In this document: positions 1 to 64,000 of the stretch, one piece after another | Layout: every line of letters starts with the position of its first letter | Position numbering within the stretch: position 1 is the stretch's first letter | Source: Microbacterium sp. Marseille-Q6648 | GTDB taxonomy: Bacteria > Actinomycetota > Actinomycetes > Actinomycetales > Microbacteriaceae | Length of the DNA: 64,000 nucleotides | Direction: 5' to 3' | Assembly (NCBI RefSeq): GCF_943181415.1 | Contig: NZ_CALPBZ010000001.1 | Span: 434,001 to 498,000 of the forward strand | Position numbers and translations under genes: made by a program | Notes under the pieces: generated by a model | Told to the model about the DNA's origin: nothing | Seen by the model: only the letters and a program-made list of their open reading frames with translations | The model's database searches: none

Positions 1-19
1 AGAATTCGGCGAAGCTCAT
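1..19 (-). CDS. Start of a left-flanking gene, possibly yajC (partial)
   Basis: Only six codons are visible on the minus strand, an ATG at 19-17 followed by SFAEF, running off the left edge. The guess yajC rests on position: in many actinobacteria the preprotein translocase subunit gene yajC follows ruvB directly. No clear Shine-Dalgarno precedes this ATG, so the call is weak. The rest of 20-103 shows no gene and no obvious terminator. Confidence 0.25.
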
Positions 20-103
20 GGAGGTGGGGGCACCTTTCGGTTCCGGCTCGCGCCAGAGCGGCACTGCCTGTGCAGGAGGGGGTCAGGCGAAAGCCTCCAG
101 CGA

Positions 104-1132
104 TTATAGGTCATCGATCTCCAGCACCGACTCCGCCGGGGCCGCGCCGAGGTGCTGATATGCCTCGCGTGTGGCCACGCGGCCCCGCGGCGTGCGGCCC
201 ATGAACCCGATCCGCACGAGGTAGGGCTCCACCACCGATTCGATGGTCTCGGCCTCTTCGCCCACCGTCACCGCGAGGGTGCTCAATCCCACCGGGCCGC
301 CGCGGAAGCGCCGCACGAGGGCCTCCAGCACCGCCCGGTCGAGGCGGTCCAGGCCGATCGCGTCGACGTCGTACAGGTCGAGGGCGGCATCCACCGTCGC
401 CGGGTCGGCGTCGCGCCCGTCTCCGTGGACGATGGTGTAGTCGCGGACGCGGCGGAGCAGGCGGTTGGCGATGCGGGGCGTACCCCTCGAACGGCGGGCG
501 ATCTCGCTGCGGGCGATCGGCGGAAGGCCCACCCCCAGCATCATCGCCGACCTCTCGATGACGCGTTCCAACTCCGCCGGTTCGTAGTACTCCAGATGCG
601 CGGTGAAGCCGAAGCGGTCCCGCAACGGGTTCGGCAGCAGCCCGGAGCGCGTCGTGGCGCCGACCAGGGTGAACGGCGCGAGATCCAGCGGGATGCTGGT
701 GGCGCCGGCTCCCTTGCCCACCATGATGTCGATGCGGAAATCCTCCATCGCCAGGTACAGCATCTCCTCGGCCGAGCGGGCCATGCGATGCACCTCGTCG
801 ATGAAGAGGACCTCTCCGGGCGTCAGGCTCGACAGCAGCGCGGCCAGGTCGCCGGCGTGCTGGATCGCGGGCCCGCTGGAGAGCCGCAGTGGCCGTCCGC
901 TCTCGTGAGCCACGATCATGGCCAAGGTGGTCTTGCCGAGTCCGGGGGGTCCGGACAGCAGGATGTGGTCGGCGGGACGCTGCTGGATGCGCGCGGCATC
1001 GAGCAGCAGCTGCAGCTGCCCGCGAACCTTCTGCTGCCCGACGAACTCCGACAGCGAGGCGGGGCGGAGCGCCCCCTCGATCGCGAGTTCCGTGTCGTCC
1101 ACCGGCTCGGCGGTGTCGCGGAGCTCATCCAC
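104..1132 (-). CDS. ruvB: Holliday junction branch migration ATPase RuvB
   Basis: Hexameric AAA+ motor that drives branch migration of Holliday junctions together with RuvA during recombinational repair. The 342-residue protein has the family's normal length. Visible motifs are Walker [10 protein letters not shown] near residue 62, Walker B LFIDEVHR near 110, the sensor I region [18 protein letters not shown], and the C-terminal winged helix with the RTPRGR DNA-contact segment. The ATG at 1132 lies inside the last codons of ruvA (8-nt overlap), so the two are translationally coupled in a ruvC-ruvA-ruvB set read leftwards. Identification is secure. Confidence 0.98.
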
Positions 1133-1745
1133 CGACCGGCTCCTTCCGCGCGGGGCCGAGCTCGGCGAGGGTCATCCGCAGGAGCACCGGCACCGAGCCG
1201 CGGTCCGCGGGGCCCGCGGTCTCGAGGACGCCGGCGACGGCCTCGACGGCCACACGCTCCGACCAGCCGAGGCCCGCCAGCGCGGCCACGACCTGAGCCG
1301 ACACGTCGGGGGGCGTGACGGCGTCGACGGCACCGGAACGTGCGCGTGCGGCGAGCTTGCCGGCGAGCTGGACGACGATGAGCTTGGCGGTCTTCGGTCC
1401 GATGCCCGACACACGGCGGAACGGCGCGTCGTCGTCGTTCGCCACGGCGTCGGCGATCTGGTCGACCGAGAGCGAGGCGAGCACGCCGAGCGCGGACTTG
1501 GGCCCGACACCGGTGACGCCCAGGAGCAGGGAGAACACCTCGAGCTCGTCACGGGTGTCGAAGCCGAAGAGCGAGAGAGAGTCCTCGCGGACGATGAGCG
1601 TCGTGTGCAGCATCGCCGTCTCGCCCGTCCGGAGGGCGCGCGAGACCTGGGGCGTCACGGCCACCGAGAGTCCCACGCCCCCGACGTCGATGACGACGGC
1701 GTCGGAGCCGATGTGGAGCACGGGGCCGCGGACGGACGAGATCAT
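1125..1745 (-). CDS. ruvA: Holliday junction DNA helicase subunit RuvA
   Basis: Tetrameric junction-binding protein that loads RuvB and holds the junction in a square-planar form. It has 206 residues, the usual length. The N-terminal OB domain begins MISSVRGPV. Helix-hairpin-helix motifs appear as [16 protein letters not shown] and [14 protein letters not shown], and a C-terminal RuvB-binding three-helix domain follows. The ATG at 1745 is preceded by TAGGCT and exactly six bases, the actinobacterial leaderless-promoter arrangement, so ruvA probably has its own start site in addition to read-through from ruvC. The 46-bp gap to ruvC is the only break in the ruv set. Confidence 0.97.
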
Positions 1746-1751
1746 GAAGCG

Positions 1752-1757
1752 AGCCTA
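1752..1757 (-). promoter_or_regulatory. -10 box of a probable leaderless ruvA promoter
   Basis: TAGGCT on the minus strand followed by six bases and the ruvA ATG. Transcription would start at or next to the A of the ATG. No Shine-Dalgarno lies in the gap. Inference from spacing. Confidence 0.55.
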
Positions 1758-1791
1758 AACGCCGATTCGGAGCTATGTTCGAGCGACACGC

Positions 1792-2364
1792 TCAGCGCCG
1801 TGACACGCGCTCGGCGTCCGCCCACGCGCGCTGGGCGGGCGTGAGCGCACCCGTCGGGGCCGCCGACGGACCGGCCCCGCGCCATGCATGGCACAGCGCC
1901 AGCGCCAGCGCGTCGGCGGCGTCGGCCGGGGTGGGCAGGGAATCCAGCCGGAGCACCCGCGCGACCATCTGCTGGACCTGGCGCTTGTCCGCAGCCCCGT
2001 AGCCGGTGATGGCGGCCTTGACCTCGGTGGGCGTGTGGGTCGCGGCCGGGATGCCGCGCTCGCCCGCCACGAGGAGGGCGACGCCGCTGGCCTGGGCGGT
2101 GCCCATGACACTGTGGCGGTTGTGCTGCGAGAACACGCGCTCGACAGCGATCACGTGCGGGTCGTGCTCGTCGATGACGGCGCGGATGCCCGCCGCGATC
2201 GTGGCCAGACGCGTCTCGATCGCCGCGTCGGGCGACGAGCGCACCACGCCCACATGGACGAGCACCGCCGACCGGTCGGGGGCGACATCCACCACGCCGA
2301 CTCCGCACCGCGTGAGGCCCGGATCGATGCCGAGGACGCGCTGCACACGTCGGAGGGAGGTCAT
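1792..2364 (-). CDS. ruvC: Holliday junction resolvase RuvC
   Basis: Dimeric endonuclease that cuts Holliday junctions symmetrically. The 190 residues show the RNase H-like fold markers: the first catalytic Asp in [12 protein letters not shown] (residues 10-21), the Glu in [10 protein letters not shown], and the acidic pair in the C-terminal [11 protein letters not shown] helix. The length slightly exceeds the E. coli enzyme because of a polar C-terminal tail. It sits upstream of ruvA and downstream of yebC, the standard actinobacterial order. The catalytic residues look intact. Confidence 0.97.
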
Positions 2365-2418
2365 GGCCCCACCGTAGGCGGCGTGCCGACCGGATGCCGC
2401 CAGGCGCGCCCCGCCGGC

Positions 2419-3177
2419 CTACTCGTCGGTCTCCAGCTCGGACTGGACCTCGGCGGACAGGTCGAAGTTCGAGTAGACGTTCTGCACGTCGTCGCTGTCT
2501 TCGAGTGCGTCGATCAGGCGGAAGATCTTGCGCGCCGTGTCGGCGTCGATGTCGACCTTGAGGTTCGGGACGAACTCGACGTCGGCGGACTCGTAGTCGA
2601 TTCCGGCATCCTGCAGGGCCGATCGCACCGTCACCAGGTCGCCCGCCTCGGTGATCACCTCGAACCCCTGGGCGTGCGGCTCCACCTCCTCGGCGCCGGC
2701 CTCGAGGACGGTCATCATCACATCGTCCTCGGTCGTGCCCTCGCCCGAGACGACGATGACGCCCTTCCGGGTGAAGTTGTACGCGACGCTCCCCGGATCC
2801 GCGAGGTTGCCGCCGTTGCGGCTGAGGGCCGTCCTCACCTCTGCTGCGGCGCGGTTCTTGTTGTCGGTCAGACACTCGATCATGAGGGCAACTCCGCCCG
2901 GACCGTAGCCCTCGTACATGATCGAGGTGTACTCCACCGCCTCGCCGCCGATGCCGGCGCCGCGCTTGATGGCGCGATCGATGTTGTCGTTGGGGACCGA
3001 CGTCTTCTTCGCCTTCTGGACGGCATCGTACAGCGTCGGGTTGCCCGCGAGGTCGGCGCCGCCGATCTTGGCGGCGACTTCGATGTTCTTGATGAGCTTG
3101 GCGAACGACTTGGCACGACGCGCGTCGATGACGGCCTTCTTGTGCTTGGTCGTCGCCCACTTGGAGTGGCCGGACAT
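2419..3177 (-). CDS. yebC: YebC/TACO1-family protein
   Basis: Conserved cytoplasmic protein of the YebC/PmpR/TACO1 family, described variously as a transcriptional regulator and as a translation factor that helps ribosomes at proline-rich stretches. The 252-residue length is normal. The N-terminal signature [21 protein letters not shown] and the family core [21 protein letters not shown] are intact. The ATG at 3177 follows TAGACT with a 7-nt gap, so its mRNA may be leaderless or nearly so. Its place just upstream of ruvC is conserved in many bacteria. The function is from family knowledge. Confidence 0.95.
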
Positions 3178-3197
3178 GATTTCCAGTCTATGCGGCG

Positions 3198-3719
3198 TCA
3201 GAGGGCGAACTCGAAGCCGAACCGCGACGACAGCAGCGCGACCAGATCGCGCGGGATCTTCGCGATGTACGCCGGTGCGGGTGCGAGCGTCGTGGGTCCG
3301 CCGATGAAGGGGAAGTAGACGGGCCCGTCGGTGTCCGCCTCGATCCGATCGCGGATGGCGACGATGTCGCCGCCGATGCGCCGCAGCGCCGCCAGCGTGA
3401 TGGGCGAGGCGAGCCGGAGGGTGTCACTCACCGGCATCCGCCAGTGCGCCATCGTCTCACCGTGCCGCGCGCGCTCCTCTTCGCCGAGCGGACCGAGGAT
3501 GCGGCCCCACGCCGCGATACCGGGGCTCGCGAGTGTGCGGTCCCAGACGAAGAGGGTGTCGCCGGGGGCGGTGCATCCGACGAGCTCGTGCGACCACTCG
3601 AACCGGCGCACGGGCGCGGCCTTCGGGGCGACCAGAGCGTCCCCGACGATCCCGCGGGACGGCGCGATCATCCAGTAGCGCTCCTCGGGGTGGTCCCGCC
3701 ACCACTCGTTGATCGTCAT
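3198..3719 (-). CDS. EVE/PUA-like hypothetical protein
   Basis: A 173-residue cytoplasmic protein with no signal peptide or membrane segment. The opening [11 protein letters not shown], the central GDTLFVWDR and the strand pattern resemble EVE/ASCH/PUA-like domains, which bind modified bases or RNA. I do not recognise it as an exact family member, so the call is tentative. The ATG at 3719 follows TAGGTT and exactly six bases, marking a likely leaderless promoter and supporting this start. It lies between yebC and pdxT but seems to be its own transcription unit. No restriction or modification gene is adjacent. Confidence 0.55.
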
Positions 3720-3725
3720 GTATGC

Positions 3726-3731
3726 AACCTA
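3726..3731 (-). promoter_or_regulatory. -10 box of probable leaderless promoter
   Basis: TAGGTT on the minus strand with a 6-nt gap to the ATG of the EVE-like gene. No ribosome binding site is present between them. Confidence 0.5.
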
Positions 3732-3750
3732 GCGGCACCGCGTCGCGCGC

Positions 3751-4332
3751 TCAGGATGCGCGCACGGTGTCGACGAAGAGCTGGTGGAATCGGCTCTCTC
3801 CGCTCACTTCGGGGTGGAACGATGTGGCGAGCAGCGCACCCTGCCGCACCGCCACCACTCCCCCGTCGTCCAGCCGCGCCAGCACCTCGACATCGTGGCC
3901 CGTCTGCGTGACCAGCGGCGCTCGGATGAAGGCGGCGTGCACCGGGAGGTCGCCGAGCACGGGGACGTCGAGGTCGGTCTCGAACGAGTCCGACTGGCTG
4001 CCGAAGGCGTTGCGGCGGACCGTGATATCCAGGCCTCCGAACGTCTCCTGCCCGACGATGCCGTCCGTGATGCGGTCGGCCAGGAGGATCATGCCCGCGC
4101 ACGTGCCGTACACCGGCATCCCGGACGAGATCGCTTCCCGGATCGGATGCTGCATGCCGAAGGCCCGCGAGAGCTTGTCGATCACGCTGGACTCACCGCC
4201 CGGGAGCACGAGACCCCGCACGGACCCCAGCTCATCGGGACGACGCACCGCCACCGCCTCGACCCCGAGGGCGGTCAGCACCCGCAGATGCTCGCGCACA
4301 TCCCCCTGGAGGGCCAGGACGCCGATCCTCAT
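3751..4332 (-). CDS. pdxT: PLP synthase glutaminase subunit PdxT
   Basis: Class I glutaminase that supplies ammonia to PdxS in deoxyxylulose-independent pyridoxal 5'-phosphate synthesis. At 193 residues it has the family length. The nucleophilic Cys sits in [11 protein letters not shown] near residue 80, the [10 protein letters not shown] motif near 46-55, and the catalytic His-Glu pair in [13 protein letters not shown] near 172. It begins 40 bp after the pdxS stop on the same strand, so the two are an operon producing the PdxS12T12 complex. All catalytic residues are visible. Confidence 0.97.
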
Positions 4333-4372
4333 CGCGCTTCGCGCCCCGAGGGACGGGGTCGCACGGGTCCTG

Positions 4373-5263
4373 TCACCAGCCGCGCTCGGCGAGGCGATGC
4401 GGGGCCGGGAGGTCGGCGACGTTGATGCCGACCATCGCCTCGCCGAGGCCTCGCGAGACCTCCGCGATCACCTTCGCGTCGTCGTAGAACGTCGTCGCCT
4501 TCACGATCGCCGCGGCGCGCTGCGCGGGGTTCCCCGACTTGAAGATCCCCGAGCCGACGAAGACGCCGTCGGCGCCCATCTGCATCATCATCGCGGCGTC
4601 GGCGGGCGTGGCCACACCTCCCGCGACGAAGAGGACGACGGGCAGCGCGCCGGTCTCGGCGACCTCGGCGACCAGCTCGTACGGCGCCTGCAGCTCCTTG
4701 GCCGCGACGTAGAGCTCATCCTTGGTCATCGAGCGGAGCATGTTGATCTCGCCGGTGATCTTGCGGATGTGCTTGGTGGCCTCGGACACGTCGCCGGTGC
4801 CGGCCTCTCCCTTGGAGCGGATCATCGCCGCGCCCTCGTTGATGCGGCGCAACGCCTCTCCGAGGTTGGTCGCCCCGCAGACGAACGGCACCGTGAAGCC
4901 CCACTTGTCGATGTGGTTCACGTAGTCGGCGGGAGAGAGGACCTCGGACTCGTCGATGTAGTCGACGCCGAGTTCCTGCAGCACCTGGGCCTCGACGAAG
5001 TGCCCGATGCGCGCCTTGGCCATGACCGGGATCGAGACGGCCTCGATGATGCTGTCGATCATGTCCGGGTCGCTCATCCGCGACACGCCGCCCTGCGCCC
5101 GGATGTCGGCGGGCACCCGCTCGAGGGCCATGACGGCCACGGCGCCGGCGTCCTCGGCGATCTTGGCCTGATCGGCGGTGACGACGTCCATGATGACGCC
5201 GCCTTTCAGCATCTCGGCGAGGCCGCGCTTGACGCGCGAAGAACCGGTGGCGGCAGTGGACAT
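4373..5263 (-). CDS. pdxS: PLP synthase lyase subunit PdxS
   Basis: Synthase subunit that condenses ribose 5-phosphate, glyceraldehyde 3-phosphate and ammonia to PLP. The ATG at 5263 is chosen because AAGGAG lies six bases upstream; an upstream extension to 5371 would cross the regulatory palindrome and encode unrelated residues. The resulting 296-residue protein has the family hallmarks: [17 protein letters not shown], the catalytic Lys in [14 protein letters not shown], and the phosphate loop [14 protein letters not shown]. It is divergent from a MocR-type regulator and leads into pdxT. Confidence 0.98.
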
Positions 5264-5276
5264 GCAATGCTCCTTG

Positions 5277-5292
5277 TTTGACCTAGGCCAAA
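5277..5292. promoter_or_regulatory. 16-bp palindrome between pdxS and pdxR, probable operator
   Basis: TTTGACCTAGGCCAAA is an inverted repeat with one mismatched pair, centred on CCTAGG. It lies 14 bp upstream of the pdxS ATG on one side and just upstream of a -10-like TAGCAT (5296-5301) for pdxR on the other. It therefore covers the likely pdxS start-site region and the pdxR -35 region. Binding by the adjacent MocR/PdxR regulator is inferred from position; no binding data are available. Confidence 0.5.
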
Positions 5293-5334
5293 AGATAGCA
5301 TGTGGGGCACGTAAGCTCGCGCACGGGAGGTGCC

Positions 5335-6681
5335 ATGACGTCGCATGACGACATCGCCGGCTCATCGGCATCCGAGATCGCGGAGAGCATCCGCGAGCTG
5401 CGCGACCGCGGGATGCTGCGGCCCGGCGACGTGCTCCCGTCGGTGCGGGCGCTCGCCGAACGCCTGAGCGTGAACCGCAACACCGTCGTCGCCGCGTACC
5501 GCCACCTCGCCCAGGCGGGATTCGTCACGTCCCGCGGCCGGGGTGGAACCCGGATCGCCGATCCCGACCCGATCGCCCAGGAGGGGTACGCACCCGACAC
5601 GGTCCTGCGCGACGTGGGCACCGGCAATCCCGATCCGGAACTGATCCCGGATCCGTCGCGCGCGCTCGCGAGCATGGCCGGCAGACCCGTGCTGTACGGC
5701 GAGCCGATCATCGATCGCGACCTGGAGCAGTGGGCCCACGCCTGGATGCGCGAAGCGGTGGACCACGCGCACGAGCTGCGCCTGACCGTCACCAGCGGGG
5801 CGTCCGACGCGATCGAGCGGCTGCTGGCCCAGGCGCTCACCCGCGATGACGCGGTCGCGCTGGAGGACCCGTGCTTCCTGTCCAGCATGAACATCGTCCG
5901 GCAGGGCGGATACCGCCCCGTCGCGATCCCGGTGGATGCCGAGGGCATGACCGTCGCGGGACTGCGTGCGGCGCTCGCCGGTGGTGTGCGCGCCGTCGTC
6001 TGCACGCCGCGGGCCCAGAACCCGACCGGCGCGAGCCTGAGCGAGGAGCGCGCGCGGGACCTCCGCGCCGAACTGGCCTCGCACCCCTACGTCCTCGTCA
6101 TCGAGGACGATCACTTCTCGATGCTGTCGTCTCAGCCCTACCGGTCCGTGATCGGCCCGGGTCACCGACGGTGGGCTCTGGTCCGCTCGGTGTCGAAGTT
6201 CCTCGGTCCCGACATGTGCCTGGCTGTCACCGCGTCCGACCCCGTCACCGCGGAGCGGCTCGCCATGCGGCTGAGCCCCGGCACGACCTGGGTCAGTCAC
6301 CTGCTGCAGCGGCTGGTGCACGCGCTCGCCACCGACGAGGACGTCGTTTCCGGCATCCGTCGCGCGGCGGCGCACTACGCGGACCGCAACGCACGGGTCG
6401 CCCGCTCCCTCACCGCGCTGGGCCTGCCCACGACGGCGGGCGACGGACTCAGTCTGTGGGTACCGCTGCCGGTCGCGGGGAGCGCGGTCGTCCCCCACCT
6501 GATGCGGCGGGGATGGCTCGCTCGCGCGGGCGACGACTTCGTCCTCTCGGACGGCGCAGGCGCCCGACATCTGCGCCTCACCGTGCATGACCTCGATGAC
6601 GCAGACGGCGATCGGCTCGCCTCCGACGTGCTGGCTGCGGTCCGGTCCGCGCACGGCTCCCATGGGATGATCGATCGGTGA
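5335..6681 (+). CDS. pdxR: MocR/PdxR-type regulator (GntR wHTH plus aminotransferase fold)
   Basis: Chimeric transcription factor that senses PLP; in other Gram-positives PdxR activates pdxST. The ATG at 5335 is preferred over a GTG at 5302 because GGGAGG sits four bases upstream. The 448-residue product has an N-terminal GntR winged helix ([32 protein letters not shown], then [12 protein letters not shown]) and a fold-type I aminotransferase domain with the PLP Lys expected in [10 protein letters not shown] near residue 290. It is divergent from pdxS and overlaps the next gene, pyridoxal kinase, by four bases, so vitamin B6 synthesis and salvage are grouped. The pdxR name is inferred from this context. 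Confidence 0.88.
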
Positions 6682-7529
6682 AGATCCTCTCGATCCAGTC
6701 CGCGGTCGCTTACGGCCACGTCGGCAACTCCGCGTCGGTGTTCCCCCTGCAGCGCATCGGCGTCGAGGTGCTGCCGGTCTACACCGTGAACTTCTCCAAT
6801 CACACCGGATACGGGGCCTGGCGCGGACCGCTCATCGATCCGGAGGACGTCCATCAGGTCATCCTCGGAATCGAGGAGCGCGGTGTCCTGCCGCACATCG
6901 ACGCCGTGCTGTCGGGCTACCAGGGCGGCGAGGGCATCGCCGACGTCATCCTCGACGCGGTCCGCCGGGTCAAGTCGGCCAATCCCGCCGCCGTCTACGC
7001 GTGCGACCCGGTCATGGGCAACGCGACCTCGGGCTGCTTCGTCGCACCGGCCATCCCCGATCTTCTCCGCGATCGCGTCGTGCCTGCCGCCGACATCATC
7101 ACGCCCAATCAGTTCGAGCTCGGCTATCTCACCGGGACGACACCCGACACGCTCGAATCGACCCTGCGCGCCGTGGATGCGGTTCGCGCCACGGGACCGC
7201 GCACGGTGCTGGTGACCAGTGTCGCGCGTCCGGACGCTCCCGAGGGCACGATCGAGATGCTGGTCGTCGACGACGCCGGATCATGGATCGTCGCGACGCC
7301 CCGCCTGCCGCTGAAGGCGAACGGGTCCGGGGACGTCACCGCGGCGCTGTTCACCGCGCACTACCGGCGTACCGGGGACGCTGGGCTCGCACTCGCGCGG
7401 ACCACCTCGAGCGTGTTCGATCTGCTGCAGACGACGCTGGATTCCGGCGAACGCGAACTCCAGCTCGTGGAGTCGCAGCAGCACTACGCCGAGCCGCGTA
7501 TGCAGTTCGAGGTTCGTCGAATCGGCTGA
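6678..7529 (+). CDS. pdxY: Pyridoxal kinase PdxY
   Basis: Ribokinase-fold kinase that phosphorylates pyridoxal in B6 salvage. The GTG at 6678 overlaps the pdxR stop in a GTGA junction, which fixes the start and implies coupling. The 283-residue product shows the PdxY signatures LSIQSAVAYGHVGNSA, VNFSNHTGYGAWRG, CDPVMG near residue 110, NQFELGYLTG, and the anion-hole and catalytic Asp in KANGSGDVTAALF near 214. Its stop abuts the stop of the convergent HIT gene with no bases between. Confidence 0.95.
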   Translation: MKILSIQSAVAYGHVGNSASVFPLQRIGVEVLPVYTVNFSNHTGYGAWRGPLIDPEDVHQVILGIEERGVLPHIDAVLSGYQGGEGIADVILDAVRRVKSANPAAVYACDPVMGNATSGCFVAPAIPDLLRDRVVPAADIITPNQFELGYLTGTTPDTLESTLRAVDAVRATGPRTVLVTSVARPDAPEGTIEMLVVDDAGSWIVATPRLPLKANGSGDVTAALFTAHYRRTGDAGLALARTTSSVFDLLQTTLDSGERELQLVESQQHYAEPRMQFEVRRIG

Positions 7530-8069
7530 TCACGCCGGCCACGCGGCCGCGACGGCGTCGCGCACGTCGCCGAGCAGCTGCGGGAGCGCCTTGGTCTTGG
7601 CGATGATGGGGAAGAAGTTCGCGTCCGCCGACCATCGTGGCACCACGTGCTGGTGCAGATGCTCGTCGACGCCCGCACCGGCCACGGCGCCCTGGTTCAT
7701 CCCGATGTTGAACCCGTCGCACCGCGACACCTGCCGCAGCACGCGCATGCCGACCTGCGTGAGGATGCCGATCTCGGCGGCCTCCTCCTCTGTCGCCTGA
7801 TCGTATGTGGCGATGTGCCGGTACGGGCACACCAGCAGGTGGCCCGAGTTGTACGGGAAGAGGTTGAGCAGGACGTAGGCGGTCCGGCCGCGGGCGACGA
7901 TGAGCCCGTCCTCGTCCGTCTTGTCGGGCGCGGCGCAGAAGGGGCACGACTCGCGCAGGACTTCGGGACCCGCCGCGATGTAGGCCATGCGGTGGGGTGT
8001 CCACAGGCGCTGGAAGCCGTCGGGAACGCCGGCGAGCTCCGACGCGGATTCCAGGGATCCGTCGCTCAC
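7530..8069 (-). CDS. HIT-family nucleotide hydrolase or phosphorylase
   Basis: The 179-residue protein carries the histidine triad [13 protein letters not shown] near residue 140, a zinc-type CPFC pair near 42-45, and the HIT fold core [17 protein letters not shown]. In mycobacteria the orthologous neighbour of thrS is a HIT-family diadenosine tetraphosphate phosphorylase; the same gene pair here suggests, but does not prove, Ap4A turnover. Aminoacyl-tRNA synthetases make Ap4A as a side product, so the pairing is biochemically sensible. The GTG start overlaps the thrS stop by four bases. Confidence 0.88.
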
Positions 8070-10084
8070 GGCAGGTCTTCCGCCGAGTCGACCAGCGTGC
8101 GCGCGGCGATCGCCGAGCGGATGCGCTCCACCGCGTCCGCGACGGGCACGCCGTTGAGCTGCGTGCCGTCACGGAAGCGGAACGACACCGTTCCCGCTGC
8201 TCGATCCTGCTCCCCCGCGATGAGCATCAGCGGAACCTTCTGAGTGGTGTGGGTGCGGATCTTCTTCTGCATGCGGTCGGCGCTGTGATCCATCTCGGCG
8301 CGCACGTCCGCGCTCTTCAGGCGGGCGATGACGCCGCCGAGGTAGTCGGCGTACTCGTCGGCGACCGGGATGCCCATCACCTGCACCGGCGACAGCCACA
8401 CGGGGAACGCACCGGCGTAATGCTCGAGCAGGATCGCGAAGAAGCGCTCGATCGATCCGAAGAGCGCACGGTGGATCATCACCGGCCGGTGCTTCTCGCC
8501 GTCCGGGCCGGTGTACTCGAGTTCGAATCGCTCGGGCTGATTGAAGTCGAGCTGGATGGTCGACATCTGCCAGGTGCGGCCGATGGCGTCCCGTGCCTGC
8601 ACGGAGATCTTGGGGCCGTAGAAGGCGGCGCCGCCCGGATCGGGCACGAGCTCGAGGCCCGAGGCCACCGCCACTTCCCGCAGCGTCTCCGTCGCCCGGT
8701 CCCAGAGCTCGTCGGGCCCGAGGAACTTGGGGTTCCCGTCCTCCTTCGTCGACAGCTCCAGGTAGAAGTCGTTCAGACCGTAGTCGCGCAGCGTCTGCAG
8801 TACGAACTCCAGGCTGTGCGTGAGCTCGTCCTTCACCTGCTCGGCTGTGACGTAGATGTGCGTGTCGTCCTGCGTCATCCCCCGCACGCGGGTGAGCCCC
8901 GCCAGCGTGCCGCTCTTCTCGTAGCGGTACACCGAACCGAACTCGCTCAGCCGGAGGGGCAGCTCGCGGTAGCTGCGCCCGCGGGAGCGGAAGATGAGGT
9001 TGTGGAACGGGCAGTTCATGGGCTTCAGGTAGTACTCCTGGCCCTCGCGTGTGACATGCCCGTCGTCGCCGACGAGTTCGTCGAGCACCATCGGGGGGTA
9101 CATGCCGTCGGCGTACCACTGCAGGTGCCCGCTCGTCATGAACAGGTCGCCCTTGGTGATGTGCGGGGTGTTGACGACGTCATAGCCGTTGCGCAGCAGC
9201 TGCTCGCGCATGTAGCGCTCGATCTCGTAGCGGATGATCCCGCCCTTGGGGTGGAACACCGACAGCCCCGGGCCGATCTCGTCGGGGAACGAGAACAGGT
9301 CCAGCTCCCTGCCGAGCTTCCGGTGGTCCCGCTTGGCAGCCTCTTCGAGTCGGTGCTGATAGGCCCGCAGCTCGTCCTTCGTCGGCCAGGCGGTGCCGTA
9401 GATCCGCTGCAGCTGCGGGTTCTTCTCGCTTCCGCGCCAGTACGCTCCGGCCACGCGCGTCAGATCCCAGCCGTTGCCGACCATGCGGGTGCTGGGCACG
9501 TGCGGCCCGCGGCACAGGTCCTTCCAGGCGGTCTCGCCATCCCGCGTGACGTTGTCGTAGATCGTCAGCTCGCCGGCGCCGACTTCGACCGAGGCGCCCT
9601 CCGTCGCCGCCGCACCGCCCTTCAGGCCGATCAACTCGAGCTTGAAGGGCTCGTCCACCAGCTCGGCCCGAGCCTCCTCGTCCGTGACGACGCGGCGGAC
9701 GAACCGCTGGCCCTCGCGGACGATGCGCTCCATCTCCTTCTTGATCGCCTTGAGGTCCTCCGGAGTGAAGGGCTCGGTGATCCCGAAGTCGTAGTAGAAG
9801 CCGTTCTCGACCGGCGGGCCGATGCCGAGATTCGCCTGGGGCTTGACGCGCTGCACGGCCTGGGCGAGGACGTGCGCGGTGGAATGGCGGAGGATGTCGA
9901 GTCCGTCACGGCTGTCCACGGCCACCGGCTCCACGACGTCGGCGGCGTCGACGACGGTCGCGAGGTCGCGCAGGTCGCCGTTGACGCGCAGCGCTACGAC
10001 CGATCGATCGGGGAAGAGTGCGAAACCGTCGGCGGGGAACGTCACGTCCGACGGGATGGCGGGGTTGGTCAAGGGACTCTCCAT
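8066..10084 (-). CDS. thrS: Threonyl-tRNA synthetase
   Basis: Class II synthetase charging tRNA-Thr. The 672 residues read as TGS domain (about 25-70), editing/SAD domain with [11 protein letters not shown] near 106 and the [11 protein letters not shown] motif, and then the catalytic core with [21 protein letters not shown] and [13 protein letters not shown], ending in an anticodon-binding domain. The zinc-binding Cys of KPMNCP is present. The ATG at 10084 begins the only sensible N-terminus. The gene is separated from upstream tRNAs by a hairpin and is coupled to the HIT gene downstream. No T-box is seen upstream. Confidence 0.98.
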
Positions 10085-10166
10085 CCTGAGGCTCCGTCAA
10101 GGCTATCCGGTGCCGCGGCGGGCTTCGCGCACGCGCCGCGCCGGCGGGGGGGAGCGGAGAAAGCGA

Positions 10167-10190
10167 AAACCCCCGGCGAGCCGGGGGTTT
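10167..10190 (-). terminator. Intrinsic terminator after the minus-strand tRNA cluster
   Basis: A 7-bp stem CCCCCGG/CCGGGGG with a 4-nt loop is flanked by AAAA on the left and TTT on the right, so it can work in both directions. It lies between tRNA-Val(GAC) and thrS and would end the tRNA transcript. Confidence 0.75.
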
Positions 10191-10194
10191 CAGG

Positions 10195-10269
10195 TGGTGG
10201 GCGATACTGGGATCGAACCAGTGACCTCTTCCGTGTCAGGGAAGCGCGCTACCGCTGCGCCAATCGCCC
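10195..10269 (-). tRNA. tRNA-Val (GAC)
   Basis: Acceptor stem GGGCGAT/ATCGCCC with discriminator A. The anticodon loop CTGACAC gives GAC, which reads GUC and GUU. The 3' CCA is encoded at 10197-10195. It is the last gene of a three-tRNA minus-strand cluster. Confidence 0.96.
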
Positions 10270-10296
10270 GAGTCGTGCTCCGGTCGGGACCGGGAG

Positions 10297-10370
10297 TGGA
10301 GGTGGCGACGGGATTCGAACCCGTGTAAACGGCTTTGCAGGCCGGTGCCTAGCCGCTCGGCCACGCCACC
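10297..10370 (-). tRNA. tRNA-Cys (GCA)
   Basis: Acceptor stem GGTGGCG/CGCCACC. The anticodon loop CTGCAAA gives GCA, and discriminator base U is the usual identity element for tRNA-Cys. The CCA end is encoded. Middle gene of the cluster. Confidence 0.96.
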
Positions 10371-10420
10371 GTGTGTGGTTCGACCCACGTGTTGGTGATT
10401 CCGTAGAATCCCCGCACTCG

Positions 10421-10493
10421 AGCGGATGACGAGACTCGAACTCGCGACCCTCACCTTGGCAAGGTGATGCGCTACCAACTGCGCTACATCCGC
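10421..10493 (-). tRNA. tRNA-Gly (GCC)
   Basis: Acceptor stem GCGGATG/CATCCGC. The anticodon loop TTGCCAA gives GCC. Discriminator U fits tRNA-Gly. CCA is not encoded, unlike in the two downstream tRNAs. First gene of the minus-strand cluster; a TAAAGT box about 45 bp upstream is a candidate -10. Confidence 0.96.
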
Positions 10494-10618
10494 ATTTCGT
10501 TCCCGGGGCTTTCGCGCCGGGCACTTGTATGACTTTAGCCGATCACCCGCGTCACGCAAAACCGACGTCGCCCCGCGCGTGTCCGCCGGAATGGTCCTCT
10601 TCCCGTCGCGCCATCCGG

Positions 10619-10624
10619 TAGGAT
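10619..10624 (+). promoter_or_regulatory. Candidate -10 box for tRNA-Val (CAC)
   Basis: TAGGAT lies 25 bp upstream of the mature tRNA 5' end, leaving room for a short precursor leader. The 156-bp stretch 10494-10649 between the divergent tRNA units holds promoters only; no ORF is supported there. Confidence 0.45.
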
Positions 10625-10649
10625 CGAAACTCGTTCCCCTCGGGAGCAC

Positions 10650-10722
10650 GGGCGATTGGCGCAGTTGGTAGCGCGCTTCCTTCACACGGAAGAGGTCATC
10701 AGTTCGAGTCTGGTATCGCCCA
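10650..10722 (+). tRNA. tRNA-Val (CAC)
   Basis: Acceptor stem GGGCGAT/ATCGCCC with discriminator A, nearly the same sequence as tRNA-Val(GAC) 400 bp away. The anticodon loop TTCACAC gives CAC, which reads GUG. CCA is not encoded (CCG follows). It is transcribed alone on the plus strand and faces the PemK-like gene. Confidence 0.96.
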
Positions 10723-10733
10723 CCGTTTCATCC

Positions 10734-11249
10734 TCAGCCCCTCCCCTGCGGCATCCAGCCGTAGCGACGACGCAGCGCGTCCGCGACCCGCCCGAACCTC
10801 GGGAGGTCCAAGGCGGCGGCTTCGCGCCGCAACCCGCGTTCATGGACGCTGTACACCCGATCGATGTCGACCCACGAGGGGCGTCCCTGGGCGTCCCATG
10901 ACCCCGACCCGATGGCCAGGAAGTCGCGGTCTCCGTCGCGCGATCTGCTCGTGAGCCGGACGGCGTACACACGCGCCTCGGTATGGCGGCCGATGACGAG
11001 GACGGGGCGGTCCTTTCCTCGCCCGTCGTTCTCGGCATAGGGAACCCACGTCCAGACGATCTCGCCCGCATCCGGGGCGCCGTCCGCATCGGGGGCGTAT
11101 GCGAGCCGCAGCTCCGAGGGAGCGGGCGGCTCCACCTCGACGGTGACCTCCCCGCTGGTGCGACCCGAGGCGGGCGGAGCCTCGGCGACAGGCCGGCCGG
11201 GACGGACGATGCGCTGCAGCAGCGTCGAGATCAGGGTGCGTGCTCTCAC
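10734..11249 (-). CDS. PemK/MazF-like protein without a partner antitoxin
   Basis: The 171-residue protein ends in a PemK/MazF-like SH3-barrel: GEIVWTWVPYAENDGRGKDRPVLVIGR, then VYAVRLTSR and FLAIGSGSWDAQGRPSWVDIDRVYSV. The RPVLVIG motif is typical of MazF-fold ribonucleases. GTG at 11249 is chosen because TAGGGT lies exactly seven bases upstream; the GTG at 11258 would sit inside that box. The first 50 residues are a basic helix and a proline-rich stretch not usual in MazF toxins. No antitoxin gene adjoins it, so toxicity is doubtful. Related solitary proteins are common in Microbacteriaceae. Confidence 0.7.
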   Translation of the reverse strand: MRARTLISTLLQRIVRPGRPVAEAPPASGRTSGEVTVEVEPPAPSELRLAYAPDADGAPDAGEIVWTWVPYAENDGRGKDRPVLVIGRHTEARVYAVRLTSRSRDGDRDFLAIGSGSWDAQGRPSWVDIDRVYSVHERGLRREAAALDLPRFGRVADALRRRYGWMPQGRG

Positions 11250-11275
11250 GTTGGCCACCCTAGCCCGCAGACGGC

Positions 11276-11309
11276 GATGGGCGCCCCGGCCGAAGCCGGA
11301 GCGCCCATC
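11276..11309 (-). terminator. Hairpin after amtB
   Basis: GATGGGCGC pairs with GCGCCCATC, continuing through an inner CCGGC/GCCGG stem capped on the minus strand by a TTCG tetraloop. It follows the amtB stop by 14 bp. There is no run of T after it, so it may be a low-efficiency or L-shaped terminator. Confidence 0.55.
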
Positions 11310-11323
11310 GGTCGAGTGCAGGA

Positions 11324-12547
11324 TCAGACGCGCTCGTCGAGGAGGTAGCCCTCTTCGCCGTGCACGACCGTGTCGACTCCGGCGAGCTCGTCCTCGTTCT
11401 TGATGCGGAATCCGAGCGTCTTCTGGATCGCGAACCCGATGAGGAGGGCGACCACGAAGGAGTAGATCAGGACGCCGAGCGCGGCGACGAGCTGCGAGAT
11501 CAGCTGGCCGATGCCGCCACCGAGGAACAGGCCGGTCTCGGTGGCGAAGAAGCCGAGGTACAGCGTGCCGAGCAGGCCGCCGACGAGGTGGATTCCGACC
11601 ACGTCGAGCGAGTCGTCGTAGCCGAGCTTCCACTTCAGCTCGATCGCCAGGGCGCACAGGGCGCCCGAGAGCACACCGAGCAGCAGTGCCCATCCGGGTG
11701 TCAGGTTTGCGCAGGCCGGGGTGATGGCGACGAGGCCGGCGACGGCGCCCGAAGCGGCGCCGACCGACGTGGCCTTGCCGTCCTTGAGCTTCTCGACGAT
11801 GAGCCAGCCGAGGATCGCCGCAGCCGTGGCGCCGAGGGTGTTGACCACGATCAGACCCGCGCCGGTGTTCTCCTCGCCGAGGAGGCCGAACGTGCCCTCG
11901 GCACCGGCGTTGAACCCGAACCACCCGAACCAGAGGATGGACGCGCCCAGCAGCGTCAGCGGGACGTTGTGGGGCTTCTGGATGCCCTTCTGGAAGCCGA
12001 TGCGCTTTCCGAGGACGAGAGCAAGGGCGAGCGCTGCCGCCCCGGCGTTGATGTGCACCGCGGTGCCGCCGGCGTAGTCGATGACGCCCGGAAGACCGGT
12101 GTTGTCACCCCAGTTGAAGATCCAGCCGTCGCCCCACACCCACGCCGCGACGGGGAAGTAGACGATCGTGGCCCAGAGGCCGGCGAACAGCATCCACGAT
12201 CCGAACTTGGCCCGGTCCGCGATCGAGCCCGAGATGAGCGCGACGGTGATGATGGCGAAGGTGGCGCCGAAGGTCGCGCCGACGAGTGTGGCGCTGTCAG
12301 CCCCGGCGAGACCGAAGTCCGAGAAGGGGTTGCCGGAGAAGGCGAACGTGCCGCCTCCCAGGCTCATGTTGAAGCCGTACAGGATCCACAGCACGCTGAT
12401 CAGACCCAGGGCCCCGAAGCTCATCATCATCATGCTGACGACGCTCTTCGCCTTCACCAGGCCTCCGTAGAAGAAGGCCACGCCCGGGGTCATGAACAGC
12501 ACCAACGCGGTTGCTGTGATCGACCACGCGAAATTTCCGCTATCCAT
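11324..12547 (-). CDS. amtB: Ammonium transporter AmtB
   Basis: Trimeric membrane channel for ammonium uptake. The ATG at 12547 is chosen because GAGGA lies seven bases upstream; an ATG four codons earlier has no ribosome binding site. The 407 residues form about eleven hydrophobic segments. Family signatures include FFYGGLVKAKSVVSMMMMSF, the substrate-site region WGDGWIFNWG, the pore His in DYAGGTAVHINAG, and DDSLDVVGIHLVGGLLGTL with the second pore His. It appears to be monocistronic, with no glnK or glnD in the window. Upstream GlnR-like boxes suggest nitrogen control. Confidence 0.96.
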   Translation of the reverse strand: MDSGNFAWSITATALVLFMTPGVAFFYGGLVKAKSVVSMMMMSFGALGLISVLWILYGFNMSLGGGTFAFSGNPFSDFGLAGADSATLVGATFGATFAIITVALISGSIADRAKFGSWMLFAGLWATIVYFPVAAWVWGDGWIFNWGDNTGLPGVIDYAGGTAVHINAGAAALALALVLGKRIGFQKGIQKPHNVPLTLLGASILWFGWFGFNAGAEGTFGLLGEENTGAGLIVVNTLGATAAAILGWLIVEKLKDGKATSVGAASGAVAGLVAITPACANLTPGWALLLGVLSGALCALAIELKWKLGYDDSLDVVGIHLVGGLLGTLYLGFFATETGLFLGGGIGQLISQLVAALGVLIYSFVVALLIGFAIQKTLGFRIKNEDELAGVDTVVHGEEGYLLDERV

Positions 12548-12667
12548 GAGATTCCTCATCCATGTGTCGTGTTACTCGAGGCGCCGAAGCAGCAGCTGTG
12601 TCGGGTTGCGGCTGTCCGGGCGATGCCCAGTGTGGCGAGCCGCGGTTTCGAGCGGGGGGCGAGTCGT

Positions 12668-12714
12668 GTTTCGCGGTCGTTACGTCACCGGGCGTCGCGT
12701 AAACATCACGTTTC
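12668..12714 (-). promoter_or_regulatory. GlnR-like boxes upstream of amtB
   Basis: On the minus strand GTAAC-n6-GAAAC occupies 12683-12668, matching the actinobacterial GlnR half-site pair. A further GAAAC at 12714-12710 and GTTTAC at 12704-12699 lie just upstream, and a GTGAC abuts the first box. The site is about 120 bp ahead of the amtB ATG. Regulation by GlnR is inferred from the motif and the gene's function. The 246-bp gap 12548-12793 holds this site and no ORF. Confidence 0.6.
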
Positions 12715-12793
12715 GCGCAAGCGGGAACGCGCCGCGAGATCGACGCCGTCGGGCGGGCCGGGGCGGCGAGGACGATAGAGACAGCTGCGTGCG

Positions 12794-13825
12794 TCAGGCC
12801 AGGGTGGATGCGACGAGGCGCGACACGGCCCGGAGATACTTCTTGCGATAGCCGCCGGCGAGCATCTCATCGGGGAACACGGTGTCGAGCGTGGCGCCGG
12901 TCGCCCGGATCGGCAGCTGCGCGTCGTACACGCGGTCGATGAACGCGACGAAGCGCAGGGCGGACGATTGATCGCTGAGAACCGTGACGTCCCGAAGCCC
13001 CACCGTGTCCACTCCCTCGATCAGGCGGATGTAGCGCGACGGATGGACGCGGGCGAGGTGGGTGATCAGGTCACCGAAGGCGTCGTCGCTCACGACGCTC
13101 GCGCGCGCCGCCTCTGCGACGGCGTCCTCGTACTCGGACGGGGTCAGGGTCACGGCGTGTCCGTCCACCGCCCGGTGGCGGTAGTCGGTGCCGTCGATGC
13201 GGATGGTCTGGAAGCTCTCTGCCATCGCGTGGATCTCGCGCAGGAAGTCCTGCGCGGCGAAACGACCCTCGCCGAGCGCGTTCGGCGGGGTGTTCGAGGT
13301 GGCCGCCAGCTTGGTGCCGGTGGCGACGAGCTCCCCGAGCAGACGGGTCATGACCATCGTGTCGCCCGGGTCGTCGAGTTCGAACTCGTCGATGCACAGC
13401 AGGTCGGCACCCTTGAACAGCTCCACGGTGTTCTTGTAGCCGAGCGCACCAACCAGCGCCGTGTACTCGATGAAGGATCCGAAGTACTTCCGCCGCGCAG
13501 CCGTGGCGTGGTAGACGGCGGCGAGGAGGTGGGTCTTGCCGACTCCGAATCCGCCGTCGAGGTAGACACCGGGCTTCTGCTGCTCCCGCTTGGCGCGACG
13601 GAAGAAGCCGCCGCGCGCCGACGCCGGACCGCCCCCCGCGAACGCGACGAGCACATCCTTGGCCTGCTGCTGCGACGGGTACTCGGGATCGGCTCGATAG
13701 GACTCGAACGTCGCGTCCTCGAACTGCGGGGGCGGAGTGAGGGCGGCGACCATGTCGGCCCCGGCGAGATCGGGCGACCGCTCGGCGAGGTGGACGATCC
13801 CGGTGCGGGCGGCGGCGTGGGTCAT
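12794..13825 (-). CDS. zapE: ZapE/AFG1-family ATPase
   Basis: P-loop ATPase of the ZapE/AFG1 family, linked to cell division under stress in E. coli and to mitochondrial quality control in yeast. The ATG at 13825 is chosen because CAGGA sits five to six bases upstream and family homology begins soon after. The 343 residues show Walker A DGGFGVGKTHLLAA near 102, Walker B DLLCIDEFELDDPGDTM near 148, and the sensor stretch LAATSNTPPNALGEGRF. The EIHAMAESF and DYRH motifs are also typical. It is divergent from sufE. Confidence 0.93.
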   Translation of the reverse strand: MTHAAARTGIVHLAERSPDLAGADMVAALTPPPQFEDATFESYRADPEYPSQQQAKDVLVAFAGGGPASARGGFFRRAKREQQKPGVYLDGGFGVGKTHLLAAVYHATAARRKYFGSFIEYTALVGALGYKNTVELFKGADLLCIDEFELDDPGDTMVMTRLLGELVATGTKLAATSNTPPNALGEGRFAAQDFLREIHAMAESFQTIRIDGTDYRHRAVDGHAVTLTPSEYEDAVAEAARASVVSDDAFGDLITHLARVHPSRYIRLIEGVDTVGLRDVTVLSDQSSALRFVAFIDRVYDAQLPIRATGATLDTVFPDEMLAGGYRKKYLRAVSRLVASTLA

Positions 13826-13950
13826 GGCGTTCCTGGAAGGCATGGTGCGGGCGACAGCGGACCCGCCGACACTCCGGCCGGAGCGACGCGACCAGCCTAT
13901 GTCGTCCTGCGCGGATGCCGGCGCCGCGGTCGCGGCCTCATGATGGACCG

Positions 13951-14388
13951 GTGACCGCATCCGAGACCCCTCCCCCGGCGCTCGCCGAGATCCGCGACGA
14001 CTTCCTCGCACTGCCCGAGCCCGAGCGCCTGCAGCTGCTCGCGGAGTTCGCACGTGAGCTGCCCCCGGTGCCCACCGTGTACGACGCGCATCCGGACATG
14101 TTCGAACGGGTCTCGGAGTGCCAGTCCCCCGTGTACGTCCTCGTCGACGTCGACCCGGAGGGCACGGTCGCCGTGTATGCGACGGCGCCGCCCGAGGCAC
14201 CCACGACGCGTGGCTTCGCCAGCATCCTCTGTCAAGGGGTCACCGGGCTCAGCGTCGAGGCGGTCCTGGCCATCCCCGACGACTTCCCGCAGTCGATCGG
14301 GCTCTCCCGCGCGGTCTCGCCGCTGCGACTTGCCGGCATGTCCGGCATGCTCCGGCGGGTCAAGCGGCGGGTGCGCGAGCGTCGCTGA
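13951..14388 (+). CDS. sufE: SufE-family sulfur acceptor
   Basis: Accepts persulfide sulfur from a cysteine desulfurase for Fe-S cluster assembly. The 145-residue product from GTG at 13951 has the family core DDFLALPEPERLQLLAEFARELPP, the active-site Cys in RVSECQSPVYVLV near residue 57, and the conserved GFASILCQGVTGLS. No suf operon is nearby; stand-alone sufE next to zapE is common in actinobacteria. An ATG at 13940 is out of frame. The C-terminus is Arg-rich. Confidence 0.92.
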   Translation: MTASETPPPALAEIRDDFLALPEPERLQLLAEFARELPPVPTVYDAHPDMFERVSECQSPVYVLVDVDPEGTVAVYATAPPEAPTTRGFASILCQGVTGLSVEAVLAIPDDFPQSIGLSRAVSPLRLAGMSGMLRRVKRRVRERR

Positions 14389-14402
14389 TTGCGCGGAGCT
14401 CG

Positions 14403-15629
14403 TCAGGGCGTGGGGGACGTGCGACCGGCCTCGTCGCCGAGACCGCGCTCCAGCAGCCAGCCGGTGATGCTCCGCGTCCACCGGTCCTGGTCGTAGTTCC
14501 AGAGCTTGGTGTGTCGCGCGACGTCGAAGACGCGCATCTCGACGAGATCGGGGCGCGCCACGACCAGGTCATGGGAGGCGTCCGAAGGCACGAATCCGTC
14601 ATCGTCGCTGTGCAGGATGAGAATCGGATGCCGCAGCTCAGCGGCGCGCGACACGATGTCGAGCCGCTCGAACGGAATGGGCGCTCCCGCTCTGATCAGC
14701 GGGGTCGCCCACCGCGACCGAAGCGCGCGCACGGCCAGGCGGGCCACGGCCGGCGACACGCCGCGCAGGCCCGCCTGGTAGTCCAGCACGATGCGCCAGT
14801 CGATGACGGGGCTGTCGAGGATGACACCGGCGATCATGCCTCGGTGCGCCGAGTGCAGCGACAGCTGCAGGGCGATGGCGCCCCCCATCGACCAGCCCAT
14901 CAGGATGATCCGTCGGGCACCGCGCCGACGTGCGAAGCCGACGGCGGCGTCGACGTCGCGCCATTCGGTCGCCCCGAGCGTGTACGTGCCTTCGCGGCTG
15001 CGCGGCGCCTCGCCGTCGTTGCGATACGACACCAGGAGCGACGTGATTCCGAGCCCGTGGAAGACGGGCACGGCACGCAGGCACTCGGCGCGGGTCGTGC
15101 CCCGGCCGTGGATCTGGATCACCCACACGTCGCCGTCGCCGGCGGGGAAGAGCCACGCGGGACACGGGCCGACCGCGGATCCGACGAGCTCCGGCGAGTA
15201 CGGCAGGTGCAGCTGCTCGGGATGGTCGAAGTACCAGCCGCTGAAGGCCGCCTCCGCCGCCAGACGCGCCGCAGGGGGCACATGGGTCAGCAGTTTGCGG
15301 GTGACTCCCTCGTCGTCCTCCGCCAGCACGGAGCCGAGCTTGAGATAGTCCATCGTGCCGTCGGTGAACAGGCCGTAGCGTCCCGGCAGCGCGGTGTCGG
15401 GCGTCCGCGACAGCGTGATCGTCTGCGCGGCGGTGTCCAGCGCCAGGATGCGGACGTCGGCGAGGCGCCTCGCGGGCGTCACGACGGTGCGCGCCATCCT
15501 GAGGGACGCGAGGCCGAGAAGGGCCAGAGTGGTCGTCAGTGCCGCGGTCAGCACGGTGATCGCGGCTCGGAGGCCCGCGATCAATGCGAGGGATGCACCG
15601 GTTCCCGCGGCGCGCCTGGAGTCGACCAT
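14403..15629 (-). CDS. Membrane-anchored alpha/beta-hydrolase
   Basis: The 408 residues begin with a signal-anchor (about 12-45, Ala/Leu-rich) and continue into an alpha/beta-hydrolase domain. The nucleophile elbow is LMGWSMGGAIAL near residue 243, the acidic residue lies in LHSDDDGFVP, and the catalytic His in ARHTKLWNYD. An oxyanion-type motif IQIHGRG is near 170. The substrate is unknown; the layout fits a surface esterase or peptidase. The protein is exported or faces outward by prediction only. It converges with sufE across 14 bp. Confidence 0.8.
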   Translation of the reverse strand: MVDSRRAAGTGASLALIAGLRAAITVLTAALTTTLALLGLASLRMARTVVTPARRLADVRILALDTAAQTITLSRTPDTALPGRYGLFTDGTMDYLKLGSVLAEDDEGVTRKLLTHVPPAARLAAEAAFSGWYFDHPEQLHLPYSPELVGSAVGPCPAWLFPAGDGDVWVIQIHGRGTTRAECLRAVPVFHGLGITSLLVSYRNDGEAPRSREGTYTLGATEWRDVDAAVGFARRRGARRIILMGWSMGGAIALQLSLHSAHRGMIAGVILDSPVIDWRIVLDYQAGLRGVSPAVARLAVRALRSRWATPLIRAGAPIPFERLDIVSRAAELRHPILILHSDDDGFVPSDASHDLVVARPDLVEMRVFDVARHTKLWNYDQDRWTRSITGWLLERGLGDEAGRTSPTP

Positions 15630-15642
15630 CGAGGCCCCACTC

Positions 15643-15648
15643 TAGTCT
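15643..15648 (+). promoter_or_regulatory. -10 box of probable leaderless DUF3000 promoter
   Basis: TAGTCT followed by six bases and the GTG start at 15655, with no Shine-Dalgarno between. One of the clearest leaderless arrangements in the window. Confidence 0.6.
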
Positions 15649-15654
15649 GTCCGG

Positions 15655-16242
15655 GTGGCTGACCAACGTCCTCCCGAGACGTCGTCCCCGTTCGCGACTG
15701 CGGCAGACGACGTCCGTGCCATGCGGTTCCGGGACGACCTGAGCGTCCGCGAGATCGCCGCTCCCGGCGGGCTGGCGCCCGACGCCCTCGCCCTGGCTGC
15801 AGATGTGCGCCCGGACGACGACGGCGAGTCGGCCTACGGCACCGGTCGGTTCATCCTCCTGCACGACGCCTCCGAACCGAGCCCGTGGGACGGTCCGTGG
15901 CGGATCGTCTGCTTCGCCCAGGCCCCGCTCGAGCCGGACCTCGGCATCGACCCGCTCGTCGCCGACGTCGCCTGGTCCTGGCTGACCGACGCCCTCCGTT
16001 CACGCGGGGCAGCGCACCATTCGTCTTCGGGCACGGCCACCAAGACCCTGTCGAAGGGCTTCGGGACGCTGGCCGGAGAAGGCGAAGGCGCTCAGATCGA
16101 ACTTCGCGCGTCGTGGTCTCCCGAGGGCCCCTTGGAACCGCATGTGGAAGCATGGACCGAACTGGTGTGCATGCTCGCAGGGCTGCCGCCCGGATCGGAA
16201 GGGATTGCGATGTTCGGTTCGCGCAGGTCGCCTCGTGGCTGA
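15655..16242 (+). CDS. DUF3000 family protein
   Basis: Actinobacteria-specific cytoplasmic protein of unknown function, 195 residues. The family core GRFILLHDASEPSPWDGPWRIV and DVAWSWLTDAL, and the Ser/Thr-rich GTATKTLSKGFG, are present. The gene overlaps the RNase D-like gene by eight bases. This pairing is widespread in actinobacteria and suggests a role linked to RNA processing, but no biochemical function is known to me. Confidence 0.9.
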   Translation: MADQRPPETSSPFATAADDVRAMRFRDDLSVREIAAPGGLAPDALALAADVRPDDDGESAYGTGRFILLHDASEPSPWDGPWRIVCFAQAPLEPDLGIDPLVADVAWSWLTDALRSRGAAHHSSSGTATKTLSKGFGTLAGEGEGAQIELRASWSPEGPLEPHVEAWTELVCMLAGLPPGSEGIAMFGSRRSPRG

Positions 16243-17434
16243 CTACACGGTGATCACCGATGCGCACGGGCTCGGCGTCGCGGCTGCACTGCTCGCGGGC
16301 GGTGAGGGGCTGGTGGCCGTGGACGTGGAGCGGGCGTCGGGTTTCCGCTACTCGCAGCGGGCCTACCTGATCCAGGTCTTCCGCCGCGGCGCGGGCGTGT
16401 TCCTCTTCGACCCCCCGCCCATCGGCGACTTCGGGCCGCTGCAGACGGCGATCGGCGGGGAGGAGTGGGTTCTCCACGCGGCGAGCCAGGACCTTCCGTC
16501 CTTGCGGGAACTCGGGCTCGAGCCCCGCGTGATGTTCGACACCGAGCTGGCCGCCCGCCTGCTGGGGCACGCGCGCGTCGGTTTGGGTGCGGTCGTCGAA
16601 GACACCCTGGGCATCGCGCTCGCGAAGGCGCATTCGGCGGCCGACTGGTCGACGCGGCCGCTCCCGCAGTCGTGGTTGGAGTACGCCGCGCTCGACGTGC
16701 TGCACCTCGTCGACGTGCGCGACGTCCTGCACGGCGAGCTCGAGGAGCAGGGCAAGACCGAGTTCGCCGCGCAAGAGTTCGCCGCGGTGCTCGAACGGCG
16801 CCCGAAGGCGCCGCGCGAGGAGCCGTGGCGACGGCTGAGCGGGCTGCACACGGTGCGTGGCCGCAGATCGCTCGCGGTCGCACGCGAACTGTGGACCGCG
16901 CGCGAGGAGTACGCGCAGGAGCAGGACGTCGCGCCGGGGCGCCTCGTGCCCGATCGCGCACTGGTGGCGGCCATCATGGCCGATCCGCAGACCAAGCAGG
17001 CGCTGGCGGGCTTGAAGGAGTTCACCGGAAGAGCCAGCCGCAGCCAGATCGACCGCTGGTGGAGCGCGATCCAGGCGGGCCGGGCTGCGACGGAGCTGCC
17101 CACTGATCGCGCGCGCGGCGGCGACACACTGCCCCCACCGCGGGCGTGGGCCGATCGCAATCCCGAAGCCGACGCTCGGCTCAAAGCGGCCCGTCCGGTG
17201 GTCGAGGCGCGTGCGGACGATCTGGGCATGCCCACCGAGAACCTTCTCACCCCGGAGCTGCTGCGGCGCGTGGCCTGGTCGCCGCCGGAGGACGTGTCCC
17301 CCGAGACCATCGGCGAGGCTCTCCGCGATCTCGGCGCGCGCGAGTGGCAGATTGAACAGACCGCACAGGGTATCGCCGATGCCTTTGTCACTTCCGTGCA
17401 AGAGCCCGGGAGCGTCGCGGAAGTGGCTTCGTAG
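16235..17434 (+). CDS. rnd: RNase D-like 3'-5' exonuclease with HRDC domain
   Basis: DEDDy-family exoribonuclease expected to trim the 3' ends of tRNAs and other stable RNAs. GTG at 16235 is chosen since homology starts at ADYTVITDA and upstream codons overlap DUF3000. In 399 residues the exonuclease motifs are VAVDVERASGFRYSQRAYLIQV (Exo I), HAASQDLPSL (Exo II) and WLEYAALDVLHL (Exo III with Tyr and Asp). An HRDC domain follows at about 205-285 (EPWRRLSGLHTVRGRRSLAVARELW), then a second helical region. The catalytic acidic residues are intact. Confidence 0.93.
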   Translation: MADYTVITDAHGLGVAAALLAGGEGLVAVDVERASGFRYSQRAYLIQVFRRGAGVFLFDPPPIGDFGPLQTAIGGEEWVLHAASQDLPSLRELGLEPRVMFDTELAARLLGHARVGLGAVVEDTLGIALAKAHSAADWSTRPLPQSWLEYAALDVLHLVDVRDVLHGELEEQGKTEFAAQEFAAVLERRPKAPREEPWRRLSGLHTVRGRRSLAVARELWTAREEYAQEQDVAPGRLVPDRALVAAIMADPQTKQALAGLKEFTGRASRSQIDRWWSAIQAGRAATELPTDRARGGDTLPPPRAWADRNPEADARLKAARPVVEARADDLGMPTENLLTPELLRRVAWSPPEDVSPETIGEALRDLGAREWQIEQTAQGIADAFVTSVQEPGSVAEVAS

Positions 17435-17507
17435 GTTCGCACCAACCGATTCCCCGCCGCCGAGGGCGCCTCCATAGTCTTGCGACATCCCAACCATTGG
17501 AGGCAGA

Positions 17508-18713
17508 GTGGCCGAGATTTCGGACGTCTTCTTCGTCGACGGAATGCGCACCCCGTTCGGGCGCGCCGGCGAAAAGGGCATGTACTGGAACACCCGATCC
17601 GACGACCTCGCGGTCAAGGCGACGATCGGTCTGATGGAGCGCAATGCCGCCGTTCCGAAGGACCGCATCGATGACGTCGCCATCGCGGCGACCTCGCAGA
17701 CCGGCGATCAGGGCCTCACGCTCGGGCGCAGCGTCGCCATCCTCGCCGGGCTGCCGCAGACCGTCCCCGGCTTCGCGATCGACCGGATGTGCGCCGGCGC
17801 CATGACGAGCGTCACCACGATGGCCGGTTCGATCGGCATGGGGATGTACGACGTCGCCCTCGCCGGTGGCGTCGAGCACATGGGACACCACCCGATCGGC
17901 GGCAATGCCGACCCCAACCCGCGGTTCGTCGCAGAGAAGATGGTCGATCCCGGTGCCCTCAACATGGGCGTCACGGCCGAGCGGATCTTCGACCGCTTTC
18001 CGCATCTGACGAAGGAGCGCTCCGATCGCTTCGGAATGCTCAGTCAGCATCGCGCCCAGGCCGCCTACGAGGCCGGGAAGTTCCAGCCGGATCTCGTTCC
18101 GGTCGCGGTCAAGGACGCCGAGGGCGCATGGGGTCTGGCCACGGAGGACGAAGGTCGACGTCCCCAGACGACCATGGCCGACCTGGCCGCGCTGAAGACG
18201 CCCTTCCGTCCCCACGGCCGCGTGACCGCGGGGACGTCCTCGCCGCTCACGGACGGCGCCACGATGAGCCTGCTCGCGGGCGGCGGAGCGGTGAAGGAGC
18301 TCGGGCTCGCGCCCAAGATGCGCCTGGTCTCGTTCGCCTTCGCCGGGGTCCAGCCCGAGATCATGGGCATCGGTCCCATTCCCTCGACCGAGAAGGCGCT
18401 GCGGCGCGCGAACCTCACGATCGACGACATCGGCCTGTTCGAACTCAATGAGGCCTTCGCGATCCAGGTCATCTCGCTGCTCGACCACTTCGGAATCGCC
18501 GACGACGACCCTCGGGTCAACCAGTGGGGCGGGGCGATCGCCCTCGGACATCCGCTCGCGGCATCCGGTGTGCGCCTGATGATCCAGCTCGCCGCCCAGT
18601 TCGCCGAGCGACCCGACGTGAGGTACGGCCTCACGGCGATGTGCGTCGGGCTCGGACAGGGCGGTTCCGTCATCTGGGAGAACCCGCACTACGACGGCAA
18701 GAAGAAGAAGTGA
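17508..18713 (+). CDS. fadA: Thiolase family acyl-CoA acyltransferase (FadA-type)
   Basis: Thiolytic last step of fatty-acid beta-oxidation. The GTG at 17508 follows GGAGG at about 9 bp, and a TAGTCT -10 lies at 17475-17480. The 401 residues show the nucleophilic Cys in DRMCAGAMTS near 88, His in ALGHPLAASG near 347 and the second Cys in AMCVGLGQGG near 380. A poly-Lys tail ends the protein. The stop overlaps the start of the trifunctional-type alpha subunit in a GTGA junction, forming a fadAB operon. Confidence 0.94.
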   Translation: MAEISDVFFVDGMRTPFGRAGEKGMYWNTRSDDLAVKATIGLMERNAAVPKDRIDDVAIAATSQTGDQGLTLGRSVAILAGLPQTVPGFAIDRMCAGAMTSVTTMAGSIGMGMYDVALAGGVEHMGHHPIGGNADPNPRFVAEKMVDPGALNMGVTAERIFDRFPHLTKERSDRFGMLSQHRAQAAYEAGKFQPDLVPVAVKDAEGAWGLATEDEGRRPQTTMADLAALKTPFRPHGRVTAGTSSPLTDGATMSLLAGGGAVKELGLAPKMRLVSFAFAGVQPEIMGIGPIPSTEKALRRANLTIDDIGLFELNEAFAIQVISLLDHFGIADDDPRVNQWGGAIALGHPLAASGVRLMIQLAAQFAERPDVRYGLTAMCVGLGQGGSVIWENPHYDGKKKK

Positions 18714-20884
18714 GCCAGACGACCATGACGAAGACGCACTCCTCCCCCTACGCCGCCATCGACTTCTCCCCCCTTCGCGCGCTGACGGACGGAGAGGTCG
18801 TCACGCATTCGCGCGTGCGCGACATCACCCTTCCGTCAGGGAAGGTCCTGGCGCTGATCACGCTCGACAACGGTCGCGACCACACGCGGCCGAACACGCT
18901 GGGTCCGGCGACCCTGTTCGAGCTCGGCGACACCCTCGACGCCCTCGCCGGACGGGCGGCCGCGGGGCAGATCCACGCTGTGGCGGTGACCGGCAAGCAG
19001 TACATCCTGGCCGCCGGAGCCGATCTGTCGGACATCTCGCGCGTCGGATCCCGAGACAACGCGAAGCTGATCGCCCAGCTCGGTCACCACGTGCTGGGCA
19101 AGCTCTCAGAGCTCGGCGTGCCGTCGTTCACGTTCGTCAACGGTCTCGCCCTCGGCGGGGGGCTCGAGATCGCACTCAACTCGACGTACCGCACCCTGGA
19201 CGCCTCGGCAGCCGCGATCGCCCTTCCCGAAGTGTTCCTGGGCATCATCCCCGGGTGGGGCGGGGCCTACCTGCTGCCCAATCTGATCGGCATCGAGAAC
19301 GCCCTGGACGTCGTCATCTCCAACCCGCTCAAGCAGAACCGCATGCTCAAGCCCCCGCAGGCCCTCGAGCTCGGGGTCGTGGACGCGATGTTCCCGGCCG
19401 CCACCTTCCTCGAGGACTCGCTGCGCTGGGCGGACGGCGTCCTCGACGGCCGCACGAAGGTGGACCGCCGGAACGAGCCCGGGCGCATCGAGCGCCTCAC
19501 CAAGTGGCCGATCGCCATCAAGATGGCCCGCGCGATGCTCGAATCCAAGATCGGCACGGTCCCGAGGTCGCCCTACGTCGCGCTCGAGCTGCTCGACAAG
19601 GCGCGGGGCGGCAGCAAGGCTGAGGGTTTCGCCCGCGAGGACGACGCGCTGGCCGACCTGGTCACGGGCGATCAGTTCGCCGCATCGATGTACGCCTTCG
19701 ACCTCGTGCAGAAGCGCGCCAAGCGACCCGTGGGTGCCCCTGACAAGGAGCTGGCGAGGAAGGTGACCAAGGTCGGCATCGTCGGCGCCGGTCTCATGGC
19801 CAGCCAGCTCGCGCTCCTGTTCGTCCGCAAGCTCCAGGTGCCGGTGCTGATCACCGACCTCGACCAGGCGCGGGTCGACAAGGGCGTGGCGCACATCCGC
19901 GACGAGATCGGAGCGCTCGAGGCCAAGGGCCGCGTGGACGCGGACACCGCCAACCGACTGCGGGCTCTGGTGACGGGCACCACGGACAAGAGCCTCTACG
20001 CCGACTGCGACTTCGTGATCGAGGCCGTCTTCGAAGAGGTCGGTGTGAAGCAGGCCGTGTTCGGCGAGATCGAGCAGATCGTCGCCGAGGACGCCATCCT
20101 CGCCACGAACACCTCGTCGCTCTCGGTCGAGGAGATCGGGGCGCGGCTGGCACACCCCGAGCGCCTGGTCGGCTTCCACTTCTTCAACCCCGTCGCCGTC
20201 ATGCCGCTGATCGAGATCGTCAAGACCGCTCAGACCTCGGATGCCGCGCTGTCGACCGCCTTCGTGGTCGCGAAGAACCTGGGAAAGAGCGCGGTCCTCA
20301 CCGCCGACGCACCCGGCTTCGTCGTCAATCGACTGCTGGCGAAGGTCATGGGGGAAGCCGCGCGGGCGGTCTACGAGGGCGCCGACATCGTCGACGTCGA
20401 GAAGGCCTTCGCTCCGGTGGGCCTGCCGATGGGCCCTTTCCAGCTCATCGATCTCGTGGGGTGGAAGGTCGCCGCGCACGTGCAGGACACCATGGCGACC
20501 GCATTCCCGGACCGCTTCTACGCCAACGACAACTTCCACCGGCTGGCCGAGCTGGATCAGGTCGTGGAGAAGGACAAGGGCGGGCGCGTCACCGGGTGGA
20601 CGAAGGCCGCCGAGAAGGTGCTCAAGCCCGAAGTCGGCCGCTCCCCCGCCTCCGCCGAGGAGATCCTTCGCCGCGTGCAGGACGGGCTCGCGCACGAGAT
20701 CCGTATCATGCTCGACGAGGGCGTCGTCCCCGAGGTCGAGGACGTGGATCTGTGCCTGATCCTCGGCGCGGGCTGGCCGTTCATCGACGGCGGCGCGTCC
20801 CCGTACCTCGATCGGGAAGGCGCGTCCGAGCGTGTCTTCGGCGCCACGTTCCACCAGCCGCCCATCACGGGTACCGGCAGCTGA
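18710..20884 (+). CDS. fadB: 3-hydroxyacyl-CoA dehydrogenase / enoyl-CoA hydratase (FadB-type)
   Basis: Bifunctional beta-oxidation enzyme. The GTG at 18710 overlaps the thiolase stop; an ATG at 18725 is the alternative start. About 724 residues: the N-terminal crotonase domain has an oxyanion-hole segment YILAAGADLSDI, FVNGLALGGGLEIAL and FLGIIPGWGGAYLLP. The Rossmann NAD site is VGIVGAGLMASQLALLF near 355, followed by NTSSLSVEEI and GFHFFNPVAVMPLIEIV, and two C-terminal helical domains. It works with the thiolase upstream. The substrate chain length cannot be read from sequence. Confidence 0.93.
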   Translation: MSQTTMTKTHSSPYAAIDFSPLRALTDGEVVTHSRVRDITLPSGKVLALITLDNGRDHTRPNTLGPATLFELGDTLDALAGRAAAGQIHAVAVTGKQYILAAGADLSDISRVGSRDNAKLIAQLGHHVLGKLSELGVPSFTFVNGLALGGGLEIALNSTYRTLDASAAAIALPEVFLGIIPGWGGAYLLPNLIGIENALDVVISNPLKQNRMLKPPQALELGVVDAMFPAATFLEDSLRWADGVLDGRTKVDRRNEPGRIERLTKWPIAIKMARAMLESKIGTVPRSPYVALELLDKARGGSKAEGFAREDDALADLVTGDQFAASMYAFDLVQKRAKRPVGAPDKELARKVTKVGIVGAGLMASQLALLFVRKLQVPVLITDLDQARVDKGVAHIRDEIGALEAKGRVDADTANRLRALVTGTTDKSLYADCDFVIEAVFEEVGVKQAVFGEIEQIVAEDAILATNTSSLSVEEIGARLAHPERLVGFHFFNPVAVMPLIEIVKTAQTSDAALSTAFVVAKNLGKSAVLTADAPGFVVNRLLAKVMGEAARAVYEGADIVDVEKAFAPVGLPMGPFQLIDLVGWKVAAHVQDTMATAFPDRFYANDNFHRLAELDQVVEKDKGGRVTGWTKAAEKVLKPEVGRSPASAEEILRRVQDGLAHEIRIMLDEGVVPEVEDVDLCLILGAGWPFIDGGASPYLDREGASERVFGATFHQPPITGTGS

Positions 20885-20912
20885 CACCCCTCCCCCCGTC
20901 GGGGGAACGCTC

Positions 20913-20948
20913 GCGGTCCGGTCGATGAAATCTCACCGATCGGACCGC
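20913..20948. repeat. Inverted repeat downstream of fadB
   Basis: GCGGTCCG and CGGACCGC are perfect 8-bp arms separated by 20 bp. A shorter CCCCC/GGGGG hairpin lies at 20892-20905, just after the fadB stop. The second is a plausible terminator remnant; the first could be an operator for the SPFH-like gene. Neither has a T-run. Confidence 0.35.
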
Positions 20949-21015
20949 GGCAGGTGCGGCGGGGACGTCGGGGCGCGGCATCCTGGATTCGTCGGATCGA
21001 CGGATCGGAGTCGCG

Positions 21016-21729
21016 GTGCTGGAAGCGATCACGGGGATGTTCAGCGGCAGTGCGCTGAGCATCCTCATCAAGTCGAGCGGTGCGGCGCTGACCCTCCTGG
21101 TGGTCGTGCCTGCGCTGATGAAGCTCTTCCTCGTGACCGTCGACGAGGGTTCCGCGGCGATCCGGACGCGCAACGGCAAGCCCATCATCCGTCGCGCCTC
21201 ACGCTCCCGCGGGGACGGGCGCGGCGAGGTGGTGGTGCTCAGGCCGGGCACCCATGGGGCGTTCCCCATCTTCCTCTGGTACCGCATGGTGGACGTCCGC
21301 GCCCGGTCCACCGATCTGCCCGCCCGCACCCTCACCGGCGCCGACGGTCACCAGCACGTGGTGCACGCCTCCTTCGATTGGCGACCCTTCGTGACCGGGC
21401 ACGACCTGCGCGTTCTGGAACTCGACGTCGTCGACGTACGCGAGCGCGCGGGAAACATCGTCGGCGCAGCGCTGCGCGACCGGGTCCACCGCCTCGCGGG
21501 CCCCGTCCTCCCCGCCAACCATGAACTGTCGCCCGAACTGGTGTCGGCGTGCGCGTCCGAGGTCCGGGAGCAGTGCGGCGTCGAGCTGCTCGCGGTCCTG
21601 GTCACCGGGGACGCGCTCACGGACGGCTTCCTTCTCTCGCAGGCGCTGCGCAGTCCCGACCCGACCGCACACGATCGATGGGATGCCGCGTCCGCGGTCT
21701 ATGCCGATCGGCTCACCTCGGTCGGCTGA
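21016..21729 (+). CDS. SPFH/band-7-like single-pass membrane protein
   Basis: The 237-residue protein starts with an amphipathic helix and one transmembrane segment (about 15-36, LTLLVVVPALMKLFLVTV). A domain resembling the SPFH/stomatin fold follows (VDEGSAAIRTRNGKPII, VVVLRPGTHGAFPIFLWYRMVDVRARSTDLPA). GTG at 21016 is supported by GGAG five bases upstream. Only one short SPFH-like domain is present, with no flotillin coiled coil, so scaffold function is uncertain. It converges with dxs with three bases between stops. Confidence 0.6.
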   Translation: MLEAITGMFSGSALSILIKSSGAALTLLVVVPALMKLFLVTVDEGSAAIRTRNGKPIIRRASRSRGDGRGEVVVLRPGTHGAFPIFLWYRMVDVRARSTDLPARTLTGADGHQHVVHASFDWRPFVTGHDLRVLELDVVDVRERAGNIVGAALRDRVHRLAGPVLPANHELSPELVSACASEVREQCGVELLAVLVTGDALTDGFLLSQALRSPDPTAHDRWDAASAVYADRLTSVG

Positions 21730-21732
21730 CCC

Positions 21733-23685
21733 TCACTGCGGCCGTGTGGCGGACCACTCCCGCAACGACGACAGCTCCTGGTCAGCGGCACGTGCGACCG
21801 GGATCCTCGTGCCGAGCACCTGCGAGACGACGTCCTGAGCGATCTTCGCGGGCGTGAGGCCCGCATCGTCGAGGATCTGCTCGCGGCTCGCATGATCGAT
21901 GAAGGCGTCGGGGACGCCCAGTTCGTCCACCGCGGTGTCGACGCCGGCCTCGCGAAGCACCTGCCGCACACGCGTGCCGATACCCCCGACGCGGATGCCG
22001 TCCTCGATCGTGATCACGAGGCGGTGGGCGGCGGCCAGCTCGACGATCGAGGGCTGCACCGGGATCACCCAGCGCGGGTCGACGACGGTGGCGCCGATGC
22101 CCTGGGCCCGGAGGCGCTGCGCTACGTCGACCGCGGTGTGAGCCATCGGGCCGATCCCGACGATGAGCACGTCCTGGGCGTCGGAGCGCACGAGCACATC
22201 CACGCCGTCCTCCAGGCGCTCCAGGGCGGGCAGCGTCGGGCTCACCGCGCCCTTGGGGAAGCGCAGCACAGTGGGGGCGTCCGACACCTCGACCGCCTCG
22301 GACAGCTCCTCCCGGAGCCGCTCGGCGTCGCGGGGAACCGCGATGCGGATGTGGGGGACGATCTGCAGCATCGCGAGGTCCCAGATGCCGTGATGGCTCG
22401 GACCGTCGGGGCCCGTCACCCCCGCGCGATCGAGGACGAACGTCACACCGGCACGGTGCAGCGCCACATCCATCAGGACCTGGTCGAACGCCCGGTTCAT
22501 GAACGTCGCATAGATCGCCACGACCGGATGAAGCCCGCCGAAGGCCAGACCGGCGGCCGAGGTCACCGCGTGCTGCTCGGCGATGCCGACGTCGTACACC
22601 CGGTCCGGGAACCGCTGTGCGAACGGAAGGAGTCCGGTGGGCCGGAGCATTGCGGCCGTCATCGCGATGACGTCGCGACGTTCCTCTCCGACGGTCACGA
22701 GCTGCTCGGCGAAGACCTCCGTCCACGCGGGGCCCGAGGCCGAACCCGAGATGGTCTGTCCGGTCGCGGGATCGATCCGCCCGACGGCGTGGAACTGGTC
22801 GGCCTCGTCGTCGCGCGCCGGCTGGTAGCCCCTGCCCTTCTCGGTGATGGCATGGACGATCACGGGAGCCCCATAGGACTTGGCCAGCTCGAGCGTTTCG
22901 ATCAGCACGCCGAGGTCGTGGCCGTCGACCGGGCCGAGGTACTTGATGTCGAGGTTCGAGTACAGGTCCGCGTTGTTGGTGAAGCGGGACAGGAAGCCGT
23001 GCGTTCCGCCGCGGACCCCGCGGTAGACCGCCCGGCCGACCGGACCGAGCTTGCGGAAGAAGGTGTCCGAGCCCCGGCGGAGGTTCCGGTAGGTGTCGGC
23101 GGTGCGCACCCGGTTGAGGTACCTGGCCATGCCGCCGATCGTCGGTGCGTAGGAGCGCCCGTTGTCGTTGACGACGATGACCAGGTTGCGGTCGTTGTCG
23201 TCGCTGATGTTGTTGAGCGCCTCCCAGGTCATGCCTCCCGTCAGGGAGCCGTCGCCGACCACGGCCACGACATGGCGGTCGCGTCGACCGGTGAGGGTCA
23301 GCGCCCGGGAGACACCGTCGGCCCAGCTGAGCGAGCTCGACGCGTGGGAGGACTCCACGACGTCGTGCTCGCTCTCCGCGCGCTGGGGGTACCCCGCGAG
23401 CCCCCCGCGGCTGCGGAGCCCGGAGAAGTCCTGCCGGCCGGTCAGAAGCTTGTGGACGTAGGACTGGTGCCCGGTGTCGAAGATGAGCGGGTCGTGAGGC
23501 GAGTCGAAGACCCGGTGCAGGGCGATGGTGAGTTCGACGACGCCCAGATTCGGTCCGAGATGGCCCCCGGTCTGCGAGACGTTGTCGACGAGGAACGAGC
23601 GGATCTCCGACGCGAGCTCCCCGAGCTGCTCGGTGCTGAGCGCGTCGAGGTCGCGAGGTCCTGAGATGCGGGCGAGAAGCGACAT
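21733..23685 (-). CDS. dxs: 1-deoxy-D-xylulose-5-phosphate synthase
   Basis: First enzyme of the MEP isoprenoid pathway, condensing pyruvate and glyceraldehyde 3-phosphate with TPP. The ATG at 23685 is chosen for the AGGAG five to six bases upstream and the conserved start MSLLARISGPRDL. The 650-residue length is typical. TPP motif GDGSLTGGMTWEALNNI near 138, the catalytic region HVVESSHASSSLSWADG, and the transketolase pyrimidine domain (GIAEQHAVTSAAGLA with the key Glu) are visible. Its promoter has TAGACT at 23725-23720. DXS in this organism is independent of PLP synthesis, which uses PdxST. Confidence 0.97.
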   Translation of the reverse strand: MSLLARISGPRDLDALSTEQLGELASEIRSFLVDNVSQTGGHLGPNLGVVELTIALHRVFDSPHDPLIFDTGHQSYVHKLLTGRQDFSGLRSRGGLAGYPQRAESEHDVVESSHASSSLSWADGVSRALTLTGRRDRHVVAVVGDGSLTGGMTWEALNNISDDNDRNLVIVVNDNGRSYAPTIGGMARYLNRVRTADTYRNLRRGSDTFFRKLGPVGRAVYRGVRGGTHGFLSRFTNNADLYSNLDIKYLGPVDGHDLGVLIETLELAKSYGAPVIVHAITEKGRGYQPARDDEADQFHAVGRIDPATGQTISGSASGPAWTEVFAEQLVTVGEERRDVIAMTAAMLRPTGLLPFAQRFPDRVYDVGIAEQHAVTSAAGLAFGGLHPVVAIYATFMNRAFDQVLMDVALHRAGVTFVLDRAGVTGPDGPSHHGIWDLAMLQIVPHIRIAVPRDAERLREELSEAVEVSDAPTVLRFPKGAVSPTLPALERLEDGVDVLVRSDAQDVLIVGIGPMAHTAVDVAQRLRAQGIGATVVDPRWVIPVQPSIVELAAAHRLVITIEDGIRVGGIGTRVRQVLREAGVDTAVDELGVPDAFIDHASREQILDDAGLTPAKIAQDVVSQVLGTRIPVARAADQELSSLREWSATRPQ

Positions 23686-23739
23686 CCGCTCTCCTTTCCA
23701 GGCCGGTCGGGCCGCCACCAGTCTATCCGCGGAGAACGG

Positions 23740-23770
23740 CAGAGGCCGGGCGGAGCGCGCCCGGCCTCTG
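23740..23770 (-). terminator. Strong hairpin after acnA
   Basis: A perfect 13-bp stem (CAGAGGCCGGGCG and its complement) with a 5-nt loop lies 12 bp after the acnA stop and upstream of the dxs promoter. No T-run follows, but the stem stability makes termination or mRNA 3'-end protection likely. Confidence 0.7.
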
Positions 23771-23781
23771 TGGGATACGCG

Positions 23782-26628
<2,847 letters not shown>

Positions 26629-26705
26629 GCGTGTCTCCTTCGTCGGCGGCGGATGGACCGAGGCCCGTCCGCCCATCTTCCCCCGGTGCGCGCGGCGCTG
26701 CCAAG

Positions 26706-26724
26706 TGAGGCAGGCCTTACCGAG
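26706..26724. promoter_or_regulatory. Iron-box-like sequence (DtxR/IdeR type) upstream of acnA
   Basis: TGAGGCAGGCCTTACC and the next three bases match about 14 of 19 positions of the DtxR/IdeR consensus TWAGGTWAGSCTWACCTWA. It lies 78 bp upstream of the acnA GTG. Iron control of an Fe-S enzyme is plausible, but the match is imperfect. Confidence 0.4.
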
Positions 26725-26733
26725 AACCGGCAG

Positions 26734-26757
26734 ATTTATCTTGATGTCGAGATAAAT
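26734..26757. promoter_or_regulatory. AT-rich palindrome upstream of acnA, MarR-type operator candidate
   Basis: ATTTATCT and AGATAAAT are perfect 8-bp arms around an 8-bp centre; read on the acnA strand the core is TTATCTCGACATCAAGATAA. This stands out in very GC-rich DNA. The shape is that of a MarR-family operator; in Streptomyces a MarR-type regulator (TamR) is known to control aconitase. It sits 3 bp after the DUF3159 stop and 105 bp before acnA. No cognate regulator gene is in the window. Confidence 0.55.
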
Positions 26758-26760
26758 GTA

Positions 26761-27537
26761 TCAGCTTGCGGGCTTGGGGTAGAGGGCGCGGACGGTCAGC
26801 CACGTCACCGCGACCATGGGCGCGAAGAGGGGGATCCCCATGACCAGCTTCAGCGTACCGAGGAGCGCCACGGCGCTGTCGCGCTGCGCCGGCTCGAGCG
26901 AGGTCAGATAGATCGGGAACTGAACGATGAGGCGCGCGGCGAACAGAGCCGCCCATGCGATCGTCAGCCAGAAGAACGCGCGCCGCTTCCGCTTGGACGC
27001 ACGCCACGCGGTGCCCTCCCCCATGAGGAACCCGACGGCCAGGCCGATCAGCGGCCAACCGACGAACGCCGACATCAGCAGTGCGGAGCCGTAGACGGCG
27101 TTCGTGATGAATCCCGGTACGAAGTTGTCCGACGGGTTGCCGGTGATCAACGCCAGCGCGGCCGCAACGCCGGCGGCGACGAGGCCGCCGATGGCCGCGG
27201 AGGGGGGCGATTTCTGAGCGAGCCGCACCACGGTGAACACGGCCGCGATCCCGACCGAGATCGCGAGCGCGGGAACGAGCTTGTCGCCGGTCTCGCCGGG
27301 GATCAGGGTGTACGCGACGATGAACGCCAGGCTCGGGAGGACCGATTCCAGGATGCCGCGCCATCCGCCCATCGCCTGCCAGACGACGTGCCCGGTGGAC
27401 GTGCCGGCGGCGGGGTCGAGCCCGGCGCGTCGGGCGGCGCCGCCGAGAGCCGCCCCGAGCATTTCGGATGCCGAGGGCGAGGCCGCCGCGGCCTCGTCGT
27501 CGCCGCTGCTCGCCGGAGGCGGGTCGGGCCGGCTCAC
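26761..27537 (-). CDS. DUF3159 family membrane protein
   Basis: The 258-residue integral membrane protein begins with a polar, Asp/Glu/Ala-rich 30-residue tail and has about six hydrophobic segments, for example LPSLAFIVAYTLIPG, LVPALAISVGIAAVFTVVRL and AFFWLTIAWAALFAARLIVQF. GTG at 27537 overlaps the DUF3710 stop by four bases, fixing the start. The dut-DUF3710-DUF3159 order is a conserved actinobacterial operon. The function is unknown; transport or membrane stress are guesses. Longer upstream readings run through DUF3710 in a wrong frame. Confidence 0.88.
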   Translation of the reverse strand: MSRPDPPPASSGDDEAAAASPSASEMLGAALGGAARRAGLDPAAGTSTGHVVWQAMGGWRGILESVLPSLAFIVAYTLIPGETGDKLVPALAISVGIAAVFTVVRLAQKSPPSAAIGGLVAAGVAAALALITGNPSDNFVPGFITNAVYGSALLMSAFVGWPLIGLAVGFLMGEGTAWRASKRKRRAFFWLTIAWAALFAARLIVQFPIYLTSLEPAQRDSAVALLGTLKLVMGIPLFAPMVAVTWLTVRALYPKPAS

Positions 27538-28130
27538 GCGCTGCCCGGCGTGGCGGGCATGCGCAGCGGGATCAGGTCGCGCGGGGGCATCGGCGACGCA
27601 CCGCGCACGACCACGATCGAACGGAAGAGGTCCTCGACCTTGGCTGCGGCTTCCACATCGCTCGCCGCCGCACCCCCGATCACACCTCTGAGGAACCAGC
27701 GGGGACCGTCGACGCCGATGAACCGTGCCAGGCGCATCCCGGCGGAGCCGTCGGCACCCGTCGCCGGCACCTCCGCGAGGAGCTCGGGCCCGAGCGGGCC
27801 TTCGCGCTCCTCGACGCGTCCCCCCTGCTGGCGGATCTGACTGCGGATCTGCTCGCGGGTCTCCTCCCACAGTCCCGTCGAGCGGGGTGCCGCGAAGGGC
27901 TGCACCTGAAGCGTGGAGCCGGCGTAGTCCAGGCCCACCGCGACGATGCGCTTGGTCTGCTCCTCGACCTCCAGCCGCAGGTTGAGTCCCTCACGAGGCA
28001 GGACCTTGATGCCGCCGAGGTCGATGTAGGGACGGACGGGGTTGGCCTCGGCCTCGTCGAACGGGCCCGATTCGGACCGGTCCTGGGGGGCCACCTTGCC
28101 CGAGGAGTCGACGGGGGTGGGGTCGGTCAT
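27534..28130 (-). CDS. DUF3710 family protein
   Basis: Actinobacterial cytoplasmic protein of unknown role, 198 residues. The family pattern [56 protein letters not shown] is clear, with a later [15 protein letters not shown]. It overlaps dut upstream (ATGA) and DUF3159 downstream (GTGA), so three proteins are made from one coupled mRNA. The link to dut hints at nucleotide or genome maintenance but is only contextual. Confidence 0.9.
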
Positions 28131-28579
28131 GCGATGACTTCTTCCTTCTGGTAGCCGGTGGAGCCGAAGCCGCCCTCGCCGCGGGCGCTGTCGGGCAGTT
28201 CCGCCACGGGGACGAATCGCGCCCGCGGCACCGGCATCACGATGAGCTGTGCGATGCGGTCGCCCACCGAGACCTCGAACGGCTCGGCGGGGTCCGTGTT
28301 GAGCAGGGCGACCTTGATCTCGCCGCGGTAGCCGGCGTCGACGGTCCCCGGAGCGTTCACGATGGTGATGCCGTGTTTGGCGGCCAGGCCGCTGCGCGGG
28401 ACGACGAAGCCGACGAACCCGTCGGGCAGTGCGATCCTCACGCCGGTTCCGACGAGGGCCCGCTCTCCGGGCCGAAGTGTGAGCGTCTCGGCCGAGGTCA
28501 GATCGGCGCCGGCGTCACCGGGGTGGGCGTACACCGGCGCGGCGGACGCGATAATGGGGACGTCCACGGTTTCAGTCAC
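28127..28579 (-). CDS. dut: dUTP diphosphatase
   Basis: Trimeric dUTPase that hydrolyses dUTP to dUMP and pyrophosphate, keeping uracil out of DNA. At 150 residues it contains the five motifs: [44 protein letters not shown], and the C-terminal GEGGFGSTG arm. GTG at 28579 begins the protein; no clear Shine-Dalgarno is seen. It leads the three-gene operon and is divergent from the DUF3093 gene with only 12 bp between starts. Confidence 0.97.
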
Positions 28580-28591
28580 TCAACGAGGGTA

Positions 28592-29086
28592 ATGCAGAAC
28601 ACAGTGCGCGATGTCGACGTCGAGACGACCTACCGGGAGCGGCTCAGCCCCTCGTTGTGGGTGCTGGCCTCCGCGGCCGTCGCGGGGCCCATGGCGGCGC
28701 TCGTGCTGGCTCCCGTCGACCGCACCCTCGCGCTGATCGGCGGTGCGGGGGTCGGTGTCGCGCTCATCGCGATCCTGGTGCTCAGCTCCCCCGTCATCGA
28801 GATCACGGGCGGAAGGCTGCGTGCGGGCAGGGCCCGGATCGAGGTGGAGTGGCTCGGTGCTCCCCGGATCCTGTTCGGCGACGAAGCGCGGGATGCTCGC
28901 GGGGTGGCGCTGGATCCGCGGTCGTGGCATGTCATCCGCGGGGGGATCGATCCGATCGCGGTGATCCCGATCCTCGACCCCGACGATCCGGCGCCGTCAT
29001 GGGTGCTGTCCTCGCGGACGCCGGACCGTCTCGCCGCCGCTGTGCGGCGGGCTCAGGCCGCTACGCGGAGCACTCCGCGCAGATAG
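28592..29086 (+). CDS. DUF3093 family membrane protein
   Basis: The 164-residue protein has two transmembrane segments (about 20-62, LWVLASAAVAGPMAALVLAPV and LIGGAGVGVALIAILVL) and a soluble domain (EITGGRLRAGRARIEVEWLG, DPRSWHVIRGGIDPIAVIPI). These fit DUF3093, an actinobacterial family of unknown function usually next to dut and DUF4193. The last 26 bp overlap the 3' end of the convergent DUF4193 gene, an antisense overlap. Confidence 0.85.
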   Translation: MQNTVRDVDVETTYRERLSPSLWVLASAAVAGPMAALVLAPVDRTLALIGGAGVGVALIAILVLSSPVIEITGGRLRAGRARIEVEWLGAPRILFGDEARDARGVALDPRSWHVIRGGIDPIAVIPILDPDDPAPSWVLSSRTPDRLAAAVRRAQAATRSTPRR

Positions 29087-29354
29087 GACCGTCGGCGCCA
29101 TCGTGGTCGAGCTGCGAACGGTGCTTCACGAGGAAGCAGTTCATGCAGGTGAACTCGTCCTCCTGCGGAGGCAGCACCACGACGTCGAGCTCGAGGTCCG
29201 ACAGGTCCGCGCCGGGAAGTTCGAAGCCCGAGGGGTTGTCGGCGTCCTCGACGTCGACCGTCCCGGACATCTTGTCGGGGACGCGCTCCTTGAGGGCCTC
29301 GATCGACTCGCTGTCGTCGTCGGTCTTGCGCGGTGCGTCGTAGTCGGTGGCCAT
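29061..29354 (-). CDS. DUF4193 family zinc-ribbon-like protein
   Basis: Small acidic actinobacterial protein, 97 residues. The N-terminus MATDYDAPRKTDDD is typical, and two Cys pairs near the C-terminus (EFTCMNCFLVKHRSQL and GPICAECSA) suggest a bound zinc. The function is unknown. It is divergent from sepH across 212 bp (29355-29566), which holds only promoter-type DNA and a short GC hairpin. Confidence 0.9.
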   Translation of the reverse strand: MATDYDAPRKTDDDSESIEALKERVPDKMSGTVDVEDADNPSGFELPGADLSDLELDVVVLPPQEDEFTCMNCFLVKHRSQLDHDGADGPICAECSA

Positions 29355-29566
29355 ACGTGAAGGTCTCTACTTCCAGGGAGTCGCGGGGAGAGCCCGCCGG
29401 TTCGGGCGGCGATAGTTTGCATGACCGCCACCGGTTTCGCAAATGCACGCGGCGGCGGTGAGGCTGCGTCGGGTCCAAACCCGCGGCACGCCCGCGATAT
29501 TCCCGGCGCATCGCCCGCGCTGTGACAGCATGAAGGCGCATACGGCTGGATCGGAGAGGCGTTCGC

Positions 29567-30583
29567 ATGGAACAGCTCAAGGTCATCGGAACCGAGGACG
29601 ATCGGCTCGTCCTGGCTACCGAGGGGGGCGACAGGTTCGCCCTCGCCGTCGACGAGGTGCTGCGCGCCGAATTGCGCAGGGCGCGCCGCGATCAGGACGC
29701 CGATTCCCAGGCTCCGCGTCCGAGCCCCCGAGAGATCCAGGCCCACATCCGCGCGGGCATGTCGGCTCGCGAGGTGGCGGAGCTGCTGGGAGCGCGCATC
29801 GAGGACGTGCAGCGTTTCGAAGGTCCGGTGCTGGCCGAGCGCGAGCACGTGGTGGGCCAGGCGCTGGCGGTTCCGGTGCTTCTAGGCGGCGAGTTCGAGG
29901 CGGACGCGCACCACACGTTCGGTGCTGCCGTCCGCGCCAAGCTCAGCGAGGCGGGCGCCGTCGGCGAACGCTGGACGAGCTGGAAGGAGCAGGCGGGCTG
30001 GGTGGTGAAGCTGGAGTTCACCGCCGGTGACATCGATCACGATGCACGGTGGGGCTTCGAGCCCCGGCGCACCACACTGACTCCCCAGAACGCCGATGCC
30101 GTGCAGCTGTCCCGCCAGGGCTCGCTCCCGGACGGCCTCATACCGCGACTGCGCGCCCTCGACGTAACGCCGCTCAAGGACGAATCCCGCTTCGACAGCG
30201 GCGCCTTCGGGCCTCGCCGTCACACCGAAGTCGAGATAGAGCAGCCCGATCCCCCGGTGTCCGGGTCGCCGGCTCAGGAAGCGGCCATCAAGCGTCGCAG
30301 CGAGCCGGTGGTGACGTCAGCCGAGACGGCCGATCTCCTGGAGGCACTGCGACGCCGCCGCGGTCAGCGCGAGCCGTTGCCGGGCATGGAGGAACCGGAC
30401 GCTCCGTCGTCGTCGCCCGTGGCCCTGTTCGATGCGCTGGACGTTCGCGAGGACGAGACCGACGGGGATGCCGCGCCCGAGCAGACGAGCTCGCCCGCCG
30501 TGGCCGAAGCCGGACGCCGGAAGGGTCGGACGTCCATGCCGTCGTGGGACGAGATCGTCTTCGGAGCGCGCACCGACGACTGA
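29567..30583 (+). CDS. sepH: Septation protein SepH
   Basis: Actinobacterial cell-division protein that binds FtsZ and promotes Z-ring assembly. The 338 residues have the conserved N-terminal DUF3071 region MEQLKVIGTEDDRLVLATEGGDRFALAVDEVLRA and a helix-turn-helix (PREIQAHIRAGMSAREVAELLGARIEDVQRFE, about 47-78), followed by a disordered acidic C-terminal half. GGAGAGG about 8 bp upstream supports the ATG at 29567. The phosphodiesterase downstream is convergent. Confidence 0.93.
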   Translation: MEQLKVIGTEDDRLVLATEGGDRFALAVDEVLRAELRRARRDQDADSQAPRPSPREIQAHIRAGMSAREVAELLGARIEDVQRFEGPVLAEREHVVGQALAVPVLLGGEFEADAHHTFGAAVRAKLSEAGAVGERWTSWKEQAGWVVKLEFTAGDIDHDARWGFEPRRTTLTPQNADAVQLSRQGSLPDGLIPRLRALDVTPLKDESRFDSGAFGPRRHTEVEIEQPDPPVSGSPAQEAAIKRRSEPVVTSAETADLLEALRRRRGQREPLPGMEEPDAPSSSPVALFDALDVREDETDGDAAPEQTSSPAVAEAGRRKGRTSMPSWDEIVFGARTDD

Positions 30584-30625
30584 CCCGGAGCGCGGGTCTC
30601 CCGCACCGCGCCGCGCGTCCGCGTC

Positions 30626-31741
30626 TCAGGACCGTGCGAAGGCCCCGAGCCCCAGCAGCGGCACGACTCGCTCCTCATCGGTGAGCGATCCGTGCTGCCC
30701 GATCATCCGCTGCGCGCCCTTGTCCGCCTCGCGATCGTCGTAGTAGGCGATGCCGGCACGTGCGGCCACCAGCACGTCGCCGATGCGCGCGCGCACGTCA
30801 TCCGCGACGTCGCCGAACAACCCGGCCTCGATCGCCTCGTCTCGCGACAGCACCCAGGATCGATGGGCCTCGGCGTGGCGCCAGCGGGTGAGCACGGCGT
30901 CGGCCTCGGTGTCCGAGGCGTACAGGTGCAGCATCCGCGGTTCGCCGCCGATGTGTCGCACGCCGTCGGTGAGACCGCCCTCGGTCAGCAGGACGTGCCG
31001 ATGCCGCGGCACGTCCACCATGCCGTGGTCGGCTGTGACGACGATGCCGACGCCGCGGGTCGCCGCCGCCTCCAGGTCCCGGGCGGCGGCATCGACCCGC
31101 TCCAGGGCCGCCACCCACTCATCGGACTCCCAGCCTCTGCGGTGCCCGATCGCGTCGAGCTCGGGCGCATAGAGGTAGGTGAGGGAGCCCGGCACCCGCG
31201 ACGCCAGCGCTGCGGCGGCCCGGACGCGCTGGGTGAGATCGTCCTCCCCGTGGAACTCGGCTCCCCCGAGGGTCGCCGCGGTGAAGCCCGTCCCGGCGTA
31301 CTCGCTCTTCGAGACGGCGAAGAAGGGCCGCTCGCCCGCAGACGACGGCGTCGCACGCTGCCAGCCCGGGGGCAGGTGGCCGGCGTCCCATCCGCGCAGC
31401 TGGTTCACGACCTCGTCGGTGGCGGGGACGCGGGCACGGTACCCCACGATGCCGTGCGTCCCGACGGACGCACCGGTCAGCAGACTCGTCAACGCGCTCG
31501 CCGTCGTCGAGGGGAAGACCGTGCGGCAGACCGCGCGGCGTCCCCCCGCCTGCGCGAGGAAGCGGGCGTGACCGCTTCGCGCGGCGAGGTTGCGTGCGCC
31601 GAGTCCGTCGATGACGAAGACCACGGCGCTGGTGGCCGGAGGGAACCACGTCGATCGACCGTCCAGGGCCGCCGTCATCTCTCCGACGACGTCGGTGAGG
31701 CTCCGGGCCCCTGGCGGGTCCGCGGGTAGGCTGAGGGACAT
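30626..31741 (-). CDS. Alkaline phosphatase-superfamily phosphodiesterase
   Basis: Type I phosphodiesterase/nucleotide pyrophosphatase fold, 371 residues. Metal and nucleophile motifs are present: [12 protein letters not shown] near 45, the nucleophilic Thr in [17 protein letters not shown] near 78, [10 protein letters not shown], and [13 protein letters not shown]. The substrate is unknown; related proteins cleave nucleotide or phospholipid diesters. No signal peptide is seen, so it is probably cytoplasmic. It is divergent from parC across 65 bp, and this parC-phosphodiesterase-sepH neighbourhood is common in actinobacteria. Confidence 0.87.
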
Positions 31742-31806
31742 CCGGGCCAGTCTCGCACACGACAGATTGCCCCCCGCCGACCGCTGTCTCCCGAGGCCTC
31801 ATCGTC

Positions 31807-34266
31807 ATGCCCGCATCCCGCACCGAATCCGCTCCCGCCGACCACGGCCGCATCGAGGACGTCGACGTCTCGACCGAGATGCAGGGGTCGTTCCTCGAGT
31901 ACGCGTACTCCGTGATCTACTCCCGCGCCCTGCCCGACGCTCGGGACGGACTCAAGCCCGTGCAGCGCCGCATCCTCTTCCAGATGGCGGACATGGGACT
32001 GAGGCCCGACCGGGGGCATGTGAAGTCCGCGCGCGTGGTGGGCGAGGTCATGGGGAAGCTCCACCCGCACGGCGACGCGGCGATCTACGATGCCCTGGTC
32101 CGTCTCGCACAGTCGTTCTCGCTGCGCGTGCCCCTCGTCGACGGCCACGGCAACTTCGGCTCGCTCGACGACGGACCGGCCGCCGCCCGCTACACCGAGG
32201 CGCGCCTGGCGCCGCCGGCGCTGGCGCTCACCGAGAACCTCGACGAGGACGTCGTCGACTTCATCCCGAACTACGACGGGCAGTTCCAGCAGCCCGAGGT
32301 CCTTCCCGCCGCCTTCCCCAACCTCCTCGTCAACGGCGCGACCGGCATCGCGGTCGGCATGGCCACCAACATGGCCCCGCACAACCTCATCGAGGTCGTC
32401 GCCGCAGCGATCCACCTTCTCGACAATCCCGACGCCACGGTCGAGGAGCTCATGGAGTTCGTCCCCGGCCCCGATCTCCCCTCGGGGGGGATCATCGTGG
32501 GACTCGACGGGATCAAGGACGCCTACGCAACGGGGCGCGGGACGTTCCGCACGAGGGCCAAGGTGTCCATCGAATCGCTGGGGCCGCGCCGAACCGGTCT
32601 GGTGGTGACGGAGCTCCCCTATCTCGTCGGCCCCGAGCGGATCATCGAGAAGATCAAGGATGCCGTCAACGCGAAGAAGCTGCAGGGCATCGCGGATGTC
32701 GTCGATCTGACCGACCGTCACAAGGGCCTTCGTCTGGTCATCGGCATCAAGACCGGATTCGATCCGCAGGCCGTGCTCGAGCAGCTCTACCGGCTCACAC
32801 CGCTGGAGGATTCGTTCGGCATCAACAATGTCGCGCTGGTGGGCGGTCAACCGCAGGCGCTCGGCCTGCGGGAGATGCTGCGGGTGTACCTCGAGCATCG
32901 CATCGAGGTCGTGACGCGGCGCAGTCGCTATCGTCTCGCGCGACGGCAGGAGCGACTGCACCTGGTCGAGGGGCTGCTCATCGCGATCCTCGACATCGAC
33001 GAGGTCATCCAGGTGATCCGCGCCTCCGACGACGGCGAGCAGGCACGCGGGCGGCTGATGGAGGTCTTCGACCTCTCGCAGCCTCAGGCCGAATACATCC
33101 TCGAGCTGCGGCTCCGCCGCCTCACCCGCTTCTCGCGCATCGAGCTCGAGGCCGAACGCGACGAGCTGAAGACCGAGATCGCGCACCTCGAGGAGCTTCT
33201 CGCCAGCGACGTCCTGCTGCGCGCCCAGGTCGCGCGCGAGCTGGACGCCGCAGCCGAGACCTTCGGCACGCCGCGGCGGACGCTCCTCCTCAACGGCGGA
33301 GTCGCGACGTCCCGGGCGAGCCGGTCGCGGCAGCCGGCCGACCTGCAGATCGCCGATGCACCGTGCCGGGTGTTCCTGTCGGCCACGGGACGGATGGTCC
33401 GCGCGGATCTCGCGGCCGAGGACGGCACCGGGGGGATCGTGCCCCCCACCCGTCGGTCCAAGCACGACGCCGTGCGGTCGGCGGTCGACACCACCACGCG
33501 CGGGGACGCCGGGGCCATCACGAGCACGGGTCGCCTGGTGCGCTTCTCACCGGTCGATCTGCCGTCGGTTCCCGGCAACTCGGTGCAGTTGGCCGCGGGG
33601 ACGCGTGCCGAGCACTACCTGACCCTGGGCGCGGATGAGCACGTCGTCGCTCTCGTGCCGCTGGAAGAGAAGCCGGTGCTCGCGGTCGGCACGGCGCAGG
33701 GTGTCGTCAAGCGCGTCGCGGCCACGGAGATCTCGACCAAAGCGGACGTCGAGATCATCGCGCTGAAGCCGGGCGACCGGGTCGTCGGCGCCGCGCCTGC
33801 GCCGGACGGTGCCGAGCTGATCTTCGTGACCACCGACGCCCAGCTGCTCCGGTTCGACGCCGCGTCCGTGCGGCCGCAGGGACGCACCGCTGCCGGCATG
33901 GCCGGCGTGCGCGTCGCCGCGGGCCAGCACGCCGTCTACTTCGGCTCGGTCCCCGCGGACGCGCACGAAGCCGTCGTGGTCACCATCGCAGCGTCCTCCA
34001 CGGCGATCGCGGGAACGGATGCCGGATCGGCGAAGGTGTCGGACCTGGCGGAGTTCCCTCCCAAGGGCCGGGCCACCGGCGGCGTCCGCGCCCAGCGCTT
34101 CCTGCGGGGCGAGGACGTGATCGCGCTCGCGTGGGTCGGGGTGGAGCCGCGCGCGACCGGCGCCGACGGCTCGCCCCGAACGCTGCCCTCGGTCAAGGGC
34201 AGGCGCGACGCCAGCGGCACCCCGCTGGATGCCGTCGTGGGTGCCCTGGGCACGGTCGTCCGCTGA
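31807..34266 (+). CDS. parC: DNA topoisomerase IV subunit A
   Basis: Breakage-reunion subunit of a type IIA topoisomerase. The 819 residues include the catalytic Tyr129 in AARYTEARL, the quinolone-determining segment [14 protein letters not shown] (84-97), and a C-terminal beta-pinwheel from about 500. No GyrA box is evident, and it pairs with a separate parE rather than a gyrB, so decatenation is the likely role. Residue 91, which corresponds to E. coli GyrA Ser83, is Ala. The gene converges on parE with 36 bp between. Confidence 0.9.
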
Positions 34267-34302
34267 CGGGAGGACGGCGCCTCGCCGCTGCGCCCGACGA
34301 CG

Positions 34303-36372
34303 TCAGACGTCGATGCGCTCGCGTGCGAGACGATCGGACGCGTCGATGATGAACTCCCGCCGGGGAGCGACGTCGTTCCCCATCAGGAGTTCGAAGACAC
34401 CGGTCGCGGCTTCGGCGTCGGCGACCCGGACCCGGCGGAGGGTCCGGCCGGCGCGGTCCATCGTCGTGGTCGCCAGCTGCTCGGCATCCATCTCGCCCAG
34501 GCCCTTGTAGCGCTGGATGGGCTCGTGCCAGCGCCGACCGGACTTGGTCAGCTTGGCCAGGAGCGCGTGGAGCTGGGCCTCGTTGTACGTGTACACCGTC
34601 TCGTTCGGCTTCGAACCGGGGTTCTGGATGATGACCCGGTGCAGCGGCGGCACCGCGGCGAAGACGCGTCCGTCTTCGATGAGCGGACGCATGTACCGGA
34701 AGAAGAGGGTGAGCAGCAGCGTGCGGATGTGGGCGCCGTCGACGTCGGCGTCGCTCATCAGGATGACCTTGCCATAGCGGGCCGCGCCGAGGTCGAACGA
34801 GCGACCCGATCCGGCGCCGATCACCTGGATGATGGAGGCGCACTCGGCGTTGGAGAGCATGTCGCTCACCGAGGCCTTCTGCACGTTGAGGATCTTCCCC
34901 CGAATGGGCAGCAGCGCCTGGTACTCGCTGTTGCGCGCGAGCTTGGCGGTGCCCAGTGCCGAGTCACCCTCGACGATGAACAGCTCGGATTCCCCCACGT
35001 CGTTCGAGCGGCAGTCCACGAGCTTGGCGGGCAGGGACGAAGACTCCAGCGCGTTCTTGCGACGCTGGGTCTCTTTGTGAGCGCGTGCCGAGATGCGCGA
35101 CTTCATCTCCGCGACGACCTTGTCCAGGAGCTGGGCGGCCTGGGACTTGTCGTCCCGCTTGGTCGAGGTCAGCCGCGCGGTCAGCTCCCGGGTGACGACG
35201 TTGGCGACGATCTGGCGCACCGCGGGGGTGCCGAGCACCTCTTTCGTCTGGCCCTCGAACTGAGGTTCGGGGACCCGCACCGTCAGCACCACCGTCAGTC
35301 CGGCGAGGATGTCGTCCTTCTCGAGCTTGTCGTTGCCCACCTTGAGTCGTCGCGAGTTCTGCTCCACCTGGGATCGGAGCACCTTCATCAGAGCCTGTTC
35401 GAACCCCTGCTGATGCGTGCCGCCCTTGGGCGTGGCGATGATGTTGACGAAGGAGCGGCTGACGGTGTCGTATCCCGTCCCCCACCGCACGGCGATGTCG
35501 ACGTGGCACTCGCGCTCCAGGTCGGTCGGCACCATGGCGCCGGTCGGCTGCAGCACGGGAACGGTCTCGGTGAAGGTGCCCGAGCCGCTGAGCCGCCAGG
35601 TGTCCGTCACGGGTGCGTCGGGGGCGAGGAACTCCGCGAACTCCGAGATTCCGCCCTCGTACCGGTAGCTCGTCTCGACGGGCTCGTCGGTCCGCTCGTC
35701 GCGGATGACGATCTCGAGCCCGGGGACGAGGAAAGCGGTCTGGCGGGCACGCTGCTCGAGCTCCTGCAGATGGAACGCGGCATCCTTGGTGAAGATCTGG
35801 CGGTCCGCCCAGTACCGGATGCGCGTCCCGGTCGCGCCCCGCGGAGCCTTGCCGGCTATGCGGAGCTCACTGCTGCGCTCGAACGGACGGAAGGTCGAGT
35901 CCGGTGTCGGTCCTTCGAAGATCCCGGGCTCACCGCGGTGGAAGGACATCGCCCAGGTCTTGCCGCCGCGGTCCACCTCGACGTCGAGTCGCTCCGACAG
36001 GGCGTTGACGACCGACGCGCCGACCCCGTGCAATCCGCCCGATGCGGCGTACGATCCGCCCCCGAACTTGCCACCGGCGTGGAGCTTCGTGAAGACGACC
36101 TCGACCCCGGACAGTCCGGTGCGCGGTTCGATGTCGACGGGGATGCCGCGTGCACGGTCGCGCACCTCGACGCTGCCGTCGGGGTGCAGAACGATGTCGA
36201 TGCGGTCGCCGTGGCCGCCAAGGGCCTCGTCCACCGAGTTGTCGATGATCTCCCACAGGCAGTGCATGAGCCCGCGGGAGTCGGTGGAACCGATGTACAT
36301 CCCGGGACGCTTGCGGACCGCCTCCAGTCCCTCGAGCACCTGGAGGTGGTGGGCGGAGTATTCGACGGTCAC
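34303..36372 (-). CDS. parE: DNA topoisomerase IV subunit B
   Basis: ATPase subunit partnering ParC. GTG at 36372 (VTVEYSAHHLQVLEG) is preferred to a TTG three codons earlier because homologues begin with this sequence; a GAGG precedes it closely. The 689 residues show the GHKL ATP site (EIIDNSVDEALGGH, GIPVDIEP, GLHGVGASVVNALS), the transducer Lys region, and TOPRIM motifs EGDSALGTAK and SDADVDGAHIRTLLLTLFFR. The absence of the long GyrB-type insertions fits ParE. Confidence 0.92.
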   Translation of the reverse strand: MTVEYSAHHLQVLEGLEAVRKRPGMYIGSTDSRGLMHCLWEIIDNSVDEALGGHGDRIDIVLHPDGSVEVRDRARGIPVDIEPRTGLSGVEVVFTKLHAGGKFGGGSYAASGGLHGVGASVVNALSERLDVEVDRGGKTWAMSFHRGEPGIFEGPTPDSTFRPFERSSELRIAGKAPRGATGTRIRYWADRQIFTKDAAFHLQELEQRARQTAFLVPGLEIVIRDERTDEPVETSYRYEGGISEFAEFLAPDAPVTDTWRLSGSGTFTETVPVLQPTGAMVPTDLERECHVDIAVRWGTGYDTVSRSFVNIIATPKGGTHQQGFEQALMKVLRSQVEQNSRRLKVGNDKLEKDDILAGLTVVLTVRVPEPQFEGQTKEVLGTPAVRQIVANVVTRELTARLTSTKRDDKSQAAQLLDKVVAEMKSRISARAHKETQRRKNALESSSLPAKLVDCRSNDVGESELFIVEGDSALGTAKLARNSEYQALLPIRGKILNVQKASVSDMLSNAECASIIQVIGAGSGRSFDLGAARYGKVILMSDADVDGAHIRTLLLTLFFRYMRPLIEDGRVFAAVPPLHRVIIQNPGSKPNETVYTYNEAQLHALLAKLTKSGRRWHEPIQRYKGLGEMDAEQLATTTMDRAGRTLRRVRVADAEAATGVFELLMGNDVAPRREFIIDASDRLARERIDV

Positions 36373-36546
36373 AATCCTCAAGCGTATCCGCGCACGCCAT
36401 GGGACCCCCGCACGAACACGGCGCTCGAGGGCCGTCGTACGCGGTCAGCGAACTGTGACCCGATCGCGGCATTCTCGAAACAAACGCGTGGTTGTATGTC
36501 ATGAATCAGCACGACCCGAGCGATTCGCGACCGAGGAGGCACCGAG

Positions 36547-36771
36547 ATGAACACGCTATCGACACCCACCGAGCCCGCCGCCGTCCTCGAGTACCGTCTG
36601 AACGCCGCGGATCGGTGCGACTCCTGCGGCGCACAGGCCTACATCGCCGCCGAGGTCAACGGCAGCGAACTGCTCTTCTGCGCTCATCACGGCCGCAAGT
36701 ACGAAGAAAAGCTGCGTACCATCGCGACTTCCTGGCACGACGAGACGTCTCGCCTGCACGACGCCGACTGA
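36547..36771 (+). CDS. DUF7455 small zinc-finger-like protein
   Basis: The 74-residue protein has a Cys pair CDSCGAQAY (24-32) and a second FCAHHGRKYEEKL, suggesting one zinc site made of three Cys and a His. The family is actinobacterial and of unknown function. AGGAGG nine bases upstream supports the start. It converges with the racemase-like gene. The 174-bp gap 36373-36546 upstream shows no ORF. Confidence 0.85.
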   Translation: MNTLSTPTEPAAVLEYRLNAADRCDSCGAQAYIAAEVNGSELLFCAHHGRKYEEKLRTIATSWHDETSRLHDAD

Positions 36772-36794
36772 GCACACCGGGGCTTCGGCTCCGA

Positions 36795-37844
36795 TCAGGC
36801 GCGTCCTTCGACGTAGCGCCGCGGCAGATCCGGCGACACTCTCGTGACGATCTCCTCGCCGATCGTGTCGATGAGTTCGGCCAGACCGGTCGCTGTGGGC
36901 TCTCCGCGCGTGCCCGGGCCGTAGATCACGACGGTGTCGCCGATGGCGGCGCCCGGCCACGCGGCCACCGCACTCTCGGTGTGGCCCACCCGCAGGAGTG
37001 CCCGCGGACCGGCCGGCGTTCCGACCGATGTGCGGCCCGCAAGTGTCGAGAACAGCCCGTCGAACGCCCCTGTGTCCACCACGACCTCGTCGCGTGCGAT
37101 GGCGGTGACGGTTGCGATAAGACGAGCGATCGGGACAAGCCCCAGGTCGGCGCCCGATGGCCCTCCCGCCGGTGCCACACCGTAGGCGTACGCCCCCACG
37201 CGCACGAGGTCGTAGCGGAAGGCGCGGCGCGCGAAGGATGCCGCACTGGCGGCGAGATGGTGGATGCTCGGCCCGAGCCCGGCCTCGACCGCCTCGCGCC
37301 GAGCGAGATCGAAGACGGCGCGGGCGGCATCGTCGTCGGCGTCGGACGCCTCGGCGATGTGGCTCCAGATGCCGACGACCCGAGCGGTGCCGTCGAGTTC
37401 GAGCTGCCTGGCTTGGCGCACGGCGGCAGGCCAGTCCTCGGGCCGGAAGCCGTTGCGGTGAAGGCCGGTGTCGATCTTGAGGTGAACGCGGGCGGAACGC
37501 TCGGCGCCGACCCGCGCGACGTCCTCCAGGACCTCACGGTCCCCGATCCCGAGATCCAGATGGAGGTCGACGGCCGCTGCGACCTCATCCACGGAGGGAA
37601 ACGTCCACACGAAGATCCGCACCCGACCGCCGACGGCTGCGCGGACGGCGCGGGCGGTCTCGATGTCGTAGGCGCCGATCCATCGGATGCCTGCGGCGAC
37701 GGCGCGTCGCACGAGCGGTACGGCTCCGTGGCCGTAGGCGTCGTCCTTGACGACCAGCATCGGCTCCGCCGGCGACACGCGCGCCTGAACTGCTGCGATG
37801 TTCGCGTCGAAGGCGGCGAGGTCGATCTCGAGGGCGGCGGTCAC
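36795..37844 (-). CDS. Alanine racemase-like protein with intact PLP barrel but degenerate C-terminal domain
   Basis: The 349-residue protein from GTG at 37844 aligns with alanine racemases through the PLP TIM barrel. The PLP Lys is Lys33 in VVKDDAYGHG, the HLKIDTGLHRNGF motif carries the conserved Arg, and YDLVRVGAYAYGV carries the Arg facing the pyridine nitrogen. The C-terminal domain is abnormal: the SYG motif with the second catalytic base (Tyr265 in Geobacillus Alr) is missing, GYADG is replaced by GAFDG, and the MD motif of the active-site entrance is lost. The start overlaps the stop of the next racemase-like gene by four bases (GTGA). On its own it should not be a normal racemase. 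It may act with its neighbour, or be a PLP carrier or amino-acid-binding protein. Confidence 0.85.
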   Translation of the reverse strand: MTAALEIDLAAFDANIAAVQARVSPAEPMLVVKDDAYGHGAVPLVRRAVAAGIRWIGAYDIETARAVRAAVGGRVRIFVWTFPSVDEVAAAVDLHLDLGIGDREVLEDVARVGAERSARVHLKIDTGLHRNGFRPEDWPAAVRQARQLELDGTARVVGIWSHIAEASDADDDAARAVFDLARREAVEAGLGPSIHHLAASAASFARRAFRYDLVRVGAYAYGVAPAGGPSGADLGLVPIARLIATVTAIARDEVVVDTGAFDGLFSTLAGRTSVGTPAGPRALLRVGHTESAVAAWPGAAIGDTVVIYGPGTRGEPTATGLAELIDTIGEEIVTRVSPDLPRRYVEGRA

Positions 37845-38524
37845 GGATCGCTCCTCGGCACGCCCGGTGCGCGGCCGGCGAGTCGGCCGACGGTGGCGAC
37901 GATCTCCGCCGCGCTCGCACCCGTGTGGGCGGCCCACTCCGCGACCGGGGGGTGCCCTTCGGCGGGGTCGCCGAAGTACCAGACCACGTCCCCTCGGCGA
38001 ACGTCGGCGTCACCGATCTCGACGACGCACACATCCATCGCGACACGTCCGAGGACCGGACACCGCGCGTCGCCGATGGTCACCGCTATGCGGCCGCCGA
38101 GGCCCCTGACGACTCCGTCGGCGTAACCGCCCGACACCAGAGCGATGCGGGTGTCCCGTGTCGCTCGATACCGGTATCCGTAGGACACGCCCTCCCCCGC
38201 CTTCAGCTCCTTGCTGCTGATCACCCCGCCGTTCAGGCGCATGACGGGGACTCCCGGGCCGTCGAGACCATAGAGTTGCTCGCCCGGAACCGTCGGCCCG
38301 GCCGAGGTGACGATGCGATCCGCAGGGAAACCCGCGTCGATCACGCTCGCGGCGGCGTGGGGGTCGACCAGAGCCGTCGCCGAGGTCTCGGCGCGCACGG
38401 CTTCGGCCACGACGCGCAGCCCGTGACCCCAGGCGTCCGCCCGCAGATCGAGGACGCTCCCCTGGTCGGATCCGGAGAGATTCGCACGCAGCGCGGCCTG
38501 CGACACGCTGACGCGGACGCTCAT
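37841..38524 (-). CDS. Truncated alanine racemase-like protein with intact C-terminal domain
   Basis: At 227 residues this is much shorter than the usual 360-380. The N-terminal part keeps a barrel remnant, VLDLRADAWGHG, in which the PLP Lys is replaced by Arg28, and most middle strands of the barrel are absent. The C-terminal domain is complete: MRLNGGVISSKELKAGEGVSYGYRYRA with Tyr115 matching the second catalytic base, GGYADG (132-137), and GRVAMDVCVVEIGD with the MD motif (163-164). The frame is open and the ends overlap both neighbours (TGATG upstream, GTGA downstream), which argues against a decaying pseudogene. It supplies exactly the parts missing from the adjacent protein. A heterodimer is inferred. 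Confidence 0.85.
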   Translation of the reverse strand: MSVRVSVSQAALRANLSGSDQGSVLDLRADAWGHGLRVVAEAVRAETSATALVDPHAAASVIDAGFPADRIVTSAGPTVPGEQLYGLDGPGVPVMRLNGGVISSKELKAGEGVSYGYRYRATRDTRIALVSGGYADGVVRGLGGRIAVTIGDARCPVLGRVAMDVCVVEIGDADVRRGDVVWYFGDPAEGHPPVAEWAAHTGASAAEIVATVGRLAGRAPGVPRSDP

Positions 38525-39549
38525 CAGCGGAGGGCGTCTCCCATGACGCGCTCATGGCGCGGGCGCGTGCCCTCACGGATGCCGGTCGCGCTCACGCGCG
38601 TCTCGTAGAGTCCGGGGATCCAGTTGCCTTCGATCAGAACCGGGCCGTCGGGCCCCACCGCCACGTCCCAGCCGATGTACGGAACCTGGGGGATGCGCCG
38701 CGCGGCACGATCGACCAGCGCGATCACCTCGTCCCACAACGGCACCTGGAAGTCCACGATCGACGCGTGCGAATCCGGGTGCTCGAGATAGCGGCTCTTG
38801 TGCTTGCCGGTGTGTCCCGGCCCCACCGAGTGCCCGGCGTCGTCCAGCATCGTGAAGAAGCCGCCCCAGGTGAACTGATCGCTCACCGCGCCGCGGCCGA
38901 ACTTCTGCACCATGACCAGCGGGTGCACCTTCTCACCGTCGAAGTACGTGGTGATACGGGTGGTGTTGACTGTCCCGGCGCAGTAGGACGACAGGTAGGG
39001 GTGCTGAGCGATCGGCTGCTCGACGAGGATCTGGCCCTTCTCGATGAGCTCGCTGCGGAAGGCATCCCAGTCGTCGACCTCGGCCGTGTCGTAACGGAAC
39101 ACGCCCTTCCCCTCGCGACTGACCGGCACCTTCGCGATGATCACGGGATGCCGGCGGGCGAATTCCTGGAGGGCAGCCGCGTCGGCGTCGTCGACCTGCA
39201 TCCACTCGCGGCCGAGGAACTCCCCGAACGCGCGGTTGAAGTTCAGCTTGTCCTCGAGCGTCTTCGCGACCTCGCGGTCGTTGACCGCGGTAGCCAGGTG
39301 ATGCTGCACGAGAGAGGTCATGAAGGTTCGCCGCTCTTTGCGGGTCAGCAGCGCGAAATCCGCTTCGTAGTAGTCGATGTAGGCGGTGTCGCGGAAGGCG
39401 GCGGACCACAGCATGTCGACGAAGACCGGCACCGCCCACTTGCCCGTCTCGTCCGAGATCTGGCGGGCGAAACCCCACACCCGGGCGGGACGGAAGGCCG
39501 TGGCGCGCTTCAGGAAATAGCCGGCGCGCGCTTTCAGAGAGATGCCCAT
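38524..39549 (-). CDS. Sugar-transfer-associated ATP-grasp protein, first copy
   Basis: The 341-residue protein belongs to the ATP-grasp superfamily, closest by pattern to the sugar-transfer-associated group. ATG at 39549 (MGISLKARAGYFLKR) follows a TATAAT box nine bases upstream. The nucleotide-binding segments are HPVIIAKVPVSREGKGVFRY near 130-150 and ILVEQPIAQHP; GTVNTTRITTYF is the family's conserved Asn strand; the metal ligands are in GWDVAVGPDGPVLIEGN near 300. ATP-grasp enzymes form acyl-phosphate intermediates to make amide or ester bonds. The gene leads a three-gene operon with the two racemase-like genes, which suggests it uses an amino-acid product. The substrate is unknown. Confidence 0.85.
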   Translation of the reverse strand: MGISLKARAGYFLKRATAFRPARVWGFARQISDETGKWAVPVFVDMLWSAAFRDTAYIDYYEADFALLTRKERRTFMTSLVQHHLATAVNDREVAKTLEDKLNFNRAFGEFLGREWMQVDDADAAALQEFARRHPVIIAKVPVSREGKGVFRYDTAEVDDWDAFRSELIEKGQILVEQPIAQHPYLSSYCAGTVNTTRITTYFDGEKVHPLVMVQKFGRGAVSDQFTWGGFFTMLDDAGHSVGPGHTGKHKSRYLEHPDSHASIVDFQVPLWDEVIALVDRAARRIPQVPYIGWDVAVGPDGPVLIEGNWIPGLYETRVSATGIREGTRPRHERVMGDALR

Positions 39550-39558
39550 AGACGACCG

Positions 39559-39564
39559 ATTATA
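39559..39564 (-). promoter_or_regulatory. Consensus TATAAT -10 box for the ATP-grasp/racemase operon
   Basis: A perfect TATAAT on the minus strand, nine bases before the ATG at 39549, implies a 5' leader of only a few bases. No good -35 is seen at 17 bp. It shares a 78-bp gap with the divergent promoter of the second ATP-grasp gene. Confidence 0.55.
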
Positions 39565-39615
39565 CGAGGACGAGCTGTCCCACCCCGGCGCCCGCACACG
39601 CGGAAGCCCCTGTGT

Positions 39616-39621
39616 TAGCGT
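39616..39621 (+). promoter_or_regulatory. -10 box of probable leaderless promoter for the second ATP-grasp gene
   Basis: TAGCGT followed by six bases and the GTG at 39628, without a ribosome binding site. Confidence 0.5.
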
Positions 39622-39627
39622 GAAGCC

Positions 39628-40659
39628 GTGTCACAGAGCTCCCTGCGCGTGCGCTACCTGCTGCAGCGGGCCCGGCGGCTGAAGCCGTCGAACGTGACGG
39701 AGTTCGCCCGCCAGGTCAAGAAGGTGTCCAAGGCACCTCTCCCGGTGATCGTGGCCGACATGCTCTGGTGTTCGGTGCGATACGAAATGGGCTTCCGGGA
39801 CTACGCGGTGTGGGACATCCGCCTGCTGAACGGGCGCGAGCGCCGTACGTGGATGACGCATCCCAAGGCCATCCGCCTCAACAACACCCTGAACGGCCCC
39901 GATTCCGCGGCACTACTCGGCGACAAACCCAAGTTCTACCGCGATTTCGCGGACATGATCGGGCGGGACTGGCTGGATGTGGCCGACGCCGACGACGATC
40001 AGATCACCGCCTTCCTCGCACGGCACCCGCGCGTCCTCGTCAAACCGGCGCGGGGCGAAGGCGGCCGTGGGATCACGACCTTCGAGGCGGCCGACATCTC
40101 CGACCCGGCCGCATGGCGGGAACTTCTCGTCTCGGAGGACCGGACGCTCGTCGAAGAGCTTCTGCCCCAGCACGAGCGCATGTCGCAGCTGTACGCCGGG
40201 AGCGTGAACACCCTGCGCATCATCACCTACCGCGCGCCCGACGAGCGGTTCCACGTCATCGCCTCGGTGCTGCGCATCGGCAACGGCGGTGTGGTCGACA
40301 ACTTCGCCGGCGGCGGCATGTTCACCATGCTCGACGACCGCGGAGTGGCACGCTGGGCGGGGGTCGACAAGAACTCGAACGTCTTCCCCCGGCATCCTGT
40401 CACCGACGTGCCCATCGCGGGGTTCGAGGTGCCCCTGTTCGCCGAGGCTCTGGCGATGGTCGAGGCGGCGTCGCGACGCCTGCCCACCGTCCCCTACGTC
40501 GGATGGGATGTGGCCATCACCCCCACCGGCCCCGCGCTCATCGAGGCGAATCACAACTCGAGCGTCTTCCAGATGAAGCCGAGCGTGTCGGGTGTGCGCA
40601 CCGGGCTGCTCGCGCGCTACCGGGACGCCGTCGGCTCGGGAGTGCTCGACCGTCGCTAA
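39628..40659 (+). CDS. Sugar-transfer-associated ATP-grasp protein, second copy
   Basis: The 343-residue paralogue of the divergent neighbour shares the same N-terminal helical region (VRYLLQRARRLKPSNVTEFARQVKK), the ATP-site strand HPRVLVKPARGEGGRGITTFE, VEELLPQHERMSQLYAGSVNTLRIITY, and metal ligands in GWDVAITPTGPALIEANHN. Both copies keep the catalytic residues, so they probably add two different units rather than being redundant. GTG at 39628 is set by the TAGCGT box six bases upstream. Its stop overlaps the stop of the convergent MurJ-like gene by four bases. Confidence 0.85.
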   Translation: MSQSSLRVRYLLQRARRLKPSNVTEFARQVKKVSKAPLPVIVADMLWCSVRYEMGFRDYAVWDIRLLNGRERRTWMTHPKAIRLNNTLNGPDSAALLGDKPKFYRDFADMIGRDWLDVADADDDQITAFLARHPRVLVKPARGEGGRGITTFEAADISDPAAWRELLVSEDRTLVEELLPQHERMSQLYAGSVNTLRIITYRAPDERFHVIASVLRIGNGGVVDNFAGGGMFTMLDDRGVARWAGVDKNSNVFPRHPVTDVPIAGFEVPLFAEALAMVEAASRRLPTVPYVGWDVAITPTGPALIEANHNSSVFQMKPSVSGVRTGLLARYRDAVGSGVLDRR

Positions 40660-42245
40660 CGCGACAGCTTGGCGCGCACGAGCGCGACCGCCGACGACAG
40701 CTCCGGCGTGCGCACCACCGCCAGCAGGGCGAGATAGACGGCACCGCTGGCCGCGCAGATGAGGAACGTGCCCAGGGCGCCGAACAGCTTGTCCTGCAGC
40801 ATCCACCCCTCGGGCCCACCGGCCCACAGATACACGCCGTAGCCGACGACGCCGCTGGGGATCGCGGCCATGGTGAACCGGACCAGGCCGAGCAGCGGCC
40901 CGCGCAGCCCCAGCGGCCCGATCTTGCGGCGCAGCAGCCAGACCGCCAGCATCAGCTCGATCACGCCGCACAGCGTCTGCGCCGCCGCCACCGCCGCGGT
41001 GAGGTACTCCCGCGGCACCAGGGCCGCGACCAGCGTCAGCGCGACGACGAGAACGCCCTGGACGAGGGTGAACCAGAACGGCGTCCGGGTGTCGCCGTAC
41101 GCATAGAACGTGCGCTGCACGATGAACAGGACCGCCATAGGCGTCAGCGACAGCAGGAACGCCACGAGAACCGGGGCGGCGAGCTCGGCATCCGACGCCT
41201 GGTTCGTGAAGATGCGTGAAGCCGGTGCGGCAGCCGCGATGAGCGCCGCAGCCGCGATCACCACGAACAGCCCCAGCGTGCGGATCGCGGCGCCGATGTC
41301 GTCGCGCACCTCGCGGTGGCGTGCCGCCGCGGCGTGCTCGGCGATGCGGGTGAAGTACGGGGTGCCGATGGAGAGGACGATCAGCGCGTACGGCACCATG
41401 TACACCAGCCACGCGTTCTGCCAGACCGCGACGGAGGCGTTGTCACCCGAGGCCACCGCGATCGTGCGCTGCTGCACGATGCCTGCGCCGAGGGTCACCA
41501 GGACCATTCCGAACGTCCAGGTGGCGAGGCCGCCCATGTCGCCGAATCCGGCGCCGCGCCAGCGGAAGTCGGGCCGCAGCGGAATACCCGACCGGCGCCA
41601 GGCGATCGTCAGCACGACCGTCTGGGCCACGATTCCCAGCGTGGCCGTTCCGCCCACGAGGGCGATCATCTCGGGCCCCCACCCGTCGAGCTGATTGCGG
41701 TCACTGCCGTAGATGGCGATGAAGGCCGCGAACCCCGCGATCGAGACGAGGTTGTTCACGACCGGGGCCCACGCGTACGGCGTGAACATCCGGCGTGCGT
41801 TGAGGCTCTCGCCCATGAGGGCGAACATGCCGTAGAAGAAGATCTGCGGCAGACACCAGTAGGCGAAGGCGGTGGCCAGCGCCCGCTGCGCTTCGCTGAA
41901 GGTCCCGGCGAAGACCCAGATCAGCGCCGGGGCGAGAAGCATCGACACCGCCGTCGCGGTCAGGAGGATCGTCGCGCCCACGGTCAGCAGTTTCGGCAGG
42001 AAGGCACGGCCTTCGTCCGCCTGAGCGCTGACGGCCACGACGCGGGGCACGATGACACCGGTGAGCAGACCCGTGGAGATGAGGGTCAGGACCGTGTTCG
42101 GTAGCTGGTTGGCGACGCCGAAAGCGTCGCTGGCCGCTCCGATCGCACCGATCGCACTGACCAGCACGATGGTGCGCACGAGCCCCGTGAGCCGCGACAC
42201 CAGGGTGCCGGCGGCGATGAGGCTGCTCGCGCGCGCGAGATTCAT
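40656..42245 (-). CDS. murJ: MurJ/MviN-family lipid flippase
   Basis: MOP-superfamily membrane protein of 529 residues with about 14 hydrophobic segments. The N-terminal MurJ signature ASSLIAAGTLVSRLTGLVRTIVLVSAIG is clear, followed by NQLPNTVLTLISTGLLTGVIVPRVV and the TFYAYGDTRTPFW loop. MurJ flips lipid II; many actinobacteria carry their main MurJ at another locus near the origin, often fused to a kinase-like domain. This compact copy beside ATP-grasp and CofE-like genes may serve a different lipid-linked product. It follows the CofE-like gene by 14 bp on the same strand. Confidence 0.88.
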   Translation of the reverse strand: MNLARASSLIAAGTLVSRLTGLVRTIVLVSAIGAIGAASDAFGVANQLPNTVLTLISTGLLTGVIVPRVVAVSAQADEGRAFLPKLLTVGATILLTATAVSMLLAPALIWVFAGTFSEAQRALATAFAYWCLPQIFFYGMFALMGESLNARRMFTPYAWAPVVNNLVSIAGFAAFIAIYGSDRNQLDGWGPEMIALVGGTATLGIVAQTVVLTIAWRRSGIPLRPDFRWRGAGFGDMGGLATWTFGMVLVTLGAGIVQQRTIAVASGDNASVAVWQNAWLVYMVPYALIVLSIGTPYFTRIAEHAAAARHREVRDDIGAAIRTLGLFVVIAAAALIAAAAPASRIFTNQASDAELAAPVLVAFLLSLTPMAVLFIVQRTFYAYGDTRTPFWFTLVQGVLVVALTLVAALVPREYLTAAVAAAQTLCGVIELMLAVWLLRRKIGPLGLRGPLLGLVRFTMAAIPSGVVGYGVYLWAGGPEGWMLQDKLFGALGTFLICAASGAVYLALLAVVRTPELSSAVALVRAKLSR

Positions 42246-42259
42246 CAGGGGGCGACCGC

Positions 42260-42958
42260 TCAGGCGGCGCGGATGATGCCGAGCGGCGTGGACTCGTGGC
42301 CCTGCCCCAGAGGGTTGTCCTTCAGGATCGTCACCAGCCGCTTCTCCGTTGCACGGTCCACCGTCGACCCCAGGATGTTCCCACCGAGGTCGTTGATGTC
42401 GACCACCGCGACCTCGGCGGCGCCGCCCAGCAGCGCCTTGAGGTGCTTCGCGACCTCGTCGGGTCGCTCCGGACCCAGCACGACGGCCTTGTTGTAGGGA
42501 GGGATCGTACCGCTGGTCGGGCCGTCGATCGCGCGGGCTTTGTCGCCGGCGATGCGATAGAAGTCGCCCTTGCGGCCGAAGGCCTTCGTGACGGCCGACA
42601 CCGCAGCGGCCAGGAGGATGCGCGGGGTGCCGCACTCGCGCAGCGCCATCTCCATCGTCTCCGGCATGCCGAGACCGATGCCGTACGGCGTGCGCGTGAC
42701 GTACTTCGAGAGGAAGAGCGCCAGCCGGCGCGGCGTGATCTCCTCCACGAGGTACGAGCGCCCCTGCGTGATGGCCACGATCTTCTCGGTCACGAAGAGC
42801 AGATCCCCGGGCCGCAGGCTGTCGCCGACGTACTCGCGGATGAACGCGTCCAGATCGTCCCCTGGCAGCACCACGCGGGTGCGGATCGGGATCCGCGAGT
42901 ACGAGGTGCCGTCGACCTCGACCGTGAGCGCCTTGCCGGCGTTTGCTTCGGCGCTCAC
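42260..42958 (-). CDS. CofE-like protein (F420-0:L-glutamate ligase fold)
   Basis: The 232-residue protein resembles the CofE/FbiB N-terminal family: [38 protein letters not shown], and a later [35 protein letters not shown] followed by [15 protein letters not shown]. CofE adds L-glutamate to F420-0 through a gamma bond with GTP. No fbiA, fbiC, cofC or other F420 gene is in the window, and the motifs are divergent, so another acceptor is likely. Its GTG overlaps the sigA stop by four bases, and it leads into the MurJ-like gene. The function is inferred. Confidence 0.78.
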
Positions 42959-44310
42959 TCGAGGTAGTCCCGCAGCGACTGCGACCGGCTGGGGTGCCGC
43001 AGCTTCGCCATGGTCTTCGACTCGATCTGACGGATCCGCTCACGGGTCACGCCGAAGGTGTCGCCGATCTGATCCAGCGTCTTGGGCTGTCCGTCGCCGA
43101 GGCCGAATCGCATGCGGATCACGCCCGCCTCGCGCTCCGACAGCGAGTCCAGCAGCGACTCGAGCTGACGCTGCAGCATCGTGAACCCGACCGCGTCGGC
43201 GGGAACGACCGCCTCGGTGTCCTCGATGAGGTCGCCGAACTCGCTGTCGCCGTCCTCACCGAGCGGCGTGTGCAGGGAGATGGGCTCGCGGCCGTACTTC
43301 TGGACCTCGATGACCTTCTCGGGTGTCATGTCGAGCTCACGGCTGAGTTCTTCGGGGGTGGGCTCGCGTCCCAGGTCCTGGAGCATCTGCCGCTGGACGC
43401 GGGCGAGCTTGTTGATGACCTCGACCATGTGCACCGGGATGCGGATGGTCCGGGCCTGGTCTGCCATGGCGCGGGTGATGGCCTGCCGAATCCACCACGT
43501 GGCATACGTCGAGAACTTGAAGCCCTTGGTGTAGTCGAACTTCTCCACCGCGCGGATGAGACCCAGGTTGCCTTCCTGGATCAGATCCAGGAACTGCATC
43601 CCACGCCCGGTGTACCGCTTGGCCAGCGACACCACGAGACGCAGGTTCGCCCCCAGCAGGTGGCTCTTCGCCCGCTGCCCGTCGCGCGCGACCCACTGCA
43701 GGTCCAGGCCCAGTTGGCTGGACTTCTCGGCAGCGGACATGTGCGAGAGCTTCTCCTCGGCGAAGAGACCGGCCTCGATGCGCATGGCGAGCTCGACCTC
43801 TTCGGCCGCATTCAGCAGGGGAACCTTGCCGATCTGCTTCAGGTAGTCCTTGACGGGGTCGGCCGTCGCGCCGGTGATCTGGGTCGAGTAGACCGGAACG
43901 TCGTCCTCGTCGCTCGAGGACAGCACGATGGCGCCCGTCGGAAGCGGCTCGGTGAACACCGGCTTGGTGCTCTCCTCGTCGTCGTCCGAGTCGGCGTCGG
44001 CCGTGGGCTTGCCGTCTGTCTTGTCGGCGGGCGTCTCATCGGACGCATCCGCCTCATCGGCGGTGTCCTCGGCGGCGTCGATCTCGACATCATCGTCGAT
44101 CTCGTCCGTGTCATCGTCGGAGGTGCGCTTCTTCGCGGCGGTCTTGGGCGCAGCCTTCGCGCGCGTCGCGGCGGGCTTCTTGGCGGCCGGCTTCTTGGCC
44201 GCCGCCTTCTTGGTCGCGGGGGCGGCGGTATCGGTCGGCTCGACCGTCTCCGCGTCGGTGTCCTTCGCCGCCGCGGCCGCACGGGCCTTGGTGTTCGTGC
44301 CTGGAGTCAC
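42955..44310 (-). CDS. sigA: Primary RNA polymerase sigma factor
   Basis: Housekeeping sigma-70. GTG at 44310 is chosen because AAAGG lies six bases upstream. The 451 residues begin with an Ala/Lys-rich, then Asp/Glu-rich disordered N-terminal third, typical of actinobacterial SigA. Region 1.2 starts at [16 protein letters not shown], region 2 contains [59 protein letters not shown] (here only described by its ends, about 215-275), and region 4 has [31 protein letters not shown] lies at 44384-44379 upstream. The stop overlaps the CofE-like start. Confidence 0.98.
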
Positions 44311-44534
44311 GTTTCGCCTTTCACCGCCGGGTGCCGAAAGCACTCCCACCGGTAGATCTCGGACACTAGTAAGACCCTTGTCAAGTCCGGAGGCCGCGCA
44401 GAGCACGGCGGAACGGGTTGACAACGGGTCGGAGCGTCTATTGTCTCACACTCGCCGCGCGGCACTCCCCCGGCCGGCGCGGCATCTCTGTCGCTGTGTC
44501 CCAACGCGTCGAGGACCCGGCACATTCCTCCGAT

Positions 44535-45455
44535 TCAGGATCCGCGCTTGTCCTCGTCCGCTGGGCGCGTGGCGAGGAAGCGCTCGAGTTCGGCGGCGAG
44601 TTCCTCGGCGCTGGGCAGATCGCCGGTGTGGATCATCGGCGTCGCGTTCGTGGATCCGGCCATGTAGGCGTCGTAACGCTCCTCCAGAGCCTGCACCATG
44701 CGCGAGAGCTCTTCACTGCCGGTCACCTGCTCGTCCACCTTCTCGAGGTAGTCCCGGTTCTCGTCGCGCAGCGCGTCACCGGCGAAGACCAGACCCGTCG
44801 CCACGGTGAGGCTGTCCAGGGCGGCCAGGGCGGCGGCCGGATACTCCGTGTCGCCGAGGTAGTGGGGAACGAGGATGACGAAGCCCGCCACCGCGACACC
44901 TGCCTCGGCGAGCCGGTACTCGAGCAGATGCCCCGCCGTGGCGGGCACCTGGGTCTGCGGCTTCCAGACCGAGTGCGCGGCAGTGAGGTCGGCTCTGGTG
45001 CCGCTCACGGTCGTGCCGAGCGGCCGGGTGTGGGGCACGGGCATCGGTATCGCGTGCACCCACGTCACGGTGCTCGCGGCGAGTTCATCGCACAGTTCGG
45101 TCACCGCGAGTGTGAAGGCGTCCCAGGCGAAGTCGGGCTCGTAACCGGCGAGAAGGAGGAACGGCTGGCCCAGCGTGTCGTGCGCGAGGGAGAGCTCGAG
45201 CCGAGCCGGGCGGTAATCGGTGAGGTGATCCGCGTCGAAGGAGATCACGGGGCGGCGCGCCCGGTAGTCCAGGAGCACGTCGTTCGCGAAGACGACCAGC
45301 GGCGTCGGACCGGTCTCGTCGCGAAGGTACTGCACGACGCGGCTCACGGCGCTGCCGGCGTCGGTGAAGCCGGTCAACGCGATCACGAGCGGCAGGCCGC
45401 GCGGGACCGGCGGGGCGGACGCCACGCGCTCGAGGATCGATCCGGAAAAGGGCAT
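44535..45455 (-). CDS. PAC2 family protein
   Basis: The 306-residue protein of the PAC2 (proteasome assembly chaperone 2-like) family. It shows LPLVIALTGFTDAGSAVSRVVQYL near 22-45, LLLAGYEPDFAWDAFTLAV, and a glutamate-rich C-terminal helix. The family occurs in actinobacteria with or without proteasomes and has no firm function. The gap 44311-44534 to sigA (224 bp) has the sigA promoter and no ORF. It is divergent from the aminopeptidase across 85 bp. Confidence 0.88.
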   Translation of the reverse strand: MPFSGSILERVASAPPVPRGLPLVIALTGFTDAGSAVSRVVQYLRDETGPTPLVVFANDVLLDYRARRPVISFDADHLTDYRPARLELSLAHDTLGQPFLLLAGYEPDFAWDAFTLAVTELCDELAASTVTWVHAIPMPVPHTRPLGTTVSGTRADLTAAHSVWKPQTQVPATAGHLLEYRLAEAGVAVAGFVILVPHYLGDTEYPAAALAALDSLTVATGLVFAGDALRDENRDYLEKVDEQVTGSEELSRMVQALEERYDAYMAGSTNATPMIHTGDLPSAEELAAELERFLATRPADEDKRGS

Positions 45456-45540
45456 GTGGCCATGCTACGAGCCGGTTCGACCCGCCGGATGCGGCCGCGT
45501 CCCGCTCACAGCGAACAATCCCCTCCCTAGGATGGGAGCC

Positions 45541-47019
45541 ATGTCGTTCCCCGACCTCGAATACCGCACCGACCCCATCCGAGAGTCCGAAGCCGACGCG
45601 ATCCTCCTCGCCCTCCCCCCGCTCACCGACGCGGACGACGCCGTCCTCGCCGATTGGCCGGGTCTGCGCGAGGCACTCGAAGCCACCGGCTTCACGGGCG
45701 CCCCAGGCTCCTTCCAGCGGACGTTCGCCCCGGAGGCGACGACCCGCCCCCTGGCCGTCGTGGGCACCGGCGGCGCACCGGACGACGCTGCGATCAGGGA
45801 AGCCGTCGGAGCCGGCATCCGCTCCCTCACGGGGTACGCCACGGTCGCCGTCGGCGCCCCGTTCGCCGGGCCGCACGCGTGGCGCGCCGCCGCCGAGGGC
45901 GCCGCTCTGGGCGGCTACCGGTTCGACGGCTACAAGACCGAGGCGCCAAAGTCCCGTGCCGCCACCGTGATCATCCACGGCGACGCGCCGGCCGACGACG
46001 AGGCTCTCGCCGCGGTGCACGCGGAGGCGGAGGCCGTGGCGCTCGTGAAGGATCTCGTGGCGATCCCGGCCGAGTGGCTGGGGCCGGCAGACCTCGCAGC
46101 GCGTGCCGAGGAAGAGGTCTCGGGCCTCGCGGTCACCGTCGAGATCCTCGATGAGGAGGCGTTGCGCGCGGGCGGCTACGGCGGGATCCTCGGCGTGGGT
46201 CAGGGGTCCGATCGTCCGCCCCGCCTGGTGCGACTCGAGTACGCACCTGCGCAGGCGACCCGCCACGTCGCCCTGGTGGGCAAGGGCATCACCTTCGACA
46301 CCGGCGGCCTGTCGCTCAAGCCCCCGGCTTCGATGGTCGGCATGAAATACGACATGTGCGGCGCGGCCACCGTGCTCGCCGTGCTCCGCGCCGTGGCCAA
46401 GGTCGAGGCGGACGTGAAGGTGACCGCGTGGCTGTGCCTGGCCGACAACATGCCGTCCGGGCGCGCGACGCGCCCCGGCGATGTGCTGCGGATGCTCGAC
46501 GGGACCACGGTCGAGGTGCTCAACACGGATGCCGAGGGCCGGCTCGTCCTCGCCGACGGCCTGGTGGCTGCGAGCCGCGAGAAGCCGGACGTGATCGTCG
46601 ACGTGGCGACCCTCACGGGCGCCATCACGGTGGCGCTCGGCAATCGCCACACCGGAGTCATGGGCGACAACGGGGCCGTCACGGAGTACCTCGCCGCCTC
46701 CGCCGAGGCGGGCGAGCTCGCCTGGCAGCTTCCTCTTCCGGCGCATATGGTCGACGAGCTCGACTCCCCCATCGCAGACCTGCAGAACGCCAAGATCGGC
46801 GATCCGGCGGGCGGGTCGCTGTTCGCCGGTCTGTTCCTGCGGCATTTCGTGGGCCGGGTGGAGGACCAGCCCGACGCCCCGCGCATCCCCTGGGTGCATC
46901 TGGACATCGCCGGTAGCGGCATGCACAAGGGAGCGCCGTTCGGATTCACCGACAAGGGGCCCACCGCCGCGACGGTGCGCGCCCTCATCAGGTTCGTCGC
47001 GGGCGAGGTGACCCGATGA
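45541..47019 (+). CDS. pepA: Leucyl aminopeptidase (M17)
   Basis: Hexameric dizinc aminopeptidase. The 492 residues carry the catalytic domain signatures LVGKGITFDTGGLSLKPPASM (metal-binding Lys and Asp), KYDMCGAATVLAVLRA, and NTDAEGRLVLADGL. The N-terminal macro-like domain is typical of the family. ATG at 45541 follows TAGGAT and GGGAGCC; the start is thus either leaderless or served by GGGAG. The stop overlaps lpd in ATGA, so peptide turnover and the E3 enzyme share an mRNA. Confidence 0.95.
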   Translation: MSFPDLEYRTDPIRESEADAILLALPPLTDADDAVLADWPGLREALEATGFTGAPGSFQRTFAPEATTRPLAVVGTGGAPDDAAIREAVGAGIRSLTGYATVAVGAPFAGPHAWRAAAEGAALGGYRFDGYKTEAPKSRAATVIIHGDAPADDEALAAVHAEAEAVALVKDLVAIPAEWLGPADLAARAEEEVSGLAVTVEILDEEALRAGGYGGILGVGQGSDRPPRLVRLEYAPAQATRHVALVGKGITFDTGGLSLKPPASMVGMKYDMCGAATVLAVLRAVAKVEADVKVTAWLCLADNMPSGRATRPGDVLRMLDGTTVEVLNTDAEGRLVLADGLVAASREKPDVIVDVATLTGAITVALGNRHTGVMGDNGAVTEYLAASAEAGELAWQLPLPAHMVDELDSPIADLQNAKIGDPAGGSLFAGLFLRHFVGRVEDQPDAPRIPWVHLDIAGSGMHKGAPFGFTDKGPTAATVRALIRFVAGEVTR

Positions 47020-48389
47020 CCGACCACACCTTCGATCTCGTCGTCCTCGGCGGTGGGAGCGGCGGCTATGCCGCGGCTCTGCGTGCGGCCGAACTCGGTC
47101 GCACCGTCGCCCTGGTCGAGAAGGACAAGCTCGGCGGAACCTGCCTCCACCGCGGATGCATCCCGACGAAGGCGCTCCTGCACGCTGCGGAAGTGGCGGA
47201 CGGCGCGCGCGGAGCAGGAGCGGTGGGCATCCGCGCATCGTTCGAGGGCGTCGACCCGGCAGCACTCCGCGCGTATCGCGAGAACATCGTCGCCAAGAAG
47301 CACAAGGGCCTCGAAGGTCTCATCCAGGCGCGCAAGATCACCGTCGTCCGAGGCGAGGGCCGGCTCGAGCCCGGACCGGCGGTGCGCGTCGGCGAGGACC
47401 GCTATCTCGGCACGGATGTCGTCCTCGCAACAGGCTCATACAGCCGCACCCTGCCTGGCCTCGAGATCGGCGGGCGCATCCTCGCCAGTGAGCAGGCCCT
47501 CGCCCTCGACGAGGTGCCGAGGTCGGTCGTCATCCTCGGCGGGGGTGTCATCGGCGTCGAGTTCGCCAGTGTCTGGCGATCCTTCGGCGTCGACGTGACC
47601 ATCGTCGAGGCGCTGCCGCATCTCGTTCCGGCTGAGGACATCGCCAGCAGCAAGGCCCTGGAGCGGGCCTTCCGCCGTCGCGCGATCTCCTCGTCCCTGG
47701 GCGTGCGCTTCGCGTCGGCGTCGCAGTCCGACAGCGGCGTCGTCGTCGAGCTCGAGAACGGCGACCGGCTCGAAGCGGACTACCTCCTCGTCGCGGTCGG
47801 GCGCGGTCCCCTGACTGCGGATCTCGGGTTCGAAGGCGCCGGAGTGGAACTCGAGCGCGGGTTCGTCCGCGTCGACGAGCGGCTCCGCACGACGGCAGAG
47901 CACGTCTGGGCGGTGGGCGACATCGTGCCCGGGTTGCAACTTGCCCACCGCGGATTCCAGCAGGGCATCTTCGTCGCCGAGGAGATCGCGGGACGGGCGC
48001 CGGTCGTCGTCGAGGACGCGCTCATTCCGAAAGTCACCTACAGCAGCCCCGAGGTCGCCTCCGTCGGTCTGACCGAGGCCGCCGCGATCGAACGTCACGG
48101 CGCCGACGCAGTGGTGTCCTACGAATACAACCTCGCCGGCAACGGCAAGAGCGAGATCATCGGGACGGGCGGGATCGTGAAGGTCGTCCGTGCCACGGAC
48201 GGGCCCGTCCTGGGCGTGCACATGGTCGGGGACCGCGTCGGAGAACTCATCTCCGAGGGCCAGCTCGCCGTCGCCTGGGAAGCGCATCCCGAAGACATCG
48301 CCCCGTTCATCCACGCGCACCCCACGCAGAGCGAAGCTCTGGGTGAAGCCTTCCTGGCGCTCGCCGGCAAGCCGCTGCACACCCTCTGA
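47016..48389 (+). CDS. lpdA: Dihydrolipoyl dehydrogenase (E3)
   Basis: FAD enzyme that reoxidises lipoamide in the pyruvate and 2-oxoglutarate dehydrogenase complexes. The 457 residues show the FAD site VVLGGGSGGYAAALRAAELG, the redox disulfide GGTCLHRGCIPTK (Cys42 and Cys47 region), the NAD site VVILGGGVIGVEFASVW, AVGDIVPG, and the C-terminal HAHPTQSEALGEA with the catalytic His-Glu pair. It is followed 63 bp later by the E2 gene. Confidence 0.97.
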   Translation: MTDHTFDLVVLGGGSGGYAAALRAAELGRTVALVEKDKLGGTCLHRGCIPTKALLHAAEVADGARGAGAVGIRASFEGVDPAALRAYRENIVAKKHKGLEGLIQARKITVVRGEGRLEPGPAVRVGEDRYLGTDVVLATGSYSRTLPGLEIGGRILASEQALALDEVPRSVVILGGGVIGVEFASVWRSFGVDVTIVEALPHLVPAEDIASSKALERAFRRRAISSSLGVRFASASQSDSGVVVELENGDRLEADYLLVAVGRGPLTADLGFEGAGVELERGFVRVDERLRTTAEHVWAVGDIVPGLQLAHRGFQQGIFVAEEIAGRAPVVVEDALIPKVTYSSPEVASVGLTEAAAIERHGADAVVSYEYNLAGNGKSEIIGTGGIVKVVRATDGPVLGVHMVGDRVGELISEGQLAVAWEAHPEDIAPFIHAHPTQSEALGEAFLALAGKPLHTL

Positions 48390-48452
48390 CGATCCGACCC
48401 ATCAGCATCACTAAGCTAGACGAACATCAGGCATCCTGAAGGAGACAACCCC

Positions 48453-50291
48453 ATGAGCACTTCCGTGGTCCTCCCCGCGCTCGGAGAGAGCGTCACCGAG
48501 GGAACGGTCACCCGCTGGCTCAAGCAGGTCGGTGACACCGTCGAGGCCGACGAAGGACTGCTCGAGATCTCGACCGACAAGGTTGACACCGAGATCCCCT
48601 CGCCGGTCAGCGGCGTCATCGAGGAGATCCTCGTCCAGGAGGACGAGACCGTCGAGGTCGGAGCCGTGCTGGCCAAGATCGGCGACGGCTCCGGTGGCGG
48701 GCAGTCCGCGCCCGCCCCCGCAGAGGAACAGGCCGCACCCGCGGAAGAGGCCGCACCTGCCGAGGAGGCACCTGCCGAGGAGGCACCTGCCGAAGAGGCG
48801 GCACCTGCCGAGGCAGCAGCTCCGCCCGCCGAAGCCCCGCAGCCCGCCGAGCAGCCCGCGCAGAACGATGCGGGTTCGGGCGCCGGCAAGGATGTCGTGC
48901 TCCCCGAGCTCGGCGAGTCGGTGACCGAAGGTACCGTGACCCGCTGGCTCAAGCAGGTCGGCGACGAGGTGGCCGAGGACGAGCCGCTGTTGGAGATCTC
49001 CACCGACAAGGTCGACACCGAGATCCCGTCGCCCTTCGCGGGAACACTGCAGCAGATCCTGGTGCAGGAGGATGAGACCGTCGCCGTCGGATCGCCGCTC
49101 GCCCGCATCGGCGACGGAGCACCCGCACCCGCAGCCCCGGCAGAGGCTCCCGCAGAATCCGCACCCGCCGAGCCTGCTCCCGCTGCTGCGCCCGCTGCTG
49201 CGCCCGCTGCTGCGCCCGCGCAGGAGGCCCCTGCCCCCGAGCCGTCCGCGCCGGCACCCGCCAGCGAGAAGCCCGCTCAGGAGCCCGCCCCGGCGCCTGC
49301 CGCGCAGAAGCCCGCCGCTCAGCCTGCCGCCGCAAAGCCCGAGACGGCGTCGCCGGCCGGGGCATCCTCCGACGATGACGCGCCGACCTATGTCACACCG
49401 CTGGTGCGCCGCCTCGCCCAGCAGCAGGGAGTCGACCTGGCCTCGGTGACCGGCACCGGTGTCGGGGGTCGTATCCGCAAGGAGGACGTCCTCAAGGCGG
49501 CCACCGCTGCGGCGAGCCCCGCCGAGTCCGCACCGAGCGCAGCCGCCGAGGCCGCACCCGAGGTGGAGGTCTCGCCGTTGCGCGGAACGACCCAGCCGAT
49601 GTCGCGCCTTCGCAAGGTCCTCGCCGAGCGGGCAGTGGCCTCGATGCAGTCGACCGCTCAGCTGACCACCGTCGTCGAGGTCGACGTGACCAAGCTGGCC
49701 GCGTACCGCGATCAGGTGAAGGCAGAGTTCCTCGAGAAGACCGGCGACAAGCTGTCGTTCCTGCCGTTCTTCGCCCTCGCCGCCGCGGAAGCGCTGCAGG
49801 CCCATCCCGTCATCAACGCCACGGTCGACGGCGAATCGATCGTCTACCCGGCGTCGGAGAACCTGTCGATCGCCGTCGACACGGAGCGCGGCCTGCTCAC
49901 GCCCGTGGTGCGCGACGCCGGCAGCAAGAACATCGCCGAGATCGCCCATGAGATCGCGGATCTCGCGGCGCGTACCCGGAACAACAAGCTGAAGCCCGAC
50001 GAGCTCGCGGGCGGCACCTTCACGCTGACCAACACCGGGTCTCGTGGCGCGCTGTTCGACACCCCCGTCGTCTTCCTGCCGCAGTCCGCCATCCTCGGCA
50101 CCGGCACTGTCGTGAAGCGTCCCGGCGTGGTGAAGGTCGATGGTCAGGAGGCGATCGCGATCCGCTCGTACGTCTATCTCGCGCTGTCGTACGACCACCG
50201 CATCGTGGATGGCGCCGACGCGGCCCGGTTCCTCAGCGCGGTCAAGACCCGCTTGGAGCAGGCGGCCTTCGCCGGGCAGCTCGGTATCTGA
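48453..50291 (+). CDS. sucB: 2-oxoacid dehydrogenase E2 (dihydrolipoamide acyltransferase) with two lipoyl domains
   Basis: The 612 residues read as lipoyl domain 1 (about 2-77, lipoyl Lys in EISTDKVDTEIPS), an Ala/Pro/Glu linker, lipoyl domain 2 (about 147-222, same motif), a second Ala/Pro linker, the E3/E1-binding domain (YVTPLVRRLAQQQGVDLASVTGTGVGGRIRKEDVL), and the acyltransferase core ending LSYDHRIVDGADAARFL with catalytic His and Asp. AAGGAG eight bases upstream supports ATG 48453. In actinobacteria one E2 of this kind often serves pyruvate dehydrogenase, so aceF is an equally good name. Confidence 0.95.
   Translation: MSTSVVLPALGESVTEGTVTRWLKQVGDTVEADEGLLEISTDKVDTEIPSPVSGVIEEILVQEDETVEVGAVLAKIGDGSGGGQSAPAPAEEQAAPAEEAAPAEEAPAEEAPAEEAAPAEAAAPPAEAPQPAEQPAQNDAGSGAGKDVVLPELGESVTEGTVTRWLKQVGDEVAEDEPLLEISTDKVDTEIPSPFAGTLQQILVQEDETVAVGSPLARIGDGAPAPAAPAEAPAESAPAEPAPAAAPAAAPAAAPAQEAPAPEPSAPAPASEKPAQEPAPAPAAQKPAAQPAAAKPETASPAGASSDDDAPTYVTPLVRRLAQQQGVDLASVTGTGVGGRIRKEDVLKAATAAASPAESAPSAAAEAAPEVEVSPLRGTTQPMSRLRKVLAERAVASMQSTAQLTTVVEVDVTKLAAYRDQVKAEFLEKTGDKLSFLPFFALAAAEALQAHPVINATVDGESIVYPASENLSIAVDTERGLLTPVVRDAGSKNIAEIAHEIADLAARTRNNKLKPDELAGGTFTLTNTGSRGALFDTPVVFLPQSAILGTGTVVKRPGVVKVDGQEAIAIRSYVYLALSYDHRIVDGADAARFLSAVKTRLEQAAFAGQLGI
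48753..48815 (+). repeat. Four tandem copies of a 15-bp unit in the E2 linker
   Basis: GCACCTGCCGAGGAG and close variants start at 48753, 48768, 48783 and 48801, encoding APAEE repeats in the first interdomain linker. A second set (CCCGCTGCTGCG repeated) lies near 49186-49219. Such repeats expand or contract easily and set linker length. Confidence 0.8.
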
Positions 50292-50298
50292 CGACTCC

Positions 50299-50347
50299 GC
50301 TCATGGCTGCTGCAGGACGTCGTGAACGTCCCGCAGCAGCCATGAGC
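50299..50347. terminator. Long hairpin between convergent genes
   Basis: Perfect 15-bp arms (GCTCATGGCTGCTGC and its complement), one mismatch, then a 6-bp inner stem GGACGT/ACGTCC with a 5-nt loop. It begins 8 bp after the E2 stop and covers the last 15 codons of the convergent gene. It can form on both transcripts. No T-run follows. Confidence 0.65.
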
Positions 50348-51584
50348 CGTCCTTGCGGACGATGACGACCACCTGCGTTGCCAGTGAGGCATCGCGCGGC
50401 ACCACCTTGAGAACCGCGACGTCGCCGAGGTCGTCCACGAGTTCGATGGTTCGATCGGATTCCGGCAGATCCAGTGTCTGCGACGAGACGGACGCGGCCG
50501 CGGCGGTCGTCTCGAGACAGGACTGATCTCCCCCGCATTCCGCACGTCTGGCCAGCAGATCCGCGAGGACGGCCGCCAGGTCCTCGTCCTCGTGTGCGGT
50601 GGCGCCCGGGACCCGTGCTTCCTCAGCCGCCGCCGACGACGCGGCGGGTGTCGCCGTGGCGGGTTCGATCGCGGACGGCGGTGGGGCGGAAGCGGCCGGC
50701 CCGGGCTCGGCCGGTGTCGGCCAGAGCAGCCCACCCGCGACGATCAGCCCGGCGACGCCCCCGGCGATCGCCCACGGTCTGCGCCTGCCCGCCGATCCTG
50801 GCGCCGCCCGCGCACGCCGCCACAGCGACGTCGTCGCACGGGACACCATGTCCGCGAGGTCGCCGTCGACGTGCCGCAGCGCACGCAGCGGCCAGGGGTC
50901 AGCGGGAGGCACCGGTTCGATCTCGGGTGGACCGATCCGACTCACGCTGCGTGCCGTGCGCGGCGCGAGCACCGCGGTGGCGAGCGGTTCCGGCGCCGCC
51001 TCGGCGAAGAGCGCAGCCTCGGCGGCATCCATCTCGACGGCGGACAACCGCTCGACCGTCACCGCATCGCGCACCCGGCCCCAGCACGACAGGTCCACGT
51101 GGTTGCGCAGGTGCTCGACCAGGGCGACGCTGGCCGCCCTGGCGTCGTCCCGCCCTGCGCCCGACACCACCACCGGTCGACCGTCCCCGGTGATCCACCA
51201 CTCCGCGCACGAAGCAGCCGCGTCAGAGGGAAGCTCGCCCATCCCCCGCAGCAGGCTGATGCCGAGTGTCACGGCCTCCCCCGCCGAAAGCGGCGCGCCC
51301 GCTCCGGCGCGACGGTCGAGGAGCGCCGTCACGGGCTCGTCGCACACCGGGAGCACGACGTCGTGGCCCGACGCCCGCCGGACCACGTCCACGGCGGCCA
51401 GGACATGGCCGTCGGGCGCGGCCCGCCACCCCGCCCAGTCGTCTCCGAGGACCTCGGCATCGACGACGTGGAACGCCGCCCCCGCTGCGTCCTGGCACAG
51501 GGTGCCCGCCCACGGCGCCTCGCGACCCGCGCTGAGGCCGCGGATGGTGCGATACACACCCGGAATCAGCTCGCGTTCGGTCAT
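50301..51584 (-). CDS. Membrane protein with degenerate kinase-like N-terminal region
   Basis: I do not recognise a firm family. The 427 residues (ATG at 51584; a GTG at 51608 is possible, and neither has a clear ribosome site) begin with a soluble region whose spacing resembles a protein-kinase fold: PLSAGEAVTLGISLLRGMGEL followed by EWWITGDGRPVVV, but the catalytic HRD and DFG residues are absent. A single transmembrane segment lies near residue 265 (PWAIAGGVAGLIVAGGLLWP), followed by a Pro/Ala linker and a small outer domain with a Cys pair (RAECGGDQSCLE) and beta-strands. A pseudokinase sensor is a guess. Confidence 0.7.
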   Translation of the reverse strand: MTERELIPGVYRTIRGLSAGREAPWAGTLCQDAAGAAFHVVDAEVLGDDWAGWRAAPDGHVLAAVDVVRRASGHDVVLPVCDEPVTALLDRRAGAGAPLSAGEAVTLGISLLRGMGELPSDAAASCAEWWITGDGRPVVVSGAGRDDARAASVALVEHLRNHVDLSCWGRVRDAVTVERLSAVEMDAAEAALFAEAAPEPLATAVLAPRTARSVSRIGPPEIEPVPPADPWPLRALRHVDGDLADMVSRATTSLWRRARAAPGSAGRRRPWAIAGGVAGLIVAGGLLWPTPAEPGPAASAPPPSAIEPATATPAASSAAAEEARVPGATAHEDEDLAAVLADLLARRAECGGDQSCLETTAAAASVSSQTLDLPESDRTIELVDDLGDVAVLKVVPRDASLATQVVVIVRKDGSWLLRDVHDVLQQP

Positions 51585-51706
51585 GGGAAGAGTGTCGTCC
51601 CGGGACACTGACCGCCGGAGGCTCCCCCGCCAGGCTGTGGAGGAACCGATCCTGCAGGGGCACTGGGGAGGAGGGGGCGAGGCGGTGGAACGGTAGGATG
51701 ATGCGC

Positions 51707-52417
51707 ATGGCAGCCCGCACCACGACGCCCGAGAAGCGCCCCGGCTTCTTCTCGCAGATCCGCACCCTCTACACGTTCACTCAGAAGGAATACCGCTGGT
51801 TGCCGTTCCTGCTGGTGGGCGTGCTGCTGCTCGGTGTCGCGCTCGGCGTGGGGCTCGGATTCCTGCTGCCGCCCGTCGCCATCTGGAGTGTCATCCTCTG
51901 GGGCATCACCGGGCTGATGCTCGGCGTGCTGGCCTCGCTCATGACGATGACCCGCATGTCGACGCTGGCGATGTACAAGAAGATCGACGGGATGCCGGGG
52001 GCGGCCGGTCATGTGCTGTCGACCTCACTCGGGCGGCGCTGGCAAGCCAGCGAGATGCCGGTGGGGATCAACCCGAAGACCCAGGAGGCGGTGTATCGCG
52101 CGATCGGCCGAGGCGGGATCGTCATCGTGGGCGAGGGTGCTCGCGGTCGCCTCACTCGCCTGGTGAACGACGAGCGGGCGAAAGTGCAGCGCGTGGCGTC
52201 CGGCGTTCCGGTCACCGTCCTCTACCTCGGCCACGGTTCCGACGAGGTTCCGGTCGGCAAGCTGGCCTCGACGATCAAGTCGCTGCCGAAGGCCATCGAC
52301 CGCGCGACGATGGCGGCGGTCATCAAGCGGGTCGAATCGGTCTCGCAGTCCCTCTCGTCCCTTCCCATCCCGAAGGGGATCGACCCCACCAAGGTGCGCG
52401 CCCCGCGCCCGCGCTGA
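51707..52417 (+). CDS. DUF4191 family membrane protein
   Basis: The 236-residue actinobacterial protein has two adjacent transmembrane segments (about 33-80, WLPFLLVGVLLLGVALGVGLGFLLPPV and IWSVILWGITGLMLGVLASL) and a soluble C-terminal domain. ATG at 51707 is chosen because TAGGAT ends seven bases before it; two upstream ATGs overlap that box or lack a site. DUF4191 genes usually precede glnA in actinobacteria, as here with RDD between. The function is unknown. Confidence 0.88.
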   Translation: MAARTTTPEKRPGFFSQIRTLYTFTQKEYRWLPFLLVGVLLLGVALGVGLGFLLPPVAIWSVILWGITGLMLGVLASLMTMTRMSTLAMYKKIDGMPGAAGHVLSTSLGRRWQASEMPVGINPKTQEAVYRAIGRGGIVIVGEGARGRLTRLVNDERAKVQRVASGVPVTVLYLGHGSDEVPVGKLASTIKSLPKAIDRATMAAVIKRVESVSQSLSSLPIPKGIDPTKVRAPRPR

Positions 52418-52434
52418 CGCGCGCGCGGCGGGGG

Positions 52435-52827
52435 TCAGGTCCGGACGAGCACCGTTCCGGCGGCCTTGTCGTGCAGACCGCGCTGATCGGCATCCCAGAT
52501 CACCGCCGGAATAACGACGACCAGCAGGAGGGTGCGCAGCAGTGGCCTGCCCAGGCCGACCCAGCCGCCACCGACGCGCTGAAGACGCATACCGAAGAGG
52601 CGGTGCCCCGGGCTCCCCTGGAGCGTGGGGATGAAGACGATCTGGATGATCGCGAAGATCGTGAGGATGGCGAGCGGGTCCCATCCGAAGAAGCCCGAGA
52701 TGAGGTAGGCGGCGCCGTAATCGAGGAACAGCGCCGCCACGCGCCGCCCAGGGCGGGCTATCGAACCGTCTCCGTCGCGGGGAAGGCCGAGCCGTTCACC
52801 CGGATACTCCTGCGCACTCTGCGTCAC
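52435..52827 (-). CDS. RDD family membrane protein
   Basis: The 130-residue protein has the RDD pattern: [21 protein letters not shown] at the first helix and [15 protein letters not shown] before the last helices, with about three transmembrane segments. GTG at 52827 is fixed by TAGGCT (52839-52834) and a 6-nt gap, a leaderless arrangement. The transport substrate is unknown. It is divergent from glnA, and the GlnR box lies between them, so it could share nitrogen control. Confidence 0.88.
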
Positions 52828-52833
52828 CGGATC

Positions 52834-52839
52834 AGCCTA
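52834..52839 (-). promoter_or_regulatory. -10 box of probable leaderless RDD promoter
   Basis: TAGGCT on the minus strand and six bases to the GTG. It is 11 bp from the edge of the GlnR-like box. Confidence 0.5.
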
Positions 52840-52850
52840 ACCAGGCCCGT

Positions 52851-52888
52851 GTAACATGCCGGAAACAATCCGGTCACTGCCGGGCAAT
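52851..52888 (+). promoter_or_regulatory. Four-part GlnR-like box upstream of glnA
   Basis: GTAAC-n6-GAAAC-n6-GTCAC-n6-GCAAT, with every spacer exactly six bases. This matches the two-site GlnR consensus gTnAC-n6-GaAAC repeated twice, with only the last half-site weak. It lies 74 bp upstream of the glnA ATG. GlnR control is inferred. Confidence 0.75.
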
Positions 52889-52961
52889 GCCCCACCGGTA
52901 CGTTGCCAGGCAAGCTCGCTTTGCGAGCGGCAGTTCCCGATGCCCTACCCCTGGAGACTTC

Positions 52962-54386
52962 ATGTTCAGTGATTCATCCGAGGTGCTCAAGTTCATCAAG
53001 GACGAGGACGTCAAGTTCCTCGACATCCGGTTCACGGATCTTCCTGGTGTGCAGCAGCACTTCAACATCCCGGCAGCCACCGTCGACGAGGAGTTTTTCA
53101 CCGTCGGCCAGCTGTTCGACGGCTCCTCCATCCGGGGCTTCGCGAACATCCACGAGTCCGACATGCAGCTCATCCCCGATGTGTCGACCGCATACCTCGA
53201 CCCGTTCCGCGAAGCGAAGACGCTCATCATGGTCTTCGACATCTACAACCCGCGCAACGGCGAGATCTACTCCAAAGACCCGCGTCAGGTGGCCAAGAAG
53301 GCCGAGAAGTACCTGGCGTCGACCGGCATCGCCGACACGGCGTTCTTCGCTCCCGAGGCGGAGTTCTACATCTTCGACGATGTCCGCTACGAGGTGAAGC
53401 AGAACTCGTCGTTCTACTCGGTCGACTCCGAAGAGGGCGCCTGGAACACCGGCCGTGTGGAAGAGGGCGGCAACCTCGCGAACAAGACCCCCTACAAGGG
53501 CGGATACTTCCCGGTCTCACCCGTGGACAAGCAGGCCGACCTCCGCGATGACATCAGCCTCAAGCTCATCGAGGCCGGACTCCTCCTCGAGCGCGCGCAC
53601 CACGAGGTCGGCACGGGCGGCCAGGCCGAGATCAACTACCGCTTCGACACCATGGTGCACGCTGCGGACGACATCCTGAAGTTCAAGTACATCGTCAAGA
53701 ACACCGCCGAGCAGTGGGGCAAGGTCGCGACCTTCATGCCCAAGCCGCTCTTCGGCGACAACGGCTCGGGAATGCACACCCACCAGTCGCTGTGGAACAA
53801 CGGCGAGCCGCTCTTCTACGACGAGAAGGGCTATGGCGGTCTGTCCGACGTGGCGCGCTGGTACATCGGCGGCATCCTGGCCCACGCTCCCGCCGTCCTG
53901 GCATTCACCAACCCGACCCTCAACAGCTACCACCGCCTGGTGAAGGGCTTCGAGGCACCCGTGAACCTGGTCTACTCGGCCGGTAACCGCTCCGCGGCGA
54001 TCCGCATCCCGATCACGGGCACCAACCCGAAGGCCAAGCGCATCGAGTTCCGCGCCCCGGACGCCTCGGGCAACCCCTACCTGGCGTTCGCCGCGCAGCT
54101 GATGGCCGGCATCGACGGCATCATCAACCGCATCGAGCCGCACGAGCCGGTCGACAAGGACCTGTACGAGCTTCCGCCCGAGGAGGCCAAGAACATTCCG
54201 CAGGTGCCGAACTCGCTCCTGGACTCGCTCGAGGCGCTGCGCGCCGACAACGAGTTCCTGACGCGGGGCAACGTGTTCACGCCCGAGCTCATCGAGACCT
54301 GGATCGAGTACAAGATCGAGAACGAGATCCAGCCGATCGCTCAGCGTCCGCACCCCTTCGAGTACGAGCTGTACTTCGGGGTCTGA
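52962..54386 (+). CDS. glnA: Glutamine synthetase type I (GlnA1)
   Basis: Dodecameric ATP-dependent synthetase, the main ammonium-assimilating enzyme. ATG at 52962 follows GGAG six bases upstream. The 474 residues contain the latch FDGSSIRGF, the metal-site [25 protein letters not shown], the ATP site [11 protein letters not shown], and the adenylylation Tyr402 in [10 protein letters not shown]. It is regulated by GlnE (next but convergent) through Tyr402, and probably by GlnR. A strong terminator follows. A 6-bp hairpin with a TTT loop lies in the leader at 52914-52928. Confidence 0.98.
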
Positions 54387-54400
54387 CCCACGTATCGCAG

Positions 54401-54432
54401 GAAGCCCCCCGGATCTCGGTCCGGGGGGCTTC
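54401..54432. terminator. Bidirectional terminator between glnA and glnE
   Basis: A perfect 12-bp stem GAAGCCCCCCGG/CCGGGGGGCTTC with an 8-nt loop, followed by TCTCGTT on the glnA strand. It lies 14 bp after the stops on both sides. Confidence 0.85.
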
Positions 54433-54446
54433 TCTCGTTGAAGCGA

Positions 54447-57400
54447 TCAGCCGTAGAAGAGCTTCTCGAAGACGCGCCGCGCACGTCGGGTGGCGCCGAA
54501 GTAGTCCTCTTCGACCTGGGTCGCCGACCTCGGCGGGTAGCCGAGCAGACGCCCGATGCCGTCGAGGCGGCCACGATCGGCGGGAAGCACGTCGCTGGTC
54601 TGACCCGACAGCAGCGTGTTCGCCGATCGAAGTCTGCTCGACAGGCGCCACGCCTCGGCGAGCAGGTCCGCGCTCTGCGTCGGCACGAGTCCCTCGTCCT
54701 CGGCCGCTCGCAGCGCGGCGATCGTGGAGGTGGTGCGAAGCCCGGAGACCCGATGCGCGTGCTGCAGCTGCACCAGCTGGACGAGCCATTCGACATCCGA
54801 GAGCGAACCGGGACCCAGCTTGAGGTGTCTCGCCGGATCCGTTCCCTGCGGCAGCCGCTCGTTCTCGACACGCGCCTTGATGCGCTTGATCTCGCGAAGG
54901 CCCTGCGCGTCGGCCTCCGCCGGGTAGCGGATCTCATCGGCGAGGGCGGTGAACGCCGCGATGAGTTTCACGCTGCCCGCGACGCCTCGCGCCCGCAGCA
55001 GCGCCTGGGCCTCCCAGGACAGCGACCAGCGCTGGTAGTACGCGGCGTAGCTGTCCAACGAGCGCACGAGCGGTCCGCTTCGCCCCTCCGGCCGCAGATC
55101 GGCGTCGAGGTCGAGCGGCACGCGGTGGTCCTCCGACTGACGGCGGAGTTCCGCGACGATCTGGAGGGCGAGCTGGTTCGCGCGCTGCGGATCCACGCCG
55201 TTCGCCCGGTAGACGTACATGACGTCGGCGTCCGAGCCGAACCCGAGCTCCCGCCCGCCGAAGCGTCCCATCGCGATCACCGAGAAGTCGAGATCGTCGT
55301 CTTCGGGGGGGACCACTTCGCGTCGGACGGCCCGCAGCGCCGCTTGGATGGTGACTTCGGTGATCGTCGTGAGCGCGTCGGCGATCTCCTCGATCGTCGT
55401 CGTGCCGAGGATGCCCGCCATGGCGACCCGCAGGAGTTCGCGCCGTCGCAGCGCGCGCACGGCTCGCATCGCGCCGGTGATGTCGGTGTGGCGCGTCTGG
55501 ATGGCCCGCGCCTCCTGCTGCAGGGAGGAGCCCGATCGCGGACGCAGCAGCTCGTCGTCATCCAGCCATGCGGCGGCTTCGGGGATCCACTCCATCAGTT
55601 CGCCGACATACCTCGATCCGGAGAGGACACGGGTGAGGCTCTCGGCGGCGCCCGAGGAGTCTCGGAGCATCCGCAGGAACCACGGCGTGTTGCCGAGCCG
55701 CTCGCTGAGGCGGCGGAACGCGATCAGACCGTAGTCGGGATCGACGCCGTCGGCGAACCAGCGGATCATCACCGGCATGAGGTGGCGTTGGATCGTCGCC
55801 TTCCGGCTGATCCCGCTGGTGAGGGCGCCGATGTGGCGCAATGCCCCGGTGGGATCCGTGAAGCCGATCGCGGCCAGGCGGTCGTGCGCCTGCGCGGGCG
55901 AGATGACCCGCTCTTCGGCAGGCAGCGCGGCCACAGCCGAAAGCAAGGGGCGGTAGAACAGGCGGACGTGGATGTCCCGGACTTCCCGCTTCGTGGCCTC
56001 CCACAGCGCCCAGACGTCCTCGGCGGAGGCCGCCAGGCCGGATGCGCGCGCGAGTACGCGTCGCTCCTCCTCGCGAGCCGGCATGAGATGCGTGCGCCTC
56101 AGCGCCCGAAGCTGCACGCGATGTTCGAGCAGGCGCAGCACGCGGTAGTCACGGGCGAAGGCGGCGGCATCCGCTCTCCCGATGTATCCCTCGGCCACCA
56201 GCGCGTCCAGTGCGTCGAGGGTGCCGCGCTGGCGGATGTTGTCATCGCTGAGACCGTGGACGAGCTGGAGCAGCTGGACGGTGAACTCCACATCGCGGAT
56301 GCCGCCGGGCCCGAGCTTCAGCTGGAAGGCGACGTCCTCCGCGGGGATGTGCTCGGTCACCCGTTCGCGCATCCGCTGCACCGAGTCGACGAAGTTCTCG
56401 CGCGCCGCGCTCGTCCACACCTTCGGCTGCACCGCGGCGACGTACGCGTCGCCGAGCACAGGATCTCCCGCGATGGGCCGCGCCTTCAGGAGCGCCTGGA
56501 ACTCCCAGCTCTTGGCCCACCGGTCGTAATACGACAGGTGCGAGTCGAGGGTGCGCACCAGCGCGCCCTGCTTGCCCTCGGGGCGGAGGTTGGCATCGAC
56601 CTCCCACAGCGGTGGCTCGATCTCGACGCCTGAGATGCCCCGCATGGTCTGCACGGTCAGCCGGGTGGCGATGTCGAGCATCCGGCCTTCGGCGAGTCCG
56701 TCCGGGGCGTCGGGGGCCAGGCCGGCGACGAAGATCACATCGACGTCGCTGACGTAGTTCAGCTCGCGCGCGCCGGTCTTGCCCATGCCGATGATCGCCA
56801 GCAGTGTGCCCGCGACCTCGTCGCGGGTGAACGAGCCTCCGCCCGGTCCGCCGCCGCACATGCGGGTGCGTGCCACGCACAGCGAGGCCTCCAGGGCGGC
56901 TCCGGCGGCGTCCGCCAGAGCCGCCGCGACCGCGGGCATCTCGTCGACCGCGGAGTCACTCGTCAGGTCGTACGCGGCGATGCACGCGAGGATCCGGCGG
57001 TAGCGCACGCGCAGCGCGACCCAGGATGCCTCTCCCCCGCCCGCCGCGAACCCGTCCTCGGCGCCGACCGCCTGCAGCATGGTCTCGCGCATCGCTTCGA
57101 TGCCGGGGAGCGCCGCGCCCGCTCCCCGCAGTGAGGCGAGTTCCTCGGGATGCCGCAGGTAGAAGTCCGCGAAGCCGGAAGATGCTCCGGTCAGAGCCCA
57201 CAGCGCGCGCCATCCCACGGGGTCGCCGCGAAGGTCGATAACGGCCTGCGGGGCACGTCGGACGATCTTCGCGACCGCCGCGACGGCGGCGTCGGGGTCG
57301 GCCGCCGCCGTGGCCCGCTCGGTGAGGGTTCCGCGTTCGAACCCCGTCGCGTCGGAGATCTCGGCCAGGAGCGCGTCGGCCTCGGACAGACTGCTGAATC

Positions 57401-57449
57401 CGAGGCGGGCGAGCTCCGTGAGGGAGGTGGAGCGATCCGTCGCCGACAT
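54447..57449 (-). CDS. glnE: Glutamine synthetase adenylyltransferase / adenylyl-Tyr phosphorylase
   Basis: Bifunctional enzyme of 1000 residues that adds AMP to, and removes it from, the glutamine synthetase tyrosine. Two nucleotidyltransferase domains are visible, one with IGMGKTGARELNYVSDVDVIF near 225 and one with IAMGRFGGRELGFGSDADVMYVY near 735, each with the DxD pair. The starting ATG at 57449 is 9 bp after the glnA2 stop, so glnA2 and glnE form an operon, the standard actinobacterial arrangement. Confidence 0.96.
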   Translation of the reverse strand: MSATDRSTSLTELARLGFSSLSEADALLAEISDATGFERGTLTERATAAADPDAAVAAVAKIVRRAPQAVIDLRGDPVGWRALWALTGASSGFADFYLRHPEELASLRGAGAALPGIEAMRETMLQAVGAEDGFAAGGGEASWVALRVRYRRILACIAAYDLTSDSAVDEMPAVAAALADAAGAALEASLCVARTRMCGGGPGGGSFTRDEVAGTLLAIIGMGKTGARELNYVSDVDVIFVAGLAPDAPDGLAEGRMLDIATRLTVQTMRGISGVEIEPPLWEVDANLRPEGKQGALVRTLDSHLSYYDRWAKSWEFQALLKARPIAGDPVLGDAYVAAVQPKVWTSAARENFVDSVQRMRERVTEHIPAEDVAFQLKLGPGGIRDVEFTVQLLQLVHGLSDDNIRQRGTLDALDALVAEGYIGRADAAAFARDYRVLRLLEHRVQLRALRRTHLMPAREEERRVLARASGLAASAEDVWALWEATKREVRDIHVRLFYRPLLSAVAALPAEERVISPAQAHDRLAAIGFTDPTGALRHIGALTSGISRKATIQRHLMPVMIRWFADGVDPDYGLIAFRRLSERLGNTPWFLRMLRDSSGAAESLTRVLSGSRYVGELMEWIPEAAAWLDDDELLRPRSGSSLQQEARAIQTRHTDITGAMRAVRALRRRELLRVAMAGILGTTTIEEIADALTTITEVTIQAALRAVRREVVPPEDDDLDFSVIAMGRFGGRELGFGSDADVMYVYRANGVDPQRANQLALQIVAELRRQSEDHRVPLDLDADLRPEGRSGPLVRSLDSYAAYYQRWSLSWEAQALLRARGVAGSVKLIAAFTALADEIRYPAEADAQGLREIKRIKARVENERLPQGTDPARHLKLGPGSLSDVEWLVQLVQLQHAHRVSGLRTTSTIAALRAAEDEGLVPTQSADLLAEAWRLSSRLRSANTLLSGQTSDVLPADRGRLDGIGRLLGYPPRSATQVEEDYFGATRRARRVFEKLFYG

Positions 57450-57458
57450 GAGCCCGGC

Positions 57459-58796
57459 TCAGAGCATCTCGAGGTTGCTCTTCAGCTCGAAGGGGGTGAC
57501 CTGCGCGCGGTACTGCTCCCACTCGCGACGCTTGTTCAGAAGGACGTAGTTGAAGACCTGCTCGCCGAGCGTCTCGGCGACCAGCTCGGACTCCTCCATG
57601 TACTCCAGCGCATGGTCCAGGCTCGCCGGAAGCGGCGCGTAGCCGAGTGCCCGCCGCTCGGCATCCGTGAGCGACCAGACGTTGTCTTCGGCCTCGAGCG
57701 GGAGCTCGTACTCCTCTTCGATGCCTTTGAGACCCGCCGACAGCAGGAGCGCGTACGACAGGTAGGGATTCGCCGCGGAGTCGAGGCCGCGGTACTCGAC
57801 CCGTGAGGACTGCCCCTTGTTCGGCTTGTACATCGGAACGCGCACGAGCGCGGAGCGGTTGTTGTGCCCCCAGCAGATGAAGCTCGGGGCCTCGTCGCCA
57901 CCCCAGATCCGCTTGTAGGAGTTCACGAACTGGTTGGTCACCGCCGCCATCTCGTTCGCGTGGCGCAGGAGGCCGGCGATGAAGTGACGACCGACCTTCG
58001 ACAGCTGGTATTGCGCGCCCTCCTCGTAGAAGGCGTTGACGTCTCCCTCGAAGAGCGACATGTGGGTGTGCATGCCGCTGCCGGGCTGCCCGCCGAGCGG
58101 TTTGGGCATGAAGGTGGCGTAGACGCCCTGCTCGATCGCCACCTCTTTGATGACGGTGCGGAACGTCATGATGTTGTCGGCCGTCGCGAGCGCATCCGCG
58201 TAGCGCAGATCGATCTCGTTCTGGCCCGGTCCACCCTCGTGGTGGCTGAACTCGACCGAGATCCCGAGATCCTCCAGCATCCGCACCGAACGCCGACGGA
58301 AGTCGTGCGCGGTGCCCCCGGGGACGTTGTCGAAGTATCCCGCCGAGTCCACGGGAACGGGGCCCTCGGGTCCGTAGGTCGAGGACTTCAGAAGATAGAA
58401 CTCGATCTCGGGGTGCGTGTAGAAGGTGAAGCCCGCGTCGGCCGCTCGCGCGAGCGCACGCTTGAGGACGTTGCGGGGATCGGCCACCGCGGGCTGACCG
58501 TCGGGGGTGGTGATGTCGCAGAACATCCGCGCCGTCGGGTCGATCTCACCGCGCCACGGCAGCGTCTGGAACGTCGTCGGGTCGGGGTGGGCGAGGAGGT
58601 CGGACTCATAGGAGCGGGTGAGGCCCTCGATGGCCGACCCGTCGAAGCCGAGGCCTTCGGCGAAGGCGCCCTCCACCTCGGCCGGGGCGATCGCCACCGA
58701 CTTCAGCGTCCCGATGACGTCCGTGAACCACAGACGGACGAACTTGACTCCTCGTTCCTCGATGGTCCGAAGAACGAAGTCGCGCTGCTTGTCCAT
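57459..58796 (-). CDS. glnA2: Glutamine synthetase-like GlnA2
   Basis: The 445-residue type I GS paralogue has the core sites GFDGSAIEGL, HPEIEFYLL, HHEGGPGQNEIDLRY and GSGMHTHMSLF. The adenylylation loop is different: where GlnA1 has LYELPPEE this protein has DNVWSLTDAERR, so it lacks the modifiable Tyr despite being co-transcribed with glnE. In other actinobacteria such paralogues act on glutamine or on polyamines; the substrate here is not settled. GAGAGGA five bases upstream supports the ATG. Confidence 0.94.
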   Translation of the reverse strand: MDKQRDFVLRTIEERGVKFVRLWFTDVIGTLKSVAIAPAEVEGAFAEGLGFDGSAIEGLTRSYESDLLAHPDPTTFQTLPWRGEIDPTARMFCDITTPDGQPAVADPRNVLKRALARAADAGFTFYTHPEIEFYLLKSSTYGPEGPVPVDSAGYFDNVPGGTAHDFRRRSVRMLEDLGISVEFSHHEGGPGQNEIDLRYADALATADNIMTFRTVIKEVAIEQGVYATFMPKPLGGQPGSGMHTHMSLFEGDVNAFYEEGAQYQLSKVGRHFIAGLLRHANEMAAVTNQFVNSYKRIWGGDEAPSFICWGHNNRSALVRVPMYKPNKGQSSRVEYRGLDSAANPYLSYALLLSAGLKGIEEEYELPLEAEDNVWSLTDAERRALGYAPLPASLDHALEYMEESELVAETLGEQVFNYVLLNKRREWEQYRAQVTPFELKSNLEML

Positions 58797-58832
58797 TGCA
58801 TCCTCTCCCGTGCCGGACCGGCTTCAGCCAGA

Positions 58833-59069
58833 CTACTGGTCGCCGTCGGCATCCCCCGACGCGCCGCCGCGCCCGGCAGGACCCCAGGAGTCGTCTCGCG
58901 CCTCTTCCTCGGCCCACGCGCGCGAGCGCTCTCGCAGGATGTCCGGAGCTCGCCGGGCCTCGTCTTCGGTCTCGAAGGGGCCGGCGCGATCCACCGCAGG
59001 CGACTCGAACCCCCGCTCGACCTGGCCGGTGGTCAGGTTGTACCAGTACTTCTCGCTGTCGCCGCTCAT
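58833..59069 (-). CDS. Small SPOR-like protein
   Basis: The 78-residue acidic protein has SEKYWYNLTTGQVERG, then GPFETEDEARRAPDILRERSRAW, resembling the short SPOR-type proteins annotated next to ppgK or glnA2 in Microbacteriaceae. No membrane segment is present. GGGGGAG six bases upstream supports the start. It is 36 bp upstream of glnA2 and may be in its operon. The function is unknown. Confidence 0.78.
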   Translation of the reverse strand: MSGDSEKYWYNLTTGQVERGFESPAVDRAGPFETEDEARRAPDILRERSRAWAEEEARDDSWGPAGRGGASGDADGDQ

Positions 59070-59150
59070 GGCTCCCCCTCCCGGCGCCGCCTTCGGGCCG
59101 ATGCGTCGATCCTACTGATGGGCACCACCGCGCTGGATAGGCTGGACGGC

Positions 59151-59945
59151 ATGGCATCTCAGGCGACGCACGCGGTCGGCGTGGACATCGGCGGCACCGG
59201 CATCAAAGCGGGTCTGGTGGACCTCGCCGGAGGCCGGCTGATCTCGGACCGCGTGAAGGTCGCGACGCCGGCGGGCGCGGAGCCCGCCGACGTGCTCGAG
59301 GCGGTACGGGGCGTCCTCGATCGGCTCGGCGTCACGGATGCCTCCATCGCCCTCGGCGTCGCATTCCCGGCCATCGTGAAGCGCGGCCGCACCCTGTCCG
59401 CCGCCAACGTCTCCGACGCCTGGATCGGCTTCGAGGCCGAGAAGTTCTTCGAAGACGGGCTGGGTCGCGACATCCACTTCGCGAACGACGCCGACGTGGC
59501 GGGGATAGCCGAGTTGAGGTACGGCGCCGCGAAAGACCAGGACGGGCTCACGATCCTGACCACCCTCGGTACCGGCATCGGGTCGGCACTGCTGTACGAC
59601 GGGGTTCTCATCCCGAACTCCGAGCTCGGCCACGTTCAGCGTGCGGAGCATGGGAGGGACGCCGAGGCGTACGCCGCCTACTCCGCGATGGAGCGTGACG
59701 AGCTGTCCTGGGAGGCGTGGGCCGAGCGGCTGCAGTGGTACTACAGCCACATCGAGTTCCTCTTCAGTCCCGATCTGTTCATCGTCGGCGGCGGCGTGTC
59801 CAAGCACGCCGACAAGTTCCTCCCGCTGCTGAAGCTGGCCACGCCCATCGTCCCCGCGGTCCACCGCAACAACGCGGGGATCATCGGCGCTGCTGCGCTG
59901 TCGCTCCTGGGGGCGCGGGCACTGCGCGACGACACCGCCGGCTGA
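59151..59945 (+). CDS. ppgK: Polyphosphate glucokinase
   Basis: ROK-family kinase that phosphorylates glucose with polyphosphate or ATP. The 264 residues show the phosphate site GVDIGGTGIKAGLVDL (10-25), the catalytic Asp in FANDADVAGIAELRYG, TTLGTGIGSALLYDG, and PNSELGH. ATG at 59151 is seven bases after TAGGCT. It converges with RNase P RNA, whose 3' end lies four bases from the ppgK stop. Confidence 0.95.
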   Translation: MASQATHAVGVDIGGTGIKAGLVDLAGGRLISDRVKVATPAGAEPADVLEAVRGVLDRLGVTDASIALGVAFPAIVKRGRTLSAANVSDAWIGFEAEKFFEDGLGRDIHFANDADVAGIAELRYGAAKDQDGLTILTTLGTGIGSALLYDGVLIPNSELGHVQRAEHGRDAEAYAAYSAMERDELSWEAWAERLQWYYSHIEFLFSPDLFIVGGGVSKHADKFLPLLKLATPIVPAVHRNNAGIIGAAALSLLGARALRDDTAG

Positions 59946-59948
59946 GAG

Positions 59949-60321
59949 GCGAATGGGCCGGCCTGTACGCCGGGTTCTGTCCGGAGGCTTGCGCCCCGTG
60001 GACGGTCATCTCTCTCGGCGACACGTTGCCGTGCCGCTCCAGCGGCCTACCCGGGGACTCGGCGGGCCGCGTCATCATCCCCTGTCTGGCCTTGCTCCGG
60101 GCGAGGTTTGCCGTGCGGGTCGCGTCACCGCGACCCCGGTGGTCTCTTACACCACCCTTTCACCCTTACCCGGCCGGAGCCGGGCGGTCTGCTCTCTGTG
60201 GCACTGTCTCGCGGATCACTCCGGGTGGGTGTTACCCACCGCCCTGCCCTGCGGAGCCCGGACGTTCCTCGGCACCCGCGGAGAACCGCGGGCGACGCGA
60301 CCGTCCAGCCGACCCATTCGC
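59949..60321 (-). ncRNA. rnpB: RNase P RNA (class A)
   Basis: Catalytic RNA of RNase P, which removes tRNA 5' leaders. The P1 helix is formed by GCGAATGGGTCGGC at the 5' end (60321-60308) and GCCGGCCCATTCGC at the 3' end (59962-59949). The universal core is visible on the minus strand as GAGGAACGTCCGGGCTCC near the 5' end and ACAGAACCCGGCGTACAGGCC near the 3' end, with the GGGTAAGGGTGAAAGGGTG and GGTAAGAGACCACC-type segments between. Exact ends are inferred from P1 pairing and the -10 box. Confidence 0.95.
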
Positions 60322-60328
60322 GAGGCCG

Positions 60329-60334
60329 AGTCTA
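60329..60334 (-). promoter_or_regulatory. -10 box of rnpB
   Basis: TAGACT on the minus strand, seven bases before the first base of P1. This fixes the 5' end of RNase P RNA. The promoter lies 18 bp downstream of the polymerase gene's stop. Confidence 0.7.
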
Positions 60335-60351
60335 GTCGCCCGGGTGGGGCA

Positions 60352-62058
60352 TCACTTCGCTTCGGCTGTGCGGCTCACCCGCACATCGAGCGGGAAGTCG
60401 ATCGGGAAGTCTCCGAACAGCAGACGCCCGGCGCGCTCCGCGCTCCGACGGACCTGCGCGGCCACGGCGTCGGCCTGCTCGGCGGGGGTGTGGACGATCA
60501 CTTCGTCGTGGAGGAAGAACGCCAGGTGCGGGCGCCTGCCGAAGACCGGCCCCGACAGCGTCGCCTCGGTCATCGCCGCGGGCGCCTGGGCCAGTTCCGC
60601 CCGCAGATCGGCGAGCCATGCCAGCGCCCACTCCGCCGCCGTCCCCTGCACGATGAAGTTCCGGGTGAAGCGTCCGCGGTCACGCGCGCGCGATCGCGAG
60701 CGTGAGATCTCCGCCGGCGTCGCGCCGTCTTCGCTCGCGCGCCGCTGCTCCTCGAGCCAGCGGGGGTCCGGTGCGGGTGATGTGCGACCGAGCAGCGTGC
60801 TGACCGCTCCGCCGTCCTCGCCGCGCGCCGCCGCGGCATCCACCATCGCCATCGCACGGGGGAACGACCGGCGCAGCTGCGGAGCAAGCCGCCCCGATGT
60901 CCCGCTGGTGGCGCCGTACATGGCGCCGAGGAGCGCCATCTTCGCGTCGGCGCGCTCGGTGATGGCCGTCGTGGCGACGATCCCTTCGTAGAGGTCGCGC
61001 CCCCGGGCCGCCTCTGCGAGCCCGCGGTCGCCGCTCATCCCCGCCAGGACGCGGGGCTCGAGCTGTGCCACGTCGGCGACGACGAGCATCCAGCCCGCAT
61101 CGGCGCGCACGGCGGGACGCAGCTGTCGCGGAAGCTGGAGCGCGCCCCCGCCTGCGGATGCCCAGCGTCCCGTGACGACACCGCCGGGGATGAACACGGG
61201 GCGGAATCGGCCGTCCCGCACCCACTCGTCGAGCCATGCCCAGCCGTTCGCGCTCAACAGGCGGGCGAGGCGCTTGTACTCCAGCAGCGGTGGAATGGCG
61301 GGGTGATCGTGCTGCGCGAGCTCCCACCTGCCGGTGGATTCCACGGACAGTCCGGCACGTCGGAGCGACCGGAGCAGCTGCACCGGCGAATCGAGGCGAA
61401 CGTTCGGATCACCGAGCGCCGCCCGGACGCGTCCTGCGGCATCCGCGAGGTGAGCGGGCACCCCCGTTGCCGATCGCTCCCCCAGCACTCCGGTGAGGAT
61501 GTCATCGTGAGCGTGCCGGTCCCACGGCAACCCTGCCGCGGTCATCTCGGCCGCCACGAGCGCCCCTGCCGATTCGGCCGCCACGAGCAGGCGCAGACGT
61601 CCCGGGTCCCGCGACGTGGCCACGGCGTCCTGCTGCCGGGCGAACTCGGCGTGGGCGGCGCTCACGTCCGCGGGGACCCCGGTGCGTGCGGGCCAGTCCG
61701 CGAGCGAGAACAAGGCCGTGCCTGCGCCATGGCGCCCCGCAGGCGGCGCATCCCACTCGCCGGAGCCGCGCATGATCGCCGTGCCCGCCACGCCGGCCGC
61801 GTGGCGCAGGATGGCGTGGGTCAACCGGAGGTCCTGGCACCGAGCCACCCGCACCCCCGCCTCCAGCAGACCGGGATACCAATCGACCGTGTCGTTCCAG
61901 ATCCACCGGATGCCGCCGCGGCGCTCGCGCTCGGCGACCCAGGCCGGCAGCTCCTCCAGGTCCACGCTCTCCTGGGCGTTCACGCCGCCCGCGCCCATCG
62001 TGAGGGCGGCGACCCGCGAGCCGTCGCGGCCCAGGACGATCCGGACCTGCTCAGCCAC
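60352..62058 (-). CDS. Family A DNA polymerase variant (PolA-like, without a clear exonuclease)
   Basis: The 568-residue protein is related to DNA polymerase I but lacks the 5' nuclease domain, and its N-terminal part has no convincing DEDD exonuclease motifs. The palm keeps motif A DVAQLEPRVLAG (Asp, Gln, Glu, Arg retained), motif B with the RxxxK spacing in ERADAKMALLGAMYG (Lys and Tyr retained, the usual Phe is Leu), and motif C LHDEVIVH. It should bind dNTPs and metals. Such proteins are annotated as exonuclease/polymerase in actinobacteria, beside a full PolA elsewhere. The biological role is unknown to me. Confidence 0.85.
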   Translation of the reverse strand: MAEQVRIVLGRDGSRVAALTMGAGGVNAQESVDLEELPAWVAERERRGGIRWIWNDTVDWYPGLLEAGVRVARCQDLRLTHAILRHAAGVAGTAIMRGSGEWDAPPAGRHGAGTALFSLADWPARTGVPADVSAAHAEFARQQDAVATSRDPGRLRLLVAAESAGALVAAEMTAAGLPWDRHAHDDILTGVLGERSATGVPAHLADAAGRVRAALGDPNVRLDSPVQLLRSLRRAGLSVESTGRWELAQHDHPAIPPLLEYKRLARLLSANGWAWLDEWVRDGRFRPVFIPGGVVTGRWASAGGGALQLPRQLRPAVRADAGWMLVVADVAQLEPRVLAGMSGDRGLAEAARGRDLYEGIVATTAITERADAKMALLGAMYGATSGTSGRLAPQLRRSFPRAMAMVDAAAARGEDGGAVSTLLGRTSPAPDPRWLEEQRRASEDGATPAEISRSRSRARDRGRFTRNFIVQGTAAEWALAWLADLRAELAQAPAAMTEATLSGPVFGRRPHLAFFLHDEVIVHTPAEQADAVAAQVRRSAERAGRLLFGDFPIDFPLDVRVSRTAEAK

Positions 62059-62085
62059 CTCGGTGCGCGTACCGGTCCTCGCCCC

Positions 62086-62817
62086 TCACAGGCCCGATTC
62101 GCCAGAGCGAACGAGGATGCAGCCGCACTCCGGGCACGTCACGACCGTGTCGTCCGAAGCCTGCCGGATGAGGTTGAGGTCCGTGCCCGAAAGCACCATT
62201 CGGCACCCTTCGCATGTCCGGGCGACCAGCAGCGCGGCGCCCGTCCCCCGTGCGGCGATGCGCTCGTACATCGCCATCAGCGCCGCCGGAACGTTCTGCG
62301 CCAGAGCAGCGCGGTCTCGCGTCGCCGCGTCGTATGCGGTGTCGGCTTCGGCGACGACGCGCTTCGCCTCGGCGCTCAGCGATGCGCCCTCGGCGTTGGT
62401 CTGCGCGATCAGCTGCTCCTGCTCGGTCGCGGCGCGTTCGGCCTGTTCGAGCTTCTCCATGACCTCGAGCTCGGCGTCTTCGAGGTCGCTCTTGCGACGC
62501 GCCAGCGATGCCAGTTCGCTCTCGAGACCCTGCGCCTCCTTGGAGTTGGAGGATGCGGCCAGCCGCTGCGCATCGCGCGCGCTGCGGGCGTCGACCACGG
62601 CCACGTCGGACTCGATGCGCGACAGCTCGGTGCGCAGATCGTCGCGCAGACCGAGGCGGATCGTCAACTCCTGCGACAGGCGCTGGCGATGGGCGAGCAG
62701 CTCCTGCACCTTGGCCGCCTGCGGCGGGTTGCGCCGCGCGTGCTCGGCCTGCCGGATGCGGGCATCGAGGTCGGCGAGGTCGACGAGACGGCGCTGGTCT
62801 TCTGGGCTGGCGTTCAC
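62086..62817 (-). CDS. Coiled-coil C4 zinc-ribbon protein
   Basis: The 243 residues form a long coiled coil (about 10-180, heptads rich in Leu, Ala, Glu and Arg) ending in a zinc ribbon: ARTCEGCRMVLSG and VVTCPECGCILVR. The fold matches the C4-type zinc-ribbon family (CT398-like), of uncertain function; suggested roles include nucleic-acid binding. GTG at 62817 is exactly six bases after TAGGTT (62829-62824), a leaderless start. It is 27 bp upstream of the polymerase variant and probably co-transcribed. Confidence 0.9.
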   Translation of the reverse strand: MNASPEDQRRLVDLADLDARIRQAEHARRNPPQAAKVQELLAHRQRLSQELTIRLGLRDDLRTELSRIESDVAVVDARSARDAQRLAASSNSKEAQGLESELASLARRKSDLEDAELEVMEKLEQAERAATEQEQLIAQTNAEGASLSAEAKRVVAEADTAYDAATRDRAALAQNVPAALMAMYERIAARGTGAALLVARTCEGCRMVLSGTDLNLIRQASDDTVVTCPECGCILVRSGESGL

Positions 62818-62823
62818 GCAACC

Positions 62824-62829
62824 AACCTA
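62824..62829 (-). promoter_or_regulatory. -10 box of probable leaderless zinc-ribbon gene promoter
   Basis: TAGGTT on the minus strand, six bases, then the GTG at 62817. It lies 24 bp after the tRNA-Val 3' end. Confidence 0.5.
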
Positions 62830-62852
62830 CCCGGCCCCGCGGCTGCGTCGAG

Positions 62853-62925
62853 TGGGCCCTGCCGGGATCGAACCGACGACATCCACGGTGTAAACGTGGC
62901 GCTCTACCAGCTGAGCTAAAGGCCC
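62853..62925 (-). tRNA. tRNA-Val (TAC)
   Basis: Acceptor stem GGGCCTT/AGGGCCC with one G-U pair and discriminator A. The anticodon loop TTTACAC gives UAC, which reads GUA and GUG. CCA is not encoded. With the GAC and CAC species near 10 kb, all Val isoacceptors are in this window. Confidence 0.95.
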
Positions 62926-63044
62926 TCGGGAGGAAGTCTACGAGAGTGACACGGTCGGCCTCGACGACGCCGCCGACTCGCTAGGCTGATGGACGGTGCG
63001 TTGTCGGTCGCGAACAACGGCAGGGCCGCACCGGTTGCGATTAC

Positions 63045-63061
63045 CTGGCATGATCTGCCAG
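63045..63061. promoter_or_regulatory. Palindrome upstream of aceE
   Basis: CTGGCA and TGCCAG are perfect 6-bp arms around TGATC, 18 bp before the aceE GTG. It could be an operator or a leader hairpin. A TAGGCT -10 candidate lies at 62982-62987. The 153-bp gap 62926-63078 holds nothing else. Confidence 0.4.
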
Positions 63062-63078
63062 ACGACGAAAGGTCTTCT

Positions 63079-64000
<922 letters not shown>

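Follow-up and report, generated by a model that had tools for sequence, protein, structure and literature searches.

AlrS and AlrL, the products of two overlapping genes in the 64,000-nucleotide stretch of Microbacterium DNA analysed here (the window), very probably pair as unlike subunits in an alanine-racemase-type enzyme, an obligate heterodimer with one live active site. Alanine racemase is a textbook homodimer, a cell-wall enzyme and an antibiotic target. As described in PMC3245724, the homodimer has two active sites, each assembled from the N-domain of one monomer and the C-domain of the other; Tyr265, Tyr284, Arg290 and Met312 are primed there, as residues supplied in trans, and Arg309 is unprimed. 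The AlrS-AlrL pair would have originated from tandem copies of such an enzyme. In the ancestor, the barrel lysine of a chain would have served one site, and the C-domain tyrosine of the same chain the site of its partner. In the present pair, AlrL would provide the barrel side (Lys33 and the PLP pocket), and the lid, with Tyr115 and the Met-Asp loop, would come from AlrS, so that each heterodimer has a single complete site. The opposite site, made of the AlrS barrel and the AlrL C-domain, would be dead, and in AlrS would have shrunk to a third of the barrel or to nothing.

Because each chain lacks what the other retains of the active site, neither should work alone. We infer that the two chains dimerise, form a single live site and catalyse racemisation, most likely of alanine. 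The split pair is a variant of a known enzyme and not a new enzyme family. A sequence-only reading of the window had already proposed such a heterodimer. Comparison across genomes now lends support to that proposal, through the partition of active-site residues, the existence of naturally fused forms, genomes in which no intact enzyme was detected, and what appear to be at least two origins.

The AlrS-AlrL locus in the window

Both of the overlapping alanine-racemase-like frames described in the sequence-only reading at 36795-38524 are present on the minus strand. The upstream gene, AlrS (37841..38524), encodes 227 amino acids, and the downstream gene, AlrL (36795..37844), encodes 349 amino acids from a GTG start. 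The AlrL start codon and the AlrS stop codon share the four bases GTGA (37841..37844, minus strand). Upstream of AlrS lies AG1, which encodes an ATPgrasp_ST protein (38524..39540, minus strand; PF14397, E 1.7e-36) and whose start codon is uncertain, the frame being open to 39597. AG1 ends on the first base of AlrS, an overlap of one base, and this arrangement together with the GTGA overlap makes AG1, AlrS and AlrL look like a single coupled operon. A second, divergent ATPgrasp_ST gene, AG2 (39628..40659, plus strand; PF14397, E 1e-42), was seen only at the window, L062 and L083 among the contexts examined.

On the topoisomerase side the usual neighbour of the pair is a gene for a DUF7455 protein (36547..36771, plus strand; PF24254, E 1.1e-23). 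The wider gene order, sigma factor, F420_ligase-like, (ATP-grasp), AlrS, AlrL, DUF7455, topoisomerase B, topoisomerase A, is broadly kept across genera, with rearrangements, and at this rpoD-side locus AlrS stands ahead of AlrL. In the window, the F420_ligase-like ('CofE-like') neighbour matches PF01996 at 42.4 bits, and the topoisomerase B and A neighbours pass general gyrase/topoisomerase models and miss the parE and parC cut-offs.

Pfam profiles find only the C-terminal domain PF00842 in AlrS (E 1.1e-32, 112.8 bits), and in AlrL the full barrel PF01168 (E 1.3e-49, 169.3 bits) followed by the last portion of PF00842 (25.5 bits). AlrS comprises a remnant of barrel units 1-3 and a complete alanine-racemase C-terminal domain; a single-chain fold model of the window protein (pLDDT 91.3, pTM 0.87) contains three barrel strand-helix units and the C-terminal domain. 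The C-terminal domain of AlrL is missing the Tyr hairpin and the Met-Asp motif and retains its tail. Both chains fall below the 168-bit cut-off of the TIGR00492 alanine racemase model (AlrL 122.4 bits, AlrS 100.5 bits). The window genome also carries an intact alr (C3:362534-363187) with the lysine, Ser-Tyr-Gly, GYADG and Met-Asp motifs all present; its product scores 280 bits against TIGR00492, above the cut-off.

The three residues on which the proposal turns lie where the sequence-only reading had put them. Lys33 of AlrL (codon 37746..37748) is the PLP lysine, equivalent to Lys39 of reference enzymes; Tyr115 of AlrS (38180..38182) is the trans catalytic tyrosine, equivalent to Tyr265'; and Arg28 of AlrS (38441..38443) occupies the place of the PLP lysine, all three codons being on the minus strand. 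The downstream protein had been described as keeping the whole PLP barrel including Lys33, which the PF01168 match bears out. The upstream protein had been described as having Arg28 for the PLP lysine, most of the barrel gone and a full C-domain with Tyr115, and this agrees with both the Pfam result and the residue check.

Division of active-site residues between the two chains

Residues were counted in 72 split AlrL and 71 AlrS sequences, L095 contributing no AlrS since its contig ends. L140 and L141, cut by contig ends, stand outside the 72 AlrL; excluded from the counts were L061, a Kushneria sequence that looks like an ordinary Alr, and the repeats L150 (of L008), L144 (of the window) and L124 (of L024). 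Residue numbers (K39, K129 and so on) follow, in part, PMC3245724.

K39, K129, R136, H166, H200 and R219 are retained in all 78 AlrL (72 split and six fused), and the same 78 sequences have no tyrosine at the Tyr265 position. Of the 72 split AlrL, 71 have lost the Tyr hairpin by deletion, and the remaining one (L135) keeps it with Gly at the tyrosine position; Met312 and Arg290 have drifted across the 72. The AlrS chains present the reverse picture, with the catalytic tyrosine in 71/71 and the PLP lysine in 0/71. At the lysine place, located in AlrS by motif score, Arg is found in 42 sequences and nine other kinds of residue in 24 (66 with the motif); in the other five (L018, L019, L021, L024 and L028) the motif or region is gone, the lysine motif being unrecognisable.

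The trans residues follow the same division. In 36 AlrS rows of a comparison that, like the trees below, used 28 of the split pairs, Tyr265 and Met312 are each retained in 36, Arg290 in 35, and position 284 is Tyr in 34 and Phe in two; in AlrL these four residues are mostly degenerate. Ser114, Tyr115, Gly133, Gly137, Gly159, Arg160, Ala162, Met163 and Gly185 are invariant in a 42-sequence AlrS alignment. Three exceptions to the partition were found. Arg309, unprimed in the classical enzyme, is retained in 35/36 AlrS and in just 6/72 split AlrL; Tyr43 is missing in one AlrL; and Tyr284 of the GYADG motif, which most AlrL have lost, is still aligned as Tyr in 15/72. The last of these qualifies the earlier description of motif loss from the AlrL C-domain, which holds for the SYG tyrosine, missing in 72/72, and only in part for GYADG. 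The complementarity that had been proposed is unbroken at the PLP lysine, at the catalytic tyrosine and at another five cis positions, the deviations falling at the entryway residues Arg309 and Tyr43 (the latter in one row). To judge from these alignments, the assignment of cis residues to AlrL and trans residues to AlrS largely matches the known architecture.

The extent of barrel loss in AlrS varies between loci. Between its lysine site and its tyrosine motif, AlrS is of nearly full length in L007, L015, L017 and L026 (202-227 residues, compared with 226 in the intact Alr of the window genome), of intermediate length in L023, L032 and L091 (161-165 residues), and 63-116 residues long in the window and most other pairs.

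Both genes are under selection. In ten close pairs, dN/dS is 0.16-0.31 for AlrS and 0.11-0.21 for AlrL. Recurrence of the partition in 72 AlrL and 71 AlrS, together with low dN/dS in the ten pairs, excludes chance or decay as its cause. Furthermore, AlrL and AlrS distances across 60 genomes are correlated beyond what the topoisomerase-B gene accounts for (partial r 0.62, permutation p 0.0005).

Distribution, fusions and origins

The window AlrL was searched against a Microbacteriaceae sample of 150 genomes from 85 genera. Split pairs were found in 46 genomes, 41 by profile search plus G012, G015, G037, G038 and G112; contig ends cut three of them (G124 in AlrS, G012 and G112 in AlrL). A fused form occurs in six genomes, one of which (G073) also has a split pair, so that a split or fused form is present in 51/150 genomes and 30/85 genera, with the split form in 28 genera. 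The sequence-only reading had suggested examining co-occurrence across genomes, and had named loci routinely without one of the genes as evidence against the pair. Such loci were looked for and none was found: among the 150 family genomes there was no verified lone AlrL or AlrS, incomplete cases coinciding with contig ends, and both genes occur wherever the contig allows. Both are likewise present at all 29 further loci from the family sample (L006-L034), at 26 of the 27 loci from an AlrS scan of named genomes (25 in Microbacterium, including two MAGs, and one in an Actinomycetota MAG; the 27th is the ordinary Alr of Kushneria, L061), and at 13/13 further loci from an order-wide search (one of them a repeat).

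That search covered 396 genomes in 109 genera with the window AlrL as query at E up to 1e-42, a setting at which divergent pairs could escape. Within the genus of the window, 14 genomes matched and four did not. Matches were also obtained in 29 genomes from other families, and the seven loci inspected there (L160, L161, L166, L167, L168, L170 and L173) each hold one full-length match, with the tyrosine seen in six, all but L170.

The coupling of the genes is equally persistent. With gene starts picked by us from the alignment, AlrL and AlrS overlap in 68 of 71 pairs, and the GTGA-type overlap remarked on earlier in the window recurs as exactly four bases in 58 of the 71.

In three genera, the two parts are joined in one open frame with the L part first: g21 (G020, G100), g74 (G073, G136) and g50 (G049, G119), the last with TsaE fused behind. 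Each of the six fusions (L126, L131, L132, L133, L138 and L139) gives Pfam matches to a single barrel and to two stretches of C-domain; its lysine belongs to the L part and its tyrosine to the S part. A split pair contains both residues, divided between its two chains, and a fusion carries them in one. A model of fusion L131 has a mean pLDDT of 87.4 and a pTM of 0.79, values below 50 being found at 371-388, which is the linker, in a loop at 312-320 and in the final residues. That the pTM reaches 0.79 despite a disordered linker is suggestive, in our judgement only, of halves that are probably placed together, since a lower value would be expected for halves placed independently. A second locus with a split pair, in the order AlrL then AlrS, is found in g78 (G077, G140).

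Eight genomes with a split or fused form yielded no intact alanine racemase: G077 and G140 by Pfam profiles, and G015, G020, G049, G100, G119 and G136 by single-sequence search (E 1e-15 or 1e-12). The other 39 of the 41 profile-searched pair genomes, the window genome included, have an intact alr, recognised as adjacent full N- and C-domains. The D-Ala-D-Ala ligase family PF07478 matches strongly in 10/10 tested genomes, including the eight without a detected intact enzyme, with best scores of 165.6-228.6 bits; since 14/14 control genomes also match PF07478, only high scores speak for a true ligase. The D-amino-acid transaminase cut-off was passed by none of the ten genomes, nine of which gave weak matches below it.

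The genome G015, putatively T. whipplei Twist, has a split pair only, located, like that of the window, between the genes for topoisomerase B and a sigma factor, and no other alanine racemase was detected in it. T. whipplei is host-dwelling, so D-Ala from an outside source is possible. The G+C content of the G015 locus is 45.8%, compared with 46.3% published for T. whipplei Twist (PMC9523146, PMC2798158). For annotation, the implication is that a genome with alr fragments only, such as G015, is probably not without the enzyme. Given the genomes in which a split or fused form is the sole alanine racemase detected, alanine would be the likeliest substrate for the class. In genomes that also have an intact alr, that of the window among them, the pair could be dispensable or act on another substrate.

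The evolutionary history was approached with quick trees, the groups having been defined once the first tree had been inspected. In a 72-row barrel tree, rpoD-side AlrL falls with copy two of the intact alr tandems, and copy one is joined by the canonical-locus AlrL and fused L parts. Origin tests were made on 35 L-type rows, L134 being dropped for its long branch. A single origin of all L-type rows is rejected (p-AU 0.00027); one origin is not rejected for rpoD-side AlrL (0.161), for fused plus canonical-locus rows (0.879) or for fused rows (0.862). In the latter two tests the constrained tree scored above the unconstrained one, which means that the quick search had overlooked it. Because the barrel tree rejects one origin, it indicates that L-type partners arose at least twice. 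The C-domain tree, built on few columns (128), does not reject one origin for all AlrS (0.413) or for split AlrS (0.357). It places the g78 canonical-locus AlrS with the second tandem copy (96) and the fused S parts inside rpoD-side split AlrS (86), the rpoD-side split AlrS themselves being assigned weakly to the side of the first copy (89).

At the rpoD-side locus, loss of the lysine would have struck the first tandem copy and loss of the tyrosine the second; at the g78 canonical locus, the tyrosine would have gone from the first copy and the lysine from the second. Since fused S parts sit among rpoD-side AlrS, this mirror image is indicated for g78 and not for the fused forms. We lean slightly towards the full scenario, in which mirror-image decay of the same tandem pair produced an obligate heteromer on two or more occasions within a single family, the parts became fused elsewhere, and such a one-site heteromer serves as the sole alanine racemase in some species, including the putative T. 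whipplei Twist.

Competing readings and relation to known enzymes

The strongest competing reading is compatible with the heterodimer itself. It holds that in Microbacterium the enzyme yields a D-amino acid other than D-Ala, such as D-ornithine, for a B-type cell wall, to be attached by the ATP-grasp neighbours; we regard this as tentative, though a serious possibility. It is consistent with the additional intact alr in the window genome, with Ala at the Ile222 position in 43/72 AlrL, with ATPgrasp_ST adjoining the pair in 25/26 loci L035-L060, and with the sole MurJ match of the window genome lying two genes past AlrS. The wall diamino acid varies by species in Microbacterium, according to PMC10757982. 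Against this reading, G015 has this locus type alone, with no other alanine racemase detected, and ATP-grasp adjoins the pair in just 11/46 sample genomes. A tight tie between ATP-grasp and the pair was rejected on wider counts: PF14397 is above its cut-off in 31/150 sample genomes and at the pair in just 11 of these, which makes the tie facultative outside loci L035-L060.

The idea of the pair as a general source of D-diamino acids was also dropped. The wall of Rhodoluna lacicola contains D-Dab (PMC4156110), and in G010, putatively this species, a single-sequence search turned up one intact Alr but no pair. Seven named species with a pair belong to one clade of PMC10757982, the AlrS scan reaching close relatives only.

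It is unlikely that AlrS instead regulates or stabilises the intact canonical Alr, with AlrL an independent PLP protein needing no trans tyrosine. Some PLP barrels, such as YggS/PROSC-like proteins, do function without a C-domain, and an intact alr accompanies the pair in the window genome and most others. Against this reading, eight genomes with a split or fused form have no detected intact alr, and L is fused to S in three genera. AlrL, moreover, retains its C-domain tail and all six defining cis residues, and in AlrS the trans tyrosine and methionine are invariant.

Still less probable is a homodimeric AlrL that works by itself, using a different residue for the tyrosine, with AlrS a fading pseudogene. 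Every defining barrel residue scored is present in AlrL, AlrS is the shorter chain, and its dN/dS is the higher in 9/10 pairs; yet AlrS is found at every locus where the contig allows, with dN/dS still at 0.16-0.31, the tyrosine unbroken in 71/71 and the overlap kept in 68/71, and the S part is retained within fused proteins. Finally, two adjacent Alr pieces can mimic a broken gene, as G009 in the sample does, but an assembly or sequencing error or a single frameshifted gene can effectively be dismissed here, as already refuted by recurrence in 28/85 sampled genera and because at the rpoD-side locus the C-domain gene stands upstream of the barrel gene and each piece keeps a remnant of the other domain.

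If each subunit of the proposed heterodimer is dead alone, the pair would show, in a clean natural example, how reciprocal loss can make an obligate heterodimer out of a homodimer. Its stages would still be represented among living genomes, by intact tandem copies, by AlrS with a nearly full lysine-less barrel, by barrel-less AlrS and by fusions. With one live site beside a vanished one, the need of the classical dimer's sites for each other becomes directly testable. We found no split or heterodimeric alanine racemase in the open-access literature searched.

The closest known system is Alr itself (fold type III, PF01168 plus PF00842, TIGR00492), with which AlrL shares the PLP lysine motif and K129, R136, H166, H200 and R219, and AlrS the trans tyrosine and Met-Asp loop. 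The difference is that the enzyme of PMC3245724 is a homodimer with two sites, whereas here two incomplete chains are predicted to form one site at most. Tandem intact alr1-alr2 loci (L098, L099, L105-L112, L115; also L137) likewise consist of two adjacent co-directional Alr genes, and their alr2 barrels group with split AlrL barrels. Unlike the split genes, both tandem copies keep lysine and tyrosine (11 loci scored), and neither a sigma-factor nor a topoisomerase neighbour was present in the four checked (L098, L099, L105 and L137). In the enzyme and prozyme pairs of trypanosomatids (AdoMetDC and deoxyhypusine synthase), a paralogue without catalytic residues activates the other. These are also paralogue pairs marked by loss of catalytic residues, but in AlrS and AlrL both members have lost complementary residues, the organisms are bacteria, and the genes overlap. 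LacLM beta-galactosidase, as presented in PMC4358714, offers the parallel of an overlapping gene pair giving one heterodimeric enzyme, in a fold and a chemistry unrelated to those of alanine racemase.

Genes beside AlrS

Two to three genes past AlrS, the C-domain partner with the catalytic tyrosine, the window carries the only MurJ match in the genome (40656-42260) and an F420_ligase-like gene (42260-42958). MurJ and AG2, the second ATPgrasp_ST protein (39628..40659, forward strand), occupy the same position in L062 and L083, two further loci, and turned up in none of the other locus contexts compared. Elsewhere (L064, L065, L067, L068, L070-L073), the interval between the sigma-factor gene and AlrS includes at least 2 kb without a match to either of the two queries used, the F420_ligase-like and the ATP-grasp protein.

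Genus g78 and tandem racemase genes

One genus, g78, holds two split pairs whose gene orders are opposite to each other (L118, L125), and no intact alanine racemase was detected in it. Several genera carry two intact alanine racemase genes, alr1-alr2, in tandem (L105-L112, L098, L099, L115, L137).

Fused and intermediate forms

At two loci of genus g50, L133 (7073-9052) and L138 (6191-8080), an AlrL part, the AlrS C-domain and TsaE are fused in one frame. The L135 AlrL (7458-8615), the barrel partner, retains the hairpin with Gly at the tyrosine position, and may represent an intermediate.
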